A DNA stretch of 32,457 nt. Origin: a virus. The translations under genes were made by a program, and so were the position numbers. Positions 1 through 32,457 of this stretch are shown in pieces. The stretch's first letter is position 1; the number at the start of each line of letters is the position of its first letter. The notes beneath the pieces are model-generated. The model did not search any database, was not told the origin of the DNA, and was given only the letters and a program-made list of their open reading frames with translations. The stretch is from positions 1-32,457 of the IMG/VR virus record IMGVR_UViG_3300023184_000355. The stretch is one strand, 5' to 3'.

Positions 1-63
1 ACCTGGAAGTCGCAATACAGCCAATTGCAGGATTTAACAGCGTATTTTTCGCTATCGTGGCGC
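1..63. repeat. Terminal direct repeat, left copy
   Basis: These 63 bases are identical to 32395-32457. A gene interrupted at the left edge is completed by the sequence just inside the right copy, so the repeat marks a circular or circularly permuted molecule of 32,394 bp read slightly past its start. It is more likely an assembly overlap than a true short terminal repeat, because it lies inside a coding sequence. Confidence 0.95.
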
Positions 64-281
64 AATTGTTCCGGTGGGGTATCTGATCCTAGCGGAAAAT
101 GGTACAGGCCAATGTTTTTAAATCCTTGGCTACTCATGAACGCGCACAGTTCGCCTAGTTTACCCTTGGCTACCGCTACCACTAGCTTGTTACCGCTACC
201 GCCCTTGCTGGAACATCCTAGCGCATCAATACCGCCATATATCTTGAAGCGTACAACATCAGGAAGATCATAAAAATTCAT
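1..281 (-). CDS. Small hypothetical phage protein, 5' part (gene crosses the circle junction)
   Basis: The start is ATG at 281-279. The frame is open to base 1 and, after circular joining, continues to a TGA at 32387-32385, giving 96 residues. The protein begins MNFYDLPDVVRF, has a Gly/Ser-rich stretch (CSSKGGSGNK) near residue 24-33 and ends in CDFQVPE. No family was recognised and no membrane segment or nucleic-acid motif is visible. Its stop overlaps the next leftward start as ATGA, the junction style of the whole leftward operon, which supports both its reality and the circularity. It is a middle gene of the operon that starts with ArdC. Confidence 0.8.
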   Translation of the reverse strand, partial: MNFYDLPDVVRFKIYGGIDALGCSSKGGSGNKLVVAVAKGKLGELCAFMSSQGFKNIGLYHFPLGSDTPPEQLRHDSEKYAVKSCNWLYCDFQ

Positions 282-304
282 ATAAACACCATCAATTATA
301 AATA

Positions 305-318
305 GGGCAATATTGCCC
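305..318. promoter_or_regulatory. Perfect 14-bp palindrome GGGCAATATTGCCC
   Basis: A perfect palindrome lies in the 80-bp gap between two leftward genes, just upstream of the junction-spanning gene. Its length and symmetry suit a dimeric regulator's operator, or an RNA hairpin in the leftward transcript. No other exact copy was noticed in the window. Confidence 0.5.
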
Positions 319-320
319 AC

Positions 321-347
321 AATGCGCCCTGGGTTACAAGGCGCATT
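321..347. promoter_or_regulatory. Inverted repeat AATGCGCC / GGCGCATT, 11-nt loop
   Basis: A perfect 8-bp stem (321-328 with 340-347) follows the 14-bp palindrome. In the leftward transcript it would form a GC-rich hairpin with no T-run after it, so it is more likely a processing, pausing or mRNA-stability element than a terminator. The 14 bases CAATGCGCCCTGGG (320-333) recur at 31400-31413, in another gene-free stretch. Confidence 0.45.
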
Positions 348-361
348 ATGAATATATTAAT

Positions 362-553
362 CTAATCGCACATGCAATCGAAGTACTCTTCTAGAATTTC
401 CGTGTGCTCCCAGTTATTGGTAGCATCCTGGAGCGTATTAGCATCATAGTCCTGTACCCATATATTTTGTCCGGTACGCTGATCCGTTATGCTGTACGCC
501 CAACCATTGCCATGTGATTCTATGTGGTAATTCCCTGCTATGAATTGCATCAT
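362..553 (-). CDS. Hypothetical acidic small protein (63 aa)
   Basis: The ATG at 553 follows AAAGGG at a 6-nt spacing. The 63-residue product is acidic and aromatic-rich, contains GNGWAYSITDQRTG, and ends in EEYFDCMCD. No family was recognised. It lies 21 bp downstream of the 168-residue protein on the same strand and upstream of the palindrome/hairpin gap, so it belongs to the ArdC operon. The size and charge would suit an inhibitor or DNA-mimic role, but nothing shows that directly. Confidence 0.65.
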   Translation of the reverse strand: MMQFIAGNYHIESHGNGWAYSITDQRTGQNIWVQDYDANTLQDATNNWEHTEILEEYFDCMCD

Positions 554-574
554 GATAAGCCCTTTAATTATAAA

Positions 575-1081
575 TTATGCTGCTACTGCTACCGGGTTGG
601 CCCACTCGCCTATTTTTTGTTCTAGCGCATCGCCGTAGTAAACAATGTCACCGCCACTTGCGCCATGGTACTGCGATCTTGATGCGCTTTCTTTTTCGCG
701 CTTAAAAAATACAGTCTTAGCGCCAATGGCGCGTGATACGCGATTAAGCCATTGTCCATATGATTTTACGCTACCTTCATCATCAAGCATTTTCTGTATC
801 TTGCGATCAATGGGCGTGAGAGTAGCTACCGCCTTTTTAGCATTTTCTAATGTTACGCGATCATAACATTCTATATTAACGCTCATACCGTACATTCCGG
901 CCCAGTACCCGCCCTTCGATGCCTGGGAGTGTAAGCGTACATTGGTCAACGTATGTTCATAGCGATCAACTGGCTCAGGCGTACCGTTTGAGTTCAACTC
1001 AGGCTTACAGATATAACCCTTGATATGGGCGAAGTCCCCATCGAACTCGGTATAGATGCAGATAGCGCTTTCTTGCTTCAT
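575..1081 (-). CDS. Hypothetical phage protein (168 aa)
   Basis: I place the start at the ATG at 1081, which sits 6 nt after GAAAGGG and reads MKQESAICIYTEFDGDF. An in-frame TTG at 1096 would put the ribosome-binding site inside the gene. The protein has a beta-rich N-terminus (FDGDFAHIKGYICKPEL) and a basic middle (RKIQKMLDDEG, then SRAIGAKTVFFKREKE). No known domain was recognised. It is encoded directly downstream of ArdC, the usual place for accessory early functions such as defence evasion, but its role is unknown. Confidence 0.7.
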   Translation of the reverse strand: MKQESAICIYTEFDGDFAHIKGYICKPELNSNGTPEPVDRYEHTLTNVRLHSQASKGGYWAGMYGMSVNIECYDRVTLENAKKAVATLTPIDRKIQKMLDDEGSVKSYGQWLNRVSRAIGAKTVFFKREKESASRSQYHGASGGDIVYYGDALEQKIGEWANPVAVAA

Positions 1082-1160
1082 AAATAACCCTTTCAATATA
1101 TTGCGATTATCGAATGATAATCCGGTAACGCGCTACTGTGTAACGCGCTACCAGTTAACA

Positions 1161-2009
1161 CTATGCAGCTATTGATTCTACCGTAGCATCAAGCCCATTG
1201 ATGTAATCAGCGGCTTTTTGCGCTAGCGCGGAAGCCTTAAATATTGCCTTGCTATCATCCTTGCAAGCTTTGAGCCATGATTGAATATATCCTGCATGGC
1301 GCAATTCGCCTTGTATCTTGTAATCAGCGCAAAGGTACGCTGCGCTAATCTCCGCTACCAGTTCTTCGAAAGCATACGCAGGATTACCGTAGCGCCCTTT
1401 ATCTAATGAACGATCAAGTCTATGCTTTGCGCCAGTCCAGTGCGATAGTTCATGAAAGCATGTAGCGTAGTAATTTGCTTCGCTACTGAAAGCGCCTTTA
1501 TTCGGTAGCTGTATGCGATCATGGCTAGGCATATAAAAGGCAGCATCGCCCCCATGCGATATGCTAGCGCCAGTCTTAACAATGCGATTTTCACAATCAG
1601 GCATAGGATTAAAAGGGCTTTCAGGTATAACGCTTGGGATAATCTTCATATCTGTTTGCTCTACGTTAAAAACAGCGTAGCCCTTGATAACGCAGTAACC
1701 CGCATCCTTGCCTGTAACCTTATCGGTGGTTTTAACAGGTTTAAAAAAGACAATGTGAGTAGCCTTTTCGCCAGCCTTCACATTAGCGCCCGACTCTTGC
1801 CATTGTTTGAATGTTGCCCATGCCGGATTGGTGTAGCCTTTTGCCATGCTACCCATACCTAGCAACAGGCGATTGATGCCCTGGTAGGGCTTTTGCGATA
1901 TGAAGTTCTTATCCGCGCTTGAATCGGCTTTCCAAGGTTTAACCCAGGGAATCGCGCCCTTTTCCAGTTCTGCGATTATGCTATCCGTTACAGTCTTATA
2001 CATATCCAT
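1161..2009 (-). CDS. ardC: ArdC-like antirestriction protein with zincin-like metallopeptidase domain
   Basis: This 282-residue protein has the two-part layout of ArdC proteins. An N-terminal ssDNA-binding-type domain covers roughly residues 1-125 (ELEKGAIPWVKPW, QGINRLLL, WATFKQWQESGANVKAGEK, and the VFNVEQTD boundary). A zincin-like domain follows, with an HExxH metal site (HELSH, 186-190), then TGAKHRLDR and the downstream glutamate helix FEELVAEISAAYL. Known ArdC proteins protect incoming DNA from type I or II restriction. The ATG follows AGAAAGG by 6 nt. It is the first gene of the leftward operon, next to the divergent control region, as expected for a protein made at once on entry. A TraC-primase relationship exists for the N-terminal domain, but no primase catalytic domain is present. 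Confidence 0.92.
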   Translation of the reverse strand: MDMYKTVTDSIIAELEKGAIPWVKPWKADSSADKNFISQKPYQGINRLLLGMGSMAKGYTNPAWATFKQWQESGANVKAGEKATHIVFFKPVKTTDKVTGKDAGYCVIKGYAVFNVEQTDMKIIPSVIPESPFNPMPDCENRIVKTGASISHGGDAAFYMPSHDRIQLPNKGAFSSEANYYATCFHELSHWTGAKHRLDRSLDKGRYGNPAYAFEELVAEISAAYLCADYKIQGELRHAGYIQSWLKACKDDSKAIFKASALAQKAADYINGLDATVESIAA

Positions 2010-2112
2010 ATATAGCCTTTCTGATTAATGATTAATGAGTGTTACGTATACTATAAAGCATTAACTATGCCACTATCGCTCTAAGGCTATTAACACGTAT
2101 ACAGGTATTAAA

Positions 2113-2131
2113 TATGACGTATAGCGTCATA
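2113..2131. promoter_or_regulatory. Inverted repeat TATGACG-N5-CGTCATA
   Basis: Perfect 7-bp arms with a 5-nt centre (TATAG), about 100 bp upstream of ArdC. Three bases later comes a second, 9-bp palindrome. The arms include one of the ACGTAT repeats. Confidence 0.5.
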
Positions 2132-2133
2132 AT

Positions 2134-2152
2134 ATACCGCAATTTGCGGTAT
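2134..2152. promoter_or_regulatory. Palindrome ATACCGCAA-T-TTGCGGTAT
   Basis: Perfect 9-bp arms around a single central base, adjacent to the 2113-2131 repeat. The size and odd-base centre are typical of operators for HTH dimers. The phage's own HTH proteins (at 5640 and 28512) are possible binders, but this is untested. Confidence 0.5.
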
Positions 2153-2170
2153 GGGTTACGTATGAAGTAC

Positions 2171-2186
2171 GTACATATATATGTAC
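2171..2186. promoter_or_regulatory. Perfect 16-bp palindrome GTACATATATATGTAC
   Basis: A perfect AT-rich palindrome beginning and ending in GTAC. GTACTG/CAGTAC recurs as another short inverted repeat at 2252-2266 with a 3-nt centre. The easily melted sequence fits either an operator or an unwinding element of an origin. Confidence 0.5.
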
Positions 2187-2494
2187 TGAGTATATTTCAT
2201 AATATGAGATAGGTATATAAGCATATCAGGATCAGGCAAGGATAGGCCAGGGTACTGCTCCAGTACGCGTTATGTCAAATTGGGTAATGCGCTAATGGGC
2301 ATGGTCATGGGTATGTATTAATGCTCTGTATGCTCGTGTAATGACCGCGTATGAGCGTGTATGGAATGCGCCAGCGTTAGGCTTGGGCATGGGCATCGAC
2401 CGCCTGCCGGCATGCAGCCTGGCGCTTGCCTTGGCCTTTGGATAGCGTGAGAGCGAGCCACCTTTCCCTCTTCCCCCCAAAGTTTTTTTGCTCT

Positions 2495-2524
2495 TTTTGA
2501 ATGTGGGCGTATAGTATTAATACT
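2495..2524 (+). promoter_or_regulatory. Candidate rightward promoter with AGTATTAATACT palindrome
   Basis: A TAATAC hexamer at 2518-2523 sits 17 bp after TTTTGA (2495-2500). A competing reading is TATAGT at 2510-2515 with TTGCTC at 2488-2493. The hexamer lies inside the perfect 12-bp palindrome AGTATTAATACT (2513-2524). Similar AGTATT/AATACT elements occur at two other candidate promoters (8562-8577 and 30860-30870). It lies just ahead of the first rightward gene and would drive the structural array. Confidence 0.45.
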
Positions 2525-2541
2525 AATAACGGAGAAATGAT

Positions 2542-2772
2542 ATGAATGAGGTAATGGTAGAGAAGAACGTAGATATGCCGGTAATGAGGGTAACAGCCAG
2601 TAAGTATCCGTATGCAGCAATGGGGATAGGGGATTCATTCATGGTAACGAGTGAACGAATATCAATGATTAATACGATGTGTGGGGTTAATAAAAAGAAG
2701 GGTGTGGAATTGGGGATGAAGTTTATTGCCAAGCGGGTTGAGGGTGGGGTTAGGGTATGGCGTATATCTTAG
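2542..2772 (+). CDS. Small conserved phage protein, DUF7303-like (76 aa)
   Basis: The ATG follows GGAGAAATGAT. The 76-residue product reads as a single small domain: YPYAAMGIGDSF at residues 22-33, a central helix with a Lys cluster (NKKKGVELGMKF), and the terminal beta-strand GVRVWRIS. This YPF..M.vGDSF...GvRVWRv pattern is known from small phage proteins annotated as DUF7303, whose function is unknown. It is the first gene of the rightward array, directly behind the candidate promoter. The family assignment is from memory of the pattern. Confidence 0.7.
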   Translation: MNEVMVEKNVDMPVMRVTASKYPYAAMGIGDSFMVTSERISMINTMCGVNKKKGVELGMKFIAKRVEGGVRVWRIS

Positions 2773-2784
2773 GGGGGTAATGAT

Positions 2785-2955
2785 ATGGGGTCTGCTGAAC
2801 CGTCTTATGCTTGGATACCTGGGTGTTCTACTTGTGTGTGGAGCGAGGGTCATTCTGAGGGATTGTTTTGTCGATTCTGGAGGGCATATGCTTACAGGAA
2901 ATGTAATGAATGGCAGAAGGAGGTAGGTGCAGATGAAAGGGAGGATGTTGAATGA
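2785..2955 (+). CDS. Cys/Trp-rich small protein (56 aa)
   Basis: An ATG 8 nt after AGGGGGG opens a 56-residue frame that begins MGSAEPSYAWIPGCSTC. It contains Cys at residues 14, 17, 29 and 40 and three more Trp. The four cysteines could bind zinc. The end overlaps the next gene by 23 bp, in line with the dense packing here. No family was recognised. It is a real gene candidate on the basis of a strong ribosome-binding site and position, but it is short. Confidence 0.55.
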   Translation: MGSAEPSYAWIPGCSTCVWSEGHSEGLFCRFWRAYAYRKCNEWQKEVGADEREDVE

Positions 2956-3130
2956 GGGTGTGATGGGCAACAGCTTTGTGACTAAGGAGTTGCTGTTGTA
3001 TTGGAAGAGCATGTCTTACAACCCTGTCTATCTATCCCAGTTGAGGGAATTGTGGAAGATAGAGGCTTCTGACCGGTCTAGCCCTTATCGTGAGGCTTAT
3101 AGACTGGCTTTGAAACAGACATTGGAATGA
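2933..3130 (+). CDS. Small protein upstream of the terminase (65 aa)
   Basis: I choose the ATG at 2933 because a strong AAGGAGG ends 9 nt before it. A GTG at 2927 is closer and less likely, and a third possible ATG lies at 2963. The product is helical and basic-acidic mixed (KELLLYWKSMSYNPVYLSQL, then LWKIEASDR). Its place directly before the large terminase gene is where a small terminase subunit often sits, but it is shorter than known TerS proteins and no HTH is clear, so the function remains unassigned. Confidence 0.6.
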   Translation: MKGRMLNEGVMGNSFVTKELLLYWKSMSYNPVYLSQLRELWKIEASDRSSPYREAYRLALKQTLE

Positions 3131-3133
3131 TGA

Positions 3134-3149
3134 TGTTTCACGTGGAACT
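3134..3149. promoter_or_regulatory. parS-like palindrome TGTTTCACGTGGAACT
   Basis: This 16-mer matches the widespread bacterial chromosomal parS sequence (TGTTTCACGTGAAACA) at 14 of 16 positions, including the whole TTTCACGTG core. It lies in the 25-bp gap before TerL, where its GGAAC end also supplies the only ribosome-binding-like sequence for that gene. No parA or parB gene is present, so any binder would be the host ParB. Confidence 0.45.
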
Positions 3150-3155
3150 TGATTA

Positions 3156-4919
3156 ATGAAATTAAACCTCAAGCAATTCTATGCCTTCTGCTCCCAGTTA
3201 AAGATTGAAACCAAGGAACACGGATTACAGAACCTTGACCGTCTGTTGGGAACGCAGACGTATGTAATGAATGAGATTGAAAAGGGATTGTCAGAGGAAA
3301 AGCATTTCTTCGTTATTCTTAAAGGCCGGCAGTTGGGGGTAACGACTATCTCCCTGGCGCTCGATCTTTACTGGCACTACGTCAATGCAGGGCTGAATGG
3401 AACCTTGGTAACGGATACTGAGGAGAATAGGGATATGTTCCGTGGGACTCTCTCGGCCTACATGGATGGGCTGCCCAAGGAATTTAAGATACCTATCCTC
3501 TCCCACAACCGTAACTCTCTTGCCCTGAAGAATAGAAGCCGTATCTTTTATCAGGTTGCAGGATTACGCGCCAAGGGAACGCTAGGCAGGGGTAAGGGTA
3601 TTACCTTCCTGCATGGAACTGAAACCTCGTCATGGGGCGATGAGGAAGGACTGGCTTCCCTGCTGGCATCTTTGGCTGAAACCAATCCCAAGAGATTGTA
3701 TATATTTGAATCTACTGCTCGTGGGTTCAATATGTTTCACGATATGTATGTCACCGCTAAACGCGCTAGGACTCAACACGCAATCTTCTGTGGCTGGTGG
3801 CGCAATGAACTCTATTCAATCCCCGCCGACAACCAAATCTATAAGGTCTATTGGGATGGCAAGCTAACGGGTGAGGAAAAGGTATGGACGCGGGATATTA
3901 AAAAACTCTACGACATAGAGATTAATAGCCGGCAGATGGCTTGGTGGCGCTGGAAGATGATGGAGGGCATCAAGGATGAATCTCTCATGTATCAGGAGTT
4001 CCCGCCTACCGAGGACTACGCTTTCATTCTCTCTGGCAGCAGCTTCTTCTCTACCTCCCGTTGCACCGATGCCTACAAGATAGCCAAGAAGATAGACGCT
4101 GAATACTATCGCTATTCAATGGGAGTTAACTTCCATGATACCGATTGCCTCAAGTCTACCGAGCGCCTTGCTACTTTGAAGGTATGGGAAGAGCCAGTAG
4201 ATACCGCCTACTACGTTATCGGGGCTGATCCGGCCTATGGCTCTTCGGATTGGGCAGATAGGTTCTGTATTCAGGTATTCCGTTGCTATGCAGACGGTAT
4301 GGAGCAGGTATGCGAGTTTGCTACCAGCGAGATGAATACCTATCAATTTGCCTGGGTTATTGCCCATATAGCTGGGGCATACAAGAATTCAACCCTTAAT
4401 CTTGAGGTCAACGGCCCCGGTCAAGCCGTAATTAATGAACTGCGGAACCTTAAGCGACAAGCAGCCAATATGGGAACCAAGTTTGGACATAACCTGATGG
4501 ACGTTCTAGGGCATATGACCAACTACCTCTGGCGTAGACAAGACTCCTTGGGTGGGCCAACCAACTCTATAGGCTGGCTGACTACCACCGCATCCAAAGA
4601 AAGGATGCTGGCCTACATGAAGGACTACTTTGAACGCGGGATGCTGGCTATCTATTCTCTTGATACTCTGGATGAGATGAAAACCATTGTCCGTGACGGG
4701 GGAAGTATCCAGGCTTCCGGCAGGAATAAGGATGATCGTGTCATTGCCAGCGCCCTAGCTTGTGCTGCCTATGCCGAGCAAGTGCAACCTAGACTTATCC
4801 AGATGAAGATAACGCGGGATATATCCAGGAAAAAAGATGCCCACAACGAACCTGTGGGCGAGGCTATGAACAAGAACGTGGGCAATTACCTTAAAAAGAT
4901 AGGCGTATATGGAACATAA
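3156..4919 (+). CDS. terL: Terminase large subunit
   Basis: The 587-residue product carries both terminase domains. In the ATPase half, a deviant Walker A lies at residues 55-64 (LKGRQLGVTT), a Walker B-like region at 149-164 (ITFLHGTETSSWGDEE) and a motif III-type ESTA in LYIFESTARG (181-190). In the RNase H-fold nuclease half, the acidic residues are D358 (VIGADPAYG), E417 (LNLEVNGPG) and D526/D527 (NKDDRVIASALA). It is the motor that cuts and packages DNA through the portal. The length is normal. The ribosome-binding site is weak (GGAAC, part of the parS-like palindrome). Its 3' end overlaps the glycosyltransferase gene by 11 bp. Confidence 0.96.
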   Translation: MKLNLKQFYAFCSQLKIETKEHGLQNLDRLLGTQTYVMNEIEKGLSEEKHFFVILKGRQLGVTTISLALDLYWHYVNAGLNGTLVTDTEENRDMFRGTLSAYMDGLPKEFKIPILSHNRNSLALKNRSRIFYQVAGLRAKGTLGRGKGITFLHGTETSSWGDEEGLASLLASLAETNPKRLYIFESTARGFNMFHDMYVTAKRARTQHAIFCGWWRNELYSIPADNQIYKVYWDGKLTGEEKVWTRDIKKLYDIEINSRQMAWWRWKMMEGIKDESLMYQEFPPTEDYAFILSGSSFFSTSRCTDAYKIAKKIDAEYYRYSMGVNFHDTDCLKSTERLATLKVWEEPVDTAYYVIGADPAYGSSDWADRFCIQVFRCYADGMEQVCEFATSEMNTYQFAWVIAHIAGAYKNSTLNLEVNGPGQAVINELRNLKRQAANMGTKFGHNLMDVLGHMTNYLWRRQDSLGGPTNSIGWLTTTASKERMLAYMKDYFERGMLAIYSLDTLDEMKTIVRDGGSIQASGRNKDDRVIASALACAAYAEQVQPRLIQMKITRDISRKKDAHNEPVGEAMNKNVGNYLKKIGVYGT

Positions 4920-5652
4920 ACCATCAGTTGCGGTAGTAACAATAACGGCAAACAGACTAGAGTTGATTGATTGCTGCAAGGCAATAGATGAGCAAACATA
5001 CCCCGTTCATCATTACCTTATTACAGACGGTATCGTTGGTTACGATGAATACTTCCAAATGACCAAGAAGTATTGCAGCGCAACAAGAGATGTTGCCTAC
5101 TGGCCTAGACGCGTATCAGTGAAAACGCCTAATGGCGGTTCAGGTGGACAGAAGTTGTTTGCTGCTGTTCCTAGTCTGGTGACTGAGGATATTATTATTA
5201 TGACCGCAGACGATGATTGGTTTAAACCTAATCACGTTGAAAGCATGGTTTCCCTGATGGTCGAGAAAGACCTGGATTGGGTTTACTCGCTACGCTCAAT
5301 ATACGATAAGCATAAGAATTTCCTGTTTGATGACAATTGCGAATCTCTTGGAGAGCATCCAGTTTGGAACGGAGCCGATGGATTTGCGGAAACAGGATCA
5401 ATAGCGGCAAAGACAGAGGCAATGTGCAATGCGGCCAATGCCTACAACTACATGGAGTTTGGCGCGGATCGGCTGGCTTATAAAATATTGAAACAAAATA
5501 ATCCAAAGTTTGCCGGCACAGGATTGCATACCAATTGTTTTAGATTGGGTGGCAATCCAAACTCTGTATCAAAAGAATTCTTGGAGCATGGAAATAAAAT
5601 CATGCAAGAAAAATATCCAGATTGTTTTCCGTGGAACAAATGCAACCCGTAA
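4909..5652 (+). CDS. GT2-type glycosyltransferase
   Basis: This 247-residue GT-A fold protein has the family-2 start VAVVTITANR (residues 7-16), a DUTYP-like segment (AIDEQTYPVHHYLITDG, 25-41) and a DxD metal/nucleotide-sugar motif in TADDDW (99-104). The C-terminal half is less typical (FGADRLAYKILKQNN, then GTGLHTNCFRLGGNPNSV). It should transfer a sugar in the host cytoplasm. Candidate acceptors are host surface glycans, modified DNA or virion protein; the sequence does not say which. It is inserted between terL and the HTH/portal genes with overlaps on both sides (11 and 13 bp), so it is co-translated with packaging genes. Confidence 0.85.
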   Translation: MEHKPSVAVVTITANRLELIDCCKAIDEQTYPVHHYLITDGIVGYDEYFQMTKKYCSATRDVAYWPRRVSVKTPNGGSGGQKLFAAVPSLVTEDIIIMTADDDWFKPNHVESMVSLMVEKDLDWVYSLRSIYDKHKNFLFDDNCESLGEHPVWNGADGFAETGSIAAKTEAMCNAANAYNYMEFGADRLAYKILKQNNPKFAGTGLHTNCFRLGGNPNSVSKEFLEHGNKIMQEKYPDCFPWNKCNP

Positions 5653-6044
5653 TAGGTAGGCAAGAACTTTATCGCATCATGGATAATTTTCTTAAGGACG
5701 AGAACAGAGGAATATCTATTCGCCTGTTTGCCGAACTCTGCGGCCTGTCCAAGCAAACAATACTGGTTGTGTTCGTCAGCAAAGAAGAGCGCATGACTGA
5801 GAAAACTCAGCGCAGGGTAAGCATGGCATATACCAACTGGAAGAACGGCGAAGTAGCTGTAATGCAGAACCGAGATAAAACTAAATTCGTCCAATACAGA
5901 AAAGAAGCAAAACCCAAGATGGCAAGAAGTATGGCAATAGAGTTTGTTAATGGCGGCGTAAAGATTAAGACAGGAATTCGTAATAAGGGTGATTACTCTG
6001 ATTATGATATTAATGAACAACTAACGGGGAAGATAAATGGCTAA
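5640..6044 (+). CDS. Helix-turn-helix DNA-binding protein, possible small terminase
   Basis: The start chosen is the ATG at 5640 (MQPVIGRQELYRIMDNFL), inside the end of the glycosyltransferase gene and just after GTGGAAC. Residues 25-70 form an HTH-like unit (GISIRLFAELCGLSKQTI, then MTEKTQRRVSMAYTNW). The tail is Lys-rich and ends in an acidic segment (YSDYDINEQ). The position between terL and portal, the size of 134 residues and the N-terminal HTH would suit a TerS recognising the packaging site. A transcription regulator is the alternative. It overlaps the next gene by 8 bp. Confidence 0.7.
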   Translation: MQPVIGRQELYRIMDNFLKDENRGISIRLFAELCGLSKQTILVVFVSKEERMTEKTQRRVSMAYTNWKNGEVAVMQNRDKTKFVQYRKEAKPKMARSMAIEFVNGGVKIKTGIRNKGDYSDYDINEQLTGKING

Positions 6045-6516
6045 CATATTAAATGATTATAAATGTCCAGAGCATGGCTACTTTGAAGGAACCGAGGCTT
6101 CATGTCCTGAGGGGTGCGTAGAGGGTGTGATGATGGTATTCCTCAAGGCTCCTGGATTTGTTAGCGGCAAGACCAAGCGGAATGATAAGAGGCTTAAGCA
6201 ATTAGCATTGGATTACAAAATGACTGATATTAAGTCCACCAAAGAGGGCGAATCTCAGTCGAACTACCTTGCCAAGAACAATCCTGCTGGCGCTCCGCAG
6301 GTCGATCAGCCGCGTGAGCAGCGCCCAGGTGACTCGGTTATTTGGGGCGATGGGGGGGGCAAAAAGCTAAGTATGGGCAATATTATGGGTGGCAGGGCGT
6401 TTGCTCCGGTCAGGGATGAGCAGGTTGGATTTAACCCAAAACAAAATGGGAACTTGACAGGGCCACGATCTGCGTCCTATATTCCCGACCATGAGAACTT
6501 GGCTATAAAGAAATAA
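6037..6516 (+). CDS. Zinc-ribbon-like head-region protein (159 aa)
   Basis: Residues 8-30 contain YKCPEHGYFE followed by CPEGC, a CxxH...CxxxC arrangement that could bind zinc. The remainder is low in hydrophobics and Gly/Pro/Lys-rich (KNNPAGAPQVDQPREQRPGD, then MGNIMGGRAFAPVRDEQ), suggesting a mostly disordered protein. The ATG overlaps the preceding stop (ATGGCTAA) and its own stop overlaps the portal start (TAATG). The position suggests a virion or head-assembly role. No family is recognised with certainty. Confidence 0.7.
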   Translation: MANILNDYKCPEHGYFEGTEASCPEGCVEGVMMVFLKAPGFVSGKTKRNDKRLKQLALDYKMTDIKSTKEGESQSNYLAKNNPAGAPQVDQPREQRPGDSVIWGDGGGKKLSMGNIMGGRAFAPVRDEQVGFNPKQNGNLTGPRSASYIPDHENLAIKK

Positions 6517-8156
6517 TGCGTATACCTAGCGACCATGCGGAACGAGAAACATTTTATCTCGACCTGATACAGAAATGTAATGTGTCGAAAGACGAGCGCA
6601 AAGGTGATTACACTAGCTTGCGCTCTTGGTATTTGTTTGGAAGTGGGCCGGAAGAAAACCCCGCACTCTTCAACAAAATATTCCCGCATATAGACCAGTT
6701 AACTTCATTTCTATATTCGGCAGAAACTACGCGCTTCAGTATCAACATAGGCGCGTCAGTCCATGAGAACGAACATCGTAAGATTCCGGTTCTTACTCAG
6801 GCACTCAATGATGAATGGCTGAACAGTAATGCAGACCAAGTATTCAGCACCGCGCTTACTTGGTCACTTGCCTACAACAGCACATTTATCAAACTCATTT
6901 ACAATAACGGCATCCATCCGTATCTAGTGGAACCGTCTGCAATTGGTGTGCTGCGCGAGGATGTTCCATACACGGATCGTCAAGAGGCGCTGGTTCATAC
7001 CTACTACATCACGCGCTCGGATTTGATGGCTAGGCTTTATTCGCATCCTAAACGCGATGCAATAATGAAACGCCTTACCGCCTCCTACCACGCGCCTCAG
7101 AGCGATGTTCCTGAAGGCGTGAACAGAATTCTAATGTCTCAAGTAGACAATGCCGATCCTGGTGGCATTTACGGCAACGTCAACCTAGACCTGTATGGAA
7201 TGAATCGCTACAAGGCGAGGGTTTCGGAAGATACCGTAGAGATGCGGGAACTGTGGCTTTGGAATGATGAAACTGATGATTATCAGGTTGTAACTACTGC
7301 CGATCCAGACATAATCATCTATGACCGGGCGGGTGAATCCGTATTCCTGAAAGGTGAGATACCTTTCGTTCAAGTCTGTCCTAGCCCGCTATACGACTAC
7401 TATTGGGGGCAATCAGAGGTTTCACGCCTGATATTCCTCCAAGGTATGCGGAATAAGCGGATGGACGAGATTCAAGACTTGTTGACCAAGCAAGTAAACC
7501 CGCCTACTGCCCTTACCGGCTTTAGCGGCATCTTGGATGAAAAGAACTTTGCACTTAATCGTGCCGGTGGCCTTCTGTCGAGCGATATGCCTAATGCCAA
7601 GGCAGAGCGCCTCGCCCCGCAAATGCCTAATGATTTATACGAAACCATCCGTGAGATAGACCGGATGTTTGAGGAAGCATCGGGGATTGGTAACGTGCTG
7701 CAAGGCAAAGGTGAATCGGGTGTTCGTTCAGCCGGCCATGCCAGCCAGCTTGCCAGATTGGGTTCTAGCCGAGCCAAGAAACGGGCATTAATTGTAGAAG
7801 ATTCGCTTGAGAAGATAGCAACACTCTATCTCAAGCTAATGCAAGCCTACGACAACACTCATTTTAAAGACACCGATAACAGCGTGTTCATATCAGAACA
7901 GTTCACCAAGGACTTTGTGGTGAAAGTGGATGCTCACTCCAATAGTCCTATCTTTACCGAAGATTTGAGAGCATTGGCGTTCAATCTGTTCAAGGCACAG
8001 GCTATCGACAAGGAATCCTTGCTAGACCTGCTGGAGCCACCAATGAAGCAGGAATTGAAGGATAGGCTCAAACGGATGGAGAAAAAGGCGGCTAATAGCC
8101 CTCTTCCACCTCCCAAGGGCGGGAAACCAGAACTAAAAGCGGTTGGAGGCGAGTAA
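6516..8156 (+). CDS. Portal protein
   Basis: This 546-residue protein lies just downstream of the terminase region and has portal-type features: an N-terminal wing (LRSWYLFGSGPEENPALFNKIFP), the central segment SPLYDYYWGQSEVSRLIFLQ followed by a long helix (MRNKRMDEIQDLLTKQVNPP), and the crown-side GIGNVLQGKGESGVRSAGHASQLA region. It ends in a Pro/Gly/Lys-rich tail (SPLPPPKGGKPELKAVGGE). The portal forms the dodecameric DNA channel at one capsid vertex and docks the terminase. The start is fixed by a TAATG overlap, and its own stop overlaps the next small gene in the same way. Confidence 0.9.
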   Translation: MRIPSDHAERETFYLDLIQKCNVSKDERKGDYTSLRSWYLFGSGPEENPALFNKIFPHIDQLTSFLYSAETTRFSINIGASVHENEHRKIPVLTQALNDEWLNSNADQVFSTALTWSLAYNSTFIKLIYNNGIHPYLVEPSAIGVLREDVPYTDRQEALVHTYYITRSDLMARLYSHPKRDAIMKRLTASYHAPQSDVPEGVNRILMSQVDNADPGGIYGNVNLDLYGMNRYKARVSEDTVEMRELWLWNDETDDYQVVTTADPDIIIYDRAGESVFLKGEIPFVQVCPSPLYDYYWGQSEVSRLIFLQGMRNKRMDEIQDLLTKQVNPPTALTGFSGILDEKNFALNRAGGLLSSDMPNAKAERLAPQMPNDLYETIREIDRMFEEASGIGNVLQGKGESGVRSAGHASQLARLGSSRAKKRALIVEDSLEKIATLYLKLMQAYDNTHFKDTDNSVFISEQFTKDFVVKVDAHSNSPIFTEDLRALAFNLFKAQAIDKESLLDLLEPPMKQELKDRLKRMEKKAANSPLPPPKGGKPELKAVGGE

Positions 8157-8311
8157 TGCCAATACCAGTTCAACCTAAAGCAGATCAGCCCCGCGTTGCT
8201 ACTCAGAGCCTAGATAAAGGTCAACCTAAGTTGGAATACAGGGTTCAGGGTATTAAAAGCATGGCTAAGCCAGCTGCAAGGCCGGATAAACGAGCATCTA
8301 GGGGATATTGA
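8156..8311 (+). CDS. Small basic protein (51 aa) coupled to the portal
   Basis: The ATG overlaps the portal stop (TAATG), and the frame runs 51 codons to TGA at 8309. The product is rich in Lys, Arg, Gln and Pro (MPIPVQPKADQPRVATQ, then MAKPAARPDKRASRGY) with almost no large hydrophobics, so it is probably disordered. It is followed at once by two tiny Arg/Lys peptides. Translational coupling to the portal supports expression. The function is unknown; binding to packaged DNA or scaffold is one possibility. Confidence 0.65.
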   Translation: MPIPVQPKADQPRVATQSLDKGQPKLEYRVQGIKSMAKPAARPDKRASRGY

Positions 8312-8324
8312 CAAGGAGATTGAT

Positions 8325-8366
8325 ATGTACAAAACAAATAAGCGCGGTCGTAAAACGCGTCGGTAA
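8325..8366 (+). CDS. 13-residue Arg/Lys peptide MYKTNKRGRKTRR
   Basis: An excellent Shine-Dalgarno (AAGGAG, 8313-8318) lies 6 nt before an ATG that opens just 13 codons: MYKTNKRGRKTRR. Seven of the 13 residues are Lys or Arg. A hairpin with a GAAA loop starts two bases after the stop. A near-equivalent peptide follows about 75 bp later. The strong ribosome-binding site and duplication suggest translation. It could be a DNA- or RNA-binding peptide, a virion component, or a leader peptide regulating the downstream genes. Confidence 0.55.
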   Translation: MYKTNKRGRKTRR

Positions 8367-8367
8367 T

Positions 8368-8386
8368 AGTTTCTCGAAAGAGAACT
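8368..8386 (+). promoter_or_regulatory. Hairpin with GAAA loop after the first 13-residue peptide
   Basis: TTCTC-GAAA-GAGAA forms a 5-bp stem capped by a GNRA-type tetraloop, extended by two more pairs across a one-base bulge. It lies 1 nt past the stop codon and has no T-run, so it is not a classical terminator. A matching element follows the second peptide. Confidence 0.5.
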
Positions 8387-8439
8387 AGGGTATGGCTGGT
8401 TTCCCTTTTATAACTGGCCGCTTGCTGAAAGGAAACATC

Positions 8440-8481
8440 ATGGCTCGCAAAGCTCGCAAAGGTCGTAAAGGCCGCAAGTAA
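8440..8481 (+). CDS. 13-residue (A/G)RK-repeat peptide MARKARKGRKGRK
   Basis: An AAAGGAAA ribosome-binding site precedes an ATG that opens 13 codons: Met followed by four tandem tripeptides ARK-ARK-GRK-GRK, encoded by four 9-nt repeats with synonymous differences. Eight of 12 residues after Met are basic. Synonymous third-base differences (CGC/CGT, AAA/AAG) suggest the protein sequence is maintained. The stop is embedded in a GTAA-loop hairpin. The charge would suit binding nucleic acid. No family was recognised. Confidence 0.6.
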   Translation: MARKARKGRKGRK

Positions 8482-8494
8482 TCCGTAAGGATTA
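8479..8494 (+). promoter_or_regulatory. Hairpin TAATCC-GTAA-GGATTA overlapping the stop codon
   Basis: A perfect 6-bp stem with a GNRA-type GTAA loop includes the TAA stop of the ARK-repeat peptide. A weaker G5/C5 inverted repeat (8506-8510 with 8528-8532) follows. Together these may separate the portal transcript from the promoter at 8548. Confidence 0.5.
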
Positions 8495-8547
8495 GTGCCG
8501 CGTAAGGGGGCGGTACCTTAAAAAATACCCCCCGTAACATTTATAAC

Positions 8548-8577
8548 TTGACAAGTAAGTAAGTATTTACTAATACT
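8548..8577 (+). promoter_or_regulatory. Candidate promoter TTGACA-17-TAATAC with AGTATT/AATACT repeat
   Basis: A perfect consensus -35 (TTGACA, 8548-8553) is followed after 17 bp by TAATAC (8571-8576). The spacer contains AAGTAAGTAAGTA, and 8562-8577 is the inverted repeat AGTATT-N4-AATACT. The same arms form the palindrome at 2513-2524. It would drive the scaffold and capsid genes independently of the portal transcript. Confidence 0.6.
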
Positions 8578-8599
8578 GCGAATAATTAGGAAATAAATT

Positions 8600-9118
8600 A
8601 TGAGCGTACCTTCTAACGAATTAATGGACATGATAAAGAACCAGCGCGGTAAGGCTGGCGGCCCTGGCGCTACTAAGTCACCGGATATGCAATCCCCTGA
8701 GATGGGTGTGCCTTCTACTGGCGAGGCTCCTCCGATGGGCGCTCCAATGTCTACTCCCGAAGCAAAGATGGGTAACGTAGAAGCGGCAAAGATTAATATT
8801 TCAATGGCAATGGATTTGATTGAGCAAGCATTGCCGGCATTGGGTAGCGAATCTCCAGAAGGTCAAAAAGCGCTTTCAGTCCTTCGTCAAATGTCTAGCA
8901 TCCTTGGTGGGCGCAAAGAAAAGACCAAGGAATTGCAAAACGCAGAAATCATGCAGATGCTTCAAAACTTGCCTCAAGCGGGTGGTGCAACGCCTGAAGG
9001 TAAAGCAATGGCAGCAGCACCGGCTATTCCTGGTATGACTCCACCACCGGGCGGCGGCGGTATGCCTCCTCCTCCTGGCGGTATGCCCCCAGGTATGCCT
9101 CCTCAACCCCCAATGTAA
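8600..9118 (+). CDS. Met/Pro-rich head protein upstream of the capsid (172 aa)
   Basis: The ATG follows AGGAAATAAATT. The 172-residue product has a Pro/Gly/Met-rich N-terminus (residues 20-58), a predicted helical centre (KINISMAMDLIEQALPALG, then QKALSVLRQMSSILGG) and a poly-Pro/Gly/Met tail that repeats PPPGGMP-like units from about residue 146 on. Proteins of this type are common between portal and capsid in podoviruses and remain uncharacterised. A scaffold-partner or minor head role is likely from position only. Confidence 0.7.
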   Translation: MSVPSNELMDMIKNQRGKAGGPGATKSPDMQSPEMGVPSTGEAPPMGAPMSTPEAKMGNVEAAKINISMAMDLIEQALPALGSESPEGQKALSVLRQMSSILGGRKEKTKELQNAEIMQMLQNLPQAGGATPEGKAMAAAPAIPGMTPPPGGGGMPPPPGGMPPGMPPQPPM

Positions 9119-9127
9119 GGAATAATC

Positions 9128-9310
9128 ATGGACTTGTTTAAGCCGAAAGGCGCAGCAGCCCCCCGCCGCCCGACTGATAATAATCAGCAAAATGGGCAAA
9201 TCTATAACACTCCGCGTTTCTCTCAATTTGGTGGACTCAATTCTGCTGGCAAACTCAGCAAGAGCCAAATGGCACTTGAGAAAACTTTGACTGCTAAAAA
9301 AGTCATCTAA
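9128..9310 (+). CDS. Small basic head-region protein (60 aa)
   Basis: It starts at an ATG after AAGGAATAATC and lies 9 bp behind the Pro-rich gene. The 60-residue product is Lys/Gln/Asn-rich (MDLFKPKGAAAPRRPTDNNQ, then LSKSQMALEKTLTAKKVI) and probably disordered apart from a C-terminal helix. No family was recognised. The position suggests a small virion or assembly protein. Confidence 0.65.
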   Translation: MDLFKPKGAAAPRRPTDNNQQNGQIYNTPRFSQFGGLNSAGKLSKSQMALEKTLTAKKVI

Positions 9311-9327
9311 GGTAAAAGGGGATAGTT

Positions 9328-9855
9328 ATGAGCCTAGAAGATTTGAGCATGGAAGCGCGAGATGAGTTGGCATTGCTGGCTCGTCAATTGTCTGAGAACC
9401 CGGCTACCCGTAAAGACTTCCTGCGACTGACTAAGCGCAGTAGGCCGGATATGCCTATTCCTGAGTTGGAGATCGAGGATTCTACGCAAGCCTCATACAA
9501 CAAATCGGAACAGCGGGTTCAGCAGTTGGAAAATCGTCTGCGGGAAAAAGAAGCGGTTGAAGAACTTGGCCGCAGACGCACCAAGCTAATGAAAAAAGGC
9601 TTGGTAGACAAAGAAGAAGATATTGAAGAAGTGGAAAAAGTCATGCTTGAAAAAGGCATTACAAACCATGAATCAGCAGCAGAATACTGGCAATGGATGA
9701 AGCAGTCTGCTGTGCCGACTCCGAGTGGCTATAACCCCAATGTTATTAACAAGTTTGACTTGTCGAAATATTGGAAGAATCCGGTTATGGGCGCTAGGGA
9801 TGAGGCAGCAAAAGCACTTAATGAATTGCGGAAAAACCCGCGACCATTTGGTTAA
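9328..9855 (+). CDS. Probable scaffolding protein
   Basis: This 175-residue, strongly charged protein sits immediately before the capsid gene. It is largely helical, with a coiled-coil-like segment at about 58-110 (SEQRVQQLENRLREKEAVEEL, split by RRRTKLMKKG, then IEEVEKVMLEKG), and ends in a basic tail (NELRKNPRPFG). Helical, charged proteins of this size directly upstream of an HK97-fold capsid gene are usually scaffolds that guide procapsid assembly. Basic C-termini are typical for binding the capsid floor. The assignment is by position and composition. Confidence 0.65.
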   Translation: MSLEDLSMEARDELALLARQLSENPATRKDFLRLTKRSRPDMPIPELEIEDSTQASYNKSEQRVQQLENRLREKEAVEELGRRRTKLMKKGLVDKEEDIEEVEKVMLEKGITNHESAAEYWQWMKQSAVPTPSGYNPNVINKFDLSKYWKNPVMGARDEAAKALNELRKNPRPFG

Positions 9856-9893
9856 TTAGTACTAGGGGATATTTTTTAATACGGAGATAGACC

Positions 9894-10895
9894 ATGCCTA
9901 TAGGCGGCGGTATTCTTCCAGCAACCGGTAGTACTCAATACAACGAGTTAACTTACGTCACGCGGCGTGCGTTTATCCCGAAGCTGGTTGTTCAACTTTA
10001 CAATTCGACACCTTTGATGGCGGCACTGATTGCTAACAGTCAGCAAGCCTCTGGCGGTGTTTCCTCGGTAACTGTACCCGTTCAGGGTTCGCAGTTCGTC
10101 AATGCTCAATGGTCGGATTACAGCGGCTCGTTCGCTCAGCCCGCCGTTCAGCAGGGTGCGTTCAATGCGGAATTTAACCTGAAACTGATGATTGCTCCTG
10201 TTCCGTTCCTTGGAATGGAAGGCGCAGTTCAGCAGGATCATGCGATTATCCCGCTGATTGAAGCGCGGATGAACGATGCGACCAACGTAATGATGGACGC
10301 AATGGCTACCGCCCTGTATACCAATACGAGTAATACACAACAGTTTATTGGTCTGCCGGCTGCGGTTTCATCGTCTGGAACGTATGGCAATATAAGCCGT
10401 ACTACTTACTCTTGGTGGCAATCAAAAGCCTACGCTGCTGGCTCGGTTAATCCGACTCGGCAAAACGTCCTGCAATACATCAGCGGAACGGTTAAGAATG
10501 GCGCAGAAGTTCCGTCATTCGGCGTTTGCGGATTTGGCACTTGGACGCTGTTGGCGCAAGATTATGTTGGTCAAGAGCAATATGTAATCACTCCTGGTTC
10601 GGGATTTGATGCAGATGGCAATGGCCCTCAAGCAGCCTTCCGCGCTCTGATGGTTGCTGGTGTTCCGATTTACCCCGATCCGTACTGCCCCGAAGGAACT
10701 CTGTATCTTCTGAATACTAACTACCTGTCGCTGTATATTCACGACCAGGGTTCGTTTGTGTTTACGGGATTTGAATCTACCCTCCCGAACTGGCAGATTG
10801 GTTATGTAGGCGCGGTTTTGATGATTGCCGAACTGGTAAACACCAAGCCGAAGTCCATGACCGTCGTGACCGGCTATAACTCACTTTCTATCTAA
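9894..10895 (+). CDS. Major capsid protein
   Basis: The ATG follows ACGGAGATAGACC. The 333-residue protein starts with an N-terminal arm (MPIGGGILPATGSTQYNELT), has a long helix with an acidic/Met-rich face (QDHAIIPLIEARMNDATNVMMDAMATALYT), and ends in strands typical of the HK97-fold capsid P and A domains (GVPIYPDPYCPEGTLYLLN, then NWQIGYVGAVLMIAELV). Position after the scaffold candidate, size and composition all fit. Many copies form the icosahedral shell. No separate protease gene is evident, so maturation may be cleavage-free. Confidence 0.88.
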   Translation: MPIGGGILPATGSTQYNELTYVTRRAFIPKLVVQLYNSTPLMAALIANSQQASGGVSSVTVPVQGSQFVNAQWSDYSGSFAQPAVQQGAFNAEFNLKLMIAPVPFLGMEGAVQQDHAIIPLIEARMNDATNVMMDAMATALYTNTSNTQQFIGLPAAVSSSGTYGNISRTTYSWWQSKAYAAGSVNPTRQNVLQYISGTVKNGAEVPSFGVCGFGTWTLLAQDYVGQEQYVITPGSGFDADGNGPQAAFRALMVAGVPIYPDPYCPEGTLYLLNTNYLSLYIHDQGSFVFTGFESTLPNWQIGYVGAVLMIAELVNTKPKSMTVVTGYNSLSI

Positions 10896-10907
10896 GGAGA
10901 AATAGTC

Positions 10908-11228
10908 ATGGCTCTTGCCCTTAATAAAATTGTTATTTCTGGTGCGGTAACTAATACTGCTTCTGCTTATTTGCAGACTTCTACTCTTGCTGCCGTTACG
11001 ACTCCAGGAACCGTAATTCCTGCCGGCGTGTACCTTATGTATCCGACAGCAAACGTAACTGTAACTGCAAATAATGGAACTAGCACTTCTACTCTGGTAG
11101 CCAACAATACCGGTGGGGTTGTAATCTCTGACGGTGTTAACGTATTTGCGGTTGCCAGTACGAATACTACAGTTACCTTGTTGACCGTTAATGGTGGTCA
11201 ATCGGCTACTGGTACGTTTAACGTATAA
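10908..11228 (+). CDS. Beta-rich head accessory/decoration protein (106 aa)
   Basis: A strong AAGGAG lies before the ATG, 12 bp behind the capsid gene. The protein is almost entirely Ala/Thr/Val/Asn-rich beta sequence (MYPTANVTVTANNGTST, then STNTTVTLLTVNGG) with no Cys and few charges. Such genes directly after the capsid are often capsid decoration proteins or head fibres. The family is not recognised, and its composition resembles the next gene, so they may be related. Confidence 0.65.
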   Translation: MALALNKIVISGAVTNTASAYLQTSTLAAVTTPGTVIPAGVYLMYPTANVTVTANNGTSTSTLVANNTGGVVISDGVNVFAVASTNTTVTLLTVNGGQSATGTFNV

Positions 11229-11237
11229 GGAACCCGT

Positions 11238-11648
11238 ATGATTGCGAATCATGTAGGAGCAAATTACCCTGATAAGTTTAGTCGGTATGCCCTTGGCGAG
11301 GCTGTTGGCGTATCAGTTAATGCTACGGGTAATGCAATTGCTACCATTCCAATTTTGGGTGGCACTCAATACATCATTCGCCAAATAACTGTTGCTAACG
11401 CAAATGCGACTATCAATACCGCAAACGTAATTATTATTACATCCTCGGATGGTAATGTTGCTAATGCGGTAACTGGTAACGTGGTTTTGTCTAATGTAAC
11501 AAGCAATATTACATTTCAAGATATGACGCTTGCTTCAGGTGCAGCAACTACTGTGTATTCTGCTCCAGCATTGTTCGTGAAGGTTACGACTGCTGTTACA
11601 AATGGCACTTGCGATATAACTGTATTTGGCGATGTGGTAGCACTTTAA
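11238..11648 (+). CDS. Beta-rich virion protein (136 aa)
   Basis: The ATG follows AAGGAACCCGT. It is low in charge and rich in Thr/Val/Ala/Asn, for example ITVANANATINTANVIIITSS and AATTVYSAPALFVKVTTAV, suggesting a single beta-sandwich. The start region (ANHVGANYPDKFSRYALGEA) is the only polar segment. The stop overlaps the next start as TAATG. A head decoration or spike component is likely from its place after the capsid gene. No named family was recognised. Confidence 0.65.
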   Translation: MIANHVGANYPDKFSRYALGEAVGVSVNATGNAIATIPILGGTQYIIRQITVANANATINTANVIIITSSDGNVANAVTGNVVLSNVTSNITFQDMTLASGAATTVYSAPALFVKVTTAVTNGTCDITVFGDVVAL

Positions 11649-11980
11649 TGCCTGAATTATATGTGACGAACAAAACGGATAAAACTCTGATAACTCAGTA
11701 CGAGTTTAAAGAGTTGAAATTTCCGTCTAATGAAACTGTTTGTGTTTCTGAAGATTGCGCTCGTCACATATTTGGGTATGGAGTGAGTAACAAAGAATCA
11801 TACATGGCAAGTCTTGGATTTATCAAAACTACTAACGACATACCAGAAGGACTTAAAATTCTGGAGAAGTTTGAGATAAGCCAAGATCAGCCAAAAAAGA
11901 ACCATCTTCTATCCCCGATGGTAGAGCGAGTACCCTTGCCTTCAAAAAAAGGCGAGGGGAAAGTTTTATCTATCAATTAA
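11648..11980 (+). CDS. Hypothetical head-completion region protein (110 aa)
   Basis: The start at ATG 11648 (MPELYVTNKTDKTLITQYEF) is fixed by TAATG overlap with the preceding stop. The product has an N-terminal alpha/beta part with two Cys near residues 32 and 36 (ETVCVSEDCARHIFGYG) and a Pro/Lys-rich disordered tail. It sits between decoration-like genes and the adaptor. No family was recognised. A run of seven A's near 11946 would be a slippery site, but no useful alternative frame follows. Confidence 0.65.
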   Translation: MPELYVTNKTDKTLITQYEFKELKFPSNETVCVSEDCARHIFGYGVSNKESYMASLGFIKTTNDIPEGLKILEKFEISQDQPKKNHLLSPMVERVPLPSKKGEGKVLSIN

Positions 11981-11992
11981 CATGGGATATAA

Positions 11993-12631
11993 ATGTCACA
12001 AACTCTCGGCGGTTACATCACAGAATGTAGAAGGCTTCTGCATGATGCAAATGCAAACTTCTATACTGATGGCGAATTAACGGATTACATCAATAACGCT
12101 CGACAGAGGTTGGTGCGTGATACTGGCTGTCTCCGCACGTATCAAACTTCCGCTACGGTAACAAACCAAGAAGTCTATCAATTTAGTGCGCTGCCCAATG
12201 CTGCGTATACGATGGACATTCTGAATATCAATATTATTTGGGGAAATAGCAGGATTCCTCTTAGATATTTAGCTTGGTCTGATTTCAACGCGCAATTACG
12301 TTACTGGCAAAACTATAGCGGCAGACCTGTAGCATTTTCCATGTATGGGCCTACTAGCTTCTACCTTGGGCCATATCCAGATCAAGTTTACGTAATGGAA
12401 CTTGATACGGTTATTATGCCTACCCCGCTGGTTACAAGTACAGATATAGATGAAATACCTGAACCGTGGACTTCTCCGGTAGCTTTTTACGCTTGCTATA
12501 AGGCCAAGTTTAAAGAACAGTCTTATGGTGAATCCGAGATATTTAAGCAAGAATATGTAAGGCAAGCCCAATCGGTATTGGCTACTACATATACCAGAAG
12601 GCTCCCTACACCATATAGTTCTCAATACTGA
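11993..12631 (+). CDS. Head-tail adaptor protein
   Basis: This 212-residue protein starts with a helical module typical of phage adaptors of the DUF6682 kind: YITECRRLLHDANANFYTDG, ELTDYINNARQRLVRD. A beta-rich middle (ATVTNQEVYQFSALPNAAYT) and a long C-terminal helix (YACYKAKFKEQSYGESEIFK) follow. Adaptors form the ring under the portal that joins it to the tail hub. The position between head genes and the large tail protein supports this. Confidence 0.75.
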   Translation: MSQTLGGYITECRRLLHDANANFYTDGELTDYINNARQRLVRDTGCLRTYQTSATVTNQEVYQFSALPNAAYTMDILNINIIWGNSRIPLRYLAWSDFNAQLRYWQNYSGRPVAFSMYGPTSFYLGPYPDQVYVMELDTVIMPTPLVTSTDIDEIPEPWTSPVAFYACYKAKFKEQSYGESEIFKQEYVRQAQSVLATTYTRRLPTPYSSQY

Positions 12632-12632
12632 T

Positions 12633-14609
12633 ATGGCCGCAGCAGAGCAAAAAAAATCATATCAGGTTATCAAGCAGTTCAAGGGCGTTAATACAAAAGC
12701 CAATAGGACTTCTATTGGTGAAGATGAATTTGCTTGGCTTGAGAACGCTCAGCCAGTAGGTTCTGGCAATTTGAAGATAACGCCTTCCAGGGGCGCTGTT
12801 CTTGATTCTGGAAATGCTGCCGTTACTTTTGCCAATACCGTAGTTTATTTGACTAACGCAAATATAAACAATTCTGATTATGTCATTGCGTTTGAAGATA
12901 ATGGTCGAGCAGAATTTTTTAACCTGACAAGTTCTACACAAGGCAATGTTGCCATTACCGGAACATTCTCAAATTCTGGCGTACAAACAAGTCAATGGAA
13001 AGATGAACGTCTTTTAATTGCTGATCCGTCCAAGGGCTACTTTACTTGGAATGGAAACAGCACAGTATTTGTTGGCGCTGTAGGGCCGATAGGTGCAGTA
13101 AATGTTGGGACAGGATATACGTCTGCTCCAACCGTTGTGATAAGTGCGCCTAACGATGCAAATGGAGTTCAGGCACAAGCTGAGGTTACGGTATCCGGTG
13201 GCGCAATAAATTCAATAACTATTACTGAAGCCGGAACTGGATATAACTCAGCGCCAACTGTAACCGTATCTGGTGGCGGTGGCGCTAATGCAAACTTGGT
13301 AGGAGGTCTGATTACCTTTGCAACTGGAACAGTATCTTGCCTGATTACTAACCCCGGCTCAGGTTATACCAATGCCTCTAATACAATAATAACAATATCT
13401 GGTGGAGGAGGCAGCGGAGCAACTGGTGCGGCTATTGTTTCTGGAAATCAGGTCAATACAATAATAATGACCAATCCAGGCTCCGGTTATACGAATAGCG
13501 CCAATTTGACGGTAACTATTACGGGTGGCGGGGGTTCAAACGCTACTGCTACAGGGATTATAAATAGCGCAAATAACTCAGGTATATCCTCGTTTTCTGG
13601 ACGAGTATGGGTATCTTATGGGCGTACTGTGGCCTATAGCGCCGCTAGTTCATACAATGATTTTACTAGCGTGTCGGCAGGAACTATAACACTGACAGAC
13701 GCTACATTGCATGGCAACATCCAGCAGATCATATCTGCCAACAATTTCTTGTATATCTTTGGTGATGACAGTATCAACGTATTCTCAGATGTAAGGGTTG
13801 ATACAACTGGTAATTCATTATTTACCAATACCAACGTGTCTGCCTCCGTTGGTAGCAAAAGGCCACAGGGTATATTTCCTTATTTTCGTTCTGTATTGTT
13901 TATAAACGACTATGGAATCTATGCTCTTGTCGGCTCAACAACCAGCAAACTATCCGATCCTCTGGATGGCGTATTTCCGTATATCGACTTCGCCTACCCG
14001 ATTACCTCCGGTCAAGTCCTTCTAAATAACATTCTATGTGCCGCATTTAATTTTAGACAAAGTTATAACGGCTCATCCAGATATGTTCAGGCGGTATTCT
14101 TTGAGAAAAAATGGTTCTTTACCAGCCAAGGCGATACTCTCCAATACATTACTTCTACTCCGTTTCAGGGCATTATTAACATTTATGGCGTAGATTCAAA
14201 GGCATTGTATAAGCTGTATGGCGGCGGTAACGCAAGTGTGAGCAGCACTGTTTCAACAGCATTAATGCCTATGGCTGATCCTATAAGGGATAAGCAAGCA
14301 TTAAAGATTGGTATAGAGGCAACATTAAATACTGCCGGATCATTGAATGTAACTGTTGATAGCGAGGTTGGAAGCAGTCCTGCATATGTCCTTACTTCTC
14401 TGGCTAATTGGACTAACTATGCGGGGAATATCATAACTTGGATTAATAATTCATCAGCCACCATTGGATGGACTAATGGTGGATATAACTTATATAAAAC
14501 TGATGCAGAGCAATGGGGTAAATACTTAGGTCAAACGGTTACTGCAACCATTCCTGGTATTGTTATTCACGGATTTCAATTTGAGCATGAATTAAGAGCG
14601 AGGTTCTAA
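12633..14609 (+). CDS. Tail hub / DNA-stabilisation protein with inserted G-x-G-Y repeats
   Basis: The 658-residue protein starts with KKSYQVIKQFKGVNTKANRT and WLENAQPVGSGNLKI, a beginning typical of podoviral tail-tube or P22 gp10-like packaged-DNA stabilisation proteins, and its later part (residues 320-640) reads like a beta-propeller (RVWVSYGRTVAYS, NFLYIFGDDSINVFSD). Between about residues 153 and 310 there are four repeats of about 41 residues, each with G(T/S)GYT-x-A-P-T-V-type strands and a GGGG loop (GxGY at 159, 201, 242 and 283). It probably closes the portal and carries the fibres. The stop lies 1 bp before the next start. Confidence 0.75.
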   Translation: MAAAEQKKSYQVIKQFKGVNTKANRTSIGEDEFAWLENAQPVGSGNLKITPSRGAVLDSGNAAVTFANTVVYLTNANINNSDYVIAFEDNGRAEFFNLTSSTQGNVAITGTFSNSGVQTSQWKDERLLIADPSKGYFTWNGNSTVFVGAVGPIGAVNVGTGYTSAPTVVISAPNDANGVQAQAEVTVSGGAINSITITEAGTGYNSAPTVTVSGGGGANANLVGGLITFATGTVSCLITNPGSGYTNASNTIITISGGGGSGATGAAIVSGNQVNTIIMTNPGSGYTNSANLTVTITGGGGSNATATGIINSANNSGISSFSGRVWVSYGRTVAYSAASSYNDFTSVSAGTITLTDATLHGNIQQIISANNFLYIFGDDSINVFSDVRVDTTGNSLFTNTNVSASVGSKRPQGIFPYFRSVLFINDYGIYALVGSTTSKLSDPLDGVFPYIDFAYPITSGQVLLNNILCAAFNFRQSYNGSSRYVQAVFFEKKWFFTSQGDTLQYITSTPFQGIINIYGVDSKALYKLYGGGNASVSSTVSTALMPMADPIRDKQALKIGIEATLNTAGSLNVTVDSEVGSSPAYVLTSLANWTNYAGNIITWINNSSATIGWTNGGYNLYKTDAEQWGKYLGQTVTATIPGIVIHGFQFEHELRARF

Positions 14610-14610
14610 T

Positions 14611-15456
14611 ATGGCCGTTCCAAACATTTTTGGTAGTGTAACTGCTGCTATACCGCTGTCTCAACTAGATACAAACTTTGCCACAGCAATTACTCTTGGC
14701 AATACTGCTGTTGTGTTGGGAAATACTTATTCTACTATTTCCAATTTGACGCTTACTAATGTAACGATTTCCAGTGGAACAAGTAATATTTCAACAAATG
14801 TATCTACTGTTACTGGAACATTGCCAGTTGCTAATGGTGGAACTGGTCTTACATCAATTGCTCATACTGTTCAAGTTTTTACTTCTGGCTCTGGCACCTA
14901 TACGACACCTACGGGGTGTAAGGCTATACAAATAGAGTTAATAGGCGCGGGCGGGGGAGGTGGTGCACAACAAACCAATGCTGGCGCAACTGGTGGTAAT
15001 ACGACGTTTAGTACACTTACGGGCAGCGGTGGCGCTGGCGGCGCTCCTGCCTCTGGCACTCCCGGCGTAGGCGGCGCGGCTTCTGGTGGAGATGTAAATA
15101 TTCCCGGCGGTGGAGGCCAGCCAATGGGATTTAATAATGGCGTGCCAAACCTATATTTGCAGGGCGGGCCGGGTGGCAATGGTGTTTTTGGTGGTGGCGG
15201 TCAAGGTCGGGCGGCGGCAATTGGATCTGCGGGCGCTACAAATTCTGGCGCTGGTGGTGCTGGTGGCGGTGGAGATTCTGGCACTGCAAACGGAACAGGC
15301 GGCGGGGCGGGTGGGTATGTAAGAAAGTTAATCGCATCTCCGGCTGCGACGTACTCTTACGCCGTAGGCGCAGGTGGCGCGGGCGGAACAGCCGGAACTT
15401 ATGCTGGCGGCGCTGGCGCGGCAGGAATTGTTATTGTTACGGAGTCTTATGTATGA
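14611..15456 (+). CDS. Glycine-rich tail fibre / adhesin
   Basis: The 281-residue product has three parts. First, an anchor-like N-terminus (IPLSQLDTNFATAITLGNTA, then SNLTLTNVTISSG). Second, a short strand domain (TVQVFTSGSGTYTTPTGCKAIQIELIGAG). Third, from about residue 111 to 280, extended Gly-rich sequence (GGGGGAQQ, GGAGGAPASG, GGGGDSG, GGAGG) ending in IVIVTESYV. The known Gly_rich phage domain has this last arrangement, and polyglycine-helix bundles act as host-binding tips in some phage adhesins. Likely a receptor-binding fibre. The N-terminal module is shared with the fibre at 16059. Confidence 0.75.
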   Translation: MAVPNIFGSVTAAIPLSQLDTNFATAITLGNTAVVLGNTYSTISNLTLTNVTISSGTSNISTNVSTVTGTLPVANGGTGLTSIAHTVQVFTSGSGTYTTPTGCKAIQIELIGAGGGGGAQQTNAGATGGNTTFSTLTGSGGAGGAPASGTPGVGGAASGGDVNIPGGGGQPMGFNNGVPNLYLQGGPGGNGVFGGGGQGRAAAIGSAGATNSGAGGAGGGGDSGTANGTGGGAGGYVRKLIASPAATYSYAVGAGGAGGTAGTYAGGAGAAGIVIVTESYV

Positions 15457-15725
15457 AAACTTACGCGATTATTAAAAACGGATTGGTTGAAAACATCATC
15501 GAGTATGAAGCTCAACCTACCACTCCCCCTCCGGGTTTTGACTACGGATATACCGCTGTTCAAGCAGACCGGGTAAGCCCCGGATGGCTGTATGAGGATG
15601 GCGCGTTTATAGATACGACGCCGCCAGCAGAGGCAATTATATTTCCTCCTGTTCCTACTCTTATAGAGCAAATTCTTGCAAGCCCTGCTGATCTTGCCGC
15701 GCTTAAAAAAGCGTTAGGACTTTAA
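15453..15725 (+). CDS. Small tail-fibre-associated protein (90 aa)
   Basis: The ATG overlaps the fibre stop (ATGA). The sequence MKTYAIIKNGLVENIIEYEA, GYTAVQADRVSPGWLYEDGAF is characteristic of small phage tail proteins encoded next to fibres, and a helix (LIEQILASPADLAALKKALGL) ends it. It may be a fibre-assembly chaperone or a structural cap. The pattern is recognised but the function is inferred from position. Confidence 0.7.
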   Translation: MKTYAIIKNGLVENIIEYEAQPTTPPPGFDYGYTAVQADRVSPGWLYEDGAFIDTTPPAEAIIFPPVPTLIEQILASPADLAALKKALGL

Positions 15726-15726
15726 C

Positions 15727-16056
15727 ATGGGAATTAATGCGTTTACAGCAACCGGCAATACTGTAACTTTTACAGCAAATACTTCTGCCCCTACTGCTGT
15801 CCTTGTGGCATCTAGCACTCTTGGCGGCAATCAGTATCGGGTAATTAATACTGGAACTGTTACCGTATTCTTGGGGTATGGAACTACTGCTGCATTGGCT
15901 AATACGGCTGCTGCCGTGATCACTACTACTGGCCCTGCATTTCCGTTGCTTTCTAATACGGATGAAATACTGACATTTGTTCCTAATGCCTATTTCACTG
16001 GAATTACTTCAAGCGGTAGTGCAGTCATATACATCACTCCAGGCGATGGATTGTAA
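15727..16056 (+). CDS. Beta-sandwich virion protein, paralogue A (109 aa)
   Basis: A single beta-rich domain, MGINAFTATGNTVTFTANTS, with strand-turn pattern YRVINTGTVTVFLGYG, ending in AVIYITPGDGL. The order of strands and the terminal TPG(D/E)GL match the 113-residue protein at 24136, so the two are paralogues. It sits between fibre genes and is probably a small fibre-tip or decoration protein. Confidence 0.7.
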   Translation: MGINAFTATGNTVTFTANTSAPTAVLVASSTLGGNQYRVINTGTVTVFLGYGTTAALANTAAAVITTTGPAFPLLSNTDEILTFVPNAYFTGITSSGSAVIYITPGDGL

Positions 16057-16058
16057 TC

Positions 16059-16742
16059 ATGCTTAAAGTTGCCGGAGGAAGTAGCGGGAATGGTAGCGGA
16101 ACGGTAACTAACGTAGCTACCGGAACTGGACTTACCGGTGGCCCTATTACGTCTACCGGAACTATAAGTTTAGCAAACACAGCAGTAACGGCTGGAAGTT
16201 ATGGCAATGCAACAATTGTTTCCCAAATTACAGTTGATGCTCAAGGACGCATAACCAGTGCCGCTAATGTAGTTATTTCTGCCGGCGGTTCTGGAACGGT
16301 AACGAATGTTGCAACCGGAACAGGATTGTCTGGTGGCCCAATAACTTCAAATGGAACTATAAGCCTTGCGAATACCGCCGTTACTGCCGGCGTATATGGC
16401 AATGCCAATTCAGTATCTCAAATTACTATTGACGCACAAGGCAGGGCAACTGCTGCTTCAAACGTAGCAATTAGCCTTCCTGCCGGTCAAGTAACTGGTA
16501 GCAATATTACCCTTGGCAATACAACATTGACGTTGGGTGGAACAACTACTTCAGTTGGAAATCTTACCCTTACCAATGTGACCATTCCTAGCGGGACAAT
16601 AAATGTCCAAGCGGCTAATTTAACATCTACTACTACAGCCAATGCTACATTTGCTACTTCTAGTTTGCCATTAGTTCCTGCCGGATACATTCAAGTTAAG
16701 CTGAATGGAACGGTAGTTAAGGTTCCGTATTACGCGGTCTAA
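16059..16742 (+). CDS. Tail fibre protein with tandem 65-residue repeats
   Basis: The 227-residue protein contains two consecutive units of about 65 residues (about 12-76 and 77-141), each GSGTVTNVATGTGL(T/S)GGPIT followed by ISLANTAVTAG and QIT(V/I)DAQGR. This motif is a classic phage fibre shaft repeat. Residues 150-183 hold the module ITLGNT...SVGNLTLTNVTIPSGT, which also starts the Gly-rich fibre. The C-terminus is PAGYIQVKLNGTVVKVPYYAV. The DNA repeats have diverged at many synonymous sites, so the duplication is old. Probably a trimeric fibre shaft. Confidence 0.8.
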   Translation: MLKVAGGSSGNGSGTVTNVATGTGLTGGPITSTGTISLANTAVTAGSYGNATIVSQITVDAQGRITSAANVVISAGGSGTVTNVATGTGLSGGPITSNGTISLANTAVTAGVYGNANSVSQITIDAQGRATAASNVAISLPAGQVTGSNITLGNTTLTLGGTTTSVGNLTLTNVTIPSGTINVQAANLTSTTTANATFATSSLPLVPAGYIQVKLNGTVVKVPYYAV

Positions 16743-16744
16743 TT

Positions 16745-17083
16745 ATGGACATGGCTCAACTCTCAGCGGTAAAGTTTGGAGATGTAGAATCTCTAAGCGG
16801 GTTCCTATTTGAGAATGGATTGCAACATAAGTTGTTCCAAGAAACATTTATGGATCAGGGTATATCTGTTCCTATATATCCCTTGATGGACGCTAATCCT
16901 GACAACCTAGATGATTGGCTACAGGTTCATCAAGTCGAGCATCAATACTTTGCAAACCTGTTAAGCCTCAATAATCCGTTCAATCTTCTGGACGTAGATT
17001 TTAATAGCGAAGATGAATTCTATGATTGGATTGCTTCGCATCTGTATATCCATGAACAAATTGCAGCATCTTTGGGATTATAA
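16745..17083 (+). CDS. Conserved acidic phage protein (112 aa)
   Basis: Acidic and aromatic, with LSGFLFENGLQHKLFQETF, a central DDWLQVHQVEHQYFANLL helix and the closing NPFNLLDVDFNSEDEFYDWI helix-loop ending in HLYIHEQIAASLGL. I recognise the pattern from podoviral genomes, where it lies between fibres and internal proteins, but no function is established. It lies 3 bp downstream of the fibre gene and 3 bp before the first ejection protein. Confidence 0.7.
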   Translation: MDMAQLSAVKFGDVESLSGFLFENGLQHKLFQETFMDQGISVPIYPLMDANPDNLDDWLQVHQVEHQYFANLLSLNNPFNLLDVDFNSEDEFYDWIASHLYIHEQIAASLGL

Positions 17084-17086
17084 ATA

Positions 17087-18454
17087 ATGGCCTCACCAAA
17101 TCCATATGAATTGTTAAATGATCCTAATAAGCCTCCGTCAATGACGGATGTTTTAAATTGGGCGCTTTCTGTTGGATATGTTACTGGAGATTCTGCAACA
17201 GGGGAGATGGATAGGCCGTGGACTTATGATGTAGATGCTAGAAGGGCCGGTCAGGGCATCGTAGATATATACAAAGGTGTATTGGATACTTTTAATTCAA
17301 AATTTGGGAAAAATTATGCAAACCAATATACAACCGTAGAATCATTGCCAGTTTCTGCTTATGCGGCTAGTTTGCCCGCAGAGCACAAGGGAACTGGCGG
17401 AATGTTTGGAGGTTTTGCCGATTTAGGACTAGATATTTTGAGTAGTCCATTGGCTCAAATTGGTTTAGCTATTATTACAAGCGGATTATCTCTTCCGCAA
17501 CAAATGGCAATAGCCGCTTCCGTAACAATAGCTAGAGGTGGTAGCGTTGAGGATGTTCTTAAAAGCGCGATAGGTAGTCTAGCCGCAAGTGAACTAAGTG
17601 GATTTGTAAAAGGATTGGAAGAAATAACTGATCCTACGGTTAGGGCGGCATTAGCCAATTCTGTATCAGCGGCTACAAAAGCTGCTGCTACTGGCGGTGA
17701 CATTGGTCAAGCATTGCTTGCCGGCGCTGTAGGTGGCGTTGTTTCTTCTGAGACTCAATTAGCCACAGATTCAAATGCTATAGCCAGGGCTGCTGGAGAA
17801 TATGCAAAGGCTCTTGCTGCTGGTCAAACTCAGGAACAAGCGTTAACTGGCGCATTGTCTGGATTTATATTGCAAGAGGACAAAGACAAGGCTGCCCCTC
17901 TAATTCAAGCTGAAGCAGAAAAAATAAATGCAGAACCAACATCTGGTGCAGATGTTGTTGTTACGCCATATGAACAATCTAGCACACCTATATCATCTCA
18001 GCAAGTAACCGCATTGCCGGATGACTCAGCAATATCTTCTGCGGATACATCTAATCTTCCTTTTGCTCCAAGACTAGAAGAAGTGGTGACTTCAGATAGT
18101 CGAATTCTTGATGAGTCTCCTGAACCTATTACGAGCCAGAGAGATTCTCAGATAATGGACTTAACTGGAATAACATCTGATGAACCTTCTTCTAAAGCTG
18201 CTCCTGCCGCCAAGAAAAAAGACACAATTATGTTGAGTGGGATTGGTGCCAGTGGTGCAGAAACTCCTGCTACCCGCGCTCCTGCCGCTGCTCCTGCGTC
18301 TACTGGCGGTCAGGCTCCAGCAGGTTCACAGGCGCTTGCACAAGCATTGCGAACTGGCGATGTTGGAGATCCTCTGTTTGGCAGGAAAGGCAAATCTAAC
18401 CGTCCTGTATGGAATATTGAATCCCTTAGAACCAAAGACGAAATGGGTGATTAA
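17087..18454 (+). CDS. Internal virion (ejection) protein 1
   Basis: The 455-residue protein has Ala/Gly-rich hydrophobic helices at about 115-165 (SSPLAQIGLAIITSGLSL, MAIAASVTIARGGS) and 180-275, then a long acidic/Ser-Pro-Ala-rich tail (residues 290-455) that looks disordered. This combination, together with three more large Ala-rich proteins after it, is typical of podoviral internal proteins that leave the capsid with the DNA and build a channel across the envelope. The stop overlaps the next start (TAATG). The assignment is positional and compositional. Confidence 0.65.
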   Translation: MASPNPYELLNDPNKPPSMTDVLNWALSVGYVTGDSATGEMDRPWTYDVDARRAGQGIVDIYKGVLDTFNSKFGKNYANQYTTVESLPVSAYAASLPAEHKGTGGMFGGFADLGLDILSSPLAQIGLAIITSGLSLPQQMAIAASVTIARGGSVEDVLKSAIGSLAASELSGFVKGLEEITDPTVRAALANSVSAATKAAATGGDIGQALLAGAVGGVVSSETQLATDSNAIARAAGEYAKALAAGQTQEQALTGALSGFILQEDKDKAAPLIQAEAEKINAEPTSGADVVVTPYEQSSTPISSQQVTALPDDSAISSADTSNLPFAPRLEEVVTSDSRILDESPEPITSQRDSQIMDLTGITSDEPSSKAAPAAKKKDTIMLSGIGASGAETPATRAPAAAPASTGGQAPAGSQALAQALRTGDVGDPLFGRKGKSNRPVWNIESLRTKDEMGD

Positions 18455-19440
18455 TGGCTAAACAGATAGCAAGACTTCTTAGAACCGACATGATGGCAGA
18501 CATGACGTTGCCGGCATTGGCTCAATTGCTACAGAAAAAGGGTAGAGGTAAGGATACTATCCTAGCCCATATCACCCCTAACGAAGCCCGTAGACTCAAG
18601 AGAGATGGGGGGTCTGGAACCATTAATCCTGATACTGGATTGCCTGAGTTTGAGGATGATGGCGCTGGATTTTATGATTCTACACCGGAAGAAGTAGCCC
18701 CTGCTCCTCCTGAATCTGCTGCTCAACCTGTTGCCGATGTTGCTGATTTTGCACAGGCTCCAGATCAAGGTGGTGTTCCTGCTGATCCTCAAGCACAGGG
18801 TATGACAGGGCCAGAAAGTTTATATGCTTATGGTCAAGGGGCTGGAAGAGAAGTTGGATTTGAGGGTTCACCTAATGGCCCCGCATTTCCTGACTATAGT
18901 CCTACGGCTGGATTGCAAACAACATCCCCAGTTCCAGAAAAGCCAGCAGAAGGAATGTCTGACAAGACCAAGGATATGCTCTTAAAAGGCGCTCTAGGAC
19001 TCGGCACAGGGCTTGCGGGGGCTTATGCTGGTCGTAAGGCTGCTAAACAGGCGCAAGCGGCCAAGGGCGAGATGGCGGCAATAGGCGCTCCGTATCAGCA
19101 AAAAGGTCAAGAACTGCAAGCAGCGGCATTGCGGGGCGAATTGACTCCTGCCGGCCAGCAACAGGTTCAGGCAGCTAGGGCGCAATTAGCCCAAGGCGTA
19201 GAGAAGCGCGGTGGTGTTGGGGCGGCTCAGGCGGCAACTCAATTGGCTGGATTTAAGCAGCAACTGTTAGATACCCAATATAATTATGGATTGAAAATAG
19301 CCCAAATTGGCGATAGTTATGCTGCCAATGCTATACGGTTAGGTTTGACGCAGGACAAAGAAATGGCATCAATGATGGGTGGATTTACTAGCGCAGCAGG
19401 GGCGTTTCTTGGTGGTCAACCTAATGTTCCCAGGGGTTAG
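18454..19440 (+). CDS. Internal virion (ejection) protein 2
   Basis: The 328-residue product has a helical N-terminus (RLLRTDMMADMTLPALAQLL), an acidic Pro-rich linker (about 60-165), a glycine-zipper-like hydrophobic stretch LLKGALGLGTGLAGAYAGRK (about 175-194), and then a Gln/Ala-rich helical part with heptad-like periodicity (GQQQVQAARAQLAQG). The zipper could insert in a membrane. It is immediately followed by the next internal protein. Confidence 0.65.
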   Translation: MAKQIARLLRTDMMADMTLPALAQLLQKKGRGKDTILAHITPNEARRLKRDGGSGTINPDTGLPEFEDDGAGFYDSTPEEVAPAPPESAAQPVADVADFAQAPDQGGVPADPQAQGMTGPESLYAYGQGAGREVGFEGSPNGPAFPDYSPTAGLQTTSPVPEKPAEGMSDKTKDMLLKGALGLGTGLAGAYAGRKAAKQAQAAKGEMAAIGAPYQQKGQELQAAALRGELTPAGQQQVQAARAQLAQGVEKRGGVGAAQAATQLAGFKQQLLDTQYNYGLKIAQIGDSYAANAIRLGLTQDKEMASMMGGFTSAAGAFLGGQPNVPRG

Positions 19441-19442
19441 TC

Positions 19443-20963
19443 ATGGCTGAAGCGGCTCTTGAACCTACCGAACAATTCCAGAAAATGACTAGGGATGTTA
19501 TAGACCCTATTCAGGCATTGCCACTCAAAGAACGTGCGCCCAAATATCAAAGTGCTATGGCAGAACTATTGCCGCAACAGATACAAGCCGGCGTTAATCT
19601 TGAGCGTGCAAAATCTGATAGAGAAGTTGGCGTAAAGCAAGACGGCGCAGAAGAAAGCCAGCGTCAAACAATATTGCAGCAAAAAGAAATGGAACAAGGT
19701 ATTGCAAAGCGGGATAAATACGCCTTGCCTACCTTCACTCCTAGCCAAGAGGATTTGGGAACTTATGCCCAACTAGCCAGTTCCATTATGACTATGGGGC
19801 TTCTGATCGGCGCTGGTGGCAAATCTTCTGCCAAGATTGCCGTAGCATCCATGACAGGTATGCTTAAAGGTTGGAAAGAAGGGCGTAAAGACCTTTATGA
19901 GCGTGAATCTAAGAATTTTGAAAAAGAATCTGCTCGTATAAGCAATATCCGAAAAGACATACAAAGCGACTTGGACAGGGCTATGAGACTGTGGCCTACC
20001 AAGCGTAAAGACGCAATTGCATTGATAGAAACCGCACGATACAAGGCTGGAACCGAGAGCGTTCTAGGTGCGATGCTATACAAAGGCAATTACGATGGCG
20101 CTATGAAGCTGCTGGAGTCTGCTCGCAAAACAGATGAAGCCAAGCTAAAGCATGAACAAGATATTGCTTCTAAAAAAGCAATAGAAGATGCAAAAGATCG
20201 TAGGCATCGTGAAGATATGGCAGCCAGAGAAAGGCGGCATAAAGAATCATTAACTGCCAAAGCAAACATTGCCAGTCTTAAGCAAGTTGGAAGGCCAACT
20301 TCTGCGACTAATGAGCGTTATGCTAATAACGTATTTCGTTCTAGCAATGAAATTTTAAGAAGTTTGCAATTAATAGAAAGTATAGGAATTTCTGGTGGTG
20401 GCGGCATATTGGGAAATGTTGTAGGAAAAGGAACAATTCCATCTGAGGCTCAAAAAGCTATAGGGCAATATTTCACCACAGACCAAGAAAAAATGTATAA
20501 CACGGCTGCGTCTGGTATGGCCTATGAAATGGCAATGGTTCTTGGTGGTGGTTATAAGCCTGACGTTACAACTCAGACCAAGATGGAAACATATTTGGCT
20601 GTTGGGCCTAATGACACTATTGGAACATCAGCGTATAAATTTGCTGACGTTGCTGCAAAGTTAAAAGCAGCATTAGAAGTTGCCCCCGCATACAGCGAAG
20701 ATCAGAAAAAATCTAGGACAAAACTTCTTGAAGATTTAAATAAATACGCTTCTCCAGAAGAAGTCTATGCAAGAGTTTATGGGCCTGGTAAAGAAGAGGA
20801 GCCATTGGTAAGGGGTGGGCCTGTTTCAGAACCAAAAACTAAACAAGATTTTGATGCAATCGCCCCCGGCTCTTTATATAAAGACCCTGATGATAAAAAA
20901 ATATACAGGAAGAGAAGGATAAAAAAATCTACAGGAAGAGAAGATAATGATGCCTCGCTTTGA
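19443..20963 (+). CDS. Internal virion (ejection) protein 3; C-terminus frameshifted by a 26-bp duplication
   Basis: The 506-residue protein is highly charged and helical, with a hydrophobic stretch (ASSIMTMGLLIGAGG, then AVASMTGML) and long coiled-coil-like runs at 145-285 (KSRESKNFEKESARISNIR-type, then RRHREDMAARERRHKES). The last ordered part ends KKIYRKRR. A 26-bp tandem duplication at 20892-20943 shifts the frame and adds 15 residues (IKKSTGREDNDASL and one more), so the gene now runs 17 bp into the next one. Without it, a TAA would directly meet the next ATG. Role inferred from neighbours. Confidence 0.65.
   Translation: MAEAALEPTEQFQKMTRDVIDPIQALPLKERAPKYQSAMAELLPQQIQAGVNLERAKSDREVGVKQDGAEESQRQTILQQKEMEQGIAKRDKYALPTFTPSQEDLGTYAQLASSIMTMGLLIGAGGKSSAKIAVASMTGMLKGWKEGRKDLYERESKNFEKESARISNIRKDIQSDLDRAMRLWPTKRKDAIALIETARYKAGTESVLGAMLYKGNYDGAMKLLESARKTDEAKLKHEQDIASKKAIEDAKDRRHREDMAARERRHKESLTAKANIASLKQVGRPTSATNERYANNVFRSSNEILRSLQLIESIGISGGGGILGNVVGKGTIPSEAQKAIGQYFTTDQEKMYNTAASGMAYEMAMVLGGGYKPDVTTQTKMETYLAVGPNDTIGTSAYKFADVAAKLKAALEVAPAYSEDQKKSRTKLLEDLNKYASPEEVYARVYGPGKEEEPLVRGGPVSEPKTKQDFDAIAPGSLYKDPDDKKIYRKRRIKKSTGREDNDASL
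20892..20943 (+). repeat. 26-bp tandem duplication, two copies, one mismatch
   Basis: Two adjacent 26-mers (20892-20917 and 20918-20943), each GATAAAAAAAT..ACAGG followed by AAGAGAAG, differ at one base. Since 26 is not a multiple of three, the second copy is read in another frame. Removing one copy restores a TAATG stop/start junction like those elsewhere in this genome. Confidence 0.95.
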
Positions 20964-23265
20964 TGGTGAACTTGTAGAACAAAAAACATCTCCAAGGTTT
21001 TCTGGTGAGCCTGTTGACAGGAAAGAATCTTATATTCCTGCTCCCGGCGATACACAAGAAGAAAAACCTAAATTAAGTTCAAGGGCAAAAGAAGTAGCAA
21101 AAGAAACAGGAGTGGGCGCAGTTGCCGGTTTTTGGTCTCCCGAAATAATGACTGGCCTTGGACTTGCTGCTGGCGCATTTCCATTAACCGCCCCTGCCGC
21201 ACCTTGGCTTTTGGGCGCTGGAACCGCAGCAAGGCTTGCTCGACCCGCCAGTACAGGTCTTGGCGCTCTTGGTGGATTTATTGGAGAAACTTCAGGTCAG
21301 GTTGCAGAGTTATCTGGAGCATCGCCCGCCAAGGCAGAAATGGCTAGATTTGCTGGCGGAGTTATTGGGCCTGAATTTGTTAAAAGTGCGGGAAAATTAG
21401 TTCAATATGGCGCTAGAAAATTATTAGGTCTTTCTACCGAGGGCGCGGTTAGGTCAGTTATGGCTGACCTTAATATTAATGATAAACAAATATCTCCAAG
21501 TCAAAAAGAATATATTAGAAAACTAATAGAAGATTTAAGGGGCGGCCCTTCTTCTGATTCTTCTCAAAAAACAATGTATGACATTATGGCTACTGGAGCC
21601 AAAGATATAGTATCTGATGCAGAAAAACGCGCCGCAGCAATTAGGCAGCAGGGTAAAGCTGAATTAACGGAAACAGAAAGACGCGCAGAAAAAATGCGTG
21701 GTGCTATACCTAAGATTGAAGAATCTGGAAAAAAAGTTATAACAGAAGCTGAATCTAAACGATCAAATATAGGAAATGAGCGCGAGTCTAGCGATATTGG
21801 AAAAACACTTAGAGATAAAATCTATGATTTGTTTTCTACTGGAGTGGAACAAAGGTCTGCCAAATATAAGGCTCAAGAAAAAATAAGAGATGATGCCGTT
21901 GCGGTTAAAGAATCTTCGGGAACGCTTGTTAAAGAATTGCCCGAATACAAATCTTTGTTGTCTGATTTAAGAGATAAACTTTTAATAGGCCAAGCCGCGC
22001 AACAACAAACAACTGCTCCAGTTACTGAAAAAGGCGTATTACAGGCATATCAAAATATTTATGATGCCGTTTCATCAAGGAAAGTTGCAATAGGAGTTAA
22101 TTCCGATGGAAATCCTGTTTACAAAACATTTCCAACTGCATTTCATGCTCTTGACGATGTAAGGAGAAGGTTAGGTGATGCAGCGTATGGAAAAGAAGTA
22201 GAAGGATATTCTGCTATAGGTGTAGATATTGCAAAAAAATATTATGGAAAAATTAGCGAAATTCAATCAAAGTTTGCTGGCGAGGCGCATGACGTATTGC
22301 AAAGAGACTACGAAATGGCTTCTAGGTTGTTAGATAAATATAAATCTAAGGCCGGTCAAAAAACTACAGCATTGGATAGGTTTGATCCTACCCGTTATAA
22401 AACTGATGCTTCTGCAATAACAAATGATTTTTTCAAGACCAAGCAAGGTGTAGCTGACTTGATTGAATTAACCGGAAATGACAGAGGTCTTGTTCTTCAG
22501 TCTGCCTCAGATCATGCCGCTAGAGAACTTAGAAATAAAGACGCATCTGGAATAAAAAAATGGATTGACAGCAATTCTGATTGGTTAAAAGCATTGCCAG
22601 AGGTTGACGGTAAGGTTAATGCTTATCTTAAATTAATGGAAAAAGCTGAAACTACGGCAGGAAAAACTGGCAAGGCAAGTAAGATATTGGGGGCCAGAGA
22701 ACCAAGAGTATTGCGTGAAGGAGCAAATGTTTCTGGATTAGCAGAAACGGAAGCTGGAAAAATAACAGAAGAAGCATCAAAGCGGGTTAATGTGATACTT
22801 GGTGATAAATTTCCTGCTCAGAGAGTTAAAGAATTATTTTTATCTGGAAGTAAAAAACAATGGGATGAAGTGGCTCCAATTCTTGCCAAAAGTCCTGAAG
22901 GAAAAAAAGCTATTGCCGACGCTGTTCAGCAAGTGATGGCATCTAGGGCTGAAACTGGTCTTGTTACTGCTCCTGAATTTTTTAGAGATAATGTTCGTCC
23001 TGCGTTAAAAAGTGCCAATTTAATGTCTAATGCACGATTGGATGAAATTCAATCTAAACTAGAATTGATAAAAAATTCTTCTATGCCAGATGTTCAAAAA
23101 ATGAAATTAATGCAAAGACTTTTTAGAAATTCAATATCTGGATATTTGGCCCCTCTCGCTGAAAGGTCTATAGAGGGATTGGTTAGTCCTCCAAAAAAGT
23201 CTAGCAGCGACGTTATAAACCAGAAAGGCAGCATTAATTCCGTATCACCTAGATTTTCTAATTAA
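20947..23265 (+). CDS. Internal virion (ejection) protein 4, large
   Basis: The 772-residue product starts at ATG 20947 or 20950. It opens with two similar units (PRFDGELVEQK and PRFSGEPVDRK). A hydrophobic Gly/Ala region covers 55-125 (MTGLGLAAGAFPLTAPAAPW, LGALGGFIGETSGQ). The rest is long charged helical sequence, and the very C-terminus repeats SPRFSN. Large helical proteins at the end of the structural array of podoviruses are ejection proteins. No lysozyme or transglycosylase motif was seen, unlike some T7-type counterparts. Confidence 0.65.
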   Translation: MMPRFDGELVEQKTSPRFSGEPVDRKESYIPAPGDTQEEKPKLSSRAKEVAKETGVGAVAGFWSPEIMTGLGLAAGAFPLTAPAAPWLLGAGTAARLARPASTGLGALGGFIGETSGQVAELSGASPAKAEMARFAGGVIGPEFVKSAGKLVQYGARKLLGLSTEGAVRSVMADLNINDKQISPSQKEYIRKLIEDLRGGPSSDSSQKTMYDIMATGAKDIVSDAEKRAAAIRQQGKAELTETERRAEKMRGAIPKIEESGKKVITEAESKRSNIGNERESSDIGKTLRDKIYDLFSTGVEQRSAKYKAQEKIRDDAVAVKESSGTLVKELPEYKSLLSDLRDKLLIGQAAQQQTTAPVTEKGVLQAYQNIYDAVSSRKVAIGVNSDGNPVYKTFPTAFHALDDVRRRLGDAAYGKEVEGYSAIGVDIAKKYYGKISEIQSKFAGEAHDVLQRDYEMASRLLDKYKSKAGQKTTALDRFDPTRYKTDASAITNDFFKTKQGVADLIELTGNDRGLVLQSASDHAARELRNKDASGIKKWIDSNSDWLKALPEVDGKVNAYLKLMEKAETTAGKTGKASKILGAREPRVLREGANVSGLAETEAGKITEEASKRVNVILGDKFPAQRVKELFLSGSKKQWDEVAPILAKSPEGKKAIADAVQQVMASRAETGLVTAPEFFRDNVRPALKSANLMSNARLDEIQSKLELIKNSSMPDVQKMKLMQRLFRNSISGYLAPLAERSIEGLVSPPKKSSSDVINQKGSINSVSPRFSN

Positions 23266-23277
23266 TAAGGAAATATC

Positions 23278-23433
23278 ATGGCAGATGAAACTGAAGAACA
23301 ACGTGCAGCCAGGAGTGAAATGGCTGGCAGCAGGGATGCTCAGAAGGCGCTAGGACGCAAGGAAATTAAGGCCAAGATACCTACCATGCGGTATCCGACG
23401 CGTGGAAAAGGTCGTAAACCTACTCGTGGCTAA
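23278..23433 (+). CDS. Small protein with basic Gly/Arg tail (51 aa)
   Basis: AAGGAAATATC precedes the ATG. The 51 residues go from an acidic start (MADETEEQRAARSEMAGSRD) to a very basic end (TMRYPTRGKGRKPTRG). The final CGTGGCTAA encodes Arg-Gly-stop and also the GTG start of the next gene, an arrangement repeated at 26261-26269. The tail resembles the tiny GRK peptides near the portal. No family was recognised; a DNA-binding or virion role is possible. Confidence 0.6.
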   Translation: MADETEEQRAARSEMAGSRDAQKALGRKEIKAKIPTMRYPTRGKGRKPTRG

Positions 23434-23632
23434 AAAGAGCAAAGGTATTAATTCTGCCCTTGAGGACAGTCTTAGCAAGCTGCTGGAGGAGGTTATGTCC
23501 GATCCTATGGCTACTTTGACTGACAAGTGCAAGGTTATAGACAGGGTTATAAACGTCGAGAAGATCAAGCAGAAGATCAGCGACGAGGAATGGGGCAGCG
23601 GTCTGCTTGGGGAAAGTGACAGTAACGATTAA
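23426..23632 (+). CDS. Small helical acidic protein (68 aa), possible small-terminase analogue
   Basis: I choose the GTG at 23426 because it overlaps the preceding stop (GTGGCTAA), as at 26262, and gives MAKKSKGINSALEDSL. A GTG at 23402 is the alternative. The product is all-helical: SLSKLLEEVMSDPMATLTDK, CKVIDRVINVEKIKQK, and ends EEWGSGLLGESDSND. The size, charge and position between internal proteins and lysis genes recall T7 gp18-type small terminases, but without detectable motif identity. Function unproven. Confidence 0.6.
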   Translation: MAKKSKGINSALEDSLSKLLEEVMSDPMATLTDKCKVIDRVINVEKIKQKISDEEWGSGLLGESDSND

Positions 23633-23664
23633 ACTATGTATTCATTAATGATAGGGGATAGAAA

Positions 23665-23880
23665 ATGGATTCAGTTACATTGGTAAAGTTTGTTCGTTTG
23701 GCTTTGGAAGTTATATCTGACAGGATGTTAACTATATTAGGTCTTACCATGTCCTTTGCTTTGGCGTGTTGGACGATGAGCGCACCTACTGTTGAACGAT
23801 TGGGGATGAGTGCTTTTTTTGCTTGTTTTGCTTATTTGGTAGTCAGGACAAAGGAAGGAATTAAAAATGAAATCTCCTAA
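23665..23880 (+). CDS. Small membrane protein with two TM segments, holin-like (71 aa)
   Basis: Two hydrophobic segments are visible: about 22-38 (MLTILGLTMSFALACW) and 46-62 (LGMSAFFACFAYLVV), with a basic end (RTKEGIKNEIS). Small two-TM proteins before a lysis cassette may be holins or antiholins. A better 3-TM holin candidate lies at 25135, so this may be a second, modulating holin. The end overlaps the next gene by 14 bp. Confidence 0.65.
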   Translation: MDSVTLVKFVRLALEVISDRMLTILGLTMSFALACWTMSAPTVERLGMSAFFACFAYLVVRTKEGIKNEIS

Positions 23881-24133
23881 AGAATATGAAATGAAGAGCA
23901 AGGTTCCGGGTGCAGACCTGCCTAACTATTCTCAGAAGTGGGCTAAACCTATCAGGCCGCAGAATCCTTCAGATAATACTCAGGGTGGTGATCCATATTG
24001 GACTCCAGGAACTATGCCCAAGGGTGGGTTCCGTAGCGTATTCTGCTTTGAAAAAGGCAATCCATCTGCTCGCGGAAATGGTGATTCAACGAAGATTAGC
24101 GGAACGGATAAGCCTGGCCGCAAGGTGTATTAA
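23867..24133 (+). CDS. Hypothetical protein (88 aa)
   Basis: An AAGGAA motif upstream and the 14-bp overlap with the membrane-protein gene support this start. The product is polar, Pro/Gly/Lys-rich (KWAKPIRPQNPSDNTQGG, YWTPGTMPKGGFRSVFCFEKG) and ends TDKPGRKVY; it is probably poorly structured. No family was recognised. Confidence 0.6.
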   Translation: MKSPKEYEMKSKVPGADLPNYSQKWAKPIRPQNPSDNTQGGDPYWTPGTMPKGGFRSVFCFEKGNPSARGNGDSTKISGTDKPGRKVY

Positions 24134-24135
24134 TC

Positions 24136-24477
24136 ATGGCTAATAATATTGCGTTTCAAGTTAATGGAAAGACTACCAGAATAAATGTAGCTACCTCTGC
24201 AAACACGGTAGCAATTCTTTCTGATAGCCCTTCTAATCAGGTTCGTGTTCATAATGGAACGGCGGGAGAAATTTTTATTAGGTTGAGCAATTCCAGCACA
24301 GGAGATGTTGTTATTCCGGTGGCAGGAACGCCAAGCTATGGAGTTGTCTTGCACAACAATGCGACAATTATTTTGACAACGCCGGCACAGTCAAGTAACA
24401 CGGCTACGCTGTATCTATCTGCTATTGCTGCCTCTGGAACTGGCATTGTCTATGCAACTCCAGGTGAAGGTCTGTAA
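24136..24477 (+). CDS. Beta-sandwich virion protein, paralogue B (113 aa)
   Basis: A single beta-rich domain that starts MANNIAFQVNGKTTRINVAT and ends GIVYATPGEGL. It parallels the protein at 15727 in length, strand order (NQVRVHNGTAGEIFIRLS versus NQYRVINTGTVTVFLGYG) and the terminal TPG(D/E)GL. A paralogue of a fibre-region protein placed in the lysis region suggests a moved duplicate or a second decoration protein. Confidence 0.7.
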   Translation: MANNIAFQVNGKTTRINVATSANTVAILSDSPSNQVRVHNGTAGEIFIRLSNSSTGDVVIPVAGTPSYGVVLHNNATIILTTPAQSSNTATLYLSAIAASGTGIVYATPGEGL

Positions 24478-24699
24478 ATGGATTCCCAATCACTAATTAA
24501 TGCCTTGATGGGTTTAGCAGGATTCTTTGGTGGTTGGACTATCAATTCACTTACAAAATCTATTGCCAAGATAGAAGATCGTTTGCAAGAGATGCCTGAT
24601 AAATATGTGGCAAAAGAAGATTACAAAGATGATATAAAAAGTATCCATGAAATGCTTAATAAAATATTTGATAAATTAGATGGAAAAGCAGATAAGTAA
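24478..24699 (+). CDS. Membrane-anchored coiled-coil protein (73 aa)
   Basis: An N-terminal hydrophobic segment (SLINALMGLAGFFGGWTINS) is followed by a charged helical region (AKIEDRLQEMPDKYVAKEDY, then IHEMLNKIFDKLDGKADK). This TM-plus-KxDYKxDI...KLDGKADK layout is common beside phage lysis genes. A spanin-like or holin-partner role is possible, but there is no lipobox. It overlaps the endolysin gene by 20 bp. Confidence 0.7.
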   Translation: MDSQSLINALMGLAGFFGGWTINSLTKSIAKIEDRLQEMPDKYVAKEDYKDDIKSIHEMLNKIFDKLDGKADK

Positions 24700-25138
24700 T
24701 AATCTCCAAGCCTTTCTGGATATGATTGCTCATTCAGAAGGAACCGTTAAATACGGTGATAAAGATGGGTACAATGTAATCGTTGGTGGAATTCTTTTTG
24801 ATAGTTACGATGACCATCCTCGCAAGTTGGTTCATATAAATAAAACTCTATATTCTACTGCTGCCGGCAGATACCAATTGCTCAAGCGTTACTACGACGC
24901 TTATAAGACAAGTCTAGGGCTAAAAGACTTCTCTCCTGCCTCTCAGGATGCAATAGCCATACAACAGATTAAAGAGTGCAAAGCATTGCCGGACATAGAG
25001 GCTGGTAACTTTGAACATGCGGTTACACTCTGCGCCCACATTTGGGCATCATTGCCTGGTGCTGGATATAACCAGCATGAGAATGATATGAATTCTCTGA
25101 AACAAGTATTTATTGCTTGCGGAGGATTGCCAGCATGA
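24680..25138 (+). CDS. Endolysin, lambda R-like transglycosylase
   Basis: The 152-residue protein follows lambda R closely: FLDMIAHSEGT (catalytic Glu expected at E20), YNVIVGGILFDSYDDHPRKL, STAAGRYQLLKRYYDAY, LGLKDFSPASQDAIAIQQIK and IWASLPGAGYNQHE. Lambda R is a lytic transglycosylase that cuts peptidoglycan between MurNAc and GlcNAc. There is no signal peptide, so it needs a pore-forming holin for release. The start lies inside the preceding gene and its stop overlaps the holin start (ATGA). Confidence 0.95.
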   Translation: MEKQISNNLQAFLDMIAHSEGTVKYGDKDGYNVIVGGILFDSYDDHPRKLVHINKTLYSTAAGRYQLLKRYYDAYKTSLGLKDFSPASQDAIAIQQIKECKALPDIEAGNFEHAVTLCAHIWASLPGAGYNQHENDMNSLKQVFIACGGLPA

Positions 25139-25569
25139 ACCCGCTGTTGCTATCTGGATTATTTGATATTGGTAAATCGCTTATAGATCGGTTCTTCCCC
25201 GATCCGGCTTCCAAGGCTGCCGCCCAATTAGAACTTCTCAAGATGCAGGAGTCAGGTGATTTGCAGCGTCTAGCTATGGAAACCGACCTTTCCAAGCTGC
25301 AAATCCAGACCAATGTTGAGGAGGCAAAATCTACCAACTGGTGGGTTGCCGGCTGGAGGCCATTTGTCGGATGGGTATGTGGTGCTGGATTGGCTTATGT
25401 AGCGGTTATAGAGCCTGTGGCGAGGTTTATCGCACAAGTCTGGTTCCACTATACCGGCTGGTTCCCCGCGATTGATACGACCCTTACCATGCAAGTCCTA
25501 CTGGGTATGCTAGGGTTGGGCGCAATGAGAACGTATGAGAAATCTAATAATTCGGAGAATAAGAGATGA
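25135..25569 (+). CDS. Holin, Holin_3TMs type
   Basis: The start is the ATG at 25135 (MNPLLLSGLFDIGKSLIDRF), overlapping the endolysin stop as ATGA. The 144-residue product has an amphipathic N-terminal helix, a Glu/Lys-rich central helix and then STNWWVAGWRPFVGWVCGAG, the NWW..GWRP..GW hallmark of Holin_3TMs, followed by hydrophobic segments (GLAYVAVIEPVARFIAQVWF and TMQVLLGMLGLGAM). It should form membrane lesions that release the endolysin. Its stop overlaps the next start. Confidence 0.88.
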   Translation: MNPLLLSGLFDIGKSLIDRFFPDPASKAAAQLELLKMQESGDLQRLAMETDLSKLQIQTNVEEAKSTNWWVAGWRPFVGWVCGAGLAYVAVIEPVARFIAQVWFHYTGWFPAIDTTLTMQVLLGMLGLGAMRTYEKSNNSENKR

Positions 25570-26096
25570 GATATGTAATAGCATTAATGATGTTAACCGG
25601 CTCTGCCTACGGTATGGAATTGGCTATCTGTGATGGTGAGTTTGCATTGTGCGCCGCATCATCTGCTACGCCTACGGGCAAGACCATTAAGGTTGGCGGC
25701 AAGACGTTTCAGGAAGGGATGGCTGTTTGCCCTGTTTTGAAGGGTAAGTCTATTGCGGATTTGAGCCTGATGAACGGCTCCTGCGCTGCTCCCAAAGGCA
25801 AGGTCTGGAGCCTGTTTTCCACCATTACAAGTTATCCACAGGCCCCCACCTGGGCGGTTACGCCGATGGTTGTTACCAAGTTTGTGACCACCAAGGAATC
25901 GGGAATGAGCAACATGTGGAGTTTTCCATGCGAGATTCAGGCGAAGAAGATTAACGGGGTTCGCCTCGCGTCATGCTATGGCCCTATTAATGAAAGCCCT
26001 TGGAATTCTGACCATGTTCCGGTAGGTGCGGAAGCATTTAGTGCAGCGCCGGCTGGAGCCTTGAACCCGGTTGGTGGTAACTTTCCTAGCAAGTAA
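25566..26096 (+). CDS. Exported hypothetical protein with signal peptide (176 aa)
   Basis: The ATG overlaps the holin stop (ATGA). A clear Sec signal peptide is seen (MRYVIALMMLTGSAYG, then cleavage before MELAIC). The mature part has six Cys (two near 22 and 28, others at about 54, 73, 121 and 136), consistent with disulphides in the periplasm, and ends in a Gly/Pro-rich tail. It may help lysis or superinfection exclusion from the periplasm. No family was recognised. Confidence 0.75.
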   Translation: MRYVIALMMLTGSAYGMELAICDGEFALCAASSATPTGKTIKVGGKTFQEGMAVCPVLKGKSIADLSLMNGSCAAPKGKVWSLFSTITSYPQAPTWAVTPMVVTKFVTTKESGMSNMWSFPCEIQAKKINGVRLASCYGPINESPWNSDHVPVGAEAFSAAPAGALNPVGGNFPSK

Positions 26097-26119
26097 TTAA
26101 CGGCAAAGGATATGGAAAA

Positions 26120-26269
26120 ATGGCTAAGAAAGGCTTGTACTACAACATAAACCGGCGCAGGAAATTGGGTTTGCCAGCAAAGAAGCCAGGGCAAAAAGGT
26201 TATCCAACTTCCAAATCATTCCGCAGATCAGAAAAGACTGCCAAGAAAAGGAAGGTGCGCCGTGGCTAA
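26120..26269 (+). CDS. Small highly basic protein (49 aa)
   Basis: An AAAGGA lies upstream of the ATG. The 49 residues, MAKKGLYYNINRRRKLGLPA then KKPGQKGYPTSKSFRRSEKT and AKKRKVRRG, contain 19 Lys/Arg. The MAKKGLY.NI..R(R/K)......KPG..G.PT...F..S.KTAK pattern is common in small podophage proteins of unknown function. The end CGTGGCTAA provides the GTG start of the next gene, which couples their translation. Confidence 0.7.
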   Translation: MAKKGLYYNINRRRKLGLPAKKPGQKGYPTSKSFRRSEKTAKKRKVRRG

Positions 26270-26492
26270 GAAATTTCCCAATCTATCGGTAGGACGCGGG
26301 GAGAAATTACCCGCTTCTAAAGGTGCCGGCCTGACTGAGAAGGGTAGGCGCAAGGCTAGGGCTGCTGGTAGCAACCTCAAAGCGCCCACTAAAGACACTA
26401 AGAACCCGCGTCACAAGTCTTTCTGCGCCCGCAGTAGATCATGGAAGGGAACCAGAGGGAAAGCCGCTAGGAGGCGTTGGGGCTGTCGGTAG
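26262..26492 (+). CDS. DUF6321-like basic protein (76 aa)
   Basis: A GTG start overlaps the preceding stop. The sequence carries the DUF6321-type pattern: LTEKGRRKARAAGSNLKAPT, then HKSFCARSRSWKGTRGKAAR and RRWGCR. It is extremely Lys/Arg-rich and has two Cys. Such proteins occur near the end of structural arrays in many phages and are functionally undefined. A zinc- or DNA-binding virion role is possible. It is the last rightward gene and meets the leftward operon 12 bp later. Confidence 0.8.
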   Translation: MAKKFPNLSVGRGEKLPASKGAGLTEKGRRKARAAGSNLKAPTKDTKNPRHKSFCARSRSWKGTRGKAARRRWGCR

Positions 26493-26504
26493 CATTTTCG
26501 TATT

Positions 26505-26523
26505 TCATTTCCCGCACTCCTTC
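26505..26523. repeat. 19-bp direct repeat, copy 1
   Basis: TCATTTCCCGCACTCCTTC is identical to 26687-26705. On the minus strand each copy encodes Lys-Glu-Cys-Gly-Lys, a stop and an overlapping ATG. Copy 1 ends the 61-residue gene, and an ATG follows that opens only 13 codons. Confidence 0.9.
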
Positions 26524-26690
26524 AGGGCTTCACGCGCAATATCGCGCCAAGAGTCGTTTTCGTTATGATGGCCCTCAATTGTTTTCAACGCCACCATCGC
26601 CTTGTCCCGCTCTGCAATTGCGGCGGCGAGTTCGCGTTCAAGCGCGCAATACTTTAAATGCAGCGCTCTGTATGCTTTATCGCTACTCAT
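26505..26690 (-). CDS. Small helical protein ending in KECGK (61 aa)
   Basis: The ATG at 26690 follows AAGGAG and overlaps the preceding stop (ATGA). The product is a charged helical protein (MSSDKAYRALHLKYCALERE, then LAAAIAERDKAMVALKTIEG), likely a coiled coil, ending DIAREALKECGK. The last codons are identical at DNA level to those of the upstream 38-residue gene. It is the last gene of the leftward recombination operon, and the function is unknown. Confidence 0.6.
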   Translation of the reverse strand: MSSDKAYRALHLKYCALERELAAAIAERDKAMVALKTIEGHHNENDSWRDIAREALKECGK

Positions 26691-26705
26691 TTCCCGCACT
26701 CCTTC
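26687..26705. repeat. 19-bp direct repeat, copy 2
   Basis: Identical to 26505-26523. Here it ends the 38-residue membrane micro-protein and supplies the AAGGAG ribosome-binding site and start of the 61-residue gene. Confidence 0.9.
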
Positions 26706-26803
26706 TGTGCCTTGTTCATCTGTATCGAGCCATCTACATAGCCATAGATAAAGCACAAGAAAACCACTAAACAGATGCCCATTACCCAGTCCGTTAATTT
26801 CAC
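26687..26803 (-). CDS. Single-TM micro-protein ending in KECGK (38 aa)
   Basis: A GTG start overlaps the stop of the nuclease gene (GTGA) behind a GGGAGGAG ribosome-binding site. It encodes MKLTDWVMGICLVVFLCFIY, a clear membrane segment, then GYVDGSIQMNKAQKECGK. The stop overlaps the next start as ATGA. The small size, membrane anchor and tight coupling suggest a real gene, perhaps an inner-membrane partner of the following coiled-coil protein. Confidence 0.65.
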   Translation of the reverse strand: MKLTDWVMGICLVVFLCFIYGYVDGSIQMNKAQKECGK

Positions 26804-27141
26804 GTTAACTCCTCCCTAATAAGTCGTATAAATTCCTCCAGAGGCAAGCATACTACCCATGCCTTGCCATCAGCCCTAAAAGCCACCACAGGCCGTTCTG
26901 AGGGTTCCCTGAGGCTGTTCTGAGCCTCTTCCAGCCAATCATAGATAAGCCCTATCCGTTTCCTACGCTTTATCTCCCACCGATACGGGGGCGTATGTAT
27001 ATCTGCCCCCATATCGCGCTCCTGCCCCAACAGTCGTTTGACCGGCTTACCCAGGGCTTCAGAGAGTATTGCGCCTACCTCGCGCTCACCCTCTTGCCCC
27101 CTTTGCCGGTTACGCCGGCCTCGGCTGGATGCGTCACTCAT
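26800..27141 (-). CDS. PD-(D/E)XK nuclease, Holliday-junction-resolvase-like
   Basis: The 113-residue protein has the compact restriction-endonuclease fold pattern: RGQEGEREVGAIL (E at about 17-21), then D47 in DMGADIHT and an ExK in YRWEIKRRK (E56, K58), followed by a basic helix. Small phage proteins of this kind are predicted to resolve branched DNA, clearing junctions before packaging. It is the last enzyme of the leftward recombination operon, overlaps the GT-A gene as ATGA, and has a basic N-terminus (SSRGRRNRQRG). Hjc/VRR-type membership is inferred from motifs only. Confidence 0.75.
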   Translation of the reverse strand: MSDASSRGRRNRQRGQEGEREVGAILSEALGKPVKRLLGQERDMGADIHTPPYRWEIKRRKRIGLIYDWLEEAQNSLREPSERPVVAFRADGKAWVVCLPLEEFIRLIREELT

Positions 27142-27878
27142 GACGATTGCAGGAGTTGCCCTTCAAACGCATAGGTTCCGATATGCCCCAATCTGCACCA
27201 CGGAGCAGCCCATACCTTCCCGCCATGCTTACGCCAGAGGTTGCAGAAGTGATAGTCCTCGGAGAGTAGGCGATTGGTTCCATCTTCTATGCTGGTGGCA
27301 AAGTATTCTTTGATAACATCCAAGGCTTGGAGATTTCCGGCTAGATCAATTACATCGTTTGTATAGGACGGAACCTTGTCTGCCAAACTTTCAAATACCT
27401 CACGCTTGATGAGCATAAACCCAGTTCCACCGTTCCATATCTCTACCGGCTCATTGATTGGAACAGTTACTTGAGAGGTATATCCAACAAGGTTAATGAC
27501 GAACGAACCCGTGTGATATTTCATCTTATCCAGTTCTACTCCGGTATCGAACGCAGACTTAACGCTATGCCAGTTAACTTCTTTCTTTGGATAGATACCA
27601 CAGATAATGTCTTTGTCTGCTGCCAGCATCGGGGGAATGTCGGTAGCTTCAAAGCGTATATCCGAATCAATGAACATTAGATGAGAACAATTGGTCTTTA
27701 AGAAAGCATGAGTAAGAGCATTACGCGCTCTTGTTATCAGGCTTTCGTTGAACATAAAAGAGAATGTTATGTCCGTATTGCCAGCCATGACTTTCGTCAG
27801 GTTGATAAGTGCCTGGGTGTAATACCCGTAGCACATACCGCCATACATAGGTGTAGCCAAGAATATATTATTAGCCAT
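27138..27878 (-). CDS. GT-A fold glycosyltransferase-like protein
   Basis: This 246-residue protein starts with a beta-alpha unit (MANNIFLATPMYGGMCYGYY) and has an N-E-S-L-I-T-R-A-R-N helix before a DxD motif in LMFIDSDIRF (DSD, 71-73), then GIYPKKEVNW and a conserved late segment WNGGTGFMLIKREVFESL and SEDYHFCNLWRKHGGKVW. These are hallmarks of GT-A proteins in phages. Substrates are unknown. Its presence inside the recombination operon, and the different glycosyltransferase near terL, suggests that sugar transfer matters to this phage. The start overlaps the preceding stop (TAATG). Confidence 0.8.
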   Translation of the reverse strand: MANNIFLATPMYGGMCYGYYTQALINLTKVMAGNTDITFSFMFNESLITRARNALTHAFLKTNCSHLMFIDSDIRFEATDIPPMLAADKDIICGIYPKKEVNWHSVKSAFDTGVELDKMKYHTGSFVINLVGYTSQVTVPINEPVEIWNGGTGFMLIKREVFESLADKVPSYTNDVIDLAGNLQALDVIKEYFATSIEDGTNRLLSEDYHFCNLWRKHGGKVWAAPWCRLGHIGTYAFEGQLLQSS

Positions 27879-28129
27879 TAGAAAGGCACATCATCATTGT
27901 TCCCCTGCTGCACTTCTTTGGGGTATTGCTGAGTAGCAACGTATGTATCATGCGCGAGGCTAATGAGTTCTCCGTACGCGCTGGTTCTCTTCCATGCGCT
28001 AATCTTGATGAGTACGCCTTCCTTGGTCATCAGGTTGCCTTTGAAATCTGGAGCCTTGTCGTTACCCTTTTTATCATTGCTGAATAAACAACCCTTGCCC
28101 GGTTCTGGAATATTAGGTGTTGTTGCCAT
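27878..28129 (-). CDS. DUF736-like protein, copy 1 (83 aa)
   Basis: The ATG at 28129 (MATTPNIPEPGKGCLFSNDK) lies 9 nt after GGAG. An earlier ATG at 28138 would abut the ribosome-binding site. The core DKAPDFKGNLMTKEG followed by VLIKISAWKRTSAYGELISL follows the DUF736-like pattern (ssDNA/OB-like small proteins), and the tail is acidic (NNDDVPF), as often seen in ssDNA-binding proteins. It is paralogous to the next upstream gene. A role in recombination, near RecT, is likely from context. It overlaps the neighbouring gene by 17 bp. Confidence 0.7.
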   Translation of the reverse strand: MATTPNIPEPGKGCLFSNDKKGNDKAPDFKGNLMTKEGVLIKISAWKRTSAYGELISLAHDTYVATQQYPKEVQQGNNDDVPF

Positions 28130-28343
28130 AGTAATCATCTCCTTTGTTTACTTTATCTACACCGATTGATATTAATCTGCCCATTTTTGTTTCACGTATC
28201 CATCCGCCGATACGTATCAATTCACCTTTATATAGAAGTTCCCCCTTCATATCTGGAGAGTAATCATCAATCTTATTCAGGTTGGTAAAGAGGACTCCTT
28301 TACCTTCTATTAACTTCTTAGCCTTGTATTCATTTTCCATCAT
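28113..28343 (-). CDS. DUF736-like protein, copy 2 (76 aa)
   Basis: The sequence aligns with the downstream gene: GKGVLFTNLNKIDDYSPDMK, then GELIRIGGWIRETKMGRLIS. Shared positions include G-x-LF-x-N, (A/S)PD-x-KG-x-L, and I-x-x-W-x-R-x-(S/K). A local duplication is likely. It lacks the acidic tail of copy 1 and ends DDYYGNNT. Start ATG at 28343 after GGGAAC, inside the end of the HTH gene. Confidence 0.7.
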   Translation of the reverse strand: MMENEYKAKKLIEGKGVLFTNLNKIDDYSPDMKGELLYKGELIRIGGWIRETKMGRLISIGVDKVNKGDDYYGNNT

Positions 28344-28512
28344 GTGTTCCCAGGTAGTATTTGCTGAAGGTCTTATCCCCTTCTTTAACTGTAACGCTTT
28401 TGATTGATATTCCTAGCCTTCTAAGGTCGTGTACCCTAGAAGCCAGGCGCATCACGCCTAGTTCCTTTAAAGACTCCAACGGAGTTATTGGTGCTTGCTG
28501 GAGCCTGTCCAT
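28330..28512 (-). CDS. Small winged-HTH-type protein (HTH_39-like, 60 aa)
   Basis: The 60-residue protein carries a clear helix-turn-helix: ITPLESLKELGVMRLASRVH then DLRRLGISIKSVTVKEGDKT and a wing-like KYYLGTHDGK. The L...G..RL.AR..DLR..G..I pattern is the HTH_39 family of small phage/plasmid regulators. It sits just downstream of RecT. The palindromes of the divergent region are possible targets, but nothing shows this. Confidence 0.8.
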   Translation of the reverse strand: MDRLQQAPITPLESLKELGVMRLASRVHDLRRLGISIKSVTVKEGDKTFSKYYLGTHDGK

Positions 28513-28514
28513 GA

Positions 28515-29381
28515 TTAGCTTGTTTTGTCCGGTGAGTTTTGCTTTGGGCTAGTGTCTGCCTCCACCGCCGGAGCAGGAGGATTAATAATTTCCGATATCT
28601 CTCGGAAGAGTTTGCTGGATGCCATGATGCCCATGCGAGCAAATGGTTTTGTATTAGCCATCTTGAGCGCAATCATCTTCTCATCCTTGTCTTTGATCGA
28701 GAGTTTGCTGTTACCAAGTTTTATAGCCAGCGAAATCATGGATTCAATCCATTCCTCTTTGGTAGCAAGAGTAATGCTGTCCTTGCCAGGTATAGCGAAT
28801 TCCCAAGGTTCCGGCGTTTCATCTACTTCAGCAATATTCGCCAGAGCAGCGGCAGCAGACTCGATGGTAGGTTTAACTGGTGACGGTGTTACATCCCGTT
28901 CAACAGGTGAGAAGTCGTTTACTTCTTCCGGCGTGTATACCCCAACACAGCACCCAGGAAACACGGTGCGGATACCCTCAGATACCACCCTGGCTCGTAG
29001 CATCGCTCTCGGATAGTTCTTCCAGTTATCTTTATTGGTCAACCCAATCCGCGCAGCTTGGGCGAACGTCCAGCTAAGGGTGATGCTTCCGCCCTGCGCG
29101 TGAGAGAAGGTAGCTTTAACTTCCGTGTCCGTATACGTCACCCATTCCACCCTGCCACCCGCCATTTGAAACCTGGCGAGCATTGCATCGGCTTTCAAGG
29201 CCGGCCTACCCTGGATGATGTGATAGTCCCTCGCAGCCAGCGCCGGTGAGTAACCCTCTGCTTGCGCTACCAACATCAAGGCCATTGCTTGCTCAGGTGT
29301 TTTCATGCCAAACAATCCGCTTTTAGCTACAGCGTTTGCCATCAATTGAATCTGGTCTACGCTTACAAGTGCAGTAGTCAT
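28515..29381 (-). CDS. recT: RecT-type ssDNA annealing protein
   Basis: The 288-residue protein shows RecT-type features: QLMANAVAKSGLFGMKTPEQ, AMALMLVAQAEGYSPALAAR, DYHIIQGRPALKADAMLARF, then WTFAQAARIGLTNKDNWKNY and RAMLRARVVSEGIRTVFPGC. Residues 165-288 are variable and disordered at the end. It should anneal single strands produced by the exonuclease encoded upstream, giving recombination-dependent replication or repair. It starts at an ATG overlapping the stop of a 28-residue micro-protein gene, with GGAGAAAT inside that gene. Confidence 0.9.
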   Translation of the reverse strand: MTTALVSVDQIQLMANAVAKSGLFGMKTPEQAMALMLVAQAEGYSPALAARDYHIIQGRPALKADAMLARFQMAGGRVEWVTYTDTEVKATFSHAQGGSITLSWTFAQAARIGLTNKDNWKNYPRAMLRARVVSEGIRTVFPGCCVGVYTPEEVNDFSPVERDVTPSPVKPTIESAAAALANIAEVDETPEPWEFAIPGKDSITLATKEEWIESMISLAIKLGNSKLSIKDKDEKMIALKMANTKPFARMGIMASSKLFREISEIINPPAPAVEADTSPKQNSPDKTS

Positions 29382-29464
29382 ATAAATTTCTCCATTATTG
29401 TGATAATCAAATCAATCACCGATGTGGTTGCCATTACATAAATAGCCGTGTCAACGTGGCTCAT
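29378..29464 (-). CDS. 28-residue hydrophobic micro-protein
   Basis: An ATG overlapping the previous stop (TGATG) and preceded by AAAGGG opens 28 codons that end in ATGA with RecT. The product MSHVDTAIYVMATTSVIDLI then ITIMEKFI is largely hydrophobic over residues 7-24, compatible with a membrane segment. Exact abutment on both sides (87 bases, no slack) argues for translation. It may merely couple RecT translation, or it may be a membrane peptide. Confidence 0.6.
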   Translation of the reverse strand: MSHVDTAIYVMATTSVIDLIITIMEKFI

Positions 29465-29700
29465 CAACTACCCTTTGCCTTTTCTATCGCAATACGCGCA
29501 GCGGTTTCAACGCCGCGAGAGATTGTGATAATCATGTCATCACCCAGGTGAATAGGAATATCTATTTGCGTAACCGGATCGTTAATCTTTCTACATTCAG
29601 AAAAAATATCGTCGGTCATTGCCTTTGCCATCGCGTACATCGAATGAATAGGGCTTTCTTCTGGTATTCCAAGGTGATTACTTTTGTTTTTTGGAATCAT
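29464..29700 (-). CDS. Hypothetical protein (78 aa)
   Basis: The ATG at 29700 (MIPKNKSNHLGIPEESPIHS) follows AAGGATTGAAT; an in-frame TTG at 29706 is less likely. The product has a helical, acidic centre (MYAMAKAMTDDIFSECRK) and an alpha/beta end (MIITISRGVETAARIAIEKA). No family was recognised. Located between the exonuclease and RecT genes, it may be a recombination accessory factor. Confidence 0.65.
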   Translation of the reverse strand: MIPKNKSNHLGIPEESPIHSMYAMAKAMTDDIFSECRKINDPVTQIDIPIHLGDDMIITISRGVETAARIAIEKAKGS

Positions 29701-29709
29701 ATTCAATCC

Positions 29710-30615
29710 TTATTTGACAAGGAACCGGCGCGAACCATCGGTAGAAATAACAAACTTCTCATAGGTTTCCGGCATTTCCTCTTTGAATCGCTTGCTATCG
29801 AACCTCGCGGAACCCTTGGCTGTTTTCCATGTAGCCAATATCTTGCCCTCGGTATCCTTGATTGTCGCGTGGTCAGCCATGACCTGCTGAATAGCCCCAA
29901 GCAATGATTCCTCGTGCGACTCCAGTTCTTTTATATTGTCCTTGATCTGTCTCAGTTTCGCGCAAGCTGCGGAGATGGTTTCGTTGACTACCAGCGTAGT
30001 GCCATCGTCCTTTTTCCATAGCGCCTTGATATCATCAGGGTGAGTTGGCGTAGGAGGTTGCCTAGTCTGAACCGCTGCCCACACCGCCGCCTCCTGAATG
30101 ATTAATGATTCCTTGAGCGCATCGTCTATTTCAAAGGGATATATGCACAACTCCTGACCACCAAACAAAACGCATAATTGGATAGAGGTAACATTAAAAA
30201 CAGCGGCCTCATGGATTAACTGAGCCATATCCCCCACCGGAATGTCCTGGGAGCCATCGTCCCCGAATCTATTACGAGCGTGGCTGCCGTAGTTTTTAAC
30301 CTCGTATAAGGTCTTGTTATCCTCGGATACGAAGTCGAAGTGGCTCTTCATCCAAGGGTGTTTGATATGGGTAGCCTCTACATCCAGTTCCTTCAGGCGC
30401 ACGTTGAGCCTGTCACCCACCGCCCTGCCGATTGGCTCTTGCAGCCTCAAGCCCCATTGGACGGGTTCTAAGCCGCTTATATCTTCCGGCACACGTTCGC
30501 CTATCTTCGTCAGGTACACGTCTGTAGCGCGTCCTTGGACGATCCTACGGGCATCCCCGCTATAGATGCCCAGGGCGCGGTGCGCGGGTTCAAAGTCTGC
30601 TTGGTTATTGCTCAT
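29710..30615 (-). CDS. YqaJ-type recombination exonuclease
   Basis: The 301-residue protein has the lambda-exonuclease/YqaJ catalytic layout: E60 in LRLQEPIG, D94 in MKSHFDFVSE, E105 and K107 in TLYEVKNYG, then a Q-helix MAQLIHEAAVFNV and WIGLxxGG-like LCVLFGGQELCIYPF. It should resect dsDNA 5' to 3' to load the RecT partner encoded downstream. The C-terminal part (200-301) is helical and coiled-coil-like (LRQIKDNIKELESHEESLLG), then basic. The start follows GGAGATCACAA and overlaps the preceding gene by 11 bp. Confidence 0.88.
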   Translation of the reverse strand: MSNNQADFEPAHRALGIYSGDARRIVQGRATDVYLTKIGERVPEDISGLEPVQWGLRLQEPIGRAVGDRLNVRLKELDVEATHIKHPWMKSHFDFVSEDNKTLYEVKNYGSHARNRFGDDGSQDIPVGDMAQLIHEAAVFNVTSIQLCVLFGGQELCIYPFEIDDALKESLIIQEAAVWAAVQTRQPPTPTHPDDIKALWKKDDGTTLVVNETISAACAKLRQIKDNIKELESHEESLLGAIQQVMADHATIKDTEGKILATWKTAKGSARFDSKRFKEEMPETYEKFVISTDGSRRFLVK

Positions 30616-30811
30616 TTGTGATCTCCATTTTTTGTTGGAAGTGTCTGCCGTCGGCGCACGTACCGCTGCTTTTGCGTTCCATTTCGCAATACTGGTATTT
30701 CATGATGCCGCTTACGGGATCGGGATCACCGCGACGGGTACAACGTGCGTACTCGTGCGTTTCATCCTTGGGTTTTGGTAGGAAATGAATACAATTTATG
30801 CAGAAATCCAT
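30605..30811 (-). CDS. Cys-rich putative zinc-binding protein (68 aa)
   Basis: The ATG follows TAGGAGAAACAC. The product MDFCINCIHFLPKPKDETHE then YARCTRRGDPDPVSGIMKYQ and YCEMERKSSGTCADG has six Cys, the first two as CxxC, suggesting a zinc-binding fold. Similar FC-x-C-x-HF...A.C......D...G....C.......C...G..F proteins occur in phages. It is the first gene of the recombination operon, directly behind the candidate promoter at 30858-30886. Confidence 0.75.
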   Translation of the reverse strand: MDFCINCIHFLPKPKDETHEYARCTRRGDPDPVSGIMKYQYCEMERKSSGTCADGRHFQQKMEITNEQ

Positions 30812-30857
30812 GTGTTTCTCCTATGAATAATGAATAATAAATTATGATGCGGTTAAG

Positions 30858-30886
30858 ATATTAATACTGGTAATGCGATATTGCAA
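30858..30886 (-). promoter_or_regulatory. Candidate leftward promoter TTGCAA-17-TAATAT
   Basis: Read on the minus strand, TTGCAA (30886-30881), a 17-bp spacer and TAATAT (30863-30858) precede the Cys-rich gene by 47 bp. The minus-strand AGTATTAATAT near the -10 resembles the AGTATTAATACT element at 2513 and the related repeat at 8562. It would start the recombination operon. Confidence 0.55.
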
Positions 30887-30891
30887 GTAAT

Positions 30892-31302
30892 TTAACGCCA
30901 GTCTGTCATATCCCAATTACCTTTGCCATGATTACAGGCAGCGCACAACACTTGTAGATTGTTTATGTTTAACGCTAGGTGCGGGAATAACTTACGGGGT
31001 TTGATATGGTCTACATTGATAACTGCGCCTGTTTTCCTTGATGCGCCGCAGCATTGACATATTGCCCCATACTTTTTCAATACTTCCATTCTCAACTTGC
31101 GCCATTGGTAGCTTTCTAGGAAATCAATTGATGCTGGTTTAGCCTTATATATTGATACCTTTATCTTGCGCGTAGGAGTAGGGGAAGTCTGTTGTCTTTG
31201 CTTTGACTGTTTGATACGGTCTTTACGCTTATGCCTTTTGTCTGCGATAGCTTGGTTATTTAATCTAGCCCTGATAGCTGCTTGTAGATTATCTGACTTC
31301 AT
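30892..31302 (-). CDS. HNH endonuclease
   Basis: From the ATG at 31302 (MKSDNLQAAIRARLNNQAIA, after GAGGG) the product is 136 residues. It has a very basic N-terminal half (KRHKRKDRIKQSKQRQQ) and a classic HNH core with zinc ligands: CxxC at 82-85, VDHIKPRK (D98, H99), N114 and LCAACNHGKG (CxxC at 120-123, N124, H125). A start at 31350 giving 152 residues (MDHHLFRLAYVREGLK first) is also possible. Phage HNH proteins cut DNA in packaging, or act as homing endonucleases. Placed alone between two operons, it may be a free-standing homing enzyme. Confidence 0.88.
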   Translation of the reverse strand: MKSDNLQAAIRARLNNQAIADKRHKRKDRIKQSKQRQQTSPTPTRKIKVSIYKAKPASIDFLESYQWRKLRMEVLKKYGAICQCCGASRKTGAVINVDHIKPRKLFPHLALNINNLQVLCAACNHGKGNWDMTDWR

Positions 31303-31599
31303 TTTCAAACCCTCGCGTACATAGGCAAGCCGAAAGAGATGATGATCCATATGTATAGACCATCAAACCTATTTCATCCATATGCGATCCTTTGCATACC
31401 AATGCGCCCTGGGGCATCCGTTCATCTTCCAGCCCGACTGATTAGCAGTCGCCACTAATGGACATCAAACTTTTTAGCTGTTCGTGATAGTCGCCGGATA
31501 ACGCTACCTGCGCTGACTTGCCAATAAAGCGCAATTACTTTTCTCCCACGCGGCCATAATCAAAGCCCTTAGTATCGCCTGGGGTGCGCGTATGGGACG
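31303..31599. other. Gap without a confident gene
   Basis: Just under 300 bases separate the HNH gene from the terminator. It contains the inverted repeat CGACTG-N5-CAGTCG (31435-31451) and the 14-base repeat CAATGCGCCCTGGG (31400-31413) shared with 320-333. Several minus-strand frames of 18-30 codons look protein-like, for example one starting MNGCPRAHWYAKDRI after GGAAG near 31424, and a TTG-started one ending LKSLMSISGDC at about 31450. None has enough support to call. Confidence 0.5.
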
Positions 31600-31672
31600 A
31601 AAAAAAAGCCGATTAGTCCATCCCCTGGTGGAAGCCGCTAAAGAATAACGGCAGGGGACAGGCTAATCGGCT
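31600..31672 (-). terminator. Rho-independent terminator of the leftward ArdC operon, with large structured hairpin
   Basis: On the minus strand a 66-nt stem-loop closed by a perfect 10-bp stem (AGCCGATTAG with CTAATCGGCT) is followed at once by T8 (31607-31600). Inside are two further stems (TCCCCT with AGGGGA, GCCG with CGGC) around an 11-nt loop. The T-run on one side only sets the direction. It lies downstream of the last micro-gene of the operon (31788) and probably ends its transcript. The large multi-stem size is unusual for a simple terminator and could be the 3' end of a small RNA. Confidence 0.8.
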
Positions 31673-31700
31673 CTCATATCGCTTCCACACGATTGACCGC

Positions 31701-31729
31701 AGGTTAATGCGCGAGCACAGGATTGTCAA
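31701..31729 (-). promoter_or_regulatory. Candidate promoter TTGACA-17-TAACCT ahead of the structured hairpin
   Basis: A perfect -35 (TTGACA, 31729-31724, minus strand) is followed after 17 bp by a weak -10 (TAACCT, 31706-31701). With the terminator ending at 31600, the transcript would be about 95 nt, so this could be an independent small RNA. The -10 is poor, so the call is tentative. Confidence 0.35.
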
Positions 31730-31739
31730 TAACCTGGGC

Positions 31740-31778
31740 GTAAATAACTGGGCGAAAAGTAATCGCCCAACTATTTAC
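31740..31778 (-). promoter_or_regulatory. 15-bp RNA hairpin, stable only on the minus strand
   Basis: In the leftward transcript GTAAATAGTTGGGCG pairs with CGCCCAGTTATTTAC as 13 Watson-Crick and 2 G-U pairs around a 9-nt loop. On the plus strand the same two positions become A-C mismatches. It starts 10 nt after the stop of the 27-residue gene and has no T-run. It may stabilise or process the operon mRNA before the terminator. Confidence 0.6.
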
Positions 31779-31787
31779 ATAGGCCAG

Positions 31788-31871
31788 CTACATAGGCCAC
31801 CGGGTTACTAAATCAGCAATAATATACATGGACACTATGCCGATAATTACCAAATAATCTATATCAATCAT
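31788..31871 (-). CDS. 27-residue transmembrane micro-protein
   Basis: A clear AGGAG, separated by an AT-rich 8-nt spacer, precedes the ATG at 31871. The product MIDIDYLVIIGIVSMYIIAD then LVTRWPM is one transmembrane helix with acidic N-terminus and basic end. It is the last gene of the leftward ArdC operon, 11 nt behind the preceding gene. Membrane micro-proteins in phage early operons can alter host membrane functions, but this one has no known match. Confidence 0.65.
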   Translation of the reverse strand: MIDIDYLVIIGIVSMYIIADLVTRWPM

Positions 31872-31882
31872 ATATATATCTC

Positions 31883-32056
31883 CTATTGGGCGCAGAATTT
31901 AAGGGTTGCTATAACCTGGGGGATACATGCTGCGCTTGGGTTGGCGCGTTCGAGTTCTTCGAGTGCCACGCGTAGCATCATCTGCAATTGATCTCTGTCA
32001 AAACGCAGGGATTCTATGTCATCAGATAGCGCGCGCGTGAGGGTATTTTCGTTCAT
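31883..32056 (-). CDS. Small helical protein (57 aa)
   Basis: The ATG overlaps the preceding stop (ATGA). The product MNENTLTRALSDDIESLRFD then RDQLQMMLRVALEELERANP is an acidic amphipathic helix pair with coiled-coil character, ending SAACIPQVIATLKFCAQ. No family was recognised. The overlap junction and consistent helical periodicity support a real gene. Confidence 0.7.
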   Translation of the reverse strand: MNENTLTRALSDDIESLRFDRDQLQMMLRVALEELERANPSAACIPQVIATLKFCAQ

Positions 32057-32388
32057 GCTTTCCTGCCTTTCGTGGCTTGGTTTAGCACGTGGTATATCTC
32101 TGCGATTATGGGAGTCTCATCGTCGAATAGCTGCGAGCCAGCGTGGAGGGCCGCGCCACCATCTAGGTGCGATTTAATCGACCATAGCAGTCGAAGCATA
32201 TCGGGTGCTGCCGCTATCAGTAGGGCATTGGCGCGTGCCTGTGGCAGCGTTATCGTGGCGCATGCGGGACAATTAGCGATTGTTACGCTGTGAACTCCTG
32301 GTGCGCGTGCGGTCACGCTGTAAGGGTTAGTCTTCCAGTGCTCGGAATTATCCGAGAATCGCCACTGTCCTTGCGTATGGGCAATCAT
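32053..32388 (-). CDS. Small phage protein with ANALLIAAAPDML motif (111 aa)
   Basis: The ATG at 32388 (MIAHTQGQWRFSDNSEHWKT) overlaps the stop of the junction-spanning gene (ATGA); a longer frame starting at 32418 would run into that gene. The centre has two Cys (IANCPACATITL), and the motif QARANALLIAAAPDMLRLLW is very common in phage early proteins of unknown function, usually AN(A)xLIAAAP. It overlaps the next gene as ATGA. Confidence 0.8.
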   Translation of the reverse strand: MIAHTQGQWRFSDNSEHWKTNPYSVTARAPGVHSVTIANCPACATITLPQARANALLIAAAPDMLRLLWSIKSHLDGGAALHAGSQLFDDETPIIAEIYHVLNQATKGRKA

Positions 32389-32457
32389 TCCGGCACCTGG
32401 AAGTCGCAATACAGCCAATTGCAGGATTTAACAGCGTATTTTTCGCTATCGTGGCGC
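32385..32457 (-). CDS. Small hypothetical phage protein, 3' part (continues at 1-281)
   Basis: This is the C-terminal end of the 96-residue protein that begins at 281. Bases 32395-32457 repeat positions 1-63, so only 32385-32394 is new sequence, encoding the last residues (VPE) and the TGA. The stop overlaps the ATG of the next gene at 32388. Confidence 0.8.
   Translation of the reverse strand, partial: RHDSEKYAVKSCNWLYCDFQVPE
32395..32457. repeat. Terminal direct repeat, right copy
   Basis: Exact copy of positions 1-63; see the left copy. It lies within the same minus-strand gene that occupies the left edge of the window. Confidence 0.95.

Follow-up and report, generated by a model that had tools for sequence, protein, structure and literature searches.

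Organization of the region between portal and capsid genes

Between the portal gene and the scaffold/capsid genes of an uncultured phage lie two micro-peptide genes, each with a small hairpin at its end, and two H-type pseudoknots. The window (the whole stretch of DNA analysed here, 32,457 bases long) is an uncultured virus contig from IMG/VR (IMGVR_UViG_3300023184_000355). Since its portal gene (6516-8156) and its adaptor gene (11993-12631) match Pfam SU10_portal and SU10_adaptor, respectively, the phage is, judged by these two proteins, an SU10-like phage with a short tail. Elsewhere the window encodes, on the minus strand, an ArdC-type anti-restriction protein (1161-2009; ArdcN and zincin-like MPTase-PolyVal, Pfam E 1e-34 and 2e-46), a borderline RecT-like protein (28515-29381) and an HNH endonuclease (30892-31350). 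Relatives, designated here by L numbers, were selected by portal similarity alone, without reference to the peptides. In the phage collection there are only two such records, MW202825 (L001) and MW202753 (L002), both assembled from Manatee Spring, while IMG/VR holds at least hundreds; the group carrying the peptide genes is large, uncultured and mostly from freshwater. Relatives of the major capsid protein (MCP) pointed to three or four MAG contigs with betaproteobacterial, alphaproteobacterial and Balneolaceae labels; as these are probably binned phage contigs, we claim no host.

All features described in the following are on the plus strand. A 51-aa ORF with a basic tail (8156-8311), whose homologue is annotated as UOF81571.1, directly follows the portal gene in the same cluster; it has no match in Pfam or PHROG. 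Next come the genes for peptide 1 (MYKTNKRGRKTRR, 8325-8366) and peptide 2 (MARKARKGRKGRK, 8440-8481), both 13 aa long and about 60% Lys/Arg. Peptide 1 is preceded by the Shine-Dalgarno (SD) sequence AAGGAG (8313-8318), a position that an SD also occupies in relatives, and peptide 2 by AAGGA (8429-8433), which is likewise supported by its spacing in relatives. A search of both strands of the window for SD-bearing ORFs in the range of 8-25 codons and with a K/R content of 40% or more gave only these two. An initial annotation of this DNA had proposed two frames with good ribosome-binding sites, located between the portal and the scaffold/capsid promoter, the second one made up of four tandem tripeptides. 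We confirm all of this: the locus lies between the portal gene and a promoter-like site with TTGACA at 8548, and peptide 2 reads A-R-K A-R-K G-R-K G-R-K, although its length varies in relatives.

The two hairpins are located at the stop codon or just 3' of it. Hairpin P1 (8367-8387; fold z -2.25) has a GAAA loop; hairpin P2 (8479-8494; UAAUCC-GUAA-GGAUUA; fold z -7.0) has a GUAA loop and holds the stop codon in its stem. The GNRA caps emphasized by the initial annotation are thus present in the window, but they are not a property of the family, with a GNRA loop in 18/49 (P1) and 16/49 (P2) of the relatives, and recognition of GNRA loops was rejected on this ground. Hairpin P1 is usual yet dispensable (absent in L196, L285 and L085). 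The description of peptides and hairpins stands, but it overlooked the pseudoknots PK1 (8387-8420), which lies after the peptide 1 stop and before the peptide 2 SD, and PK2 (8495-8533), which follows peptide 2 and its hairpin.

Ahead of the scaffold/capsid genes there is a promoter-like site (8548-8577) beginning with the TTGACA at 8548; one such site was found against 1.1 expected by chance, and TTGACA occupies this position in most relatives. Between -35 and -10 of the promoter-like site we saw an inverted repeat whose arms are 4 nt apart, e.g. TTAGTAA-TTGT-TTACTAA in L001 (8500-8530) and GTTTGTAA-GTGG-TTACAAAC in L064 (after 6814). It resembles an operator at which a late regulator would bind; the version in the window is weaker.

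Recurrence and selection of the micro-peptide genes

Among the listed relatives, peptide 1 was found at 72 loci (35 peptides, 48 DNA versions) and peptide 2 at 76 loci (26 peptides, 42 DNA versions), always at the same place and with ATG as start codon except for four GTG. A comparison with relatives at the codon level, as suggested by the initial annotation, came out clearly in favor of the frames: pN/pS is 0.37 in frame for peptide 1 (1.9 in shifted frames) and 0.34 for peptide 2 (1.8-2.3 in shifted frames), the in-frame values for both peptides range from 0.28 to 0.39, and third-position changes dominate. Chance occurrence of the frames is excluded by their recurrence together with the in-frame pN/pS, and these substitution patterns show both frames to be under selection at the protein level.

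The consensus of peptide 1 is roughly M-Y-x-x-x-K-R-x-R-K-x-R-R, and peptide 2 repeats the tripeptide X-R-K, X being a small residue. The C-terminal K/R residues are strongly kept, whereas the length and many residues of peptide 2 vary: in relatives it has mostly 10-15 aa (10 to 24 overall), with changes by whole codons, at a K+R fraction of 0.58 +/- 0.08. Charge is retained while residues drift, with K replaced by R or H in GC-rich relatives (e.g. MARHKRRHKRK, MARRMRRHKRK); the R/K ratio tracks GC content (Spearman 0.40, p 0.002, relatedness not corrected for). Pfam searches with peptides 1 and 2 gave no match at E<=10, which is a weak test, as joined or repeated peptides had to be used for sequences of 13 aa, below the limit of the tool.

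That genes this short are left out of annotations proved true for the two GenBank records: MW202825 and MW202753 lack the peptides and instead carry antisense 'hypothetical proteins' on the same DNA. These antisense ORFs over the peptide/pseudoknot region (8246-8506 minus in L001 and 4740-5038 minus in L002; UOF82412.1, UOF81572.1 and UOF81573.1) are probably mis-annotations, since no minus-strand ORF of at least 60 aa is open over the peptide genes in the window.

The arrangement reaches far into the group. At a portal identity of only 39-49%, PK1 is kept, and with it peptides like MARRMRRHKRK, MARKMRRGKRK and MARRSRRGRRKGK. In one clade peptide 2 has 20-24 aa (MMYGKAKMAPKMARMGRKARKGRK) and follows a peptide 1 of the type MNMKPKSGRKCRR, and marine relatives have just a peptide-1-like gene of 18-25 aa (e.g. 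MYGKMPKPMKKPPMRDGKRS). Three basic mini-genes rather than two are present in L041, L049 and L050, the last of which combines three peptides and a PK2-like fold with no PK1. In L294, L305, L317 and L324 the interval from peptide 2 to the following long gene also holds a further basic mini-gene (e.g. MARRSRRSKRK in L317 and MAGRRGAKRPRRY in L324). As such additional genes occur in deep relatives, the pair may be part of a larger and older set of tiny basic genes at this locus.

Two conserved pseudoknots and the link of PK1 to peptide 2

In the window PK1 reads AGGG-UA-UGGCUGGUU-U-CCCU-UUUAU-AACUGGCCG, with stem 1 formed by 8387-8390/8403-8406 and stem 2 by 8393-8401/8412-8420. Pseudoknot-free folding of the single sequence shows nothing special for PK1 (z -0.8) or PK2 (z -0.2), so that a comparison of relatives is needed to see them. 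MAFFT applied to the whole of PK1 misaligned the second strand of stem 2 owing to the variable loop 3; the PK1 counts therefore come from sequences with loop 3 cut out, plus hand segmentation. In 53 distinct sequences, 94.8% of the cells are paired compared with 84.4 +/- 0.8% for shuffled partners, and there are 66 double changes compared with 16.4 +/- 6.6. None of 500 shuffles reached the observed pairing and double changes, and slid partners pair in 37-61% only. Stem 1 occurs as AGGG/CCCU, ACGG/CCGU, CCGG/CCGG and others; stem 2 as GCU/AGU, CCU/AGG, ACU/AGU and UCU/AGA, and as GGCUGCCCG/CGGGUGGCC in the distant L284. The main class has a tandem U.G/G.U in the middle of stem 2 that is kept at 100%, a second class has a 2x2 internal loop in stem 2 and a third form is found in L042 and L049. 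No other feature of the locus is as conserved as PK1. The GGCUGCU of the common 5' strand of stem 2 (8394 onward) is complementary to AGCAGCC, presumably the universal 530 loop of 16S rRNA; a match of 7 nt easily occurs by chance.

Loop 3 of PK2 (stem 1 8495-8501/8510-8516; stem 2 8506-8509/8528-8531) is rich in A, frequently with TAAATATA or TAAAAT, and PK2 usually ends a few bases before the TTGACA (14 in the window). In 41 sequences we found 28 different arm pairs for stem 2 and 21 for stem 1, with pairing energies on average 3 sd better than those of dinucleotide shuffles; stem 2 covaries (96.7% paired, 0/500 shuffles). Covariation shows both PK1 and PK2 to be conserved H-type pseudoknots. 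Neither corresponds to a known RNA family in Rfam 15, where the window and 10 loci gave no match at gathering thresholds and 8300-8620 none at E<=10. A plain hairpin takes the place of PK2 in L268 and L063-L066, and a terminator-like hairpin with a T-run in marine relatives. In view of these substitutes we take PK2 for an element that marks a boundary or the 3' end, which is less certain than the assignment for PK1. An intrinsic terminator after peptide 2, which L001 resembles, was rejected as a general description: most relatives have no T-tract and their pairing is that of a pseudoknot. The clade L014-L028 carries T7-8 after PK2.

PK1 stands in a fixed relation to peptide 2. The distance from its end to the AUG of peptide 2 is 21.2 +/- 1.2 nt, against 22.4 +/- 3.6 nt (range 11-34) between the stop codon of peptide 1 and PK1. 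Three letter-only scans of the viral collection returned true copies of PK1 adjoining a portal gene and followed by a basic mini-ORF, unless cut off by a contig end, and about seven chance matches, all of them without stem 1, portal and basic ORF. PK1 and peptide 2 are kept where peptide 1 is lost (L031, L034, L037, L196, L202, L285), and both are lacking in L012, the marine L203-L216, L263 and L270. Taken from these genomes, the pattern shows PK1 to be linked to peptide 2 at a fixed spacing ahead of its AUG. Peptide 2 itself does not strictly need PK1, judging from extra copies that exist without it: L041 and L049 have peptide 2-like copies without PK1 upstream of peptide 1, and in L282 another basic mini-gene (MARARRRHRRK) follows peptide 2, also without PK1.

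The link extends to the peptide sequence. Traced on a tree of portal DNA from 76 loci, the class of PK1 has changed at least 9 times, and residue 2 of peptide 2 (A or R) switches with the PK1 class in 7/8 independent pairs and never in the opposite direction (p=0.016, well-supported branches). The pairs L008/L010, L014/L016 and L001/L017 have swapped the stretch from PK1 over the SD to the start as a unit. By sequence comparison this co-switching shows linkage and is compatible with hitchhiking as well as with functional matching. In predicted folds the SD of peptide 2 is sequestered in some PK1 classes and free in others, and general SD sequestration by PK1 was rejected, as the predicted accessibility is mixed (mean 0.47). 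A separate observation concerns L010, L015, L016, L018, L020 and L028, in which AGGAG, the SD, is able to pair with a CTCCT immediately 3' of stem 2 (predicted accessibility 0.03-0.06); this pairing would be a candidate second switch layer in one PK1 class/clade only.

Possible roles and relation to known systems

On balance, and with moderate confidence, we favor a reading in which the polycationic microproteins act on nucleic acid in virion assembly and PK1 sets the translation of peptide 2. Both peptides would be made late alongside the portal and capsid proteins, and would act as nucleic-acid-binding polycations, most likely on the genome during packaging or assembly, as suggested by about 60% K/R and the location between portal and scaffold; a position in the packaging cluster is of course no proof of a packaging role. 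The DNA-condensing or virion peptides considered by the initial annotation would agree with this charge and location. PK2 would form the structural boundary where the portal transcript ends, ahead of the capsid promoter. A structure ending 21 nt before an AUG lies just outside the mRNA exit of the initiating 30S subunit. From this position and the precedent of pseudoknots near start sites, we infer that PK1 could be a cis-acting translation element that sets the amount of peptide 2 by helping or hindering 30S loading. Control in either direction is conceivable, as the SD is sequestered only in some of the predicted classes. Pseudoknots near initiation sites control the translation of T4 gene 32 and rpsO (PMC3014915) and of timP and tisB (PMC11295053); those near the start sites of rpsO, timP and tisB (PMC11295053) and of T4 gene 32 (PMC3014915) act through 30S or S1 loading or through repressor trapping.

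As a special case of this, and with perhaps a minority chance of being correct, control might be autogenous: peptide 2 (or 1) in excess over DNA would bind PK1 and repress its own translation, as gp32 of T4 does at the pseudoknot in its leader. The tandem U.G/G.U, kept without exception in the main class although Watson-Crick pairs would fold, suggests recognition, and the recurrent class changes with co-switching of residue 2 point in the same direction. Arg-rich peptides, moreover, often bind structured RNA. Hitchhiking in short recombined tracts could, however, explain the co-switching, as PK1 to start codon spans about 25 nt, and identical peptide C-termini are served by several PK1 variants. 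A more elaborate form, in which protamine-like packaging peptides of 10-14 aa are metered by a peptide-sensing PK1 whose exchangeable classes (tandem U.G/G.U or 2x2 loop) represent matched specificities, would be a speculative extension to which we give rather little weight.

It is similarly doubtful that PK1 and PK2 merely bracket peptide 2 as elements of mRNA stability or processing, with no direct effect on initiation. Two stable pseudoknots do flank a single tiny ORF, and the replacement of PK2 by a plain hairpin or terminator would be possible for a 3' stabilizer; the fixed 21-nt gap between PK1 and the AUG and the conserved letters of stem 2, however, exceed the needs of a stabilizer. 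The suggestion of the initial annotation that the peptides are ribosome-stalling leaders (of the TnaC/ErmCL type, acting as a switch on RNA structures further downstream or on capsid operon transcription) now appears very improbable. It would fit that the ORFs are short, have good SDs, adjoin RNA structures and precede other genes, but peptide 1 and peptide 2 are each missing in some lineages while the remainder stays, PK1 is present without peptide 1, the RNA in no way depends on peptide 1 translation, lengths (10 to 24 aa for peptide 2) and non-basic residues vary, and the capsid genes have a promoter-like site of their own. That the locus is one structured non-coding RNA with incidental frames, as the strong conserved structure on either side of peptide 2 might hint, is hardly credible given the pN/pS (0.34-0.37 in frame, 1.8-2.3 out of frame), the whole-codon length steps, the kept SDs and start codons and the different codons encoding the same charge.

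Stand-alone genes of 10-14 codons, too short for standard gene callers to report, can thus belong, as ancient components under selection, to the assembly region in a very common phage group, next to a conserved RNA element with fixed start-codon spacing and no Rfam match. Annotators missed the peptide genes and the likely RNA switch, as the genes are tiny and the RNA element is in no searched RNA database. Given the conserved element, pseudoknot control of translation and the role of small polycations in dsDNA packaging are directly testable with a 120-nt construct.

In the literature on small basic phage peptides with pseudoknots we found no report of such an arrangement; several known systems share parts of it. 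The J proteins of phiX174 are very small, Lys/Arg-rich packaging peptides of ssDNA microviruses (24-37 aa); the peptides described here are likewise very small and Lys/Arg-rich, but have 10-14 aa, belong to a tailed dsDNA phage and are known from their genes alone. In the lambda N/boxB system an Arg-rich peptide is encoded beside a GNRA-type hairpin, whereas here the GNRA loop is not conserved, the hairpin can be missing and there is no boxA or larger protein. The packaging cluster of phage vB_EcoP_SU10 has the same type of portal and adaptor and also a small gene between portal and scaffold, but this gene encodes 78 aa and no such peptide pair is annotated in SU10. The timP, tisB and rpsO leaders share a pseudoknot near the start site, theirs governing 30S or S1 loading; the genes concerned are bacterial and encode type I toxins and ribosomal proteins (PMC11295053), and no relation to PK1 in gene, sequence or spacing was found. 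For gene 32 of T4/T2 no sequence relation to PK1 was seen either, and Rfam gave no match. In gene 32 about 67 nt, with an A+U-rich tract, separate the pseudoknot from the AUG (PMC3014915), while PK1 ends 21 nt upstream, next to a normal SD; gp32 contains Zn and has three binding domains, compared with the 10-24 aa of the peptide encoded behind PK1. In both cases the leader of a phage gene forms an H-type pseudoknot and the gene product binds nucleic acid, as established for gp32 and as would be expected of peptide 2.
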